The notes under the pieces: generated by a model
The model's input: the letters and a program-made list of their open reading frames with translations, nothing else
The model's database searches: none
Told to the model about the DNA's origin: nothing
NCBI GenBank assembly: GCA_025526995.1
Contig: JAHLKG010000019.1
Span: 124,001-188,000, forward strand
Source of the DNA: Powellomyces hirtus
Taxonomy: Eukaryota > Chytridiomycota > Chytridiomycetes > Spizellomycetales > Powellomycetaceae
DNA length: 64,000 bases
Direction: 5' to 3'
Program-made: the position numbers and the translations under genes
In this document: positions 1 to 64,000 of the stretch, in pieces
Position numbering within the stretch: position 1 is the first letter of the stretch
Layout: every line of letters starts with the position of its first letter

Positions 1-9
1 CGTTGCATC

Positions 10-1623
10 ATGAAGCGAGCGGGTGACTGGGAGGGCCGACTCCGCAATGCGAGCAAGAGGCAAGCAACTGGGGCATTGAAGCGCAGCGCTGTGGAAGTCG
101 CGGCCCCACTCCCACCGCCGAAGACGACTGCAAGGACGTCGGTCCGTGAGGCACAGAATGGAGCTCCGGTCAATGAAGTTTTCGAAGCAGCAATAGAACC
201 CTCGCAGGATATTTTTGAAAGCACAGTCTCAAAAACAGTGGATAGTGACGAAGTCTTGACAGAACTATCTGGAGCAATCATAGAACCGAGGGGTTCCTCT
301 TCACCATCACCATTACCGTCGTCGTCCTCAATAGCCTCCTTTACCAGTACCCCAAGCGTGACAGAAAACCAGATACGGTATTATCGACTGCGTGCCAACC
401 ACCTCGTGAATTCGGACCTGCGCGGTCCGGCGGGGTTGAGTACTATTGCCGCTGCTCTGTTTGGGATCCAGGCACAGGAACCGGTTTCGGCGTTCGCATC
501 GTGCTGGCAACGAATGCGGGGCGGCGCGCGGGTTCATGATGATGGCGCGAAACAACAAGCTGACCCGACGAAGAAGAAGAGTAGCGGTGATGATGAACAA
601 CACCGAATCACCCTCTCCCAACTCAGCACCTGGTTCCTATCCTCTACAGGCTTAATCCGCATCTGGGGCCAACGCGCAACTCTCCACATGTACGACCGGA
701 ACGACTGGCCGCTCATCTGCAGCGCCGTCGGGGACTATGTCACAGCCGGTCGGGTCGCCTCCGTCAAAGCCGGTCGCGTGACGGGCAAAGATGCATCAGC
801 CGAACTCGCCCGCGCGCGCGACACCTTCCGAGGGGTGCTGGCATCCGGCCAAACTGTGTCTGCAACCGATATTGCGGCCTTGGGTTTCAACCCGAAATTG
901 ACGTACAGTATTTTAATGTGCGCGACGGTCGCGGGACAAGGGGGGAGAATTGATGTTGGGGGGATTGGAACAGCGTCCGTGCTGGCATCCCGGAGTGTCA
1001 TTGCGCCAGAGGCCGAGTGTCCGTGGCGAGAGGTGGACAAAGCTGACGCGCTCGTTGAAGCAGCTCGGAGGTTCTTCAAAACTTATGGCCCGGCTCTGGA
1101 AACCGACTTTAGATACTTCATGACATTAACGGCTGGTCCGTCGCGTCAAGCAGTGGAGACTCTGATCGCCTCACGAGAACTCACAGCCGTGACCATCTCT
1201 ACTCGCCCTTCACCCACCAAACTCAAAAAGAAGCCCGACATATACTACATCTCCACCGCCGCCCTCCCCACCCTCCTCGCTCCCATCCCACCCCTCACAC
1301 AATGGCCCGTCCGACTGCTATACCGTTTTGACCCGCTCCTCCTCGCGCACGCCGACAAGTCCTTCTGGATCCCCGCGCACCATAAATCCAAAGTGTGGAC
1401 GCCGAATGGAATCATTCTGCCAACTGTACTAGTTGAGGGCCGGGTTACGGCGACGTGGAAGTTTAGCAAAGAGAAGGATGAGACTACGAGGTTTGTGGTG
1501 AGTAGGTTGCCGGAGGAGGAAGAGTATGGGAGTGACACAAAGCGCGAGTTGGAACGCCAGGCGAGGGGGTTTGCGGAGTTTATGGGACTCAAGTTTGGAG
1601 ACATTGCTTTCAACAAGCATTAG
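10..1623 (+). CDS. AlkZ-like winged-helix DNA-binding protein (HTH_42 family)
   Basis: A single 537-residue reading frame without introns. About 115 N-terminal residues are low-complexity (Lys/Arg then Ser/Pro rich). The rest follows the winged-helix family that includes the bacterial DNA glycosylases AlkZ and YcaQ: GIQAQEP near residue 151, an R-A-T-L-H-M-Y segment near 223, and a C-terminal block with LLYRFDPLLLAH and VEGRVTATWK. In AlkZ a Q-x-Q pair is catalytic for unhooking interstrand crosslinks and excising bulky adducts; the Q-A-Q here sits in the equivalent place, so glycosylase activity is plausible but inferred. The basic N-terminus could be a nuclear localisation tail. The ATG at 10 is the first one visible; because the window begins nine bases upstream, a longer N-terminus or upstream exon cannot be excluded. 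It converges with the HPP gene downstream. Confidence 0.8.
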   Translation: MKRAGDWEGRLRNASKRQATGALKRSAVEVAAPLPPPKTTARTSVREAQNGAPVNEVFEAAIEPSQDIFESTVSKTVDSDEVLTELSGAIIEPRGSSSPSPLPSSSSIASFTSTPSVTENQIRYYRLRANHLVNSDLRGPAGLSTIAAALFGIQAQEPVSAFASCWQRMRGGARVHDDGAKQQADPTKKKSSGDDEQHRITLSQLSTWFLSSTGLIRIWGQRATLHMYDRNDWPLICSAVGDYVTAGRVASVKAGRVTGKDASAELARARDTFRGVLASGQTVSATDIAALGFNPKLTYSILMCATVAGQGGRIDVGGIGTASVLASRSVIAPEAECPWREVDKADALVEAARRFFKTYGPALETDFRYFMTLTAGPSRQAVETLIASRELTAVTISTRPSPTKLKKKPDIYYISTAALPTLLAPIPPLTQWPVRLLYRFDPLLLAHADKSFWIPAHHKSKVWTPNGIILPTVLVEGRVTATWKFSKEKDETTRFVVSRLPEEEEYGSDTKRELERQARGFAEFMGLKFGDIAFNKH

Positions 1624-2064
1624 TTAGAGTGATTTCTTTTTGGACATTATCGTATAAGGAATGCCTGTTTGTTTAGCCTCCGATATATCTCTTTGGCCCA
1701 ACATGCTTGCAATCACATCTTTTACACAGGAATCCATGACTCAGTGGGTCCGACTTTCTGTTTTCCTTACTTTTCTTTCTATTATCTACAAAACCAAGGC
1801 AGAAGGTATCGCTTGCACATGAAAAGCACGTAACTCCGTGCAACGGTGCAGTACCATTAAATGATATGAATAGATAGCGGAGGCAATGGTGCGGAGAGGA
1901 TGAAGCGCGGCGGCTTGCCGCAGGGACCCCTGTCTACGTGTTCAAAAGATAGCCAACCACAAAATGCATCTGGACACGGCTCGATCGAAATTGCCACTCC
2001 TTTCCAGCATGTGTAACACCCACATCACACACGTTTGAACGACGCGAAATGATTCTCTGACGTA
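1624..2064. other. Intergenic, convergent 3' ends
   Basis: Spacer between the convergent AlkZ-like and HPP genes. I see no convincing reading frame, RNA gene or repeat; it presumably holds both 3' untranslated regions. Confidence 0.6.
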
Positions 2065-3505
2065 TCAAATATGATCTTGATTCAGATGATGGTGCGAATG
2101 GCACGCATGATGGGTGGGGTTGGTACTCTGCCCATCCCCAATCCCAATCGCCGCCTCATGTTCCAAAACCCGCTCAATGTGCTCCAATGTCCGATTGTCC
2201 ACCGAGTAATGATCATGGAGGGCATGGGTATCCAGTGAGAGTCGTCTGTCGGGACCGCGGCCCGCGGATGGTAGGGAGGACAGCGTCATTTCTTCTACAA
2301 CGTCGTGTTGGCGAGACAGTGGGGTTGGATAGAACCAGTATTGCGGGTACTGGCGGCCCCAGAGGTTATTGACGATGACGGCAATTGAGAGGAGGATTGC
2401 GGCTCCCATTGCTACTGGGACTACCACGTAAAGATATCCTGGAAGCGCAGACGCAAACGAGTCAGTTAATCATTTTATCGTGCCTAACAATGGTTTGTAG
2501 GTTCGTGTTACCCAATTTCCACACAAATTCCGGCCCCACAACGGCACCAAGAGCGGTAGCTCCTCCCTGCAAAAACATCGAAGTCAGACCAAGCCAGCGG
2601 ATCCCAATCTTGATGGCAGAACCAACCGGTGGATGTGTGGTTTTCGTGAGCTAAAAGATGCCATGTTAATCAATACGCATCTCCACTTTCTGTCCACCTC
2701 AAACATCCTCATACCTGCATCCCAGCAATTGCAAACGCCACCGCAGCAGCACACCCAAACGACCGCCAATGCAATACATCCGTCCCCGTAGCATCCGCCA
2801 AGGCCACTATCACTTTCTGCACCGAAACACCAATCAACGCGGATAAGACATGTCCGCCCATTACACATCTATCTGCCCAGTTGTTGAACATGAGAGACCA
2901 ATCATTTGCCTTGAACCCAGCATCATTTTGTTTGCATCACCTTGGTTGAGCTAGCGGAGACTCTATGGTTGCGTAGATGAGGACCGCTGTTGCACCGAAA
3001 GACGCAATAACTGGACAGGATGTAGACATGAGGACGATGACACGAGCAGAGGGACAGTTGTTGCACGAAGGTTTTCTTACCAAGTGGTATGTTTGCCTCA
3101 ACAAAAAAGTCGCAAAAGTAGTGCAACGAGGTAATAGAGCCTGTAAATGTCCCATTTTTGTCAGCGCCGGTCTTTGGCGTGCGAGTGCGAGGAGCTGTCG
3201 AGTCCCACCTATTCCCAAAAACGCCGCAACCCTATAACAAATGCAACTTTCATGAGCACAAGTTCTACGCTTTATTTTGCAATATCTAGGACACAGTCGT
3301 CTACCTACCATGTGGCAGCGAGCTCCTTGAGGGTAGGGGTACCCGGCAGGATACCTCGTGACGGTCTTGCGAGAACAGCATTCCCGTAGCTCCGGAGACC
3401 GCGTTTCCACTCTCCCTTCTTGCTGTGGGGACTAGAGCTCATGTCACCAGAGTGGAGTGTGAGAGAAGAGCCTGAGCCGCGGCCCTGGAGAGTGTGAGAA
3501 CTCAT
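2065..3505 (-). CDS. HPP family integral membrane protein, eight exons
   Basis: Spliced gene reconstructed by family motifs and phase: exons 3505-3309, 3231-3209, 3140-3081, 3010-2941, 2868-2715, 2650-2627, 2566-2512 and 2438-2065, giving about 318 residues. Joined across introns it shows the HPP hallmarks in order: TWVAAFLGIGS, IASFGATAVLIY, ESPLAQPR, GGHVLSALIGV, THPP followed after an intron by GGATAL, VVVPVAMGAAILL and NNLWGRQYPQYW. HPP proteins have four or five membrane helices; cyanobacterial and chloroplast members transport nitrite, while the fungal function is unsettled. Two exons are only 23 and 24 nt and the HPP-GGATAL signature is itself interrupted by an intron. The C-terminal 70 residues are His/Asp-rich and probably cytosolic. 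The ATG at 3505 is the first in frame upstream of the conserved part; an internal ATG lies 21 codons further on. Confidence 0.85.
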
Positions 3506-3837
3506 GGCAACCAACCCAAGAACTAGGAAGAATGGGGGAATGGGGGGGGGGGGGGGGGGGAATTGCGTGAGCAGGTTGAGGTAGCACGCAACGTCAGAAA
3601 CGAACATTCGGCGGTGGCAAAAAGTTTGTTCTGTACGTCTCCCGTGGGGGGCACTTGATTTCTTGTGCACAGACAGACGCGCTCTAATTAAAAGAACATT
3701 GGAAAAATGCACTCTTCCTTTACAGATAGGTAAACATTGTCTGTTATCATCTATGTACATAAAGGGCGCAGCATGAAAGCCGGAAAACCCGCATGATTGA
3801 AGGGAGATTACTGTTCGAAGAGCGAACACGGGCAGTT
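3506..3837. other. Intergenic with 19-nt poly(G) run
   Basis: Upstream of the HPP gene and downstream of the F-box gene. It contains an uninterrupted run of 19 G at 3542-3560, about 40 bp before the HPP start codon, which could form a G-quadruplex and is a likely length-variable tract. No gene is apparent. Confidence 0.6.
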
Positions 3838-5783
3838 TCAAAGCCTGGCGGTGTTCCAATTAAAGAAGGTTTCATCTCGATGATCGTGGGCACGACATTT
3901 ATGGACATGAGAAAGCCGCTGTTCGTTCTCATTCGAGCGACCTGTCGGCAAAGTCCGCAACCCCATTAAGTTCCACATGCCCTCGTCCATTTTGACATGA
4001 GCCAGATGAGGCAGGTTGGCGAGATGGACCGTCGCTTGGCTCGTGAGACCAGATCTCGTTACTACCTCGTAAGTCAGGTGGGTGAGACGGGGAAGTGCTC
4101 GAGACATAGCTTCAAAGTGGTCATCAGATGCAAAGAACGTGGAGAACGTGCGGGAGATGATTGCCAGAGAGCGAAGGTTTGGGACAGACTTCAGGAGAGC
4201 CTGGAACCCAGACAACTCCGTGCTTTCGAGGCCGGATAGATACAGTTCACGGAGATTTTTGAGATGCTTGTTCTGGTTCATTGCTTTGGCGAGACGGAGA
4301 TTTCTCTGCCATGGGATGGGTCCGTCACCAAGACCAAAAGTCGGAATCAGTCCGCTGCTGTCCAGATCGAGTAGCAGGCCGACAAGAGTACTGGGCAGAA
4401 GCGAGATGATGCTTTCTAAGAAAGGTGTCTCGGGTTGATCATGAGTACACATTTTCAGCTCAAGGACTTGCAAGGCAGGGGCATTTTTGATCAACACAGC
4501 TACCCCACTACTCGCGGCAGCCTCAAAGTCATTAGCAGCAGGTTCCTCCACACCAAAGACGCAATCATCCAAACGTAGCCGTTTCAGGCGGTTTGCCAAA
4601 GTTATCTGTCGGATAGATCGTATGACTATGTTTACCAGAGTCAGCTGCGTCAAACTCTTGCATCTCGTCCAAACATCGACAACGGCTCGTTCCGTGATCC
4701 GTGGCTCAAGGGCTCCACCGCAGTCTAGAGTCACGGAAGTGAGGTTCGGAAGGGAGTAGGCAGCAACGCGGATCACCGTATCCGGGACCGCCGTTATAGC
4801 GGCATCGCAGATGACCATTTCACGTAGATTCGGTAGATTTAGGAGGATGGAGCTGAACAAGGTAAGAATATGCGGAGGAGTTAGGCTGAGCAAACAAGCT
4901 CATTTCAAGATCTTTGACATATGCTTGCCCTCGTCTCGTATGTTGCTCAGGAAACTTACGTCAGCTTCCGATCACTGGGCAGCATCCCTGCGATAGCCTC
5001 TCTCAGCATGATGTCATCACATCTGCTCTCAAAGCGCTCCAATGCATGAGGAAGAGGCTTGGGCCAACGCGGATCCAGCTGAAGCAACAGAGGTGAATCG
5101 GCATCATCAAAGATCTTTGCTAGCCACATCAGGATGTCCCTGTTAGTGTATCCGAGCAGACACGTTGCGATGGAAGTTCTGCATGCAATAATGGCGCCAA
5201 TGTCGTGTGATTCAAGATCCAGCCAGAAGCCCTCGGGGAATAGTTGAATGGTTTGTACATGACGGACGACATTCCTCACAAAAGCCGCATTCTGATCCGT
5301 ACGGTGCAAGCCTTTGATGAACGTGGCGTTGGTTTTCACAGACCTGCCAGACAAAAGTGCAGCCGGGTCCGCTGCGGTTGCGCGAGCAGTATTGATGGAG
5401 GACGAAAGGGCCAATGATCGGAGAAAGATGGCGGCCTGAGTGTTGCTGGTGATGTACGGGTATCTGTACAGGTATTCTTGCGCAACACGAGACGTTACGC
5501 GGCAGACGAGGGTGAGCGCATACAGACCGGGCTGGTGATCCTCGTCAGTCGTCATATGCTCGCAAATGCGGGCCCAAAGTTCGGGAGGTAGCCGGCGCGG
5601 GTTCCGAGATAGCTTGCGGGATGTGGGGCCCGCTATGGTGATACTGGTTTCCAGATTAAGTGGTTGGGGAGGAACTGCATGGCGGGGTGGTGCGGGAAGG
5701 GTTACGTCGGAAGAACTGCGACGGGTGAACCAAGGAGCCTCAAATTGGGAGTCGTCAGGTTGTTGAGAAGATTCGCTTGCCAT
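3838..5783 (-). CDS. F-box/LRR-type protein
   Basis: Two exons, 5783-4960 and 4885-3838, joined across a 74-nt intron (GTAAGT donor, CTCAG acceptor), giving about 623 residues. After a disordered N-terminus there is a degenerate F-box at about residues 60-112, with RLPPELWARICEHM and LTLVCRVTSRVAQEYLYRYPYI. The second half carries irregular leucine-rich repeats (for example LPNLREMVICDAAI, LPNLTSVTLDC, NLRELYLSGLE, VPNLRSLAIIS). Fungal proteins of this build are typically substrate receptors of SCF ubiquitin ligases through Skp1, but no partner can be named. The start is the first ATG of a long open frame. It is divergently arranged with the Pex20-like gene. Confidence 0.8.
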
Positions 5784-6275
5784 TGGTCGTGTTTCTCTAG
5801 AGGGAGCGTGCGATACTTTTCAGCACTCATGTTAAGCGGTGGTGCTCTTGCGAGAAAGTCCGTCGCTTACTTTCTCGTCCTTGCGTGGGAAGCGGAAAAA
5901 CACTCAAGAACCCCGACGGGAATCCTTCCTTTATTCCTCTCTTTCTCCCTTCCGTCGATTCTTTCCTTGGAGACTCACTCCCTCACTTACACCTCAATGA
6001 ATCTTCTTGTCGTGAGAAAAGCATTCCTGTCGCGTGGAATTCCCATCAATGACTCCGCGTGTGGCTGTGCGCGTGAGCGCAGCATGCATCCTATTTCTAG
6101 GCGCAGTCTTACTCACTCTAATCTCCGCACTATTGTATAATTCTCCCCCGTCTTTTCCCGATGTTCAAAGAACTACCCCACTTTCCCCAATGCTTTTTTT
6201 CCACCCCCGATTCTTTCCTCTTTCACTAAGAAAGCAACCAACGATTCTCTACATCATATAGTACCACCCGACGCA
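5784..6275. other. Shared divergent promoter region
   Basis: A 492-bp spacer between the divergent F-box and Pex20-like genes, pyrimidine-rich on the plus strand near the downstream gene (C/T tracts at 5925-5990 and 6145-6250), as expected for fungal promoters and 5' leaders. The open frames here look like chance. Confidence 0.5.
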
Positions 6276-7040
6276 ATGTCCCCCTATACCCCGGACGGCT
6301 GCTCGTCCACTGGGCCTTCTCCCGTCTCCCGCCTTTTAACACACCTCACCGACCATTCCAGCGTCCCAATACCACATGACACCAGCTCTAGCTCAACCCC
6401 CGCGTTTCCGTTAGCAGGCCGGCTTCGGACAGGAGGCAAAAGCAACGGCACTCACGGTTGGGGAACGGCCTATGAGGAATTCTTGGGCGGGTCGTCGAAA
6501 TCGGCTGGGAATGGAGGTCACAGCCAATACGAGCAAGAAGCGCAACCGAATAGCAGCCCCGTTCTGCAAATGCTTCCGCTTGAACCATATCGCGATTCCG
6601 GGCTCGAAGATGACGAGTTCAGTTCCGAATGGTCGGACGAAGCATTCACAGCGCGGTACCTCTCAGCTAATGCTCCCTCCTCACACCCACATTCCACGCG
6701 TCCACCACCCCGCACAGAAACATCGAACCGGAGCAAACCCCCATTCCCAGTCGGACTCGGACCAACCAGCGAGACGCATCCCTGGGCTAGCGAGTTCTCA
6801 GCATTCGTCGACACGCTGGGCGACGCCGAGCTGTTTTATCTGGATGCCCTGGGGAAACGGTCGGACTGGAATTGGGCAAAGGTGTTTCAGGCTCCGCCCA
6901 CCGAGAATGGACAGGACACATCGTCTGAGGAAGCGCGTGCGGTGTTGGCGGAAGTGTCTAAGCGTCGACTGCAAATGCTTCTGGCTCAGTTGTCCGGGCA
7001 CGCCGAGTACCAAACACTTTCTGCGACGAAGGGTTCATGA
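6276..7040 (+). CDS. Putative Pex20/Pex5-like peroxin (tentative)
   Basis: An intronless 254-residue protein, mostly disordered, rich in Ser/Pro/Glu. Two features recall the PTS2 co-receptors Pex20/Pex18/Pex21 and the Pex5 N-terminus. One is an N-terminal Cys followed by a short conserved-looking stretch (GCSSTGPSPVSRLLTHL at 8-24) resembling the cysteine-containing head that is ubiquitinated in those proteins. The other is a W-x-x-x-F type motif in HPWASEFSAF near residue 170, with a weaker aromatic pair in YEEFLGG. Such W-x-x-x-F motifs bind Pex14 at the peroxisomal membrane. No TPR domain follows, so it would not be a complete Pex5. The assignment rests on short motifs only; otherwise it is a hypothetical disordered protein. 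The first ATG lies 492 bp from the divergent F-box gene. Confidence 0.4.
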   Translation: MSPYTPDGCSSTGPSPVSRLLTHLTDHSSVPIPHDTSSSSTPAFPLAGRLRTGGKSNGTHGWGTAYEEFLGGSSKSAGNGGHSQYEQEAQPNSSPVLQMLPLEPYRDSGLEDDEFSSEWSDEAFTARYLSANAPSSHPHSTRPPPRTETSNRSKPPFPVGLGPTSETHPWASEFSAFVDTLGDAELFYLDALGKRSDWNWAKVFQAPPTENGQDTSSEEARAVLAEVSKRRLQMLLAQLSGHAEYQTLSATKGS

Positions 7041-7708
7041 CATTGTGACACGATGCGGAAACCGATACACACCTCACTACTCGCTCTTGGGACCTGCTAA
7101 TCGCTCTTGCGACCTAACCTCCCATGATATTCTGTATTGAAGAGCGTGACCCATAATCACTTGCTATCTCTTACACTATTCTACAATAGTCGGAAACCTC
7201 AAAAGAGCGTTGTGATTTATTGGAGACAAGGCTAACCTGGAAATGGAATGAGCATCTGCCCAGCACCGTCTGTGAGCTGCGGACTTCGTAGCTGCAACTC
7301 GGGATGACTCCATCTATCGTCGAATGACGAAATGACCTGTGTAAGGGGAATGCTGTGTTCGACTCTACACGGATCCGCATGACCTACTTCTTGATTGTGC
7401 ACCCCAGCTACTGGGACGCCAAGGACCACTTGTCCAGCTGCGTTAGACCCACATGCATGATGTGCTTCGATATTCAATTCTTCGAATCTGTTGACTAGTA
7501 AGATACATTGAGGGAGACGAGGTTGATACACGGCCGATATTGGACTTTGTGCGAAGTTCAGATGAGCACAGAACTGTCAGTCATTGGATGATTTAGGATA
7601 GATACCACGGAATTGCCAACAGTTACACGCTCCAGAATGAATATGTATTACATGAAAATCATAATAAAGAAAAAGTTCCCTGAAGTCCGCAATTCTATCG
7701 GAAATCGA
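7041..7708. other. Intergenic, convergent 3' ends
   Basis: Spacer between the convergent Pex20-like and chitin deacetylase genes. Short frames occur on the minus strand (7232-7531) but show no family motif, start context or splice logic I can support. Confidence 0.5.
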
Positions 7709-9677
7709 TCAAAGTCCGAAAGCAGCCACCGCACCAATCACGGCGGCAAAAAGGGTCGAGAACGCTGAAGTTACGCTGTCGGCGTTGTTGGCGGACGAGT
7801 TGTTGCTGTTGCCTCCTCCGTTGGCACTGCCGCCAGCGCCAGGCGTGCCCGGGGCTGGGGCTGGAGCGGGCGGGGGGATGACGGGGGCAGTGCCGGGAGT
7901 AAACTTTCCGGGACCAGCAGGGATGGGGAGGTTGGCAGCGGGGGTGGGTGCAGTGCCGGGACGTTTGACAGGGACGCACTTGAATGTCCGTGCAAGAAAC
8001 GCGCGTCAGATCATAGAAGACAGATTCTAAGAACACTGGCGCGGGCCGTTGAAATCAATGAACTTACGGTAGCTTTGGTGGGATCCCAAACGCCCGCACC
8101 GCATCCCGCTGCCGGAACCAATGCACGGTTTCCGGCACGGGTGGGCACAGCTTCGGTGACGTTGGGCACCTTGGACGGACATCCGTAGCAAGTCGAGAAG
8201 TAGGTGAGAGGTGGGAAAGCGCAGTTCTCGACCAAGCCAACGTCAATCTAAGGTCAGAGATATAAAGATTCAGTGTGATGCTACCAGGTTTGCACACTGT
8301 CCAATTTGTTCAACGAGTTTACCTGTCCGTCGCCCTTGTTATCGATACCGTCACAGATTTCAGGGTTTGATGTGTCCTTTGCAGGAAGGTTGCATCCCAG
8401 GGTAGGGCTACCTTTCGACGTCGGAAGGTCGGTAGGGTTCAGCATCCACGAGAGCAGCTGCTGGTTGTTCACCCAGTACACTTCCTCATAGTGGTTGTCC
8501 TGTGTCCATTTCAGAAACCGCGTGAACCCTTCCAATCGGGCCGGCAAGGTAACTTGCGTGGCAGCATGGAGGTAGATTCCTAACGGGACACGGTCGCCGT
8601 TGAAATGCCGCTCAAAGTTTGACTTCAAGAGCTCAAAGATTTCGTCAGCGGTGGGTCCACCGACTGTACCTCCCTTGACGGCGTTAGGGTCCATCGGGGA
8701 GTTTTCTGATCCGTCGGCATTAACGAGAGTGTTCAACGGAATCTCCCACAGACCGGGATATCTGAAGGGACCATCGCATGTTCCAGATACGCAACCGACG
8801 GCAGGACCGTTGTCCAGTGTGTATGGCCAGAATCCGGAAGCGACGGAGTCTTCCGGCATAGAAGAGTCATACAGGAAGGTACCTAATCCCTGATAAATGG
8901 AGAAAGGGTGAGTAAAAGGAACAAAAGTAGATATGAAGGATTGACGTGGGGCCTTACTGCCAAGTTGTTGAAAGACTGGCCGTTGAAGGCAAGGAAAGGA
9001 TGTCTGAAACCGAGGAGCTGGTTCATAGGAATTCCTGCGAATGCGTTCAATGCCTCTTGTGAGGCTTTGATCTCGGCCGCCGGGGAGTTGCCTATGATTG
9101 ATTCCGTGTTAACCCACAGGTTCTGTGTATAGACCAGGCGTTTGTTTGCCGGCTTGACATCGCATCCCACACATTCCTCCCTTTTCAGTCAATGCTTACC
9201 AACATGGTTGACGGTATGGATTGCAATCTCATGACCCAACGAGTGCAACGCAGTGACATACGAGTAATCCGTGTACTGGTTCGACACAAAGAATGTTGAC
9301 GAGTGCGGGCACCCGTTCGGGTTGGGTTTCCAACCCGCGGTGAGGTTTTGTATGACTTGCCAAAGGGGCAAATTGACAGCATCGTCGAATGCTTTGTGGA
9401 CAAAACAAATAAAGACATTAGTCTGTGGTCTTTGCTAAATGCGCCAAAGCAAAAACATACTGAGGGTAATGAATTGCGGAATTTTCTTCGGGTCAAGTCC
9501 ACCTGGCGGCAGCTTTGAGGCGCACATGCACGCCGGGGCCTTGCAGACATTTGGGTCACAGGAGTAGGCGACGGGAACAACAGGAGCGACGCCGGTGGTG
9601 GTGCCTTCTTGAGCCAGAGCCACTCCGGTAGAGGCTAGGAGAACAAAAGCACAGAATGTGGCAGACGACGACACCAT
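7709..9677 (-). CDS. GPI-anchored chitin deacetylase (CE4 polysaccharide deacetylase)
   Basis: Six exons (9677-9461, 9391-9200, 9091-8958, 8889-8323, 8247-8068, 7978-7709) in consistent phase encode about 519 residues. A signal peptide (first ~22 residues, ending VALAQ) precedes a Cys-rich block with KLPPGGLDPKKIPQFITL. The CE4 catalytic motifs follow: TFDDA spans the first intron and supplies the acid/base and metal Asp, HTVNH gives the metal-binding histidines, and GFRHPFL is the third motif. The C-terminus is a Pro/Gly/Asn/Ser-rich stalk ending in a hydrophobic tail (FAAVIGAVAAFGL) typical of a GPI attachment signal, so the enzyme should sit at the plasma membrane or wall, converting chitin to chitosan. 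A further Cys-rich segment (CAFPPLTYFSTCYGC) lies between catalytic domain and stalk. A TATA-like element lies about 50 bp upstream of the start codon. Confidence 0.92.
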
Positions 9678-9724
9678 GGTGGGCTAACAGCTTTCTAGGT
9701 CTAGTGCGGTAGGGGAAGTGCAGG

Positions 9725-9734
9725 AATATATAAT
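9725..9734 (-). promoter_or_regulatory. TATA-like element of chitin deacetylase
   Basis: On the minus strand an A/T-only stretch reading TATTATATATTC lies about 50 bp upstream of the ATG at 9677. Position and composition fit a TATA box; there is no direct evidence of use. Confidence 0.4.
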
Positions 9735-10379
9735 AGAATAGTATGGAATGCCGAGAGCGCTACTGAGTCCTTCTCTGAGTTTTGCTCTCCTGGGATGTCG
9801 ATATTTCTGACGGGGGGAAGAGATAAAACCTCGCCCCCTTTTGACAAACAGGAGAGAGAGAGTCGGGGAGTTGTGGCGCATGGCGCGCTGATGGGCAATG
9901 AGGACATTTTTCACACTTTTGGCGACGCGTGCCGTCCGCGCGAGTGCATCACAGCCACCAATGTTTTTATGCGCCGGAGGCGATGAGAATAAGGCAGTGA
10001 GAGGCAGGGAACCTTCGATATATAGTATCTGGGGGCTGGTGAAGAGCGATTATGGCGCCTGGGATAGGGACAGGGCGAGTACATGAAAAGCACTCAATGA
10101 GATGGGCTTCCACGCTCGATGACAGTCGATTTCGCTTTTTTGCAGCTGTCAATAAATCACCTTTGAACCTTTGGTGTAAAAGGCAGGAGTTCCAAGCTTC
10201 CCGCCGGAAAAGATTCCTTTACTTTGGGTAGTGCTTTATGCTCCAAGTGGAGCTGGTGCTCGTATATGGAGAACTAGTTGCCAAACTCGCCTGGCAGGCA
10301 ACGCGTTACTGTATGTAAAAAATGGTATTCGCATCGGCTTATTTACAGATGTGTGTCAAAACTCTTTCTCATCGCTGTC
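9735..10379. other. Intergenic, no gene recognised
   Basis: Upstream region of the chitin deacetylase gene and downstream region of the FANK1-like gene, both on the minus strand. Short overlapping frames occur on both strands without family signatures. Confidence 0.5.
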
Positions 10380-11620
10380 TCATGGCTGGCTCCCGTGCTG
10401 TTTGAAGTGCCCAACTCTGGCGTCAATGGCTTCCACAACAGCATGATGACCAGCTTGTTGCGCGAACGATCTGGCCGTGCCCCCAAAATCCGTCTTCACA
10501 CTCGGGTCCGCGCCCCAATTGTCCATCAGCTCTACACACAGATCCCGATGTCCATTCAACGCCGCAACCATCAGCGTTGTCATTGTCTGATGGTTGGCCT
10601 TGTCAATATCATGGATGACTCTCGCCCCTTTCTGCAGCAACGCGCGGCCCGAGTCGGCGTGGCCAGAGGTGGCACATAGTCTGTCCAGTGCGGTCTGATG
10701 GCGCATGTCCTGGTAGTTTACATCTGCACCATGGTCCAGAATGTACTGCACGATAGCAAATCCATGTGGATGTCGTGGACCCGCATTTTCGACGGCCCAC
10801 ATGAGCGGCGTGGAGCCGCCCTGATCGGCCATATTGACTGTGGAGGAGGACTGGGATAAGATGGCTTCCACGGCTTCGAGATTGCCGTGCGTGGCCGCCA
10901 GCGACAGCGCCGTCTTGCCCGCTAGCGTCGACGCGGATGTTGATGCACCCGCTTTGAGAAGCACAGCTACCACGTCGCGCGATGCTGTCTGACAGGCGTT
11001 CATCAAGGGAGTCTTGCCGAATCGGTCCCGCGTCTCTAGGCTCACTTCTTTTGCGTAGTTGGTGACGCATCTCTGGACAGTCACCGCATCGTTGTTGGCT
11101 ACCGCGCGAAAGAGCTGGCTAGTGAGCCGCTGTGATAATGTCTCATCTAACATGTGATCGTCTTAGCTCTTGTGGCTTGACAACGAAATCAAGGCTGTTG
11201 TTGCACACCTGTTGTTTTCCCTTCCACCTCCAGATAGTCCCCACTCCATTCTCCACCAAGACTCTCATCCTCCTGAATCCGAAGTTTGACCTTATACCGC
11301 GTCTCTGGCTTCAGATCCACAATTTCAAACAATGTGTCTTCACCCTCATATCTACACAGAAAATTATTATCAGCTCTAACTTTATATTATGTATATTGAC
11401 CAACTTGATCTACTCTGCTTGAAGGATCTTACACAGCGTGGTAATCCGGGTCGTTGTTTTCAGCTATTGACAGCAGATATCGATATGGGAATTTATATGA
11501 GATGGGCGAGTTGCTCTGGACGGGTGGGTGGTCGTCGGGATCGATGGGACTCCATTGGACAGAGAGCGAGCGGGCAGCTGAAGTCACGATCTTTGGCGTT
11601 GGGATTGGTGCTGTCACCAT
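10380..11620 (-). CDS. FANK1-like protein: fibronectin III plus ankyrin repeats
   Basis: Three exons (11620-11433, 11351-11209, 11161-10380) in consistent phase give about 370 residues. Residues ~1-105 form a fibronectin type III domain: SLSVQWSPID, then YHAVYEGEDTLFEIVDLKP, ETRYKVKLRIQ and WSGDYLEV. The remainder is a run of about six ankyrin repeats, e.g. GKTPLMNACQTASRDVVAVLL, GKTALSLAATHGNLEAVEAIL, GSTPLMWAVENAG and TLMVAALNGHRDLCVELM. This order, the length and the inter-repeat sequence (FRAVANND at the start, GADPSVKTDFGG at the end) match animal FANK1, a testis and cilium-associated protein of about 345 residues. Function in fungi is unknown; presence in a flagellated fungus would fit a ciliary or zoospore role (inference). 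If the first two exons are missed, the gene looks like a plain ankyrin protein starting at 11153. Confidence 0.82.
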
Positions 11621-12266
11621 TGCTGTGTTGAGTAGCTCGATAGGCTACTTGGAAGTTCACAACGCCGAACGCACAGAAAGACGCGGAGGGGTCCTGGTTA
11701 CGTAAGGAGAGACGCGCATCCCATATCCAGTATATCCTACAAGAAGAGCCGTCTAGCAAATGTCACGGGATCCTCGCATCTCATCAGAACAATGTCGCAG
11801 AAGTGTGAAAAAAGGGGGGGATCCTGTTACTCGGGCGGGAGGGTTTGGGGGGATGGGACATGGTATCCTGGATCTCCGCGTATCACCCCCGCGTTACGCG
11901 TTCTGACACAACCAACTCCGCACCTGTAAGAAGTTTCGCCGACGCTGTATCTCCACAAAGCCATGGGTAGACGGTACATCATGTCGCAGGTTCCCCATTC
12001 TGAACTCTTTCCCGGTGACTACGCAACTATGTTACACCCGACATGCATTCATCATGGTGGTCCGCCTCATCTCATTTATCAACTTGTTAAGAGTGGACAT
12101 ACGTCCCGCGAACTGGGTTGAGTTGATTTTTATTTCATTTTGGAAAGGTAACGGGAACTGTATAATACCGAAGTGGCGAGCTGAGCTTGAAATACTTTCA
12201 ATGTACAAATCTGAGCCGTCAAAGAATTGAAATAGCGCTATATGTTCCGACATTCCTTCGCCCAAT
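11621..12266. other. Intergenic, divergent promoter region
   Basis: Spacer between the divergent FANK1-like gene and the proline-rich orphan. I see no gene or repeat; a G-rich patch lies near 11813-11853. Confidence 0.5.
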
Positions 12267-12980
12267 ATGCAACGCATCAACCAACTCTTCCGGAAAAACA
12301 ACGACACCATGTTTACCATTGATGTGCGAGCACCCCTTCTGCGAAAGGTGACCAAGGCGGTCAAGTCCGCGAGCCAGGACGAATCATTGCCACCCACACC
12401 GTCATCCTCCCAAGATCAGACATTGCCGCCATGGGCCAAAGCGGTCAAGTCCGCCAGCCAGGAACAAGTCCTGCCACCCACACCCACATCACAAGCATTC
12501 CTGCCCTGGGATGTACCTGCGTCTCCATTTACCGGCGGCAACTACCCACCACGAGTGTCGTCAAGGCTAGCAAATCGAATCTCGCGGCGCCCGCAGGGTC
12601 CGCGAAGCCCGCGGTGGCAGATCCGACCGCCTCGTGAGTTGCCGACACCACCCACCGTTGCTGTGACATGGGCCTACCCGCTTGTAACCGGGACCGGTGA
12701 GACGATCTCCTGTGACGAGGACATCCTGGCTCGGACCAGAACGCAGAGGCGTGGAAGGCACACTGCGGCGGTGCCTCCCAGAACCAACCGCCCGTTAGTA
12801 TTGCGGCGAATCGCGACGGCGCCCGCCGAGTTTGAGCCGCAGCCCAAAGGAATCGGCCATAGTCTGAAAATGCTGGACGACCTCCTTGTGGAAGTCCAAG
12901 GTTTCCAGGCCGACGACAGCCTGGTCATGGATTCTGGCTGTGTCCGCGATGATTTCAGTGAACCCATTAACGTTTGGTAG
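12267..12980 (+). CDS. Proline-rich hypothetical protein
   Basis: An intronless frame of 237 residues that I do not recognise. It is disordered and rich in Pro, Arg and Ser. It contains an imperfect duplication: KAVKSASQDESLPPTP near residue 30 recurs as KAVKSASQEQVLPPTP near residue 58. The C-terminal 40 residues are acidic and look helical (LKMLDDLLVEVQGFQADDS). There is no signal peptide or membrane segment. The start is the first ATG of the frame. It could equally be a fast-evolving orphan or a non-functional frame; codon composition is similar to that of its neighbours. Confidence 0.5.
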   Translation: MQRINQLFRKNNDTMFTIDVRAPLLRKVTKAVKSASQDESLPPTPSSSQDQTLPPWAKAVKSASQEQVLPPTPTSQAFLPWDVPASPFTGGNYPPRVSSRLANRISRRPQGPRSPRWQIRPPRELPTPPTVAVTWAYPLVTGTGETISCDEDILARTRTQRRGRHTAAVPPRTNRPLVLRRIATAPAEFEPQPKGIGHSLKMLDDLLVEVQGFQADDSLVMDSGCVRDDFSEPINVW

Positions 12981-13356
12981 TCATCCTGTTTAGTAGGCAC
13001 CAGTCCTCTTTGTATATATAGAACGCCTCTGCTGATTGGAATGCAGATAGAGCTGCATTCTTGATGGCATTGTAGATACTGATAGAGCCAGTAGCACTTG
13101 CAAGTGGCCGCTGTCCCCATGTACTTGAAACCCTTTTAGAAATACAGTATATCATGTAAAGAAATTAACAATCATGCGCCAGAAGCGGACGTTCCGCTTT
13201 TCACTTTTCTGAGACGTCACATCTCCGATCCCTATGTTATCTTCCTAGCTGACGTGTAAAATGACACAATCGACAACGGTCGATGACAAATACGCCTTTT
13301 GTTTACATTACTTCGCATCGACTACCTATCTGTAGTGACTATTTCCTGAGCTACGC
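12981..13356. other. Intergenic, convergent 3' ends
   Basis: Spacer between the orphan gene and the convergent oxidoreductase gene. No feature recognised. Confidence 0.5.
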
Positions 13357-14460
13357 CTAAAACGGAATCGTACGACCTTCCTTGTGGCTCTGCTTTGCCA
13401 TCTCAATGACCTTGATGACATCAACCGCCTGCCGAGGCTGCACCTCCAGTTGTCCTTGACCCAAAATGGCAGCTGCAACATTTGCAAAAAACGTTCTATA
13501 CTCGCCCGCCTCCGTCTTCACCTTCCTATCCCCATCCACCGCATACAAAGTGCCATACGCACTCTCACTCTCCACTCCAAAGTCCTTGGCATCAGGCGTG
13601 ATTCGTTTGCGGAGCTGCTCTTCCTGCACATCCAATCCCGATTTCACAAACGTACCGTGCGTAAAGTGCACGGTGAAGCGCGGGCCGGGGAGTTTAGCGA
13701 GCATGGTCGATTTGAGCGTGATGAGTTTGGGATGGGGGTGCGTGTAGTGTAGATGCAGAGTGAAAGCGTCGTCGGTGACGGCGGATAGTTGGCGAAGATT
13801 GTGGATGTGGGCCGTGACGGAATCGGGACGGCCAAACAGAGTTAAAGTTTGATCGATCAAATGGGATCCTGCAGGATCGGGGAAGCTGTTATGAAACTCT
13901 CGGAGCCCACATATAGATCAACGGGATTGTTGCTTACCTAGATCGTACAGAATCCCACTCCCAGGCAAATCCTGCTCTTTCCACGCTCCCTCCCTAACCT
14001 CATTCCTATACCTCTCAAACCTACTTTCAAACTCTACAACTCTCCCCAGCTTCCCGTCCTCTACAATCTTCCGCACAGTCAAGAAATCGCCATCCCACCG
14101 TCTGTTATGGTACACAGCGAGCACCTTGCCCTTTTCCTCAGCAAGCTTCACCAACTCTTCGGCCTCCTTGCTGGTCACCGTGAATGGTTTCTCAACAATG
14201 ACATGTTTCCCTGCGTTGAGCACCGCTTTGGCTTGGGCGTAATGCAAGCTGGGCGGGGAGGTAACGATAACCAAGTCGAGATCAGAGGCTAGGAAGGCTG
14301 CTTCGTCGGTCGAAACTGGGAGGGACTCGTAGTGCGGGACGGGTTCTGCCCGGGTCCGGAGGAATGAGACAAGCGTAAATGCCGGATTCGTAGTGATAAA
14401 GGGTGCGTGAAAGACTTGCGCGGAAAGGCCGCCACCGACTATTCCGACTCTGATGGGCAT
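13357..14460 (-). CDS. Gfo/Idh/MocA-family NAD(P)-dependent oxidoreductase
   Basis: Two exons (14460-13938 and 13868-13357), 344 residues. The N-terminus is a Rossmann fold: MPIRVGIVGGGLSAQVFHAP with the glycine-rich nucleotide-binding loop, then DLDLVIVTSPPSLHYAQAK and the family signature GKHVIVEKPFT, whose Lys in E-K-P contributes to the active site. A second conserved block is NRRWDGDFLTVRK, and the C-terminal alpha/beta domain follows from GSGILYDLGSHLIDQ, which is split by the intron. Members oxidise sugars, inositols, trans-dihydrodiols or biliverdin; the substrate cannot be told from sequence alone. The start was placed at MPIRVG because the Rossmann strand begins there, although an in-frame ATG lies upstream. 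Confidence 0.88.
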
Positions 14461-14814
14461 GATGTCACAAACGATTGTGGATGTTTGCGAAAACAACATG
14501 TTATCTATGCGCAACGCTCCATATCGAGTGACGCGACGCGTATTTGGAATCGATAGGAGGATGACCAATGGATTCGCTAGAACAATCAGAGTGGAAATAA
14601 GCTGTCAAACACCGACAGATAGGCCACAACGGTCTTGTGCAGCATTTACAAGAGCATTTGGGAACAATGTATTTACAAGAATTGCAGCGTCTGATTTAGG
14701 TTGCAACTGAAAGCATGTGCAAAGATGGCATAAACAGCCACATGCCCAGTCATCCATTCGGGCTTTCACGAAAGGCGTGCATTGAACAATGCGAGATAGC
14801 CGTTGCAGGATGCC
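14461..14814. other. Intergenic, no gene recognised
   Basis: 354 bp between two minus-strand genes, presumably the promoter of the oxidoreductase. No features seen. Confidence 0.5.
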
Positions 14815-15627
14815 CTATCTCTTCTTCGCATTCTCCTCGCGGCGTTGATGTCTCTTCTCCTCATTATCGAGATTCTCCTCTTTCATCCAGTCGGGTAATT
14901 GCTTCAACTTCATGAACGATCGAATCTGCTCCTCCAGCACCACAAGCCGCGCCTTGTTGGTTTCCCCAAGCACATAGGTCTCTGTCAGCGGTAGCCGGTA
15001 GTATCCGTGATCTGACATGAATTCCAGCTCCAGACGCCACGCGGATCCACCACGCTTCCGCTTCTCTTCCACCGTCTCAACCGCGACCAGTTCGTCCGTC
15101 TGTGAAGCAAAGCAGGAGGATGAGATCGCTATATTTTACACAATAATGGGTCAGGGCATATACGTACGGGTGCAACCCGGACCCACTTCACATATCCCAA
15201 TGTGGATTTTGTTATCCGAACCTCTTGCGCCGTCTTGTCAATGACAGTGGTGTATTGATCCGCAACTACCAGGTGCAGATGTCAGTTTTGAGCATTGGGA
15301 GCTCCTGCCAATATCTTCTGCGCTATCTCATCCAGGCCAAAACTTACTCATTGTATATGCTAGATACACGTACAGCGCGCCCCCGAATAGACGATAGTTC
15401 CAGTCCGTGGTGGTGTACATGGTCATCGCCAGACCAAACTACATATCAGAGAAGTAATTGGTGGTTGCCAAAGACAGGAGCCGTGGGAACTACAATGTGC
15501 AGCGCCTTACCACAAGGATGGAGGCCACCATGACCCAGTCGCCCGTGCCAGCTTCGACCGGCGTCAGTTCCAGTCGTGTTGGAGTTGCGACGACCCGCGG
15601 ACTAATGAGCTTCCATTTCATCATCAT
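14815..15627 (-). CDS. Small two-TM membrane protein, family not recognised
   Basis: Four exons (15627-15511, 15438-15348, 15265-15168, 15099-14815) in consistent phase encode about 196 residues. Two hydrophobic segments near residues 29-45 and 50-68 (VMVASILVFGLAMTMY and RLFGGALYVYLAYTM) look like a membrane hairpin. A soluble C-terminal half follows with QEVRITKSTLGYVKWVRVAP and EEKRKRGGSAWRLELEFMSD, ending in a charged coiled-coil-like tail. The regular splicing and evenly polar C-terminal domain suggest a real, conserved gene. I cannot name the family; an organelle membrane protein with a beta-rich domain is a reasonable guess only. Confidence 0.65.
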
Positions 15628-15955
15628 GATGGATAGCTATCCTTTGTCTCGTGGAGACCGATGCAGGGAATGCAGACAACTTGGGCGGCGGCGTCGAAAT
15701 TGCTGCACTTGCAATTTGCCAAGGACGAAAGCGTTATGAAACGGAACTGAATGGATGCACGCGTGTCTTTATTGTGATCCTTCATTCAGCCCTTATTGGG
15801 GATTAACGCGTCAACTGAGTGGCAAGAATCCGCAAACTCGATTTCTTGTCAATAATAATGGGAAACAAAAGACATCATCAGATTATCCCGGCAGGGTGCA
15901 CTATTGATGTTGATGGTATGTTAATTGTCCTTATGCGACATGGCTGCATTTTCCA
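15628..15955. other. Intergenic, no gene recognised
   Basis: 328 bp between the two-TM protein gene and the MRG gene, both minus strand. Nothing recognised. Confidence 0.5.
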
Positions 15956-17246
15956 TCAAGAGCGGTCAATCAAGTATTGATCTCGCCGCTCATCAATGAA
16001 CCTGAAGAACAATGAGTTGGCTTTCGAACAGAGGGGTATCACGACGCTATCATACCTCAGAATGTCATTGAAGTGCTTTTGGAAAACCTCGGCAGTATCC
16101 TTGTCAGCGCCGACTCTGGCTACAAGAGCCGGTAATCGCACTGAAATCAGATGATGGCATCAGTAACGCGGGCGCAAAATCAAATTTGATCCGAATGTCC
16201 TTACCAAATAATCTCAGAAAGTGCTCTGCACCGTATATATCACACGCCTGAATTGTCGGTGTCTTTTTTAGAATCGCGTTAAACTGCGCTCTTTCTATCC
16301 GGTACAGTAATATGTTCTTCAGACCGGTGTTGAAACTAAGCACAAACAATGGCTCGGTTAGCCTGATGTCACAGAAGGCCCATAAAACATATCCGGCCCG
16401 TTTCTCACTATAGCTTTAAACCGTCTACAACCGTCTGTAGCTCATCTTTCTCATGCTCAGAGGAAGTGGACGCGTCGTCCACGTAGTTGGCAAGAATAGT
16501 TGAAATTGATGGTATTCTGGGTATTGAATGAAGCTGTTGCGCAAGCCGCATGTGCGTCGGTTATCTCAAGTAGTCCCGCCGCGAAGAAGGGTTTGCTTAT
16601 GTCTGACGGACCGTTTGTTCATGTACAATGTCTTGGTAGTCTTGACGAAGTGCTTCTTTCAAATGGGCGGAAAGGAGGAGAGTAAAATCTGGGTGATCTA
16701 CCATTACTTCTTCGTCCGGGGTCTGTTTGAGAAACTGTTTAGTGTGGGCTCAGGAATTGAAAAAGATGCACAAAAGCAAACCTTCAGGATGGAGTCCCGC
16801 CTCCTTTTCCTTGATGTATCTGTGCCGGCCGGCATCCTAAGTTTCGCGTAAACAATTGCAAGGGAACTGTTCCGTAGTGGCCTCCAGTGGTTCTTAATTT
16901 GCGGGCTTTCCGCAGTATTCATCGCCGTTTGTGCCACCTTCTCTTCCGTATGCAAAACTCTTGCAAACTCTGCACGTGCCGCGAGACGCGTCCAAGTCTC
17001 TGATGAGCAGGAGGAAAAGGAATGTCGTCAGGGCCAGCACATGGGCAGTTTGGGAAGCCAAAGCACACGTCGAGCGTGCGTATGTACCTCGGAGTTGCAA
17101 GTGCCTATACTTTACCACAAACTACTTATAGCACACCTTCTGTCCCATTTGCTGATGTCCTGGATGCGTAGAGAGTTCAACTGACCTGGTAAGCTGCCTA
17201 TCAATACTTCGAATACATTGGTCAACAAGCAGAACCAAAGCTTACC
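15956..17246 (-). CDS. EAF3: MRG-domain chromatin protein (EAF3/MRG15 type); 5' exons unresolved
   Basis: The C-terminal MRG domain is clear when exons 16734-16612, 16533-16409, 16335-16205 and 16140-15956 are joined in phase: HLKEALRQDYQDIVHEQT, LHSIPRIPSISTILANY, DGLKLYFNTGLKNILLY, ACDIYGAEHFLRLFVRLPAL. Exon 16967-16782 encodes the linker and begins FARVLHTEEKVAQ, resembling the end of an MRG-type chromodomain. An upstream exon ending at 17246 with NWSQWVDG would supply the preceding W-x-x-W-V part across a 278-nt intron in matching phase. The N-terminal chromodomain beyond that is not resolved, so this entry is partial at its 5' end. In yeast Eaf3 belongs to the NuA4 acetyltransferase and Rpd3S deacetylase complexes and reads H3K36 methylation. 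The donor at 16611 (GTCCGT) is weak. Confidence 0.75.
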
Positions 17247-17691
17247 CCGTCCACCCACTGACTCCAGTTGATGTTGCTGATGTCGCAGGTTTGTGCCAAG
17301 ATGGCATCGACGCGAGGGTCCAGCCTCTGGTATCGCAAAGCGCAGAGGCTGCTTACGTGTCCGATCGCTGCGCCCCACCTGTGTTTGCGGTTTGAGGAAT
17401 ATTCTGCTCGGGGAATCAAACAAGAACACTGCTGTGATCTCAAAGGAATTCAGATACATGGAGTTTTGAGAAACCAGTGTGTATTGAATCATAAACCTAA
17501 TGACCTTAAAAAAAAACAGTCAAGTTCTTGTGCTTGCGACTGTTTGAAATATCAGAAAGTTTGAGTTTTTTCCTGTCCTCATTTGTGAAATCAGACGGGA
17601 AAAAATGGAAAATTGTTTGAGTATATATTTTGGATGTCCCTTTACTTTCAAAGAATGGAAAAAGCAGTGCTAGTTCACCATCCCATGCAAA
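17247..17691. other. Unresolved 5' exons of the MRG gene and spacer
   Basis: On the minus strand this should hold the first exon(s) and promoter of the MRG gene. Open stretches exist at 17250-17440 but I could not join them to the chromodomain pattern with confidence. Confidence 0.4.
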
Positions 17692-18585
17692 TCACATCTT
17701 ATATTCCTGCCTTGGCCCCTTGAATCCCAACTCCGCACCCTCCGCGTCCCCCTCCTCCACATTCCATCCCTCAAACCTCAAATACCTCCTCGCACTCCAC
17801 AAGACCTTCTTCCTCGCGTCCCCAATCACGCTCTGTCCCGCGAACGCCCCATACACATCCTCAAACTGCCACTCCCGCACCGCATTCCAGATCCCCAGTA
17901 TCTCTTTCGGGGCAAGTGGCACGTAGTTGGGATAACTGTACATGAAGCTAAAGCTCTTCCGATCCGCGTTGACCATGATCGTGTCGGATGTGAGGAGGAC
18001 GTTGTGGTTGTTGGCGCGGGACAGATGCAGGCAGGAAGAACCCTCGAAATGGCCTCCGCAACGGATGAATGTGATGCCCGGTAGAGGCGAAAAAGATGAG
18101 TCTGTAAACGGCGTAATTGTATTCCCGGCGTTCTGAATCCATGAAAGATCCCCAACGTGAGCGTACACTACACACCCAAAGGCTTTGATGTATAGCGGGT
18201 GTGCCGAGTAATAATGGGGATGTGAGATCCCAATAGCCTTCACTCCACCCAGCTCCTTTATCTTCTCTATGGCGTCGTCATCCAAAAACGGTATGCAATC
18301 CCACAAGACATTCCCTTGCGGTGTACGGACCAGGTACGCGCGCTGACCGATAGCGAATTTGGGCTCAAGGGCGAGAGCGACGATGTCTGCGGAAACCTCC
18401 TCAAACACAACTTTGTGGCCCTTTTGCTTCAGCGCTGTCACGGTAGTGAAAGCTTGGCCACTCGCTGGGACATATTGGCGTTCGTCGTCGCAAACGGAAC
18501 AGTGGGTGCGGTCAGGGGAATTGCGATAGTACGTTCCGCACGCGGTGCAGATGAGATGCTCGTCGTGTGAATGTTGCTGGGACAT
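17692..18585 (-). CDS. Metallo-beta-lactamase-fold hydrolase with N-terminal zinc ribbon
   Basis: An intronless 297-residue protein. An N-terminal zinc ribbon (CTACGTYY then HCSVCDDER, two C-x2-C pairs at about residues 13-34) is followed by an MBL-like domain with GQRAYLVRTPQGNVLWDC, the ligand motif region GISHPHYYSAH (a variant of H-x-H-x-D-H with no Asp in the usual place), RCGGHFEGSSCLHL and LLTSDTIMVNADRK. This arrangement is widespread in fungi and bacteria and annotated only as MBL-fold hydrolase; the substrate is unknown. The altered H-x-H-x-D-H makes the metal site unusual. The start is the ATG immediately before the zinc ribbon. Confidence 0.82.
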   Translation of the reverse strand: MSQQHSHDEHLICTACGTYYRNSPDRTHCSVCDDERQYVPASGQAFTTVTALKQKGHKVVFEEVSADIVALALEPKFAIGQRAYLVRTPQGNVLWDCIPFLDDDAIEKIKELGGVKAIGISHPHYYSAHPLYIKAFGCVVYAHVGDLSWIQNAGNTITPFTDSSFSPLPGITFIRCGGHFEGSSCLHLSRANNHNVLLTSDTIMVNADRKSFSFMYSYPNYVPLAPKEILGIWNAVREWQFEDVYGAFAGQSVIGDARKKVLWSARRYLRFEGWNVEEGDAEGAELGFKGPRQEYKM

Positions 18586-18928
18586 CGCCTCTTGTTTATT
18601 GTACTTTGCTGGACGGTTGCTAAAACTTGTTGTTCCCTTTCGATAACTGCTGCTGTAAACTCGCTGTGTCGATTTATGGACCTTAAACCGGCAGCTTCAG
18701 CGCAAATCTCTGGGATGAGATTTCCAATGTCGACGTCCTATATGTAGGGAGTGCGTCACGCGTGTTTTCCACCCACGAAAGGATTTATGGCAAGGCTCCA
18801 CTACTCATTTGTCAGTGCCAGCTGGGGCTGTTTGTCACAAAGAAACCCCTTCGGCTGGAAACGATTGGAAAACTCATCTGGGTGGAGAAATATAAAATGC
18901 AAACTCTATTGGAAAAGCCGGAGCACCC
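18586..18928. other. Intergenic, promoter of MBL-fold gene
   Basis: 343 bp with no gene recognised, between two minus-strand genes. Confidence 0.5.
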
Positions 18929-20492
18929 CTAAGATATCTGCAACTTGTTCTCCGCGCGTCCAATCAGTCTTTTCAGTTTAGATGGTTTGGATTCTTCCAA
19001 AAAGTTTCGGATCTGGCATCTTGTAATGCTGCACAGGGGTTTGTAGCCCAATCGTGGGACGTCTGGGAAGAAGACAAGTCCGGCGGATCGTTCGATTGCT
19101 GGGGGAGCAAAAAAGGGAACGTGGTCAGCGGTGTGGTTCAATGAAATGTCAACCGTGTTCTCATTTGCCTTACCATCCAGCGGCATAGCAAACTCCTCCA
19201 GCGGAACAGCGCCGATCTCTGCATTGGGCAAGACGAATCCCTGCATCGCCTGAAGGCCATTTTTGACGCCAAGGATCACTTTTTAACGGTTGCAAAGGCG
19301 GGTAAGTTGAGTACTCCCGCCGCACACTTTGTCAATGACACAAGCCAAGAAACAGCCGTACCTTTGTAAAAATGCGTCGGTACAGCCACGTTTGGTGGGT
19401 CTCCAATAACCTCGTACTTTACGTAGAACTTTCCGTCGTCCTCCAGTTTCGGGAGGTACAATGGGCCCGTGATGACGTAGACATCGTCAAATTCCTTTGT
19501 GAGGGATCGGACAAAGTTTTCAAAGTAGAACCAGTAGTTGCGATTAAAACCCTTTCCGACTTGCGGGCTCATGTTCGTCACTACAGAAAGGTTGGCAAGA
19601 CATGAGCACGCGCGCCGTGTGTGCAGCTTTTTACCAGCAGAAAGAAGGTTCTTACACAGGAACGTCTCGTTGATGGCTTCTTGAGATTCCCGCACATCCG
19701 CCGCAGGTGCAAGGTGACCTCTGCAACAAATACAGACTCCTCAGTCGATGAGCGAATCACACACTGAGCGAAGAGCTTTCTCAATGTACCTATCGTATCC
19801 ACTTCCTACATAGTCCTTCAGTTTGGCGCGAAACAGTCGTGGGATCTGAAGGTCCTCTTTGAAACTCGAGTGCCTTCGACTTGGTAGATCTTCGTCCGTG
19901 TCGATAGATATCGGAAGCAGTGCTGGGTCTGACGCCACCGCCTCGAATGAACCAGCATTCAGATGCTCTGCAACCTTACGGGGAACGAATAGAATACGCC
20001 ATTCTTCAGAACGCCGGCGTGACAGGTCTTCTCCATTCAATCTCTCACCCAATTTGGATTTCTGAGCGCTCGGTTATATGAGCCCACTGGATATTCATGA
20101 GACAGAATCGTCAACAAAATCCGGCGTTTTCCGTCCCACTAATAGCGTTCAATCTGTCATACCGTAAGCGGTGCGATACAAATTATCGGAAATAGGACCT
20201 GGTTTTCAACGCGACGCAGGGTGAACATGCGGGCATGTCGCGAACCGGACCCAGGCCTCGCGTGGCTTGAGACTGTACCTGGAAACCCGAATTTCATGAT
20301 CTCCTTGGCCGTAGTGGCTTGCGTGGGCGACATGGTAGCCTCAGGCTGAATTCCTACCGGTTTCTGGACATGGTGGGCGGGGACAGATGCTACGGGAGAC
20401 ACTGGACGATTTTGATACCGGGATATTAGAAAGCCTGATCCCAAGCCAACACCCAGCCCCAGCGCTCCGAACGCATATGCCCGAGCGGACAT
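18929..20492 (-). CDS. NUC1: Mitochondrial-type DNA/RNA non-specific endonuclease (EndoG/Nuc1)
   Basis: Seven exons (20492-20279, 20086-20049, 19974-19790, 19720-19656, 19580-19362, 19278-19174, 19098-18929) in consistent phase give about 331 residues. An N-terminal hydrophobic anchor (AYAFGALGLGVGLGSGFLI) resembles the mitochondrial targeting and membrane segment of EndoG. Then come KFGFPG, NRALRNPNWVAEHL, FRAKLKDYVGSGYDR, and across an intron the catalytic D-R-G-H-L-A-P-A block with the active-site His. NETFLLTNMSPQVGKGFNR carries the metal-ligand Asn region, followed by DDVYVITGPLYLP, VPTHFYK and QGFVLPNAE. Nuc1 resides in the mitochondrial intermembrane space or inner membrane and acts in mitochondrial DNA metabolism and cell death. 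Its length equals the family norm and all key residues are intact. Confidence 0.9.
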
Positions 20493-21816
20493 GGCTTTGT
20501 TTGACAGGAGGGTCTGGCTATTCAAAACGAATCTGTCAAAAGTTGAGAACTGAAGACTCCCCCCATCTTGCGGTACACGTGACTTGCCGCGTCCACCGCT
20601 GCGCAAAGTGACGCGCGGCTGCGCCATCTTGCGCCTCTCCGATGTTGGTTCCGCGTCCGGACCAGGACAGACGAAAAAGACAGGAAGGAGCGAGCTGAAC
20701 GCCCAGCTGTACTGGAGTTGCGGGCAAATGACAGGAAGAAGCGAGATGAGCGCCCAGTCGTACTGTATTGTAGCTGGAACGGAGACTAGCGGGAGGCCAA
20801 TAGAGCACCCGTGGCAAGTGAGACGAAGGCTTCTAGAACGACGGCCTTAGTCGCCCCCAGGAATTCGAACTGTAGCAGGCCATAGCGAAACCAGCTTGTA
20901 ACACTGCTTGGGCAAGCCCACTTAAAGTGCTACTACATCCACGCGCGGCTACACACTTGCAAATGAGCCATCTGTCTGTCAATTTCGCCGCGGGTTGCCT
21001 GATCAAGGGGCAGTGGCTGCTCGCTGATCACAGATTCTATGATATCTACTATCTTTACAATGTACAGATTTCCTTTATCACTTGTGGGACAGACAAGGTT
21101 GCTGCAAGCACACGTTTTTTTTTTTTTACACAACACATGGCAAATCATGCGAACGCACCCCCCCCCCCCCCCCTACGAGAGCCACCTTCTTGGCATCACA
21201 AAGTTGCATGCTACACTTTTGTTGCATCGGACGGACGGTATCGGATATCAAGTCTAGACTTCAGATTGTATCGATGCTACTCAGTCTTCGCGCCAGATAC
21301 AAATAGAAATGACTGGTCTGCCCCCCCCAGCTCGCCACCGGTCCGACAGGGTGGTAATGTCAAAGTTGCCCACGCGTTTTCGCCACAGCTGTTTTTCTCA
21401 CACGAGATGCAGAACTCCTTTTGGTGACACCTCATCTCTTCAGCATTTGGGAGGGGACCGACCATGCGGGCCGGCACCGGGGGTGAAATGACAGCCAATT
21501 ATCCGCGCACGCATGCCCCCGCCTGTCACACGACTGCAAAAAAAAAAGAAAGCCTCGAGAGTAATTCCAAACAAACGGAGATGTTAGTTGCGGTGACCAG
21601 GCCTCGGGTACCAGGAAGGAAGGAGATGTCGCGTGTCGGGGTGCTTTTGCCATTGGGACGCGTTGCAATGACACACCTCGTTCACTCTGACTGCTTGTGT
21701 AACGTTTTTTGTGGTATGGCCCCGCCGCGTGGCCGAAGGGACTATAGTGTAATCTGAACTCGCAACCTTGTACAGAGACATGAGCCTGGCCCCCCGAGTT
21801 TATTATGTTGTTGTTA
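20493..21816. other. Long intergenic region with homopolymer tracts
   Basis: About 1.3 kb without a convincing gene. It contains runs of T (21115-21126), C (21160-21172) and A (21538-21547). Frames on both strands are short and low-complexity. It forms the left part of an extended upstream region of the fasciclin gene. Confidence 0.5.
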
Positions 21817-22345
21817 TTTGACGTTTTGTGGTTGACGCGGCATGAATGATATCCTACATTGCTATCGATACAACTCAGTCTGCGTGGATGCTTTACGCCG
21901 CTGTTTTCCCATTTTCTCTGGGAGATGTGTTCGCACATATTGTATTTTGTGGGGAACACATATCATCACAAGCCTTCATGGGATCAGTTTGAGCGGATAT
22001 GTTTTTGACGTTGTCCGTTCTTTGATGCGTGAATGACAACTACATATGATGCCGCATAGTAGCACCACCCACCCAACTCCCCATATGGTCCTTACTGCGC
22101 AGTCCCGGAACTTGTTCGCACATGTGGGTATTTTGTGGGAACAGAACATCCCCAGCCTGAAGGGATGAGGCTGGATGCATGGATCCCCCGCCGAGCGTGG
22201 TCTCTTTTGACGTTTGTTGACGCAGACATGATACAGATGATACATGTTGCAACCACCAGTCACCCTCGCGTCGGTTCGCACGATATCTTTCGCTGGGTCG
22301 GACCTACTTCGCACATATTGCATGTTTGTGGGAACAAGACGGTCT
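21817..22345. repeat. Three degenerate ~190-bp direct repeats
   Basis: Two motifs recur together three times. One begins TTTGACGTT and includes TTGACGC-like and CATGAATGATA-like stretches (near 21819, 22001 and 22209). The other reads approximately TTCGCACATATTGTATTTTG followed by TGGGAAC (near 21930, 22112 and 22310). Spacing is about 180-200 bp, so they are diverged tandem units ending about 430 bp upstream of the fasciclin gene start codon. Function is unknown; they may be a decayed minisatellite or an upstream regulatory array. Confidence 0.55.
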
Positions 22346-22641
22346 GGAAGGGACGCCAGCGCCTGGGCCTCACGCGACCACAGAGTGAAAGCTAGCCCTT
22401 CAGGTAACGACGTTCTGATGTGATGTGTCGTATGCAACCTGAAGGGCTGGAATTCCCCCCCACCTGACCTACCACACGCGAGTACTGTCCCCCGGAAGAA
22501 AAAAAAAAGAAAAAAAAGGTGTAGGAGATGTCAGTGGGGAAGGAGATGTGACGGGGAGTTACGAGGTTTCCCCACAGCGAGGCTTCTCTCGGATGGTGAG
22601 GGGACGCCGTCCATCTCTTCATCGTCCCAGTCCCAATTTTC

Positions 22642-22650
22642 TTATAAAAG
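22642..22650 (+). promoter_or_regulatory. TATA box of the fasciclin gene
   Basis: TTATAAAAG lies about 125 bp upstream of the ATG at 22772, followed by a C/T-rich leader (22651-22760) typical of highly expressed fungal genes. Confidence 0.6.
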
Positions 22651-22771
22651 CCAGCGCATCCCCGCTCGCTCCCCACTCGCCATCAAACCCATTCCCCGCA
22701 CACAGTATTCGCACTCTTCTCTCTTCTCTCCTCTCCCACACTTTGTCCTGATCCCCACATTCTCACACACT

Positions 22772-24387
22772 ATGAAGAGCATCATCTCCTTGTTTGTGGC
22801 GCTGTTCGCGCTCATCGCTTCGGTCTGCGCGGCTCCGCAGCTGTTTGTCTCCGAGTACGAGAACGATGGCAAGGCTTTGACCCAGAGTTCTCGCCAGGGA
22901 ACAATTGGTAAGTTTAGTAATGGGAAGGAAAGTGGGGGTCGCGGGGGGGACAAACTGATTTTGTGTGTCTTTTCTCTTTTTGGTTTCCATTAGTTGACAA
23001 GCTTCGTGAGGATAAGCGTTTCTCGCGCTTTGTCGAGGTTTTGGAACAGGAGCGTGGACTTCGCGATGATCTCGAGGTATAGCTTTTTCTTTTTCTTCCT
23101 CCCACACCTCGTCCCCCGACGTCATTCCCTAGCTCACTCTTTCCATTCCCATATTCCCACCACCACGCACCCAGAACCGCGAGAAACAGACCACTCTCTT
23201 CGCACCCACCAACGAGGCGTTCAAGCACATGGAAGACCAGTGGCGCAACAGCAAGGACGAGGAAAAACCCAGCATGCGCGACGTGCTTCGCTACCACATT
23301 GCCCCCGACTCGCAGATCTCGGGCGACTGTCTCCACGCTGGTGCCCTCATTCCCACCAACCTTCGTCTCAAGTCGCTGGAGGACCGTCATCAGCGTATCC
23401 GTGTGTTCCGCTTCCATGGCGAGGTTTGGTTGGTACGTGCGACGGGGGGTTTTTTGTCACTCTTCCTTTTCTGTCGCGTGCTATTGACATTCTTTGTTCT
23501 TTGTCTTTCTCTGTTTTTTTTTTTTTTTTTTTTTTTTTTTGCTTCACTTTCATCTAGAACATGCACGCCCGCATCGTCCAAAAGGACTTGGAGGCCGAAA
23601 ACGGGCTCATCCACGCCATCGACCGCTGCCTGATGCCCCCCATGACCATCGGCGAGATGCTCTACACGATGCCCACGCGCTTCTCCACCTCGCTCGCCGC
23701 GTTTGAGCGCACGGGTCTCCAGGAGGTCTGCACCAAGAAGGGCATCACCGTCTTTGCGCCCACCAACCGCGCCTGGGAGACGCTCGGGTTCGACAATCTG
23801 CGCTACCTCTTCTCGTGCATGGGCCAGCAGAAGCCGTCCGAGGGCCGCAGCATCTTTGGTGGTGAAGAGCACCCCCAGTGCGAGGGGACCAAGATGCTCA
23901 AGAAGATCCTCAAGTACCACATTGCGACCAAGCTTGCCTACTCGACTGATCTGATGGAGAAGGAGACCACGCGTCTGGGCACCATGGAGGGCAAGAACCT
24001 CGAGGTCTGCGCTGTTCGCACGGAGGGCCACAAGGGTCGTGATGAGAAAAAGTAGGTGGTCGCGGTGATCGTTCTCTCTGTTCCCTCATCTCATCTTCTT
24101 CCCGTTCTCTTCTTTCTGCTACAGGCACCACGATGTCCGCAACTACAATTTTGTCATCAACAAGGGTCAGGCCCGCATTGCCGTACGTTTTTTCTCGTAC
24201 TTGCTTCCCGCTCCCCCCCACGTCCCCGTTTCGTTCTCGCTCGCTCACATCCCATTTTCTATTCTTGCTTTCGTTTTCCCTCCCGCAGTTCTCCGACGGC
24301 CTCGGCTCGAACGGCGCCGTGCAGGTGATCGACAGCGTCCTGATCCCCGACGACGTCAAGCTGCCCCACGACCGCTGGATGGCTTAG
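22772..24387 (+). CDS. Secreted protein with two fasciclin (FAS1) domains
   Basis: Six exons (22772-22907, 22994-23076, 23175-23432, 23558-24051, 24125-24182, 24289-24387) in consistent phase give 375 residues. A signal peptide (first ~20 residues, ending SVCAA) is followed by two FAS1 domains. Each shows the H1 motif (TTLFAPTNEAFKHM and ITVFAPTNRAWETL), then a helix leading to a Y-H box (VLRYHIAPD and ILKYHIATK). The second domain ends with the H2-like VQVIDSVLIPDD. FAS1 proteins mediate adhesion at the cell surface or in the wall. No GPI signal or membrane anchor follows, so it is probably secreted or wall-bound. The gene has a TATA box, a pyrimidine-rich leader and strong codon bias, suggesting high expression. 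Intron 3 contains a run of 27 T. Confidence 0.9.
23514..23540. repeat. Poly(T) tract of 27 nt in fasciclin intron 3
   Basis: An uninterrupted run of 27 T about 20 bp before the 3' splice site, unusually long for the polypyrimidine zone of a short fungal intron and likely variable in length. Confidence 0.85.
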
Positions 24388-25291
24388 GAAAGAAAGAGCT
24401 TTTGAGCAAGTCTGTTCACTCACTCCTTTTTGCATAGTCCTCACATGTGTACATGTATCTTGTTTCTCTGTGCCGAGTGTGTAGGCTTTGTCTTGGGTTG
24501 AGTGTTTTTTTTTCTCTCTTCGTTGCTGGTTCCTGTGTATGCTTGGTTTTTTTTTTGAATATATGGCTTTTCTCTGAGAATTTTTTTGTCTTGATGCTTT
24601 CTCTGTGCTGCTGCTGCTGCTACTTTGCGAGATTTTTATTTTCCACCTTGAAGAAAGAGAATGTGTTATGCGATGCGCATCTTGGGATGAATCTTGCTTT
24701 CCGCTCGAGTGGGGGTTCCAGGACATTTTCTTATGCGCTGGTACGATAGTTTGGGGAGATTCGAGCTGAAATGAAAGAGGGAGGTCGTTTGGCATATCCT
24801 GGTGGTCGATTGACATCACGCTCGCACAAATAAAATCAAACACCGGCATACGGTAAATGACATCAACATTTTGGCACTTTGACTTTCACGCAAAAGCGGC
24901 TTGCTTTCGAAAACCAGCCGTTCATAACACCATCCCGAGAATCTCATTTTCACCGTCTCTTGGTCCCTCATTTCAACATTGCCCCGCCGCAACAACCGCA
25001 TTCCCAATGACAAATGGTGAAAATAAATGCCAGATGTCTAAAATTTGGCCTGTGATGTCGAAACGCTCGCGCGCCCTGGCGAAGTCAGTCGGCCACCAGG
25101 ATATGCATTTTTGACTGCATTGTGTTCTCCACTCCGATGGCATTTCTACCTTTGACTGGATGTTTCTGCTGGGTTTGCACTTGTGGCGGATTGACATTAT
25201 TTTATTGACGGGACAAGACGCGTCCAACTGGAGGACCCAAATCGATCAACTGCAAAGTTTTCACCCTGGTTCAAAGTTTTCACTACTGACA
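24388..25291. other. Intergenic, T-rich 3' flank
   Basis: About 0.9 kb between two plus-strand genes. The first 200 bp are T-rich and presumably the 3' UTR of the fasciclin gene. No other feature was recognised. Confidence 0.5.
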
Positions 25292-26083
25292 ATGACATCC
25301 TCCGCAGAAGCACCCACCGTCACCGCCCAACTGCTCACCCGCAACGCGGACGCCTACTCACTCGCAACCCACCATGCATTCCTCTCCAAGGTCGCGCACA
25401 GCACCGCCGACAGGGCCTTTGAGCGGTGGCTGACGCAAGATTTCCATTTCGTCGTCGCGTACCTCAAATTCCTCTCCACCGTCCTGGCGCGCGTGCCAAC
25501 CCATGTCGCGACCTCGGCCGCCGCCGAGCCCCTCGTCAAGGGCTTTGTGGACGCGATTGAGAGTATTGCGCAAGAAGCCCGTTTCTTCCGAGACCGCGCG
25601 GCGACAATGAACATTGAGTTGACGTACACGGCGGAATCCATGACCCCGACGACGCAAACGTACCTCGCGTTCCTGGATACGGTGGCGAGGGAGGGGACGT
25701 GGGCGGAAACGCTGGTGGCGCTGTGGGCGGTGGAGAAGGTGTACCTTGACTCGTGGACGTTTGCGGCGGAAGCGATGCCGTTGAACCGACCCAACAAGTA
25801 TGACCGGTTCATCCGACACTGGGCCAATGCAGAGTTTGCGCGGTTTGTGACGTGGTTGGAGACGATTGCGAATGATGCGACGGGACCGCTGTTGGCCCCT
25901 GGAGTCGAGAAGGTGTTTCAAACAGTCGTGCATGTGAGTACCATTCGCGTGTGGGGCCGAAAGGTGCCGGGGCCAAACAGTGGAGACATGGTACTCATGT
26001 GATGATGCGTTCCTCTTTGTTATCTGCAGCTGGAAATTGCTTTCTGGGACGCAGCTCTGCAGGGACATGGCGAAGCACAATAA
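25292..26083 (+). CDS. TenA/THI-4-like (heme oxygenase-fold) protein
   Basis: Two exons (25292-25933, 26030-26083) encode about 231 residues. All-helical pattern of the TenA/PQQC fold: HHAFLSKVAHSTADRAFERW, then LTQDFHFVVAYLKFLSTVLA, a central YTAESMTPTTQTYLAFLDTV segment, ALWAVEKVYLDSW with the family Glu, and a short last exon LEIAFWDAAL matching the terminal E-x-x-F-W block. TenA enzymes hydrolyse aminopyrimidines for thiamine salvage, while many fungal single-domain relatives are uncharacterised. The usual TenA active-site Cys is not evident, so function may differ. The start is the ATG (MTSSAEAP) at the head of the conserved region; the frame is open further upstream. Confidence 0.75.
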
Positions 26084-26385
26084 GCGAGCACGGAACCTCG
26101 CCAAGCAACAGCCAACCCATCTCAGCGGGGTCCCGATCTGCCGAGCGCAACAATCGGATACGAATTCGAATTAGAGCACGCACCAGCATATAGGAGGAGC
26201 AGAATGGTTGCCTCTGGCACCCCCATTTTAGCTCTTGCAGCCCTCAGTTGTAGTTTACATATCTTCCCTGTGTCGTTCACGAGCATTTTAAAGTTGATTC
26301 ATTCATCATCCAAGCCTCCATTTATTGGTCTATAAAGTAGGTTCTTCTCTATTCAAAAGTAAATATAAATGGGCACTTGCACAGA
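26084..26385. other. Intergenic, convergent 3' ends
   Basis: 302 bp between the convergent TenA-like and alpha/beta hydrolase genes; nothing recognised. Confidence 0.5.
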
Positions 26386-27387
26386 TCACAGCTTTGCCTT
26401 GACGGATTGGGATTGCTGTCGCTCCTTCCAGTTGGGCAGCGCGCCATTCAAAATATACGGAACAAGGGTTTCCCATCCAGCCTGACAAGACTTTCTAAAC
26501 AAGCCTAGATGACCCACACCGCGCGACGGGTCTGCCGCCAGGTCGCTCGGATCGACATAGTAGAACTTGATGGCTGCGTTGGGCATGAGTTCATTCCACG
26601 CTTCGAATGCTCTGCTGTTGATGTCGGGGTGCACCAGCTCATCGTCCGACACGGCAACATGAATGGCGGATTCGGGCGTGAAGGTGTGATATAGCCGTTG
26701 GACGTCCTTTTCGACGGTGCAGTATTCGCGGTACCTGGTCCAGCGGGCCCAGTCCCGGGCCACACCGAGCGGCAAATCATCGCAGAGTTTTATTTTCGTT
26801 GCGGGAAAGTATCCGCGGTGGAGCAAGCCCAGCAGCTCGACGACGGCGGGAAACGCGCGTGTCTGGGCGGGGGTGACATGGTACCGCCAGTGGGCATTGT
26901 TGCCCGACACAAACAAGTAGCGCGACACGAGACCGATAGCTGGGTTGCAGGGGGCAATATGGCAGCCGACACTCTGGCCCATCAGCACCAGTTCGCGGTC
27001 GGGATACTGGGCATGCAAGTACTCTGTGACGGCAGGCTGGTCGCGGGCGGCCCAGTGTTCTTTGATTGTGCAATGCTTTAACGCGGCCAGTTGTGCAGGC
27101 CCGCCGACGATGCTGTCGCCGATGCCGCGGTAGTCATAGGTCAGAACGGGCACGGCGTGGACCGAGGCGAGGTAGGTGGCAAAGTTGGCGTAGAAGCGAC
27201 GGGGCGTGCCGGTTGCGGCGTTGATGAGGACGGCTGGCGGTGGAGGAGACGATGATGATGATGATGATGATGCAGTTGATTTTGGAGCAAAGAGGGTTGC
27301 AGCTAGAGGATAGTCGTCTTTGAGGGCTGTGATGGTGACGTTGGTTATGTGGATATTGTCGGGGACGCGGACTGCGGGTTGGGCCAT
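26386..27387 (-). CDS. Alpha/beta hydrolase (serine hydrolase)
   Basis: An intronless 333-residue protein when started at MAQPAVRVPDN; an in-frame ATG at 27453 would add 22 residues, and the region further upstream is unlikely protein (Phe/Ser-rich). The fold shows in AVLINAATGTPRRFY (oxyanion strand), PVLTYDYRGIGDS, nucleophile elbow LVLMGQSVGCHI (G-x-S-x-G), acidic residue in AVSDDELVHP and catalytic His in GVGHLGLF. Small fungal proteins of this kind are esterase-like; the substrate is unknown. A Ser run encoded by a (GAT)n microsatellite sits near residue 40 (27251-27271 on the plus strand). Confidence 0.85.
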   Translation of the reverse strand: MAQPAVRVPDNIHITNVTITALKDDYPLAATLFAPKSTASSSSSSSSPPPPAVLINAATGTPRRFYANFATYLASVHAVPVLTYDYRGIGDSIVGGPAQLAALKHCTIKEHWAARDQPAVTEYLHAQYPDRELVLMGQSVGCHIAPCNPAIGLVSRYLFVSGNNAHWRYHVTPAQTRAFPAVVELLGLLHRGYFPATKIKLCDDLPLGVARDWARWTRYREYCTVEKDVQRLYHTFTPESAIHVAVSDDELVHPDINSRAFEAWNELMPNAAIKFYYVDPSDLAADPSRGVGHLGLFRKSCQAGWETLVPYILNGALPNWKERQQSQSVKAKL

Positions 27388-28240
27388 TGCGAGGGGGGCG
27401 GGATGTACTGGACGGTGCGCTATGGAAGGATCTTGGGTTTTCCAAGTACGCATTGTTAAATAAATAAATAAAAATGACGAGGAAAAAAAGAAGAGCCGGG
27501 GAGGCAGACACGAGGGCATGACCATGCATCCGTGTTCGGGTATGTGATTACACAAGCGATGCACGTAGCGCATATGAGATGAAAAAGACAGCCACCGCCA
27601 TCAGATAGAGAGAGGGAGGAGTTGATCCACCCCATGGCCATAACGCATGCCTACTATCGGCACTGTATATCCGCATGTCTAATATATAGGACTCTCCACA
27701 TGCTGATGTGTAAAGTCCTATCGATTACATTCCTATGTGTGATGTGAGAGCGATGAGTCATCTCATTCTGGCAACTTGCTCGTCTCATGCCTAATGTAGG
27801 GACGACTGCATATAGTACGAATCATCACATGCCTTAATGCAGGAGGCCTTTCTCCTCTCCAACTCTCTCCCCGTGACTGAGGACGCCGCCACACGCATGA
27901 TCTTGCATAATGACAGGGGTGATGAAGTCGATGCTGATGATGGGAGCCACCAACGTCATCGCCGACTATCTCATTGCGAAACACGAACCACCAGTCATGA
28001 ACCCCTCCCTCTTTTCCTTTTGTGTCACTTTGCGTGACATGCGGCGGAGCCCATCCCCTCGCCCTACGACTCTGAGACTTATAGTTGAGTTGTCTTGGCT
28101 GGTCTTGGCAGGCAATTCCACCTCTTCTTAAACAACCTTCAAGTTACCCGAGGACATACTCATATTCTCAACCCTCATTTCCCACTCCACTCCACTCCAA
28201 TCTGCTACTCTACTCAACTCGACCAACACTCTCGCTGCTA
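27388..28240. other. Divergent promoter region
   Basis: About 850 bp between the divergent hydrolase and TM198-like genes. Stretches near 27660-27720 and 27780-27850 share short related words (ACTCTCCACATGC, ATCACATGCC) but I could not define a repeat unit. Confidence 0.5.
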
Positions 28241-29368
28241 ATGCTGACTCCGAACTGCCGCACTGTCCGTGCGCTGCTGGTAGCTTTCTTTGCCTTGATT
28301 GTCTCCGTCGCCGCTCAGACTGTCCCAGACACTTTGGAAAACCCCGCCACTGATGCCATCAGGAGTATGTCTTTCGAGAATCCTTGGTCGCGCTGTGGTT
28401 ATTGGTTGACACGGTTCGGCTGACCCGTGACTATTTCTTCCTTCGTTTAGACGTCCGTGATGCCATCACGGTCCATACGACTATTGCAGGCATAGTTGCC
28501 ATTATCGCTGGCTTGATTCTTCTCTTTGCTGGCCACCGACTGTTCTACCCAACCCTCTTCCTCGGCGGTTTCTACGTCTTTGGTAAAGTTGCAACCATTC
28601 AAGACTCTCTCGACACGCTAGCTAATCCCGCGAACGCTTCCGCTTTCATAGGCTCCCTTGCATACGTCGTCCTCATCAACCTAGAACCCGATGCCGGTTA
28701 CAACAACCGTGACACAATCCTGTTGGCCGTTACGCTGGCTGTGGGATTCGTAGGTGGCCTTCTCTCTGTTTGTCTAGTAAGTCTCAGCCTGTCCACGTCG
28801 GCCCATTGCAACTGGTGGACCGTCAAAGATTCTCGACACTAACGTGCGCTTTTGAACCGTCAGGTGAAGCTTGGAATTGCCTGCGTTGGAGCTGCTGGCG
28901 GCTTTGCGCTCGCCATGTTCGTCTTGTCATGGAAGACTGGCGGCGTCATCGACTCTGGAATCGGCAAATTGATCTTTATCCTCGCCATGATCGTACTCGG
29001 CATTGTTTTGGTCTTCTTCTTGCTCAAGACGGCGTTGATTGTCGCAACGAGCATTGTCGGCGCTTATTCTCTCATCTTTGGAATCGACAGTGAGTACCGC
29101 GATGGCGTGGCTGGGAGCTCAGATGGACCTCCATTGTCACGTATGCATGCTGATCCAACTCCTTCCTTTTTTCGCAGTGTTTGCTCGAACGGGATTTACA
29201 GAAACTGTTCACAACATCCTGGTGAAGCGCACCACCCGGGTCAACGAAGTCACGGATACCAAAGTCATCGCTCTCCTTGTCTCGTTCGTTGTCCTCGCCA
29301 TCATCGGAATGCTGGTGCAGTTCCGCACTAACCGCAACCGCCAGTTCATGCCCGTCAAAAGGGTTTAG
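28241..29368 (+). CDS. TM7S3/TM198-like multi-pass membrane protein
   Basis: Five exons (28241-28364, 28451-28582, 28652-28776, 28864-29089, 29178-29368) in consistent phase give about 265 residues. A signal peptide (LLVAFFALIVSVAAQ) is followed by six or seven hydrophobic helices: AGIVAIIAGLILLFAGHRLF, SLAYVVLINL, ILLAVTLAVGFVGGLLSVCL, ACVGAAGGFALAMFVL, LIFILAMIVLGIVLVFFLL, ALIVATSIVGAYSLIFGID and VIALLVSFVVLAIIGMLV. Gly-rich helices and the G-x-x-x-F-Y start match the TM198-like domain found in fungal and animal membrane proteins of unsettled function (TMEM198 potentiates Wnt signalling in animals). The third intron (28583-28651) is 69 nt and in frame, so retention would insert 23 residues. 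Confidence 0.75.
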
Positions 29369-31183
29369 AGGACTGAATATACATAGTTCACACACGTGGC
29401 CTCGCGCGCCATGTTCATGTTTGGTACATAGCTTTATATGTGTTTATCGTCACATGGTTCCCCTCATTGACGTGTAATTAGTTAGAATTTTTTGTATTAA
29501 CATCTGTATACTCTGGCGCAACTGTCGCGGCTTTGGTACTTTGCCTATGTGCGCGCATCCATTTGTACAGTGGTGTATCTATCAAGCTCCGCATCGAGCA
29601 GATACCGTATGGCATTCAGGAATGCGCGTTTACTGTACGAACAACCTGGACATGTATCGCTGGTAGCACGATTGCCGTTTTACGTCACCCATATCTTGGA
29701 ACGGCATCCCTTTGCAGATTATTATTTCAACACTACCCAGAGAAATGCTACTGGGAAGCGTTGTGTTGACCCGTCAAAGAACCTGTCAAAAACACACTTT
29801 TGCTTTATGAATGGAACACCACACAGATGAAATAACGGGCGCTTGTACGAGGGCCCGCAAGTGCTTTCGCCGAGTCAACAATCACCGCGACCATGCAGCA
29901 TAACAAGATTCGCAGACCTGTCTAGGCACTACCGAGCCGGCACCCGGTCCCTACTATTGCCACGTAGACCCCCACTGCCTCTGATGAATCAAGGAACACC
30001 ACATTAGTTCGCTTATAAGTGGGTTTTATAGCTATACCTGTCCATGCGAGCGCAAACTGCCGATAGCCAGGAAACGGTCGAACAGGGGCATTGTGGGTGT
30101 GAGGTCACGAACACGGAAGCCCGGTGGGGATGGCCATTCCGACATGGGAGTCGTCAAAAACGAACCGATATCCTGGCAACGCCGCGGGTCCTATCCTATC
30201 AGGTCTACACGGAGCGACATACTTGCCTCTACCCGCGGCGATTCAGTCTGGGCGGCGCAGACTGGCCCGTTCGGTTGGTGCTCATACGTACGCATCTACG
30301 CAATGAGCACGTGTGATGTTTGGCGCTTCATCTTGTGCAAGTCGCCAACATTTTTTTTTTCATTTTGGGGTGGCGGAGTGAAGCCGCGACAACTTCCTCT
30401 CCGAAGGAACGGTCGTTTCCTGCCACCCTTGCACGGCTTAGGTTTGTAGAACATTGTCCTCCTTGAATCGTGTGGCGTGTCCTACCCCTCCGAAAACCTC
30501 CGTGACACACAGCGCGAAAAGATTTACTTGTGGGGCAGCGAGGCTTCTGCCTCAGAAGGCGCCGGTTGTGGAGATGGGGTCCAAACTGCTACGCGGAGTT
30601 TTAGTTCCTGCTTGATGAGCTCGGGAGACAGCAGTTGGTAATCCAAAGAGGAAGATATAGTCGAAAAGGGCGTCTCTCGCTCATCCAAACTGTGCCAAGG
30701 TAGGGCTGCGGCAACCGGCAACCGCAGTACGCAGATGAGTACCATCGTTAAGGCCTGTTGGTACCGAGTTACGAACAAGATGGAGTTGGGGATAAATTTG
30801 ACTCTACGCGTAGATTGAAATACCACGTTGGGAGATCCATATTTGCATCCCAGTTTGGGGAACCAAAAATAGCCACAAGTGCCACGGTCGTCGCTTATAG
30901 AATTTGTGCGGGAAGGGAACCCCCCAAGTGTACCGATGGCAAAAAGCGCTTCCAGAAACCCACAGAATCTAGAGACTGTTCAACTCTTACCGACTGGTTG
31001 GGATCTGGATACACATGCGAACGGCGCGGCCATAGTCGGGCGCGCCGCAACTCGCAGCATTGGCCGCAGCCCCCAACTCCGTTGGCGGCCGATGAGGTTA
31101 CAAAAGATTCACTGTGATATCTTCAGTCCTCGTTTCTGTCCCCCACAGCCATATCCGTTTCATTCCAACTTGTTTTGAAAACA
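29369..31183. other. Long intergenic region
   Basis: About 1.8 kb without a supported gene. A minus-strand frame at 30524-30745 could encode a short secreted peptide but has no supporting evidence. A poly(T) run lies at 30351-30360. Confidence 0.4.
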
Positions 31184-33106
31184 ATGGCTTACGAACCGAG
31201 TGAAGAGTTGGTAAGTGAGGGTGTCTGCTGGGGTTACTTTTCTTTGTAGTAGCGGCTCCGCCGGCTGAATCAAGCTTCCCGACTTTTGCTGGTCCTCAGT
31301 GGTATAGCCCAGACTGGTGCGATTGGAGATGTGAGTACCGCCGCGCTGCGTTCTCAACTGTCTCCTGCTCACCTGGTCGTCTCTTCTCAGGGCGTGTGTA
31401 CGGCTGTAACGGGAGTGACGTATGGAAGGCGTATAATATCGGTAAGCTTTTATTTTATTTTTATTTCCCGATCTGGGTTGCACACTATTTGGTTCCAGAA
31501 CGGATCTCACATAATACATTCTCCTCGACCCCCTTTTACCCAGCGCGTCTGGTTCTCTACGGTCTCCTGCTCGGTAAGTTAGTTGCATCTGTGCTGATTT
31601 CGAAAAAAAAACAATGGGCTAAAAACTACATTGCTGCCCCCCTTCCGCGTCAATAGTTTCGGGAATTTGGATTCTGGTTGTCAAGCTGTGGGGCAAGAAC
31701 AAGCGCATACTGTCGATCAAAAATGGCGCCGTCAAACCGTTAGCGACTGAGATGTTTGTCATTACCAGTACCCTCCATGCGTTGGGTATGTGTGCCTCGA
31801 GATTGGCGTGTTGTCAGTGGAGTTGTTGTGGCTTTCTGATATCTGGGTTGCATTTTGGTCGTTCCACTATACAGGGCAAGTCATGTTCAGCTCGGTTATT
31901 CTTACGGTTGGATTCCCAAATCATATCCTGGCAGAAGTATTTGTAAGTCAACCCGGTGCTGGGCAAAACTTCCATCTCCGTAAACAGGATCAACTGACTT
32001 GTCAACGCTTTTAGCATGATTGGCCGTGGGTGGTGCTGTTCTCGGGCTGTGCGTTCCACACTGTAGGGGTGTACGTATACCTGCAGCGCCCCGGCTCCCG
32101 TCAAACATTGCACCAACTCACAATGCAACCCCGACTCATGATTCCCCAGAATCCAGGCCATTCCGGCAACATACGTCGCCGCCTCGAGCAGCACGCAGAA
32201 CATGCACGGCTCCCAGTCTGATATACAAGTCCGACGCATCCGGCTTCCGGGCCCCTGGGCCATCAACGGCATCCTGGTCGTTTCGGTCCTCCTCCCAGCC
32301 ATCTTCATGACCTCGTTCGCAGCCATGACAGGCGCGGCGCTGGACAGTCGTAACTACGAGGCGGCGACCAGGTACAACTTTATCCACTATCTGGTATGGT
32401 CCTTCTTCAACTGGCAGCTGGCTGCGATATCTGGATACTATGGAATCAAAATGGTGACTGTTGTGAGGAGCACGATCGCGGACTCCAAGGATCTGCAGAA
32501 GGACGCCGAGTTCAAGCGAGTGATCATGCAGGTACATAACGGATGGGGGGTGATGAGCCGATAGTGGGTATATGGGTGCATGCGTAACCTGACACTTAAA
32601 CTTGCGGGAAAACCACCAGGTGGTCGTCAGTCTCCTCGCGGTCGTCGGCGGCCTGTTGATCTTTGGCTCAGCGATCCTCATCTACGCGCTCTTTCGAGTC
32701 AAGATTCACGGTCTGCTGGTCCTGTCCGCGTTCATAGGATTCGCATGGTTTTTCGCCAGTGGATTATGCATTGCCGCCGTGTTCGTCGCCACACTGTATC
32801 AGTAAGTGTGCCGCCCCTCATATGTACGCTCTGCCACTTTCCCCGGCGCCGGGCACTGACCCCATATTTTTTTATTTTTATTTTTTCTCACGAATCAGCA
32901 TATATCGAACCAAAGTCGAGCAGAAGGATCCCTCATCGCGACGACCCAGTGAAGCCGGCGGCCCCGGCGGCAAATCAGACAGGTCTCAAAGATCCCAGGA
33001 TGCCTCTGGCGGGGTGCCCAGATCCATGCGCTCGACGCTCAAGAGCGACCCTCATCGCAGTGGAGTCAAAAGCGACCACCAGACTGCGCCGCATTATCGA
33101 TGCTAG
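31184..33106 (+). CDS. Polytopic (about seven-TM) membrane protein; 5' exons uncertain
   Basis: Several small exons with clear GT-AG borders encode a chain of hydrophobic helices: RLVLYGLLL joined to VSGIWILVVKLW, EMFVITSTLHAL joined to VELLWLSDIWVAFWSF, WPWVVLFSGCAFHTVGV, WAINGILVVSVLLPAIFMTS, YLVWSFFNWQLAAISGYYG, VVSLLAVVGGLLIFGSAILI and LSAFIGFAWFFASGLCIAAV. A Ser/Arg/Lys-rich cytosolic tail ends at 33106. The N-terminal part contains VYGCNGSDVWKAYNI, which looks extracellular. I do not recognise the family; helix count and tail are receptor-like, but no GPCR signature is visible. The reading phase of the first two exons (31184-31330) could not be fixed, so the start codon is provisional. 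It lies 267 bp upstream of the polyprenol reductase gene on the same strand. Confidence 0.55.
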
Positions 33107-33372
33107 TATTGGAGTTGGATGGCTGTGTCTACCCCCTCATTTACTTGGCTGAATACCATATGGGATTAGTTACCCTGTTTTTAAATGATATACTCGGAAT
33201 GCTTGGAATTATGGTTCACAGCGGGAAACTGTCGATCCCAAGAAGGGCGAGAATCACCGCGTTGCTGCGCCTCATGCGCCGCGCAAGGACGCCGTCTTTT
33301 ACACACCCACGGGCATCCCGCAACTTTTTTTCCTCGTTCGGCATGCACCTCACGGGGGACTCGCAACGCACC

Positions 33373-34539
33373 ATGCCCACGTTACCAGTCCCGATAGCGG
33401 TCCTCGCTCTGTTTATCCGGGGCATCTACGTCGGCACCGCCATCGCCGTGCAAGTGGGTCTCGCCGTTCCCTTTCTCAGAGAGTGGATGCTTTCATACGG
33501 CAAAACGCTCCAGCCGGCACCACCCACACCAAAACCAACAACAACAACAACAGCAAAAACAGCCACTCAACCGGACACATCAAATGCCATAAAACCGGAA
33601 CCGACACTGTGGGCCAAAATTCAGGACCTCTGCATGGTGCGCAAATACCTCTTTTGGCATTTCTACGCGTTGGGCGTGCCGTGGGGATGCTACCTTCTCT
33701 GGACATGCTTCTCACCCCCGGCAGCACCCGAGACCACCGCTCTATGGCGCGGCTGGAGCGACCTCAACTTTATCGCGGCCGAGTTTGGCGGCAATCTGTC
33801 CGCCAGCGTGCAAGTCCGGGAGCTGCAACCTTTACTGGAGACGATGGCTCTGCATTTCCTGATCGTGGTGCAGATGCTGCGGCGGTTATACGAATGCCTG
33901 TACGTCAGTACCCCCAGCGCTGCGAAAATGCATGTGGCGCACTACTTTGTTGGGATGGGGTACTATCTTGTGACGCCCGTGGCGGTTGGCGTGGAGGGGT
34001 GGTGGTGGTGGTGGTCGACCCATGATGAGGAGCGGTTTACGGCGGAAGCTGTTGGGCGGGTGCGGCCGCGCCATGTTGCGGCCGTGTTCATGTTTGCGTA
34101 TGCTTCCTATCAGCAAAACCGGGCGCATGTTCACCTGTCGTTGCTTCGAAACCAGTCCACCCAGATCAAGCCGAAAACCTCGCCGGAGTCTAGCAAAGGG
34201 ATCAAGACGCCCGACTCGCCCGGTGTCGCACACCACGCCAAGACTTTAGCTTCCGCATCTTGCCCACCATCCGCTCTTCCCTCCTCTGCCCCCGTCTACA
34301 AACTCCCCACGGACGGCTGGTTCCAATACGTGGCATGCCCGCACTATCTATTCGAGATGACGATCTACCTCTCCCTGTGCGTCCTGACCGGATTTACCAA
34401 CTGGACACTCACGAGCATCCTGTTTTGGGTTGTTATTGATCTCGCCGCGGTCGCCGATTCGCAGTTTGATTGGTACACCCGCACATTCCCCGACCGCATT
34501 CCGCACAACTGGAGACGGGTCCTTCCGTGGGTGTATTAG
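33373..34539 (+). CDS. DFG10: Polyprenol reductase (SRD5A3/DFG10 type)
   Basis: An intronless protein of 388 residues from MPTLPVPIAV. The C-terminal 3-oxo-5-alpha-steroid dehydrogenase-type domain is diagnostic: LPTDGWFQYVACPHYLFEMTIY, then LCVLTGFTNWTL, and the ending DWYTRTFPDRIPHNWRRVLPWVY. Upstream helices include ALHFLIVVQMLRRLYEC and ARPRHVAAVFMFAYASYQQNRAH-like segments. The enzyme reduces polyprenol to dolichol in the ER membrane for protein N-glycosylation (human SRD5A3, yeast Dfg10). It is longer than human SRD5A3 (318 aa) because of two low-complexity inserts, one Thr/Pro/Lys-rich (residues ~45-80) and one Ser/Pro/Lys-rich before the catalytic block. The frame is open further upstream to 33100, but that overlaps the previous gene's end and is not hydrophobic in the right places, so the ATG at 33373 was chosen. 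Confidence 0.85.
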   Translation: MPTLPVPIAVLALFIRGIYVGTAIAVQVGLAVPFLREWMLSYGKTLQPAPPTPKPTTTTTAKTATQPDTSNAIKPEPTLWAKIQDLCMVRKYLFWHFYALGVPWGCYLLWTCFSPPAAPETTALWRGWSDLNFIAAEFGGNLSASVQVRELQPLLETMALHFLIVVQMLRRLYECLYVSTPSAAKMHVAHYFVGMGYYLVTPVAVGVEGWWWWWSTHDEERFTAEAVGRVRPRHVAAVFMFAYASYQQNRAHVHLSLLRNQSTQIKPKTSPESSKGIKTPDSPGVAHHAKTLASASCPPSALPSSAPVYKLPTDGWFQYVACPHYLFEMTIYLSLCVLTGFTNWTLTSILFWVVIDLAAVADSQFDWYTRTFPDRIPHNWRRVLPWVY

Positions 34540-34837
34540 TATGAGCGTGGGCTCTCGTCGCATCTTGCGAAATCAGGATTCGACATCTTGTTTATGCACT
34601 ATATTTATCCGTGTGCTACGATTACCATTTCTTGCCAGTTGCTGATCCTCGTACGAGTGCGCGATGTTAGGAAGAGGTGGGATATCACATTTGTCCGAGG
34701 ATTGCATATGCATATACACAGTTGTTTTGGAAGCAGCGTTTACGAAACATCATTCATAAGAAAGAATGGCGAAAAAGCGAAAAAAGAAACACACACGTTC
34801 AAACCAATTCACAAAATGAAACCAACCACCATGTCCT

Positions 34838-36148
34838 TCAACTAGCGATATCCAACCGAATTCCCGGCCACGTATCCCTCCACTTTGCCAAAAACTCATC
34901 GACTGCCCAGGGCATCCCCAGCCCATACACCTCTCTCAACCCATGCATTCCGTGTCGGACCAGTTCACATCCCCTCACTCGGAGGGTCCTCAAACCGTCC
35001 TGCTGAACCCCAGTCGGAACCGCCAACAGCTCGGCCTCGACCGCCAATGTTGCTGGTTCGGGTGGGGGCGGGCCGGTGAGGCACAGCAAGCCGAGGTGCG
35101 GCAACCGCGGGAGAATGGTGGTCGTGATGTAGGAGAGGGTGACATCGGAGGAGAGGGTGAGCGTGATTTGAGTTAAAGTCGGTGGTGGGTGCGCAAGGTG
35201 GGATCGGAGTGTGTGCGGAAGAGGCGTGATGTGGAGGTGCCGTAACTTGGAGTGTGATTTGAACAGCACGGGTAGCAACGCGGGACTCAGGGTCTGATTC
35301 GTATTGCTGGTGGTGGTGTTGTTGCCGTTATTGTTCAGAGTGCTGACGGCCGCGTAGCGTGACAGGGGCACCTGGACGACCGTAAGGCGCTCCAACTTTG
35401 GCGCATGCGCACACAGGCGCCCGACGGCCGCATTGCTCACATTCGTGCAATGCAGCACCACCGTTTTGAGGTTGGGCGCACAGGGGACCTGGCCATCGTA
35501 CCGCGCGCCCGCCAAGATAGTTTCCATGACCGCGTCCGTCACCCGCATGCGGATCTCGAGTTCGACCAACGTGGCAAGAAAGTGCGGCCAGGGGAGGCCG
35601 AGCGGGATGTCGCTGTGAAGATGCAGGCGCAGTGTGCGGAGGTGGGTTGATTGCGTGAGGAGGTGCGAGAGCGCGGCCGGGAGCGTGTAGGCGCCCCTGT
35701 ACCCATAATCCAAGAGTGACACGGCTGAATCGCGCTTGCTGCTGTCGTGTTTGTTACTGGTGCGGTCGACGTACGGGGTGTCATCCTCACACCCGACGAC
35801 CAACCACACATCTTCGATTTCATGGATATACGCGCGGTGGCGCCTCACGGCATGGACAAAGGCTTTCCACGCATGGGAGGATACGCGGGCGCCGATGCGG
35901 GGGCTGGCCCACAGCAACGGCGCGGCGATGGCGTGGAAGGTGCGGGAGACGAGGAGGGCGGCGTAGAGCGTCGGGTTGTGTTGGGTGGTGGATGTGAGCG
36001 TGTGAGAGAGGATTTTGGTGACGAGTTCCGCGGGAAGGTGGGGGAACGGTCGTTGCGGCGCGCAGACTTTGGCGTCGAGAGAAAGTAATTGGGAGGTGTG
36101 GGTGATGCACTGCATTTCTGCCGGAAATGAGGTCGCCTGGGTGAGCAT
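34838..36148 (-). CDS. F-box/LRR-type protein
   Basis: An intronless 436-residue protein. An F-box-like segment lies at residues ~35-80 (FPHLPAELVTKILSHTL, then YAALLVSRTFHAIAAPLLWA). Leucine-rich repeats follow: HLRTLRLHLHSDIPL, ATLVELEIRMRVTD, PNLKTVVLHCTNVSN, PKLERLTVVQVPL, SKLRHLHITPLP and LPHLGLLCLTG. An Asn/Thr run lies near residue 270. It is likely a substrate receptor of an SCF-type ubiquitin ligase (family knowledge), with substrate unknown. It is distinct in sequence from the F-box gene at 3838-5783, so the two are not a recent duplication. The first in-frame ATG was taken; a second lies 11 codons later. Confidence 0.8.
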   Translation of the reverse strand: MLTQATSFPAEMQCITHTSQLLSLDAKVCAPQRPFPHLPAELVTKILSHTLTSTTQHNPTLYAALLVSRTFHAIAAPLLWASPRIGARVSSHAWKAFVHAVRRHRAYIHEIEDVWLVVGCEDDTPYVDRTSNKHDSSKRDSAVSLLDYGYRGAYTLPAALSHLLTQSTHLRTLRLHLHSDIPLGLPWPHFLATLVELEIRMRVTDAVMETILAGARYDGQVPCAPNLKTVVLHCTNVSNAAVGRLCAHAPKLERLTVVQVPLSRYAAVSTLNNNGNNTTTSNTNQTLSPALLPVLFKSHSKLRHLHITPLPHTLRSHLAHPPPTLTQITLTLSSDVTLSYITTTILPRLPHLGLLCLTGPPPPEPATLAVEAELLAVPTGVQQDGLRTLRVRGCELVRHGMHGLREVYGLGMPWAVDEFLAKWRDTWPGIRLDIAS

Positions 36149-37161
36149 TTGTGCGTTTTGCGAGTTGGGACGGTGGGAAAAAAAAAGGTGCAGTACGTGA
36201 TATACTGTGTGCTTGTCTGGGACTTTGACAGACTTTTGTCCTCGCCCTTTGCCACTGGTCTCTCCACACTTTTCAAACTAGGTTGGGAGGCCGTGTTGAA
36301 ATCTCACTACGTGTCCTCTTCCGCGGGACACCAGGAACAAACAGTCACAGCAGTCGATTTTGTCCCTTATCTCCCACTTTGAGATTCCTGGATGTTTTCC
36401 AGACGCTCACTCCGACGAAACGATCCCAGGCGCGTTCGTGCTTATGTCACGCGGGCCTTAGTCACAGAAACAAACTAAATCTTCTTTGATTTCCATGATC
36501 GAAGCGCAAGAATTGTCCATAATGCTTTTCTTGCAAATGGTAGAAGTGGAGTGCAGGCACGGATTTCATCAGGGTGTTTTGTCAGTGCGCTACCATCCAA
36601 TCCCTGGCATGAAGGAGCCGATGCAGATTTGCTACCTCGTGCAAAGAGTCCAGACAGCGGCAGGGTGTACAGACATATTTTATAGAGTTTGGATTTGACA
36701 ATCTGGAATCTGGCGCTTCGACGCTTGACTTTATTTCTATATAGGTGTAACAATCTGCACGGCGTTCGCCCCGAACATCACTCTCTTCCCTCCTACCCTC
36801 CTAGTCCAAGATGGATTGATACGCGAATGAGAACGTTCTTCCCCCCACGGGACAGCATACTCAAGCGTTCTCCATAATGCGCCGTCTTCACACACGCTCA
36901 CACAGGGGGGTTGATGAAAGGAGGATGGGGGCGCGTCATCCACGATGACCTCATCCTCTAATACATGTAAAACGCATTTGCACAGCCACCGATGACAACC
37001 CCTCTCTTAACACGCCAAGAAGGAACACTGCTATAAAGCGCTTATCCTCCCCGACCTTTTTGTTCTCAGAAAAACATACCAGAACATTCCCATCAAAACA
37101 CCACTCTCGATAACACACCCCTGTTCGACTCCCACTTATCCCGGACGTACACGCAGTCGCA
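36149..37161. other. Divergent promoter region
   Basis: About 1 kb between the divergent F-box and DUF4112 genes. No supported gene; a TATA box for the downstream gene lies at 37031. Confidence 0.5.
37031..37038 (+). promoter_or_regulatory. TATA box of DUF4112 gene
   Basis: CTATAAAG about 125 bp before the ATG at 37162, the same spacing as in the fasciclin gene. Confidence 0.5.
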
Positions 37162-38034
37162 ATGTCTTCGCAACCTCCTTCGCTCGCTCCAGCGCTTCCA
37201 CCACGTGAACCTACCATCAAAGCACAAGCTCCCGCCTCATCACCGGTCGCCGGCCCAGCTGTTCCGCCACGTGAAGCAGCCATCAACACACCCACAGAGG
37301 TCGCCACAGGTGGCAGCACCGGCGTCAGCACAGGCAAGAAGCCGTCCTTCGCCTCTGTAACGGCACTCACCCAACGAGTGACAACCTCCATGCAAGCGTC
37401 CGCCAAGAACGCGCAAGCCAACCTCCCGACCGTGAAGCAGGTCCTAGAGTACCACCCGCTCCGCCTCGCTTACAAGGCTGCCATCCCGTACGTCATCAAC
37501 AAGGACGGGCAGCTGGGCCCGGATACCCCCGAGGCCCGCAAACGGAATCTTGACCGAGTGCACTTTGTATCAACATGGCTGGACGCGAAATATTCCATTC
37601 CATTCACAAACTACAAGATTGGAATCGACCCGCTCATCTCTGCCGTCCCCGTGGTCGGTGACGTCATTTCAACCACCATGTCCTGCTACGTGGTCTACCT
37701 CGCGCGGCGATTCCATGTGCCGTGGTACGTGACGGCGAAGATGGTGTGGAATGTCCTGTTGAATGCAACCTTTGGATCCGTGCCGATCGTCGGGTCAGCG
37801 TTCGATGTCGCATACAAACCGAATCTGCGCAACTTGATCTTGCTGGAAGAGTTTTTGAAGAAGGAGGCGGTCAAGCTGGGAAACGATCCCAAAATCATTG
37901 ATCAAGCCCTGGCGCAGAGCAGACAGGATCTCTGGCCAGACCATATCCAGGCCACTGATGGAGACAAAGACCGCGCACCCGTGTGGCCTGACCATGAGGT
38001 CGCAAAGGAGGGCATCGTGCCCTTGACTCGCTGA
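37162..38034 (+). CDS. DUF4112 membrane-associated protein
   Basis: An intronless 290-residue protein. After a Pro/Ala/Thr-rich disordered N-terminus (~85 residues) comes the DUF4112 core: VSTWLDAKYSIPFTNYKIGI then DPLISAVPVVGDVIS, followed by PWYVTAKMVWNVLLNATFG and SVPIVGSAFDVAYKPNLRN. The core carries two paired hydrophobic re-entrant segments, each with a P-x-x-G-D/S-type turn. The family is widespread in bacteria and fungi and uncharacterised; a membrane-associated role is inferred from hydrophobicity. The C-terminus is polar. It is the last clear host gene before the repeat-rich half of the window. Confidence 0.85.
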   Translation: MSSQPPSLAPALPPREPTIKAQAPASSPVAGPAVPPREAAINTPTEVATGGSTGVSTGKKPSFASVTALTQRVTTSMQASAKNAQANLPTVKQVLEYHPLRLAYKAAIPYVINKDGQLGPDTPEARKRNLDRVHFVSTWLDAKYSIPFTNYKIGIDPLISAVPVVGDVISTTMSCYVVYLARRFHVPWYVTAKMVWNVLLNATFGSVPIVGSAFDVAYKPNLRNLILLEEFLKKEAVKLGNDPKIIDQALAQSRQDLWPDHIQATDGDKDRAPVWPDHEVAKEGIVPLTR

Positions 38035-39605
38035 CCGCCAGCCGCGGCTTGGATATGATTACCACCGACCGTTGGAGTATTTTTGCTTGGACCCCACATT
38101 TAGCCATCTGTATATCTTCGGTGACAATTAAATGGCATGCTCTGCATCTCGTGATCCAACTGACAATCCTACTTTGACAACTAAATTGATGTCCAATATC
38201 TGTCTCATCAATATTTCCAAAAAGGATGCAGAGTTAGGGTTACAACTGTCTCCAGGTCAGTCTAACAAAGTATCTGCTCAAGAAAGAAGGAGCGCACCTC
38301 CTATGTTATTCTGCGGTGGGATAGTTAAAGTGGTTTATCTCTCAAATATCGTTTGTTTCAAAGGGACAAAATGTCTGGAGTCCAAGCTTCTGGTGTTAGT
38401 ATTTTGCATCAAGTTGATACAATTTTCAGCTGTTATTCTGCAAGCCCAAGCTTGTCTGGTTACAACAGGCGATCCAGCAGCAGTACTCACCCATGATCAT
38501 TATGATTGCAGGGTGCCGCTCTACCACCCGGACCCTTCCGGGGAGAGTCTCCAATGGCTGCACCGTAAGGGGCGCTTAGTATCCTCGGGTTGCATCAACC
38601 TTACTTTGTTACTGACTTTGTAGCGCTTGCGTAGCTGCGGTAAGCTGCACAGTGGTGTTTCAATGAGCATATCAAATAGTTCTGTCGACATGCATTTCAA
38701 GTAGCATCTTCTTTGCCAAAGGCCTTGACTTACAATCAGGATTCATGATTAAACAGCTGGATTGTGAATTCCACGAGGAAACTAGACTGACTTTGGCAAT
38801 AGATAGTTCCCTTTGTTTCCTCAAAGGGTGGAACTGGCCATGTTCAGTCCCACACACAGTCAAAAGCGCTCTGCCGCACATTTTTGCCTTCTCAAAACGC
38901 AGAAAACCTTATGGAAACTTGAGTACCTAGTCTAACAGGTCGTTACACAGGTTACAAATTGCAAATAAAGAAGTTACACAGTACTGGGAGCTCAGAGACG
39001 GCAGTTAACTTTTTGTTTTGTGCAAATGACCATACCGTAAATAGGGTAGTTTGTCATCAGTCAATTTTTGCTCACGTTCCCCTGCATGCTCTTTTCTCAC
39101 CTGAAAAAAGCAGTTTCTCACTTGTATAGAATCAAGGATTTTGCTCACGTCCTCTTGCAAACCCTTTTCTCAGCGGGAAAAGATGGTTTCTCACTGGTAT
39201 AAAACCAAGACTCAGGCCAGATCAAACAGCCAAATTTCAACCACAGCTGAAAAAACAAAGTAACAAAAATAGAATACTCAGTAAATGGGCGCTCCATGGA
39301 CGCCCCGTCCCATTTAAGTCCGCCCATGGCACAATGCCAGTCTGTCTATTGTGCGACATATAGATCACTCTTTAGGGCGGTTTGAGACACCAAGGGGCGT
39401 GGCACACGGCATCAACGGGGTATTTTGGACGTGTTGAAGTCTTATTGCACATAATGCGCCTCCTACCGGTAATCCATTCAAATCCACTTGCGTTTGTTAA
39501 AAGAGATGCACAATTGGGTGTGATTCTGCTTTGCGCAGAAAATAGTTACACCGTACCGATGAACATATAGGACATGTGTAGTGTCTATTCTATGACGATG
39601 TGCTC
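38035..39605. other. Gene-poor transition to the repeat region
   Basis: About 1.6 kb without a supported gene, more A/T-rich than the gene-dense half. It contains the short direct repeat listed at 39068-39211. Confidence 0.5.
39068..39211. repeat. Two tandem ~72-bp repeats
   Basis: Units beginning TTTGCTCACGT at about 39068 and 39140 share CTTTTCTCA and TTTCTCACTTG/TGGTATA blocks in the same order. They are diverged head-to-tail copies. Confidence 0.6.
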
Positions 39606-40061
39606 AAGACAAGATGTGGTGCAAAACGTTTTGTGCCTAAAAACTAGTAAACTGCCCCCAGACTCCGAATCTAATTTTGGAGCAATGGTGTTAGAGTGGT
39701 GTTTATGGTGGCTCCATTATGAGGCACAAACCGTTTCGTGGCTGACAAAGGTAAACCGCCCCCAGAGTCCGGATCTAGTAATGATGCTACAGTCCCAGGC
39801 CAAAAGTTAGCGGACCCCCTAGGATTATATTTTATGCGACCAAGAAACGCGGCTGCGATAATCACAGTGGAGCTAGTCCCAGGGGCGTCTGCTGACTTTT
39901 GACCAGGGACTGTAGAGTGTTGTTTATGTGGCCCCATTATGAGACGCAAGACAAGACATGGCGCAAAACGTTTCGGGGCTGAAAAACGTAAACCGCCTCC
40001 CAGACTCGGGATCTAGCAATGATGTTAGAGTGGTGTTTATGAGGCTCCACCATAAGGTGCG
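39606..40061. repeat. Three ~110-120-bp tandem repeats, one split by a MITE
   Basis: Units at about 39606-39724, 39725-39951 and 39952-40061 share, in order, CAAAACGTTT-like, GTAAACCGCC, CCAGACTC, GGATCTAG, AATGATG, TTAGAGTGGTGTTTATG and GCTCCATTATGAGGC-like blocks. The middle unit is about twice as long because the MITE at 39790-39912 sits inside it. Confidence 0.7.
39790..39912. mobile_element. Tc1/mariner-type MITE (123 bp) with TA duplication
   Basis: The element starts CAGTCCCAGGCCAAAAGTTA and ends with the inverted counterpart (CTGACTTTTGACCAGGGACTG), giving roughly 22-bp imperfect terminal inverted repeats. It is flanked by TA on both sides (39788-39789 and 39913-39914). Removing the element and one TA restores the repeat word GATGCTAGAGTG, which matches GATGTTAGAGTG in the neighbouring unit, so the empty site is visible next door. 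It has no coding capacity, so it would need a transposase supplied elsewhere. Confidence 0.8.
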
Positions 40062-40788
40062 GAGGATTTTTTACAGAGTTAAATAGCTGGTGCACGATCT
40101 ACGGTCTCTAGCTCCACTGCACAAGCCATCCACACCTCAAAATGGACTCATACAGCAGCTCTGTGGATACCACCTCCAGTCAGAGTCCGACCATGAGACA
40201 AAAATGACCAACAAGAATTTCTTTGGGCGGAACGCTGGCATGGACGGGGGCAACTGGAGAAGTCCCAGCAGACAAAGTAAGTTCCTCCTGTTGCTTGACT
40301 TACTACTAGAACCCCCATGCTTAGACAAGATATTATTTTGCAAGGTCAATAACAGGACCCTAACCGTAACCCAGCAGCCAAATCTCCACAACAATCCGTC
40401 CAAGTCAGTGGCCCTTGCTGAGTGAGTTGTCAATCAGACAGAAGAATAAGACCCCAACCAACCAGTCCCCCAATATCAAGTTGGCTGCATCACCTTGGGA
40501 CAGTTGTGGTCATGTTCCATTTTTGTACCACAAGTGGTTCACATGCAAATGCAGGTGCACTTACAAGATGAGTCCCTCATGCCGTAAGCTGACGAGATAC
40601 AAAGTCTGGCGGTTGAAATGCGCAAAAATCTTTCGCAACTCTCGAGCTAGGTGGAGAGGACCATTACAGTTCTTGCAAAAGTACATGATGCTTGCATCAG
40701 CGAGGTGAAGGAGGAGGTGAGGGATTTGATCAAGAAGCAAATGGATCTGGGAAGGCAAAGGACGCCCTTGGAGAAGCTCCAACGCGAG
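40062..40788. other. Left flank of Gypsy-1 with a truncated reading frame
   Basis: About 0.7 kb. The last part (40651-40788, plus strand) reads as an amphipathic helical stretch (HDACISEVKEEVRDLIKKQM then RTPLEKLQRE) that runs directly into the LTR. It may be the remnant of an exon or mobile-element gene cut by the insertion. The family was not recognised and no other feature was seen. Confidence 0.35.
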
Positions 40789-41065
40789 TGTCGGGGAAAC
40801 CTCATATTCTTATATTTTTCTGTGACTTTCTGATTACGTTATACGCGATCCTTTGTTCGGGCTGGCCACCCGTTCATCGGTGATACACATGACTCCTGAC
40901 TCATAGGCAATAAAGCGCCTCGCGGATAAATTACTTTGCACCACCCTGACACGCATTATATAAAGCTGTCAGCCGCTGGCCGCCTTTCTCCGCTCGTCAC
41001 CTTACAACAACGATAATACACACCATTTATTACTACCAACTATCAAAGCTTCCTTTGACGTTACA
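40789..41065 (+). repeat. Gypsy-1 5' LTR with TATA box
   Basis: 277 bp, TG...CA. It carries TATATAAAG at 40957-40965, the likely promoter core for the element's RNA. It begins TGTCGGGGAAACC and ends TTTGACGTTACA. Confidence 0.92.
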
Positions 41066-41077
41066 TGGTAGCACCAC
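41066..41077 (+). promoter_or_regulatory. Gypsy-1 primer-binding site (tRNA iMet 3' end)
   Basis: TGGTAGCACCAC begins exactly where the LTR ends. The 3' end of fungal initiator tRNA-Met (...GGCGCUACCA, recalled from yeast) would pair with TGGTAGCGCC; the site differs by single G-to-A changes. Assignment to tRNAiMet is likely, not proven. Confidence 0.6.
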
Positions 41078-41127
41078 TCCGTTAGCACCATCAACGAAAC
41101 CTACGTACACCACTTGTATCTTCAAAC

Positions 41128-42488
41128 ATGCCCCCTGCACTTACTCCCGCTCAACAAGCTGCTATCGTTACCGCCGTTACTGCCGGTGTTATCGCCGCTG
41201 CTCCTGTCGTTGCTGCTGCAGCTCCCGCTTGCCCCAATCGAGCTAAGACCCTTCTCAACGCACAAAAGGCTAAGCTTTCCGAATACGATGGCACCAAGTC
41301 CGCCAAGAAAATAGAGGAGTTTTGACCTCTCACAGTAACTTTTACTGGGCTCTCGCTACTCCCGCCATTCCTGCGGTTGTCGGTCCTCCTCCTGTTCCCG
41401 CAGTTCCTGCCGTACCATTGCCCATGGCCGACTACGTTGACACTCTCCAATCTTACCTTAAGGGTACTGCTCTTGAATGGTACAACACTACTTCTGCCGC
41501 AGGAGCACCTGCCGGTTGGGCAGCTTTCCAAACAGCCCTCATTACCGAATTCTTCCCTCGCAATCTTCGCAACGCGATCAAACTTAGATTGACCAACCTC
41601 GCTCTCGGGAACTCATTGGAGGAATTCGTTACAAAGTTCCAAGATGAATGTCATGAACTTGATGCCGCTTTGCGTCTCAATCCTACACAAGCTACTATTC
41701 CTGCTGCTGATATTGTTCGTATTTTTAAAGCAGATCTCCTTAAGAACCCTGTCATCGGTCACTATCTCTACAATGCGATCAATACTTTCGAAATCAATCA
41801 AAACCTCGCCGCCGCAGCTGCTGCACCCATTACCATTCAGCAAGCCATAGAAGCTGCTCGACAGGCTTTTGTCGTTCATGGATTTTCTGACAATAATCCT
41901 CTTAATACGTCTTCTCGTGGGCGCGGCGGATCCGGTCGCGGTTGTGGAAGCGGTCGTGGCCGAGGCGGTCGAGGCGGTCAACAGCGATATACTCCTTATT
42001 CCAATCCGCGAATAACCGGAATAGACAACACTGACAACCTCACTGACAACTTCAACAAACTTAATCTCATTCCATATCCACCTGGTGTGAGCCGCAACCT
42101 CATTACCTATAGACCGTCGTACAATTATCCTAGACAAGGTTATCAATCGAGAGGCCGCGGTCAACGATGTCAAGCACCAACAACACCTTGCCCAATTTGC
42201 AATCGAATGGGACACTGGTCTGCTGACTGCTGGTACAATACCGGAAATCAACAACGTGGCAATCGACGCGGCGGTTCTGGACAACGAGGCCGTGGAAATG
42301 GCCGCGGTCGAGCCGGTCAAGGCCAATCTAATCAAAACCAAAACCAAGCACAGGGGATGGCGAACAACAACATGACACAGAATCAGTTAAATCAAATTGT
42401 CACGCCGCAAGTGCAAGCGGCCATTCAAAGCACAGTTGATGTCGCTAATGCCCAACAACAACAAGTGGGTTTTCTCAACGGTCGTTAG
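41128..42488 (+). pseudogene. gag: Gypsy-1 gag (frameshifted)
   Basis: It begins MPPALTPAQQAAIVTAVTAG and runs to a stop at 41325. A different frame then carries the remaining 388 residues to 42488. The two parts meet at a run of T (41320-41323) where one T appears to be missing. The capsid-like helices (LQSYLKGTALEWYN, FQTALITEFFP, LEEFVTKFQDECHELD) are followed by an Arg/Gly-rich stretch and one CCHC zinc knuckle (CPICNRMGHWSADC). A second Arg/Gly-rich stretch and a Gln/Asn-rich tail end the protein. The 3' end overlaps the pol frame, which lies at -1 relative to gag. Confidence 0.88.
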
Positions 42489-45400
42489 AGCCCATCGGTA
42501 GCTCTGTTTGGCCTCCATATCTACCTACCGTTCAAGATGCATGGAAACCTTTGGCCACCGGATTATGGATTGCACATGGCCGTATTGGGAACAAATTTGC
42601 CCGAATATTATTCGATAGCGGAGCGACGGGAATGTTCCTTGACAAGACTTTCGTCAAAAAACACAAATTCGAAACTAGGCCTACCAAACCACAACAAATA
42701 ACTCTGGCCGACAAAAAATCTCAAATCCTCCTAGACACCGTCGTCTCCCAACCGTTAGAACTTTGGAACATTGAATCTCCTTCGCCTTTTATGGTCGGAC
42801 AAATCCCATGGCTTGTCAGCGATCTTATATACGATGCGATCATTGGAACACCTTTCTGGAATCTCTTTACGCATGCTGAACAATACTTACACAAAAAACA
42901 ACCTATTCTCCGTTTCACTAATCATTCACAGATACCAAACGCATCGCTCTCCGTCACCATCAAATGCGAACGAACATCACGAAAATGGCAACCATTAGAC
43001 TTTCTCCCTTGGAATTGTCTCTCGCACTTTGACACTATTCCATCTACGAAACAATCTGAGTTCACCAAAGCCTCTACTCATCACAATATCCAAATGATCG
43101 AAGTTACATCTAAGCGATTCAACAAAGCCTGGCGACGAACTAAATTCGAAGACAATACTGTATGCCGACTGGCTCTCAACGAAATTTCAGAGGATCCTGA
43201 ACGGTTTAAGGGAAACCCTGAACTCTTGAAAGATTCTCTGGAAAAGTATGTTGATACTCTATTCAAGGAACCGCAAGGCTTACCACCTGATCAGGGAGAA
43301 GATAATTTCCAATTTGAACTCGTTGAAGGCGCTGAACCTGTTTGGCAACCTCTTTGTCACATGAATAAGGAAGAATTAGCCGAACTGAAAAAGCAAATTC
43401 AACTGATGCTCGAGAAAGGATGGATACAGCACTCCTCAAGCCCATGGGGAGCTAGTGTTGTTTTCGCTAAGAAGAAAGATGGAGGATTACGTATTTGCTG
43501 GGACTATCGAGGTCTCAACTCCATCACAAAGAAAGATCGAACACCTCTTCCGAACATCCGTGAAATGCGCGACCGAATTCAAGGATGCGAATACTTCAGT
43601 CTCATTGATATTAAGGAAGCCTATCATTGCTTGCTCATCCGAAAGCAAGATCGGGAAAAGACCGCTATACGTACAAGATTTGGTCATTTTGAATACCTCG
43701 TCATGCCTTTCGGCTTAACCAACGCTCCTGCTGCTTTCCAACGATTAATGAACAAAATTTTTCACAAAGACTACGTCATTTTGAATACCTTGTCATGTCT
43801 TTCGGCTTAACCAACGCTCCTGCTGCTTTCCAACGATTAATGAACAAAATTTTTCACAAAGACTACGACGACTTCGTTAACTCATACCTCGACGATATCC
43901 TCATTTTCTCAAAGACACTCAAAGAACATCAGAAACATGTCGATCTAGTCCTCAAGAAGCTTGAAGAACATCAACTTTATGTCAAACCTTCCAAATGCGT
44001 CTGGGCCGTGCCCGAAGTCGAATGGTGTGGACACGTCTTGGGCCGAAATGGAATTTGCATTGCCCCGTCGAAGATCCTAGTGATCAAGGACTGGCCTAGA
44101 CCCACATCTACAAAAGGAGTTCAATCATTCCTTGGTCGCGCCAACTACTTCCTTGATTTTGTCAAAGATTATTTGAACATTGCTCTTCCATTATCCAGTA
44201 TTCAATTGGCGAAAGTTAAGTTCCAATGGGAAGCCGATCAAGAGCAAGCCTTCCAGAAACTGAAGGAAGCACTTATCAATGCGCCAGCTTTAGCAACAAT
44301 CGACGAAAGTAAACCTATCTACGTCTACACAGATTCGTCTGGCTACGCCATTGCGGGATGGATCGGACAACCATATGATGACGAGACTATACCAACCAAT
44401 CTTCCTCGTCTCGTCGGCGAATGGAAACAATTACCTCGCCTCCGACCTGTCGTTTTCTACTCTCGCAAGATGAAAGGCGCTGAGACTCGGTATCCGACAC
44501 ATGAACAAGAACTACTCGCATTAGTCAAGATGCTTGTAGCCAATAGCCCATACCTGGTTGGACGACCGTTTCGGTGCTTCAGCGATCACAAAGGCTTAGA
44601 ATTTATCCAAACCCAACCTCATCTTAGCCGAAGACAAGCTCGATGGGTCAAAATTCTACAAGAATACGATTTTACGATTCAGTACATTCCAGGGAGGTGG
44701 AATCATATTGCGGACATTCTTTCTCGAAGTGCTATTTACGCTCCACGTTGTGTCGAATGTCAAAGACGTATCGATATGCAGACTCAAATCAACAACATGA
44801 TAGATGGCATTCCTGCTATAGTCGGTACAACGATAGATCTTAGCACGACGCCAACATATTCTACCAAAGAATGGAAACAAGCTCTAGCTACAGACCCCTA
44901 TTCTGAATACCTTGTAGAGATCTGTCGGAAACCTGATCACGCAAAGACTGCAAGAGAACGACGATATACTTTCCAAGATGGAATCGCTCTACATGAAGGA
45001 CACCTTTACGTACCTGAAAGCCTACGCCCAAAAGTCTTATGACAATTTCACAATGATTTAGCTACTGGAGGTCATTTTGGCGTTAAGAAAACACTCGCCC
45101 AAATTCTCGTCGATTATTATTGGCCTAACGTTAGACAAGACGTCATGAAGTATGTCGGAACATGCAAATCCTGCCGACAATTCAAACCTGGTCATCGCCG
45201 TTACGGATTTCTACGACCACTTCCTGTTCCATTGGGAAGATGGCATACTATTGGATTTGATATCTTCTACATTGGAGACGAAGCATGTCTCGCTTGCATC
45301 GATTATCTATCAGGACGTGCTATTCTTTCAGCTGTCGACAAAAACATTGGCGGTAAAGAACTTGCTGCCGTTTTTCTGGATCGAGTATGGAAATACGTTG

Positions 45401-46344
45401 GGACTCCAAAAGTCTTCGTTACGGACCGCGAACCTCGAGCACTTTCAGATTTTTTCCTTGCTTTCGACATATTACTCGGCGTTAAGCATGAATTCGCCAC
45501 AGCTCGACATCAACAAACGGATGCAAAAGTCGAACGAGCTATTCAAACATTGAAGAGAATTTTCAAACAGTATCTCAACTACGATAGAAGCAACTGGAAG
45601 AAACTACTTCCGCTTGTCGAGTTCGCCTTCAACACTGCCCCTAGAAGCGAATATGAAGGCCAGACACCATTTGAAGTAGATCTTGGTCGTACAATCATCT
45701 TACCTGGATGGAATCCACTCCTAGAAGGACAAGAACTTCGTTTACGCGGAGTCGACAAGGTCGAGCTCGAAAGATACCATAAGGGACAAGAAGAGATAGC
45801 CCGAATCGTACGCGAAAATCTACGTCGAGCACAAGATGAATACGCTCGACAACATGACAAAGGCCGCACTCCTATCGCTTACAATATCGGAGATCTCGTC
45901 GACCTCAATCGCAAGGGTATAGACCTCGAGGTTGACATAAGAAGAGGCCCTCAATTCTCTACTATATGGATCGGACCCTACAAAGTCATCGCCAAAGGTG
46001 ATCATCCTGACACCTACGAACTTGATCTTTCGCCTTCAAAGATTAGTGGCATTTGGCCTGTCTTTCACGTTGATATCCTACGTCCTCACGCAATAGACCA
46101 ATATCCACAACGTGAAATCCAACAACCACCCGAACCAGTTGAAGTTCGTGGAGAACAAGAATGGGTTGTCGAAGACATTCTCGATGAACGTCATCATAAG
46201 CAAAACCTCCTGGTCAAATGGACAGGATGGGCCGACCCTACATGGGAACCTGAGTCTGAACTCCGAGAAACATCTGCCTACAAACGATGGCGCAGAGCAC
46301 ACCCAAACTCTTTGGCGATACAGCCAACTAGTAGAAAAAGGTAA
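42482..46344 (+). pseudogene. pol: Gypsy-1 pol: PR-RT-RNaseH-IN-chromodomain (broken)
   Basis: The frame opens inside the end of gag (-1 frame). Protease shows LFDSGATGMF. RT has WDYRGLNSITKKD, YFSLIDIKEAYH and, after the duplication, YLDDILIFSKT with the catalytic Asp pair. RNase H includes YVYTDSSGYAIAGW. Integrase has an H-H-C-C finger region ending CKSC, then the catalytic residues in FDIFYIG, VTDREPR and KVERAIQ. A C-terminal chromodomain (WVVEDILDERHHK, LLVKWTGWADPTWEP) lies at about 46159-46300. A 92-bp duplication shifts the frame in RT, and TGA at 45040-45042 replaces the CGA seen in Gypsy-2 between RNase H and the integrase finger. The two lesions make this copy non-autonomous. Confidence 0.9.
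43683..43866 (+). repeat. 92-bp tandem duplication inside RT
   Basis: 43683-43774 is repeated immediately as 43775-43866, with two C-to-T differences. It encodes the F-G-L-T-N-A-P-A-A-F-Q segment just before the Y-L-D-D box. As 92 is not a multiple of three, it shifts the frame and separates the two RT halves. Confidence 0.93.
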
Positions 46345-46648
46345 AATCCTTATCACTACTCAACCATGACGGAACGGCTTCGCCTCGTCTCTCCTTACAT
46401 CATGCGCAGCGACCCAAGAACCGACCTACAAATACAATCACACGCGCGGCGACGCAAAAACCGACCTATATGCACACATGCATACACACAAACACTTCGA
46501 CGAGGGACGCCTCTGTCGCATACACAAACATTGCGCACCAACGCAAGAACTGAGCACTGCGTCAACAGTCTAAAATGAACATGAGCTCTCCCTTTCTATT
46601 CATCCCCTTCACATTCATCTACGATACTTCCTCAGGGTCTGAGGGAGG
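46345..46648 (+). other. Gypsy-1 3' untranslated region and polypurine tract
   Basis: 304 bp between the pol stop and the 3' LTR. The purine tract TGAGGGAGG at 46640-46648 directly abuts the LTR, as required for plus-strand priming. The same region is present in Gypsy-2. Confidence 0.6.
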
Positions 46649-46925
46649 TGTCAGGGAAACCTCATATTCTTATATTTTTCCGTGATTTTCTGATTACGTT
46701 ATGCGCGATCCTTTGTTCGGGCTGGCCACCCGTTCATCGGTGATACACATGACTCCTGACTCATAGGCAATAAAGCGCCTCGCGGATAAATTACTTTGCG
46801 CCACCCTGACACGCATTATATAAAGCTGTCAGCCGCTGGTTGCCCTTCTCCGCTCGTCACCTTACAACAACGATAATACACACTATTTATTACTACCAAC
46901 TATCAAAGCTTCCTTTGACGTTACA
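46649..46925 (+). repeat. Gypsy-1 3' LTR
   Basis: 277 bp, the same length as the 5' LTR; TATA at 46817-46825. It ends directly against Copia-A1 coding sequence. Confidence 0.92.
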
Positions 46926-48316
46926 ACGGCATCAACTACAATGAAACCTACGCTCCGGTTGCCAAGATAGCCACCCAACGCGTCCTCCTCGCTCTCGCCG
47001 CCAGTCTAGGCTTGAAATGCCATCAAATGGATCTAGTAACCGCATTCCTGAATGGGATTGTTACCGAGACCATCCTCATCTATGCCCCTGAAGGCTCTGG
47101 CTTTCCGCCTGGGACCATCCTTTGACTCCGAAAGGCCCTTTACGGCCTGAAACAAGCCCCGCGCGAATGGTACTCCCTACTTCACAAAGAACTGACTTCT
47201 TTGGGATTCAAGCGCCTGGCAAATGACAATGCCGTCTACATCAGAACTCTACCTGAAAGTGACTCATCGCAGTACATCTCCGTCTACGTCGACGATCTCC
47301 TCATTTTCGCAAAGACCAAATCGGAAATCTCGTCAATCAAGACATCCCTGCACAATGAGTTCAACATGACAGACCTAGGCGAAGTCAACCACTACCTAGG
47401 AATGAGAGTTCGACGCGATTACTCAAGGCACGTCATCTACCTTGATCAAGAGTCATATGTAAATGACATCCTCGAGCGCTTTGGTATGCAAGATTGCAAG
47501 CCCGTCAACACTCCGATGGACCAGACCAAGCTCGAACCCTACGAAGTCAAAAATACAAAGACTTCACCTAACCTGCAAGAAGGATAATATTGCGAAATCG
47601 TTGGTTCTCTCATGTACCTGATGATATGCACCCGTCCTGACATCGCTGTCGCAGGCAGTATGCTTTCTCGCTTCGCAAGCAACCCTTCACCTCAACATCT
47701 GCAAGCTGCAAAGCGCGTTCTTCGCTACCTACGGGGAACATCAGATTACAGCCTCTGCATTGGCGGAAATAACGTCACCCTTCACGGCTACAGCGATGCC
47801 GATTGGGGAAACAACATCATTGATCGACGGTCAATCACTGGCTATCTTTTCTACATTGGAAATGCGGGCCCCATTACTTGGGCTTCGAAGCGCCAACCCA
47901 CCGTTGCTCTCTCATCTACCGAAGCTGAATACATGGCACTTTCCTTTGCCACTCAAGAGACAATTTGGCTTCGCTCACTTCTGCAAGAACTCCAAATTCC
48001 CGAATATCTCGATGAAAATGCTCGACCTACAACGATCTACGAAGACAATCAGTCATGCATCTCGTTGGCAATGAATCCCGTGCATCACGCCCGTACCAAG
48101 CATATCGACATTCGACATCACTTCATTCGTGATCACATCGACAAGGAGATTCACCTGGGGTACTTACCCACCGCTGAAATGGTAGCCGACTCACTTACGA
48201 AGCCTTTACCGGCCCCGGCTTTCAAATACCATCGCGAAAGTATGTGCATCAAGCACTACGACAACACCATCACGCCAATGACGAAAGTGTCCATGACGGA
48301 GCTCCCGAATGAGTAA
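46926..48316 (+). pseudogene. pol: Copia-A1 RT-RNase H fragment
   Basis: RT contains VTAFLNGIV, KALYGLKQAP and the catalytic box YVDDLLIFAK. The RNase H domain has GYSDADWGNN, ALSSTEAEYMAL and a TKHIDIRHHF block. The 5' two thirds of the polyprotein are missing. Two stops interrupt it, TGA at 47123-47125 and TAA at 47585-47587; both are also present in Copia-A2. Confidence 0.88.
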
Positions 48317-48353
48317 AATCCCATCATCGTGGATCGATTGCTCGGACAGGGGG

Positions 48354-48542
48354 TGTATTCAAATGTTGAGACTTGTGTACTCAACGTTTGGTCCTTACAT
48401 TAGATCCTTACTCGGATTCTCCGACTAGAACGCGTGACCACCATACCGGTAACGCTCAGAGCTGAATTGGATCACGTGTGATCACGTGATTGGAGAAAAA
48501 GTAGATTAGAACGCTCAAAGCGAGACATTACCGATAAGACTT
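48354..48542 (+). repeat. Copia-A middle LTR, left part
   Basis: It starts TGTATTCAAATGTTGAG after the purine tract and matches 59371-59545. The Copia-B insertion splits it; the right part is at 54703-54883, and the two sum to about 365 bp versus 368 bp for the intact LTR. Confidence 0.88.
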
Positions 48543-48781
48543 TGTTGGTCTGAGAGTATCTGAGTAGATGATTGAGGAAGCTTTAGGGTAGTTGACTGAG
48601 CAGAACAACGAAGTAACTTAATCCCGCTCTACTGGAGAAAAAGAGAAAAGTCCCACCATTGTATTAAGTATGGAAGGAAAACTACTTATATTGGAGTTGA
48701 TCACGTGGGTTCACGTGATCGCGTGATACGCCCTGCAATGGCGCAGTTGTGACTCAATGACAGAGTCTGTACGTGCTAACA
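48543..48781 (-). repeat. Copia-B 3' LTR
   Basis: 239 bp, about seven differences by eye from the other LTR. It contains several GTGATCACGTGA-like palindromic words, also found in Copia-A LTRs. Confidence 0.92.
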
Positions 48782-48895
48782 CCCCCACTCAGACCTGTCA
48801 GTCTGGCAGTGAGAGAGTTGCTCTATCTACTTTACTACACAGCTCCGCGCACACCCCCAAACACCCCCATTTATTACACTTTGAGAATACGAGGA

Positions 48896-49585
48896 ATGGC
48901 AAGGGTACGTCTATGAGATCCGCGCAAATGAGGCGTAAGCTCTAACTATGTGCCGGTGTAGTTGTCAGGTTCGGGCAAAGCGATGCAGACGGCGAGAAAG
49001 ACGGGACCGCCGGTAACCGCTCCTGCGATGACCACAGCTCCTGCTGTGCCGTCGTCAGTGGTGCCCTCTGCGCCACAGGGAGGCGCACCCGCTGCGGAGT
49101 TGTCCCGAGCGGAGATTCGAACGATGTCGGCGGCGCATGCCCGACAGTTCCACCGCAAGGATCGTCAAGGGGTCCTTGAACGTCACATTGAGCAGGCGAA
49201 AGACCGGGTGAAAGACCGGGCGAGGTCTGGTACGCCTCTGGGTCGCGCACGGGCGAGCGGGATGCTTGATGGACTGAGGTCCATACTAGAGGACCGGCGG
49301 AGCCGGAAGCTGGTGGTTGGGAAGGGCAAGGGTACAGCCCAGGCGAAGAAGAAGACTGCAGACAAGAAGTCTGCAGCGGAGGTGAAGAGGATGTGGGACA
49401 TCCTGGAGCGGGAAGCTCCGTATAATGATGAGGAAGAGGAGGAGGAGGAGGGGGCAGCCGAGGAGTTGGAGGGATCACCGATCTCTCCAAGCCGACGCTC
49501 ACCCTCAAGCGATGAGGATGAGGGAGGAGGGGCAGGCCCATCCTCCTTGGGGGGCATTGCTTTGGGTTCCGCAATTGCGGTGTAG
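48896..49585 (+). CDS. Spliced antisense gene inside Copia-B (unknown protein)
   Basis: Exon 1 is 48896-48904 (M-A-R). A 57-nt intron 48905-48961 has donor GTACGT, branch point CTAAC and acceptor TGTAG. Exon 2 is 48962-49585. The joined frame is about 210 residues with no stop. The N-terminus is Ala/Pro/Thr-rich. The middle is highly charged and helical (HARQFHRKDRQGVLERHIEQ, AEVKRMWDILEREAPYND), followed by a Glu run and a Ser/Gly-rich end. No known domain was recognised. It lies between the RNase H end of Copia-B and its 3' LTR, on the opposite strand, overlapping the tail of pol. The minus-strand frame here is Pro/Ser-rich and looks like its shadow. It could be a captured host gene, an accessory antisense ORF of the element, or a chance frame. 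Transcription would start in or beside the LTR (115 bp away). Confidence 0.55.
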
Positions 49586-49589
49586 ATGC

Positions 49590-51540
49590 CAAGGTAAGCC
49601 AGTGTTGTGAGTAATTCTCCTGACATTCAGCGAGTAACACTTGGGCTCGGTGTGCTTCCGTAGACGCGCCCTCGTTGCGTATTCTCTCATCAAATATATG
49701 AGTCCCGTTCGTAATCCTCAGGACAGTGTCCTTATGTTTCACAGTGGGAAAAGGCTTCGTAAAGATGTCCGCCAGTTGATCGTCCGTATTGGTGTCGATG
49801 ATTTCGATAATTTGCTTCGCGAACGAATTGCGTATAGCGTGGTACCAAACGTCGATGTGTTTGGTGCGTTGGTTGATAGCCTTAGACTGAATCAAGGCTC
49901 CGGCGCTCTGATTATTGACGTGTAGAGGGACCGGTCGAGATTTGTAATCCGGTTGAGGTCCCAAAACTTCCGCCAAGAGTTGGCGTAGCCATTTGGCTTC
50001 GTTGTGGCCGGTACTTGCAGCTATATACTCCGCTTCGGTCGTACTTTGGGCGGTGCACTTCTGCTTGCTGCTTTTCCACAGAACAGGAAACCCATTGTAA
50101 AGGGCCAAAATGCCTGTAGTGGACGTCCGGTGGGTGAGTTCTCCTGCATAATCCGCATCCGTGAATACGCGTAGGCCACGCGGATCATTTCGTTCGGATG
50201 TAAACTTGAGGGCATAATCGCGGGTACCCTTCAAATATCGGAAAATGCGCTTAACATTGTTCCAGTCGGAGTTGGTAGGTGCGGCAACACGGCGCGCAAT
50301 GTAACCGACTGCAGTGGCGATATCCCATCGCCATGTGATAGAGGCCCAAGTGAGGACCCCCACTGCTTCCTGATACATTTTCAGATTCGTGAATGGTGTC
50401 GAATCCTCCGGTTGTTGGTTACGCGCTGACACGGTGTACGGAGTGGAGACAGGATGGCAGTCGCTCATGCCAAATTGTGCAAGAGCGTCGTCGATGTACT
50501 TGACATTTGAGATTTCGAGGGTACGAACAGGAGAGTCGAAGTCATATTTGTAGACGAGACCAAGGTGACTGGTTACGCGACCTTGTTCCGTAAACTTGAA
50601 CTTGGAGTGTAGCTCCGTTTTGCTCTTCACCAGAATCTCCAAATCCTTCGCTGCAATCAGCAGGTCGTCGACGAAGACGAGAATAAGGACCAAATTGTCG
50701 TTCGACGGAGGTGTACGGTCATCTGTCGCATACTTGAAAAAGATACACGGGCATACAGAAACCGCTTCGTAGCCGAGCTTCAACAGTGCAGTCTTCAAGG
50801 TCTCATACCAAAGAAGAGGTGATTGTTTCAGGCCGTAGAGAGCTTTCAGTAGCTTCAGGACCCAATTGCCTTTGGGGTGATCCGGATCTTCGAATCCCTC
50901 AAACTGCTCGATATAGATATCCTTATCAATATCGCTGTTAAGGAAGGCGGTGACGGCGTCCATACTGTGGATGTCCAGCCCGTGCTGGACACAATACGCC
51001 AAGAAGAGGCGTAGCGCTGTGAATGGTAGCGTAGGTGAGTATGTATCACCAAAGTCGCGACCGGGTTGTTGAGAGAAGCCTTGAGCCACTGCTCTGGCTT
51101 TGAACTTGTTAAAGGTGCCATCGGGATTGACCTTTGTTCAAAAGACCCATGTTGTGCCGATCACGCGCTTGTTACGTGGACGCTTGGTGAGTTCCCATGT
51201 ACCATTGTCGACCAGGGATTGGTACTCGATGCGTGCAGCCTTGAGAAATTCCTCCTTCTGAGGGGTTTTCATCGCTTGCTTCCATGTCATGGTGTTTTCA
51301 TTGATCATTGCTTGAGTCCGCGCGCGGGCGGCGTATGCAGCGATGGGGTCATTTCGTCGTGTGCTGACATTGTAGGCGGCTACTCAATTCTCCCAGTCAT
51401 CCAATGCGATAGTATCGAGTAGTGAAAGTCAGGACTCCCACGTAGGTTCTTGATATCCCTCCCACTTCACCAAGTACTCTTTTGTGTGCACCTTACTGCG
51501 GCGCTCGTCGATAATCGCCTCCACGGTGTATTTGACGTCA
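49590..51540 (-). pseudogene. pol: Copia-B chromodomain, RT and RNase H (interrupted)
   Basis: On the minus strand, a chromodomain at 51530-51432 (YTVEAIIDERR, YLVKWEGYQEPTWES) is followed by a spacer, then RT from W-K-Q-A-M. RT has AFLNSDIDKDIYIEQ, LKALYGLKQSP and the catalytic box FVDDLLIAAK. RNase H shows FTDADYAGE, QSTTEAEYIAAS, TKHIDVWYH and ADIFTKPFP. Stops lie at 51431-51429, 51386-51384 and 51140-51138 (all TGA). The RT-RNase H part itself is open to beyond 49590, where it meets the antisense gene; the exact natural stop of pol is unclear. Confidence 0.85.
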
Positions 51541-52692
51541 TCCTCCTGACTCTCCTCGTCTAGGATCAAGATGTGCTGGATCCTGCTGATATTTGGGTTC
51601 GAGTCCCAAGTCTTCTTTGAAGATCACGTCTCGTGACACTTTGACCTTGTCAGTGATAGGATCCCAAACCAGATACCCCTTGGTACCTGAGGGTTGAGCA
51701 TAGCCAACCAAGTAAGCCTTCTTCGCTCGATTCCCCATTTTATCGCGTCCTTTGCTTGTTAGAACGGAATACGCCACGCAACCGATACGCCGAAGGTGGG
51801 CGACATCAGGACGTCGGCCAAATAAGATCTCATGCGGCGTCTTCTTGTTGATGCGGTTGTACGTAAGGGAATAGATGTATCCAGCCGCTACCAGTAGAGC
51901 AGGCCAGAATCTTCGAGGTAGTTTCGTATCCGCAAAGGTGGCGTGGACCCTGTCCAGCGCCGTGCGATGCCATCGTTCGGCAATCCCGTTTTGCTGACTC
52001 GAATAGGCCGCGGACTTTTGATGAGTGATACCATTTTGCAATAGGTACTCTAGAACCTCGCCAAAGTATTCGGTGCCTCGATCCGTACGTAGGATCTTGA
52101 TTTGTGGGTCAGTCTGTTTCTCAATCCAAGCCTTGTAGATGAGAAACTTGTCGAGTATGACTGCTGAGTCCTTTGAAGGAATAGGGAAAACAGTCACGTA
52201 TCTGGATGTGTGTTCAATGAACTCCAGCGAATAGCGTGATCCTTCGTAACCAGGGATGCGAAATGGTCCTTGTAGGTCTGAATGAATCAGCTCACAGATC
52301 TCCCTGGTTTCAACGTTACCAGGGGAGAATGGAAGACGAGCGGCTTTTCCTAACACGCAGGCTTCACAATCTTTGAAGTCGCTTAGATCCCCCACTACGG
52401 ACCAACCGTCCGTAACCGATGCCATCTTCTCCAGGACGTGTTTGCCAACGTGTCCAAGACGAGCATGAGCGAGTGTAGGAGAGACTTCGACATTGCATGC
52501 TTCTGAGTCTGAGCACAGACTTTCAGACAGCAGCGTACCTTGCGGGTAATACGCGTTGTTGCAGCGTACGCCTTTGGCAATTTCTTTGCTGTCTCGCGTG
52601 AAAATGACGTCTCCATTTGACTTGAAGAGCACGTCAACGCCTTGATCGTTGCATTTTGCTACCGATACGAGATCTCGTCGTAGTCCTGGCAC
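51538..52692 (-). pseudogene. pol: Copia-B integrase
   Basis: A frame of about 384 residues. It starts in a different frame from gag-protease, with VPGLRRDLVSVAKC as its first recognisable block. The integrase H-H-C-C finger is visible (HARLGHVG, then CEACVLGKAARLP). The catalytic core follows: IHSDLQGPF, LRTDRGTEYFGE and NGIAERWHRTAL, so D-D-E is complete. The C-terminal GKGR-type zone VAYSVLTSKGRDKMG and the strand VSRDVIFKED follow. The frame ends in GESGG at 51538, and the downstream chromodomain is in another frame, implying an indel near 51560. A second indel near 52694 separates it from protease. Confidence 0.87.
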
Positions 52693-54446
52693 ATCTCGAG
52701 CGGATTCAGATAGTCGTTAACTTCTACTGGTACCGTACCTCGAACTGTAGAGGGGAGTGATGTTTTGTCGGCAAGCATAACAGCTCTGACATCACTGTAC
52801 ACGGTTGAGTGATCCAAGGTCGCTTTGTGAGGTGTCATGTGGTCCGTAGCGCCAGAGTCGATGAGGGCTTCATACGGTTGTTCTTGGCGGACCCAGACGT
52901 GTAATGCTTCCACAGCATTTGTGCTAACAGCACCATCAGACAACTGCTTCGTCTTGTTCTTCTCCATCTCGGATTTGAACTTCTTTAACACTTCACACTC
53001 CTGTGTTCGGTGTTTAGGGTCTCCACAGGCCCAACAACCCGACTTTTGTGATTGTTGACCTTTGTTTGATGGAGTAGATTCCTTATCCTTCTTGCCGTTT
53101 GTTGACTTCTCCCCGTGGTTCTTGCCACCCTTTTGTTTCTTAGAGGCGTCAGTGTGTGCGGCACCTGGTCGCGTATCCGTTGTGGTCCCGCTAGGTTTCT
53201 TAGCCATGTTGGCGGCAATCCTGGATGCAGCGGCCTGTAAACTGCTCAAATCAGTTATGTTTTCTTCATTAGCCTGAACCAAGGCCGCGAGGTCTGGTGT
53301 TAGCACGTTGATGAAGTAATCCTGAAGGACGTAATCCGGTGTTTTCGGCAGAGAAAATGCCAGCATGTTAAACTGAGTGATGTACTCATCCATGCGGCCT
53401 TTGGGACGCAATTCCCGTAATTTCTGCAGCGAATCCCTAGTGTGGTTTTGTGGCGTGAACCGCGCCAGAAGGGCGGACCTAAAACCGGTGTTGGTTCTTC
53501 CTGAATCAACGTCTTCAAAGTCATGCCACGTTGTAATTTCGTTCCTTTTATTTGGTGAGAGCGACTGCCACCAAGTGTATGCCCATCCTGTGAGTTTCGT
53601 AGCCACAAAATCTACAAGAAACTCGGGCGGAACCATTTCGTACTTCACAACCGTCTCAATCTTGTCGATGAACGTTCGAAGTTTGACCATATTGGCTTCC
53701 CCGTTGTAAGATCCAATATCTTTCAGTGTTCCATCCACGAAAGCCTTCTCACCTCGACTGTCGACGATTTTGGTCGTCACGCTGTGTATGCTCGATGTCG
53801 GTGATGTAGGGCAGCGTTCGAATGGAGAACGTTGGTATTCCTGTTGAGCTCCAATCTCCTGATTGTACTCTATCCACGGTGCAGCGAACCCGTTGTTGCG
53901 AGTGGGTGATGGTGTGCGTACGCGCCGTTGCGCCGTACGTACTTGAGGGTTGACCTGGACGTTTACATCCTGATCCATGCGCCATTTCATTTGGAGCATT
54001 TCCGTTAGTTGGGCTAGAGAATTCTCAAGCCGATCTATCCTATCCACGTCTGCCTCACGCGGGCGGACATGCACGGTGTTCGCTGATTCCCCACTTGGGA
54101 ATGCCGCTGAAGTACTGTAGTTGATCGTTCTGTGATCATCCGTACTGCTTGATAGGGGACGGGTATCGACCTTGCCATCGCGTCGGTCGACGTTTCGGGT
54201 ACACCCTTCCAATGCGTCGTCGCCCTCGTTGGCGTTGACACTCAAAGGCGTTGGCTCTGCCAGTGTATCGTTACCGGCAGATTTCCCTCCATTGTCTGGT
54301 GATGTCCATTCACCAGGCACTCGTGCGCTTTTCTTTGCTGCACGTTCTACGGCTCGTTGTAGCGTATTGGACCCTGGGGTCTGTCGACCCGTTAGACGTC
54401 TTAACATACTACAAGTGTACCGGGGGCTCGTTCCGTTGCCTACCAA
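52659..54446 (-). pseudogene. gag: Copia-B gag-protease
   Basis: A 595-residue frame. After a polar N-terminus the UBN2/gag-type capsid region is recognisable (GEANMVKLRTFIDKIETVV, ATKLTGWAYTWWQSL, RSALLARFTPQNHTRDSLQK, MDEYITQFNMLA). A Lys-rich stretch and a CCHC knuckle follow (CWACGDPKHRTQEC). The protease shows EALIDSGATDHMTPH. The frame then shifts before the VPGL block that should lead into integrase. The first ATG lies close to the 5' LTR and primer site, as expected. Confidence 0.85.
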
Positions 54447-54448
54447 TA

Positions 54449-54463
54449 CCAGGGCTCATAACC
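54449..54463 (-). promoter_or_regulatory. Copia-B primer-binding site (tRNAiMet anticodon arm)
   Basis: Immediately inside the 5' LTR the minus strand reads GGTTATGAGCCCTGG. Its complement CAGGGCTCATAACC equals the anticodon stem-loop of fungal initiator tRNA-Met (as I recall the yeast sequence). Drosophila copia and yeast Ty5 prime from this internal position with a half-tRNA. Confidence 0.75.
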
Positions 54464-54702
54464 TGTTGGTCTGAGAGTATCTGAGTAGATGATTGAGGAA
54501 GCTTTAGGGTAGTTGACTGAGCAGAACAACGAAGTAACTTAATCCCGCTCTACTGGAGAAAAAGAGAAAAGTCCCACCGGTGTATTAAGTATGGAAGGAA
54601 AACTACTTATATCGGAGTTGATCACGTGGGTTCACGTGATCGCGTGATACGCCCTGCAATGGCACAGTTGTGACTTGATGACAGAGTCTGTACATGCTAA
54701 CA
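54464..54702 (-). repeat. Copia-B 5' LTR
   Basis: 239 bp, TG...CA on the minus strand, flanked on its outer side by the duplicated GACTT. Confidence 0.92.
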
Positions 54703-54883
54703 GACTTTAAGACAAGAAATACATGCACATACATTACATCTCCGTGCATCTGACAACGCTACATCGTCAACTGCATCACAGAAGAGCTCTGTAACTCCCC
54801 CTTACGAAGTATACTGGAGGCCACATCGAATTCAGCCAATCCTCTGCAATTCCGATAAAGTACTGGAAGTGCCGATATCTCCA
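54703..54883 (+). repeat. Copia-A middle LTR, right part
   Basis: It continues the LTR interrupted at 48542 (GACTTTAAGACAAGAAATAC onwards), matches 59558-59738 and ends ATATCTCCA. It serves as 3' LTR of A1 and 5' LTR of A2. Confidence 0.88.
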
Positions 54884-57800
54884 AAATTGAGAAACCCTTT
54901 TCTACATCAACACAATACTCACGGCGAAGTTGAAGCCCCAGTTGCCCCTCACTTTCGTCCGTCTTCCCCAACGGAGAGCACAACAACTACGAGCAGCAGA
55001 AAGAGCGATGATCGAGACGCACAACGTACATCATTCGCATACTTCAAATCTGCAATCGATGCAGTATCTACATTCGACGGGACGGGAAATCTCTCAAAAC
55101 TCGCCGACTTCATTGATCAACTCACTCTAGTCTTTCGCCTAAAACCCATATCTGAAGAAGAACAGCTCTCATTCATCTTCACGAAGCTCTCTGGCGAAGC
55201 AAAACAATGGTATCGTAATCACCAGAAAGATGCCGAACAAGGGATGGTGGAGCCCATCACAGACTGGGAATCCTTCAAGCCTCCTTTCCTCTCGCGTTAC
55301 CAACCAACCGATCACGAAGAGACTTTGCTCACTCAACTTGAAAGACTCCGACAAGGAAGTCATTCCATCTCGCAGTACAATACCTCATTCACGAAGATCA
55401 CAAGTCAGATCCCCTTGAAGGTGCCGTTTGAAATCTACAAGTGGTTCTATCTTCACGGAATGAATGAACATCATGCATTGCTCGTCAGAACTCAAAGTTT
55501 CAAGGATCTCCATGGTCTCATGGCAGCTGCCAAGAGTCTGGATAACGGAAGTAACAAGAGTAACCAAAACAACCGTTTCGCCAAGAAGAGCAAAAACATC
55601 GCGCTCGAAGCCCAACCTTCAAAGAAAGACGGCTCAAGTCACAAGAAGACCGACGCGAAGAAGACCACAGACTCGAAGAAGAGACAGAACTTCCCCTGTT
55701 GGTTATGCAATTCGAATGAACATACCCCATTCAATTGTCCCCTCAAAGCCAAGGCAGTCGAAGCCTTAAAACCCGCTGCTAATGCCAACATTGCAGAAGC
55801 ACATAACGCCACTACATTGGCTTACCTGGATTCGGGCTGCTCACAGCACATGACGAATTACATTTCCATTCTCGAATCCTACAAAGAGCACTCAACGCGC
55901 ATCAGATTTGGAAATAACGCCTTTCTCAATGCCGAAGCGAAAGGGAACGCTATCTTGAAGCTTCCAGATGGAGATGTACCTCTCACTGATGTTCTCTACG
56001 TTCCAAAACTCGCCAAGACTCTCATCTCGGTCTCCGCACTCGCCAAAGATGGAAAGAGAGTCACCTTTGAAGATGAGAGCGCTATCATTCAAGACTGCAA
56101 TGGCACTACGAATGACATCACCATACCTCTCGTTCAAGGAATGTATCACATCTCGCCAACTCTGATGGCCCTCGCTACTCAAACTCGCTCAAGGACAAAT
56201 GCGTCCAATGTACCGACACACGCGTCGAACAATACATCTACCGAATTGACAAAATGGACAAACGCGTCCAATGTACCGACACACGCGTCCGATACATCGA
56301 TTCAAGCGCTCAACCTGTCAACAGACGCTACCGGCATCTCGGTCACGCAATCTACCCCGCTCCAAGCCACGTCGGAGGGGCCGGCCGCCCCAAATGGGGG
56401 GCCAGCCGGCCCCATACTCTCCAGTGAGGGGGCTGGCCGCCCCAATTTGGGGCTGGCCAGCCCCCCACTGGAGAGTGAGAGTTGTGGGTGCTGTGGTGGG
56501 GGGCCGGCCGCCCCAAAGGCATCGGATGATGCCGAGGATGGTGCCCCCTCGGGGCCACCATCCGCCGATGCCGCCGTCGCCGCTGCTTTGGCGGCTTCTT
56601 CTGGGGCTGGTTCTGGTCCCTCTTCTCCTGTCAACGAAGGAACCCTCTGGCATCACCGATTGGGCCATCCTGGCACTCACATCATGAAGCAACTCAAGCT
56701 CCCAATGACCAACGAAGTCTGCAAAGGTTGCCAGTTTGGTAAGCACAAGCGCTCACCATTCAACGGTACGATGACACGGTCCAAGATGCCACTCGATCGC
56801 CTACATTTCGACCTAAACGGTCCGCACATACCCGCGGTTGGCGATGAGAAATATGCCCTCGTTGTGATCGATGACTATTCACGCTTCACATGGATCTTCT
56901 TCTTGAAGACGAAGAGCGAATCTACTGCAAAATTGATTGAATTCATCAATTTCATCGAAAATCAGACCAACGAACGGGTCAGACAACTTCATTCCGATCG
57001 AGGGGGGGAGTTTGTCAATCACGATCTGAAAGAATTCATTTCGAAAAAGGGCATTCTGCACGAACTCACCGCTGCAGATTCCCCACAGTCCAACAGTGTA
57101 GCTGAAAGGTTCAACCTCACCCTGTTCAACACCATTCGTTCATTGGAACACTCATACGGCATCCCGAAACAACTCTGGACCGAGTTAGCGGCTACATCAG
57201 TCTACTTACGGAATCGTCTACCCCACAAGTCCAATAACAACATTTCGCCGTACGAATGGCTCAACGGCGAAGAGCCCTCACTTTCTCACCTTCATGTGAT
57301 TTGGGCCGATGCCTTCGTGCATCTCGTCAAGAGAAAACAAGTCTCAAAGTTGGCACCGCGCGCCACACGTCTCAAACTCATCGGTTACGAATTTGACAGC
57401 GCTTACCGCTGTTGGGATGACAACCGTCAAGAAATAATCATTTGTCGCGATGTAACGTTCGACGAAACCCCAGCACTCGAACTAGCAAAAGACTACATCC
57501 CGCCCGAAGAACTCTACGAAGTTGAAGAGATTCTCGACTCACGTGATCGCCCGGAAGGCTCCGAATTCCTCTGCAAATGGCTAGGATTCAAAGACAAAGA
57601 CAATACATGGGAACCGCTCGAAAATGTCAATCACTTGACAGTCTTCGCTGACTACATCAACGAGAAGACAGCGATTGCTCTTTCGGCTGCAAGTACCAAA
57701 GAACCCCAAACCTATAAACAAGCGCTCTCATCAGATGATGCGCCGAAGTGGACCGAGGCCATAAATGCCGAATTGAAGTCCCTTCATACCAACGATACAT

Positions 57801-59333
57801 GGGAAGTCATTAACCCCAAATCCTTACCGCACAATCAACGGCCCATCCGCACCAAATGGGTATTCAAGATCAAGTGAGACCTGAATGGTCTACCCCAACG
57901 ATACAAGGCCCGGCTTGTAGTGAAAGGCTTCCAACAACGCTACGATATTGACTATAACGAAACCTACGCTCCGGTTGCCAAGATAGCCACCCAACGCGTC
58001 CTCCTCGCTCTCGCCGCCAGTCTAGGCTTGAAATGCCATCAAATGGATCTAGTAACCGCATTCCTGAATGGGATTGTTACCAAGACCATCCTCATCTATG
58101 CCCCTGAAGGCTCTGGCTTTCCGCCTGGGACCATCCTTTGACTCCGAAAGGCCCTTTACGGCCTGAAACAAGCCCCGCGCAAATGGTACTCCCTACTTCA
58201 CAAAGAACTGACTTCTTTGGGATTCAAGCGCCTGGCAAATGACAATGCCGTCTACATCAGAACTCTATCTGAAAGTGACTCATCGCAGTACATCTCCGTC
58301 TACGTCGACGATCTCCTCATTTTCGCAAAGACCAAATTGGAAATCTTGTCAATCAAGACATCCCTGCACAACGAGTTCAACATGACAGACCTAGGCGAAG
58401 TCAACCACTACCTAGGAATGAGAGTTCGATGCGATTACTCAAGGCACGTCATCTACCTCGATCAAGAGTCATATGTAAATGACATCCTCGAGCGCTTTGG
58501 TATGCAAGATTGCAAGCCCGTCAACACTCCGATGGACCAGACCAAGCTCGAACCCTACGAAGTCAAAAATACAAAGACTTCACCTAACCTGCAAGAAGGA
58601 TAATATTGCGAAATCGTTGGTTCTCTCATGTACCTGATGATATGCACCCGTCCTGACATCGCTGTCGCAGGCAGTATGCTTTCTTCGCTTCGCAAGCAAC
58701 CCTTCACCTCAACATCTGCAAGCTGCAAAGCGCGTTCTTCGCTACCTACAGGGAACATCAGATTACAGCCTCTGCATTGGCGGAAATAACGTCACCCTTC
58801 ACGGCTACAGCGATGCCGATTGGGGAAACAACATCATTGATCGACGGTCAATCACTGGCTATCTTTTCTACATTGGAAATGCGGGCCCCATTACTTGGGC
58901 TTTGAAGCGCCAACCCACCGTTGCTCTCTCATCTACCGAAGCTGAATACATGGCACTTTCCTTCGCCACTCAAGAGACAATTTGGCTTCGCTCACTTCTG
59001 CAAGAACTCCAAATTCCCGAATATCTCGATGAAAATGCTCGACCTACAACGATCTACGAAGACAATCAGTCATGCATCTCGTTGGCAATGAATCCCATGC
59101 ATCACGCCTGTACCAAGCACATCGACATTTGACATCACTTCATTCGTGATCACATCGACAAGGAGATTCACCTGGAGTACTTACCCACCGCTGAAATGGT
59201 AGCCGACTCACTTACGAAGCCTTTACCGGCCCCGGCATTCAAATACCATCACGAAAGCATGTGCATCAAGCACTACAACAACACCATCACGCCAATGACG
59301 AAAGCGTCTATGACGGAGCTCCCGAATGAGTAA
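54869..59333 (+). pseudogene. gag-pol: Copia-A2 gag-pol polyprotein with internal chromodomain
   Basis: The first 1002 codons are open (54869-57877), though the frame has no ATG before the capsid region. Order: gag capsid (FSFIFTKL-like then SGEAKQWYRN, FLSRYQPTDHEETLL), CCHC knuckle CWLCNSNEHTPFNC, protease YLDSGCSQHMTN, a low-complexity insert with a GC-rich hairpin (56340-56635), integrase finger (HHRLGHPG, CKGCQFGKH) and core (HFDLNGPH, LHSDRGGEF, VAERFNLTL). A chromodomain follows at 57514-57650 (YEVEEILDSRD, FLCKWLGF, NTWEPLENV), then RT (YVDDLLIFAK) and RNase H. Stops: TGA 57875, TGA 58139 and TAA 58601 (the last two shared with A1), TGA 59130 where A1 has CGA, and a one-base insertion near 58685. 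Confidence 0.9.
56377..56476. repeat. GC-rich palindromic insert in Copia-A2
   Basis: Two adjacent hairpins. 56377-56413 has GGGGCCGGCCGCCCC paired with a GGCCAGCCGGCCCC arm. 56416-56476 has arms of about 30 bp (ACTCTCCAGTG ... CCACTGGAGAGT) around CCCCAATTTGGGG. The core word GGCCGGCCGCCCC or GGCTGGCCGCCCC recurs four times up to 56520. It is translated in frame as a Gly/Pro/Ala-rich linker between protease and integrase. The composition is unlike the rest of the element, suggesting an inserted palindromic repeat. Confidence 0.75.
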
Positions 59334-59370
59334 AATCCCATCATCGCAGATTGATTGCTCGGACAGCGGA

Positions 59371-59738
59371 TGTATTGGAATGTTGAGAGTTGCGTACTCA
59401 ACGTTTGGTCCTTACATTAGATCTTTACTTGGATTCTCCGACTAGAACGCGTGACCACCATACCGGTAACGCTAAGAGCTGAATTGGATCACGTGTGAAC
59501 ACGTGATTGGAGAAAAAAAGGTAGATTAGAACGCTCGAAGCGAGACATTACCGATAAGACTTTAAGACAAGAAATACATTCACATACATTACATCTCCGT
59601 GCATCTGACATCGCTACATTGTCAATTGCATCACAGAAGAGCTCTGTAACCCCCTCTTACAAAGTATACTGGAGGCCACATCGAATTCGGCCAATCCTCT
59701 GCATTTCCGAAAAAGTACTGGAAACGCCGATATCTACA
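59371..59738 (+). repeat. Copia-A2 3' LTR
   Basis: 368 bp, TGTATTGG ... ATATCTACA, the only uninterrupted Copia-A LTR in the window. It contains the target word AAGACTTTAAGAC that Copia-B used in the middle LTR. Confidence 0.85.
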
Positions 59739-61552
59739 ATAGAAAGAGTATGTCAAGGAAAGGATTGTGGGGTGTAAAAGAACGGCTAACATTTTTCTTT
59801 GCCTCGAATTGATGTGCTACACAGATTGGCTGTCTATCCTATTCTTTGATCTTGATGGCTGCATTTTGCTGTCCATAAATACTCTTCTAAGCATGATGTG
59901 CAGCAGAATTTGCTACTTCTAAAAGCAAGATTATAGGCGCAAAGTTACAATTTAGCTGATAGTGGAAGTTAGCGTTTGGAAAAAAACCATTGGTCGCTTT
60001 CACATTTACTTTCCAAAGATCGTAGATTATGGCAGCGTCTTCTGCCACTTAGCAAAGAGTGTTGCAGAAGATCTGCAGAAGGCCTTCGGTAATCCTTTTT
60101 CCTTGGGAGACTCGTGGAGTAAGATCATGGCCCTTCTTGTCTTTCAGGTATTGCCGCTAAATAATTATCACCCTGCGAGCTCTGATGAATGTTATTTTTA
60201 GGATAACGGTCCATGATTACCACTATCTTTTTGGGCACTCAACCGAGTGATAATTACTAGCATTCCCATTAAATCTCTGAAATTATACCTTTCAATGATC
60301 CAAAAGCACAAGCAGTTTATCACAACAAAAAGCGTCAAACAACATTACTGCAAATGATATCGTACTGTGTTTTTTGTGGATAACAAATTTGGAAAAAGAC
60401 ACATGGAAGAAGATATCTATTGTACACATGCCGATTTGGACATCTCTATCTGTGCAAATAACCATGTGCGTGATCCACGGATCGCTCCCCAATGCAGACT
60501 TTTTGCAAAAAGGCAAGAGAGAAGGACTTTATCAGCAATGCAGATTCCGCTTATCAAGCAGACTGGGGTTAGATGACTTCATGTATGAACGCAGACAATG
60601 TTCTCTTTGCGGAAAATATGTCGAAACTGGAGCAGTCATTTGCAAACGTTCTTTTGGCTTCAATTACTGTGAAATCAATGTTGACACTTTTTGAGTGTGG
60701 AGTTCGTGCTATCATGTCAACCAGCACACAACTAGTGCTGGTTGAATTATATTTTCAGAATGTGACAGGACAGAAAATTAGTTGATTGTTCATGGAATGT
60801 ATTAAAAAAAAAGCCACTTTCCAATTTATAAAATCATATTTTATTTCATATTGGATTTACCTCCTCAAAAATATTTTTATTAATATTTAAATTCAACAAT
60901 AGAAATTAAAAAATTTGATAGAATGCGCAAAATAAATTTTTAATAATTGACAATTGTTAGATAAGATTTATATTTTAATGCAAATTCAGAATGGGATAGA
61001 AAGGAAAGCAAGTAGATTGTACATTGAATGTGGTAAAGAAGAAGCCACTTTCAGATTTATTAATATTTTTATTCAACAATAGAAAATAGAACTTTGCAGC
61101 ATTGTGTGTATTACTGGAATGAATCAATAGTAACTATTGAAACATTGAGAACTTTGTTCTCACCATTCATCTTGACACTATGATTTGGATGTGGAATGAT
61201 ATGTGGATACATTATTTACTGGAAATATCAGTGTTTCCAGTACTTTATCAAAAATGCAGAGAATTGAATGTCATACGTCCCACGTCCAAATACCACCATT
61301 GTATGTGATGTGGACTATCTTCCTAAGCTACTGGTTCAATGCCTTAGTCAAATTACTCTGAAAGATCCATATCCATCGTCAGTCACTCATTGATTTTGAT
61401 GCTTTGTATGTTGATCCGTTTATTGAAACTATAGTCAATTATAATTATAGCTATAGTTTGATCGAAGCCAATCACTCCGGGCTGCACGCATTCTCCGGTC
61501 CCTCAACCCTAGGTGTTCTCCAAAAGTTAACGGCGGAGAACTTGGCGCTGGC
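59739..61552. other. AT-rich region between elements
   Basis: About 1.8 kb, clearly more A/T-rich than the rest of the window, with no supported gene. Frames at 59962-60201 and 60367-60785 lack family motifs. It may be decayed transposon sequence. Confidence 0.5.
60784..61087. repeat. Direct repeat pair in AT-rich region
   Basis: 60784-60906 and 61015-61087 share GATTGT-CAT-GAATGT, AAGCCACTTT, ATTTTTATT and ATTCAACAATAGAAA in order. The first copy carries about 50 bp of extra A/T-rich sequence. Confidence 0.55.
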
Positions 61553-61830
61553 TGTAACGTCAAAGGAAGCTTTGATAGTTGGTAGTAATAAATAGTGTAT
61601 ATTATTGTGTGTAGTAAGGTGACGAGCGGAGAAAGGCGGCCAGCGGCTGACAGCTTTATATAATGCGTGTCAGGGTGGCGCAAAGTAATTTATCCGCGAG
61701 GCGCTTTATTGCCTATGAGTCAGGAGTCATGTGTATCACCGATGAACGGGTGGCCAGCCCGAACAAAGGATCGTGTATAACATAATCAGAAAGTCACGGA
61801 AAAATATAAGAATATGAGGTTTCCCCGACA
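61553..61830 (-). repeat. Gypsy-2 3' LTR
   Basis: 278 bp, TG...CA on the minus strand, with the conserved TATATAAAG box near 61656. Confidence 0.9.
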
Positions 61831-62136
61831 CCTCCCTCAGACCCTGAGGAAGCATCGTAGATGAATGTGAAGGGGATGAATAGAAAGGGAGAGCTCATGT
61901 TCATTTTAGACTGTTGACGCAGTGCTCAGTTCTTGCGTTGGCGCGCAATGTTTGTATATGCGACAGAGGCGTCCCTTGTGTTGAAGTGTTTGTGTGTATG
62001 CATGTGTGCATATAGGTCGGTTTTTGCGTCGCCGCGCGTGTGATTGTATTTGTAGGTCGGTTCTTGCGTCGCCGCGCGTGATGTAAGGAGAGACGAGGCG
62101 AAGCCGTTCCGTCATGGTTGAGTAGTGATAAGGATT

Positions 62137-64000
62137 TTACCTTTTTCTACTAGTTGGCTGTATCGCCAAAGAGTTTGGGTGTGCTCTGCGCCATCGTTCG
62201 TAGGCAGATGTTTCTCGGAGTTCAGACTCAGGTTCCCATGTAGGGTCGGCCCATCCTGTCCATTTGACCAGGAGGTTTCGCTTATGATGACGTTCATCGA
62301 GAATGTCTTCGACAACCCATTCTTGTTCTCCACGAACTTCGACTGGTTCGGGTGGTTGTTGGATTTCACGTTGTGGATATTGGTCTATTGCGTGAGGACG
62401 TAGGATATCAACGTGAAAGACAGGCCAAATGCCACTAATCTTTGAAGGCGAAAGATCAAGTTCGTAGGTGTCAGGATGATCACCTTTGGCGATGACTTTG
62501 TAGGGTCCGATCCATATAGTAGAGAATTGAGGGCCTCTTCTTATGTCAACCTCGAGGTCTATACCCTTGCGATTGAGGTCGACGAGATCTCCGATATTGT
62601 AAGCGATAGGAGTGCGGCCTTTGTCATGTTGTCGAGCGTATTCATCTTGTGCTCGACGTAGATTTTCGCGTACGATTCGGGCTATCTCTTCTTGTCCCTT
62701 ATGGTATCTTTCGAGCTCGACCTTGTCGACTCCGCGTAAACAAAGTTCTTGTCCTTCTAGGAGTGGATTCCATCCAGGTAAGATGATTGTACGACCAAGG
62801 TGTACTTCGAATGGTGTCAGGCCTTCATATTTGCTTCTAGGAGCAGTGTTGAAGGCGATCTTGACAAGCGGAAGACTTTTGGAGTCCCGACGTATTTCCA
62901 TACTCGATCCAGAAAAACGGCAGCAAGTTCTTTACCGCCAATGTTTTTGTCGACAGCTGAAAGAATAGCACGTCCTGATAGATAATCGATGCAAGCGAGA
63001 CATGCTTCGTCTCCAATGTAAAAGATATTAAATCCAATAGTATGCCATCTTCCAAGTGGAACAGGAAGTGGTCGTAGAAATCCGTAACGGCAATGACCAG
63101 GTTTGAATTGTCGGCAGGATTTGCATGTTCCGACATACTTCATGACGTCTTGTCTAACGTTAGGCCAATAATAATCGACAAGAATTCGGGCGAGTGTTTT
63201 CTTAATGCCGAGATGACCTCCAGTAGCTAAATCATCGTGAAATTGTCGTAAGACTTTTGGGCGTAGGCTTTCAGGTACGTAAAGGTGTCCTTCATGTAGA
63301 GCGATTCCATCTTGGAAAGTATATCGTCGTTCTCTTGCAGTCTTTTCGTGATCAGGTTTCCGACAGATCTCTTCAAGGTATTCAGAATAGGGGTCTGTAG
63401 CTAGAGCTTGTTTCCATTCTTCGGTAGAATATGTTGGCGTCGTGCTAAGATCTATCGTTGTACCGACTATAGCAGGAATGCCATCTATCATGTTGTTGAT
63501 TTGAGTCTGCATATCGATACGTCTTTGACATTCGACACAACGTGGAGCGTAAATAGCACTTCGAGAAAGAATGTCCGCAATATGATTCCACCTCCCTGGA
63601 ATGTACTGAATCGTAAAATCGTATTCCTGTAGAATTTCGACCCATCAAGCTTGTCTTCGGCTAAGATGAGGTTGGGTTTGGATAAATTCTAAGCCTTTGT
63701 GATTGCTGAAGCACCGAAACGGTCGTCCAACCAGGTATGGTCTATTGGCTACAAGCATCTTGACTAATGCGAGTAATTCTTGTTCATGTGTCGGATACCG
63801 AGTCTCAGCACCCTTCATCTTGCGAGAGTAGAAAATGACAGGTCGGAGGCAAGGTAATTGTTTCCATTCGCCGACGAGACGAGGAAAATTGGTTGGTATA
63901 GTCTCGTCATCATATGGTTGTCCGATCCATCCCGCAATGGCGTAGCCAGACGAATCTGTGTAGACGTAGATAGGTTTACTTTCGTCGATTGTTGCTAAAG
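62137..64000 (-). pseudogene. pol: Gypsy-2 pol (RNase H, integrase, chromodomain), broken
   Basis: From the window end on the minus strand: RNase H (VYTDSSGYAIAGW), a TGA at 63647-63645 replacing the CGA of Gypsy-1, the integrase finger region with CKSC, and then the core. Three defects affect the integrase. The first catalytic Asp codon reads AAT (Asn) at 63029-63027. Sequence equivalent to Gypsy-1 45417-45609 is deleted (junction near 62871/62872), removing the other two catalytic residues and shifting the frame. The frame then resumes at VKIAFNTAPRS. The C-terminal chromodomain (WVVEDILDERHHK, LLVKWTGW) is intact, ending at 62137. Conversely, the codon that is TGA in Gypsy-1 at 45040 is still CGA here, so each copy decayed independently. 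Confidence 0.9.

Follow-up and report, generated by a model that had tools for sequence, protein, structure and literature searches.

The stretch of DNA analysed here, the window, comprises 64,000 nucleotides of the Powellomyces hirtus genome (C19:124001-188000; the genome searched comprises 29.26 Mb in 60 contigs). It carries a retrotransposon, Copia-A2, whose main frame runs from stop to stop over 1058 aa, starting at 54701 (Table 1). After the Gag and Pol_BBD regions the domain order is integrase core, integrase SH3-like domain, chromodomain, and then the start of reverse transcriptase (RT). The capsid region also matches Retrotrans_gag (residues 102-182, E=3.3e-14) and gag_pre-integrs matches residues 586-626, while Pfam gave no match to the Copia-type Gag, PF14223, in this frame at E<=0.01. 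A preliminary description of the locus had placed a chromodomain-like module at 57514-57650, after integrase and upstream of RT in an element of Copia order. The Pfam Chromo match lies inside that interval and directly follows the integrase SH3 domain, so both the module and its placement hold. The polyprotein had also been called open, which is true through the chromodomain but not beyond the early part of RT; the later frames, which end at 58141, 58603 and 59132, are interrupted by stops, and the window copy is therefore not an intact polyprotein.

Copia-A2 stands in tandem with a truncated copy, Copia-A1; the two have one LTR in common, and Copia-C lies inside it. The identity between A1 and A2 was computed over 1613 aligned columns and extends into the LTR. 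The sequence GACTT occurs at 48538-48542 and again at 54703-54707 and, judged by eye, is the target-site duplication of Copia-C. The LTRs of Copia-C (48543-48781 and 54464-54702) are 97% identical, compared with 93% for those of Copia-A, which agrees with Copia-C having entered an A LTR. Copia-C is a second chromodomain Copia, nested on the minus strand and, like the Ty3-type Gag of A2, absent from the preliminary description; its chromodomain is in frame in another genomic copy (L055, Pfam Chromo E=4.5e-8).

Table 1. Features of the window and examples of Copia-D blocks (positions refer to the window unless a contig is named)
Feature	Position	Strand	Remarks
Truncated Copia-A1, RT/RNase H end	46935..48363	+	97% identity to A2
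LTR common to A1 and A2, first part (split by Copia-C)	48364..48542	+	
Copia-C, inserted in the common A1/A2 LTR	48543..54702	-	TG...CA ends by eye
Chromodomain of window Copia-C	51432..51530	-	cut by a stop; frame differs from that of its integrase
LTR common to A1 and A2, second part	54703..54883	+	
Open part of Copia-A2 polyprotein	54869..57877	+	1002 aa; stop early in RT
Ty3-type Gag capsid (residues 62-224)	55052..55540	+	Pfam Ty3_capsid E=3e-17
Pol_BBD (residues 319-395)	55823..56053	+	Pfam E=9.7e-19
Integrase catalytic core rve (residues 641-739)	56789..57085	+	Pfam E=1.4e-13
Integrase SH3-like domain (residues 800-868)	57266..57472	+	Pfam SH3_retrovirus E=3.6e-19
Chromodomain of Copia-A2 (residues 883-923)	57515..57637	+	Pfam Chromo E=6.3e-13; cage residues Y883, W904, F907
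Predicted C-terminal helix after the Pfam core (residues 924-943)	57638..57697	+	AlphaFold2 model residues 134-153
Remainder of A2 RT-RNase H	57878..59333	+	several stops; compared with truncated A1 and other A copies
3' LTR of Copia-A2	59381..59738	+	TG...CA ends by eye
Copia-D blocks, examples	C8:380402-440935; C12:336789-397491; C26:138460-191946		

The profile search that had been proposed for residues ~880-930 returned a significant Chromo match (48.9 bits; cut-off 25.1), and the three motifs on which the original identification rested (YEVEEILDSRD, FLCKWLGF and NTWEPLENV) are present in the translation. The Pfam match spans 42 of the 53 profile positions, but the model adds a C-terminal helix beyond it. 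A PDB sequence search gave 52 distinct sequences at E<=0.001, among them CBX1/HP1 (1ap0, E=3.2e-10). Y883, W904 and F907 align with the aromatic residues of the CBX1 cage, in keeping with the proposal that all three cage positions are filled. Type I chromodomains are characterized by three aromatic cage positions in the relevant passages of PMC6317226; in Copia-A these positions are aromatic and identical in 30 of 30 copies. The predicted fold of the domain matches H3K9me3-bound chromodomains. Since Pfam, PDB sequence, predicted fold and other copies concur, a chance match is excluded and the Copia-A2 chromodomain is real.

A 203-residue probe spanning SH3, chromodomain and RT start identified at least 101 near-full-length Copia-A places that are 75-100% identical (101 of 151 matches kept after removal of fragments, of matches to other families and of C3:1109652, a 65% row containing stops). 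Open frames of >=1600 aa occur in 9 of the 101 listed places. Copia-B, Copia-C and Copia-E also carry Chromo between SH3_retrovirus and RVT_2, giving four families with a chromodomain in this genome. Copia-B (L039, Chromo E=8.7e-10) has at least 34 places (34 of 143 matches kept). Copia-C, counted by RT, has at least 86 (86 of 132 kept; fragments and matches to other families were again removed, as was C8:682865, a 77% row containing stops), and the chromodomain motif was seen in 11 of 12 excised Copia-C loci. The Copia-E chromodomains L002 and L003 have E about 3e-17; L001-L003 are the three strongest among the best 150 Chromo matches scored in the genome, and degenerate relatives of the Copia-E domain are present at L006, L008, L071, L072 and L073. 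The Copia-A chromodomain is under purifying selection: dN/dS for residues 883-937 is 0.21 (bootstrap 0.09-0.40) among the 30 Copia-A copies ranked closest to the window copy, window copy included. In the same sample, dN/dS is 0.35 for the Pfam core alone, with a wide interval of 0.14-0.84, 0.33 for SH3 and 0.13 for the RT start.

Gypsy-like elements with weak Chromo matches flank Copia-A2 on both sides at distances of up to about 10 kb (upstream at 41322-46341, 24.7 bits, just below the cut-off of 25.1; downstream an integrase end at 62137-62901, 23.8 bits), as might be expected if the module had matched by chance, had been fused locally into a single copy or reflected a Gypsy-Copia misjoin in the assembly. 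The E value of 6e-13, the presence of the module in at least 101 places and in three further families, and its occurrence at the same place in independent metagenome and P. hirtus contigs make such an artefact vanishingly improbable. A single-copy or assembly artefact is ruled out by the number of places and the independent contigs. Neither finding that the preliminary description had named as telling against it, a failed profile match or absence from all other Copia-A copies, was obtained.

Integrase lies upstream of RT and the RT is of the RVT_2 type, the two features by which Ty1/Copia elements were recognized. SH3 or rve precedes RVT_2 in L039, L055 and L002 and in the related proteins P0005, P0006 and P0007. 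RVT_2 was detected in Copia-B (L039, E=1.8e-66), Copia-C (L055, E=2.8e-55), Copia-E (L002, E=7e-55), and P0005, P0006 and P0007; for Copia-A it was assigned through the P. hirtus relative P0004 (E=3e-48) and rows of the RT search. A Gag of the PF14223 type is usual, although not defining, for Ty1/Copia. Copia-A, -B and -C and 11 environmental elements instead have Ty3_capsid or Retrotrans_gag without PF14223, and this replacement of the usual Gag is visible in the window (55052-55540), in L039, and in P0005-P0008. Two pieces of Copia-E searched for Gag gave no Pfam match at E<=0.1. In Copia-B L039 (C2:1646000-1653500), Gag and Pol_BBD (590 aa) and integrase-chromodomain-RT (912 aa) occupy overlapping frames, a layout that suggests a frameshift, as opposed to the single long frame of Copia-A.

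Three protein searches returned 32, 68 and 12 hits. Chromo and Copia domains are combined in 21 of them (P0001, P0002, P0004-P0008, P0033-P0040 and P0097-P0102), which come from P. hirtus and from ENA, JGI and other contigs. A Gag domain is present in 11 of these 21, always Retrotrans_gag, with none shown in the other 10. Copia-type Gag (PF14223) occurs in 61 hits, and for none of them do the precomputed domain columns give Chromo. Because the proteins share descent, these counts are not independent of one another. The named relatives of Copia-A are P. hirtus proteins, 64-87% identical, and those of Copia-B, also from P. hirtus, are 95% and 51% identical. Some database records deserve comment. 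P0033, a chromodomain Copia, is filed under a Ktedonobacteraceae MAG and presumably represents eukaryotic contamination, and the P. hirtus proteins P0001, P0002, P0004, P0097 and P0101 are named "DNA-directed DNA polymerase" at NCBI, which looks like misannotation. The metagenome proteins P0041 and P0042 have about nine or more tandem chromodomain stretches and a chromo shadow domain in precomputed Pfam data. An IMG/VR scan with alignment A1 gave two loci; one of these records, L088 (4001-4189 of a 132-kb contig), codes for a protein with a chromodomain (Chromo E=2.6e-10), and its scanned stretch contains no Copia integrase.

Chromodomain Copia elements as a kind are already known. Passages of Llorens 2009 describe the integrases of CoDi-A, diatom elements (Branch 1 of Ty1/Copia), as ending in a putative chromodomain, and report none in other Ty1/Copia at that time (PMC2774666); part of a 2024 paper again gives diatom CoDi as the Pseudoviridae case (PMC11541908). 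In the corresponding section of the large plant survey of Neumann 2019, 94% of chromoviruses have a chromodomain, other LTR groups have none, and the domain is rated a highly reliable classification feature (PMC6317226). Sections of a 2011 fungal survey tie them to Gypsy (PMC3248453), and the word chromodomain is absent from the main text of PMC6875170. The open literature searched contained no fungal Copia chromodomain, although papers outside it may report one. The fungal host, the Ty3-type Gag, the co-occurrence of four such families in a single genome and their contrast to Copia-D, described below, appear to be new.

The order of domains in CoDi-A, a Copia integrase with a C-terminal chromodomain, is by description that of Copia-A (PMC2774666, in part), and one old lineage of chromodomain Copia could accordingly extend from diatoms to fungi with no separate acquisition. 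The hosts differ, and fungal A, B and C and the 11 environmental elements have Ty3-type Gag. No named diatom protein was found among the 32, 68 and 12 hits (most of which are nameless), and the nearest named Copia elements without the module are from Phytophthora and plants. We regard this shared lineage as improbable. An integrase-plus-RT tree of 46 rows (18 with and 28 without a chromodomain; 5 of 51 requested rows lacked one part) recovered a group of A, B and environmental elements (90/80) and a group of C and E (87/96); forcing the 18 chromodomain Copia into one clade gave p-AU 0.066, which neither establishes nor rejects such a clade. The RT-only tree (51 rows; 2 of 53 requested rows missing) had three groups and a weak backbone. 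The tree rows are a chosen subset of the hits that holds no CoDi sequence, and the C and E branches are long.

The chromodomains themselves point in different directions, and the tree built from their profile alignment, at 54 columns, is too short for settling origins. Of the other chromodomains, the Gypsy row P0032 gives the Copia-A domain its best score by a small margin, Copia-C is nearest to the window Gypsy, and environmental Copia domains have mixed nearest scores. Copia-B scores slightly higher against the non-Gypsy repeats of P0041. For Copia-E the higher scores are with non-Gypsy rows, and in the tree it groups with a host HP1 exon (L082) and P0041 (SH-aLRT 88); its domain may have been acquired separately, from a host gene. 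The sequence IKWKGYPSSDNTWE is common to the Copia-E chromodomain (L002, L003) and the host HP1 exon (L082/L087).

The genome also contains a Copia family with ordinary Gag, Copia-D (L047; Retrotran_gag_2), in which no Chromo was found at E<=0.01. Its copies were assigned by RT score and frame rather than copy by copy, with 130 of 150 rows kept; 12 B rows, 3 A rows and five others were removed (C1:1195454, C1:1200584, C1:1205714, C16:525229 and C17:65141), and the frames beside C1:1195454 and C1:1200584 (L052) have PF14223 and no Chromo. Copia-D is found on 27 contigs, 14 of which have a block of four or more copies; these 14 blocks, one per contig, hold 107 of the 130 listed places, with 23 outside, and 95% of listed copies lie within 20 kb of another. 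From this clustering, the blocks are interpreted as putative centromere cores. All searches used for placement (A, B, C, D, RVT_1 and kinase) score best candidates only, and the statistics cover 27.3 of the 29.26 Mb, with contig sizes partly approximated. RVT_1 is represented by the best 150 matches, all kept, which are mostly Gypsy-like and could include LINE RTs, and the kinase control by 102 of 156 listed matches, neighbouring exons having been removed by hand. Among listed places, the D blocks (742 kb) contain 4 of 221 A+B+C, 1 of 150 RVT_1 and 0 of 102 kinases; their 60-kb flanks (1623 kb) contain 46, 23 and 1, respectively. Binomial tests gave p values of 1.7e-4 (A+B+C) and 0.003 (RVT_1) for the flanks, on the assumption of independent copies, which nested and tandem copies are not. 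Neither block nor flank holds 171 of the 221 listed A+B+C places and 77 of the 101 listed A places. A listed RVT_1 match lies within 20 kb of 62% of A, 59% of B and 69% of C, against a random mean of 14%, 7% for kinases and 18% for Copia-D. Copia-A, -B and -C thus reside mostly outside the D blocks, in block flanks and RT-rich islands. Among the nine long-frame copies of Copia-A, which are probably young, seven have a listed RVT_1 match no more than 20 kb away. For the remaining two, both on C1, the nearest such match is >600 kb distant, although a D copy lies at 17 and 40 kb, respectively. None of the nine has a listed kinase within 20 kb.

Taken together, we think it likely that, through its chromodomain, the Copia-A integrase reads H3K9-methylated chromatin and that integration is steered in this way. 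The match to the fold of H3K9me3-bound chromodomains, the host HP1 (C12:791270-791848, with Chromo and Chromo_shadow matches), a Pre-SET match and the genomic distribution all favor targeting to methylated histones; the genome has one Pre-SET match, as expected for an H3K9 methyltransferase gene. In the proposed mechanism, the chromodomain would stay on integrase after polyprotein processing, bind host histone tails methylated at H3K9, and guide insertion into heterochromatin, namely the flanks of the centromere-like blocks and the transposon islands. By analogy, it would act like the chromodomain of Ty3/Gypsy chromoviruses. Ty1 and Ty5 have targeting determinants of their own at the same place as the Copia-A chromodomain.

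A real chromodomain could instead serve integrase in another way (DNA or cDNA contact, multimerisation or stability), with selection against gene-near insertions producing the islands. Such selection clusters any element in gene-poor DNA, and the Tf1 chromodomain reportedly promotes cDNA binding, going by the title of the 2009 work of Chatterjee, which was counted toward this alternative. The distribution is correlational: loss of gene-near insertions, nesting and tandem duplication can yield islands without targeting, D blocks leave less room for other elements, and Copia-D differs from A, B and C in Gag and lineage besides the chromodomain. The wide dN/dS interval of the Pfam core, the two long-frame A copies far from a listed RVT_1 match and the 77 A places outside blocks and flanks also weigh against targeting. 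Yet all three cage positions are aromatic in 30 of 30 A copies, in the other families and in environmental relatives; of the aligned Copia rows, only the degenerate P. hirtus proteins P0003 and P0004 lack the third. The distribution of Copia-D within this genome is different, and long-frame Copia-A copies are found in islands too. A non-reader role is therefore considered rather unlikely, and the histone-reader interpretation is retained.

Known systems resemble parts of this picture. Like Ty3/Gypsy chromoviruses, these elements have a chromodomain at the integrase C-terminus and Ty3-type Gag, and Copia-A, -B and -C share islands with RVT_1 elements in this genome. In contrast to the chromovirus order of RT, RNase H and integrase with a Gypsy RT, integrase here precedes an RVT_2 RT, and the SH3_retrovirus and gag_pre-integrs matches of the fungal elements are Copia-like. 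The Copia-A module has sequence (CBX1), fold and cage residues in common with HP1/CBX proteins but is part of a retrotransposon polyprotein and matched no chromo shadow domain. In Physcomitrium patens, as described in part of PMC7466625, the Copia element RLC5 forms one centromere-like cluster per chromosome, a pattern resembling that of Copia-D, and the chromodomain Gypsy RLG1 occupies dispersed silent islands; here the island elements include chromodomain Copia, and the centromere assignment comes from clustering alone. Passages of PMC10817607 describe Ganoderma leucocontextum Copia as restricted to predicted centromeres, comparable by description with Copia-D, and list GAG, INT, RT and RH for them with no mention of a chromodomain.

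A broader possibility, offered tentatively, is a mosaic lineage of chytrid-like fungi and environmental hosts, in which a Ty3/Gypsy-type Gag and an integrase chromodomain were joined to a Copia pol. The chromodomain would have been captured or swapped more than once (Gypsy-like leaning in A and environmental elements, HP1-like in E), with chromodomain-bearing elements in islands and centromere flanks and those without it in centromere cores. If true, nature would have set up a test of chromatin targeting inside a single superfamily. The Gag of Ty3 type suggests that the two large LTR superfamilies have exchanged modules, which is of consequence for classifiers based on single domains. Chromodomain Copia, as four families in one fungal genome and environmental relatives, break the rule that confines chromodomains to chromoviruses. 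Since this genome has Copia families of both sorts, bearing or lacking the module, at distinct chromosomal locations, the question of whether a chromodomain redirects an LTR retrotransposon becomes accessible in a natural setting.
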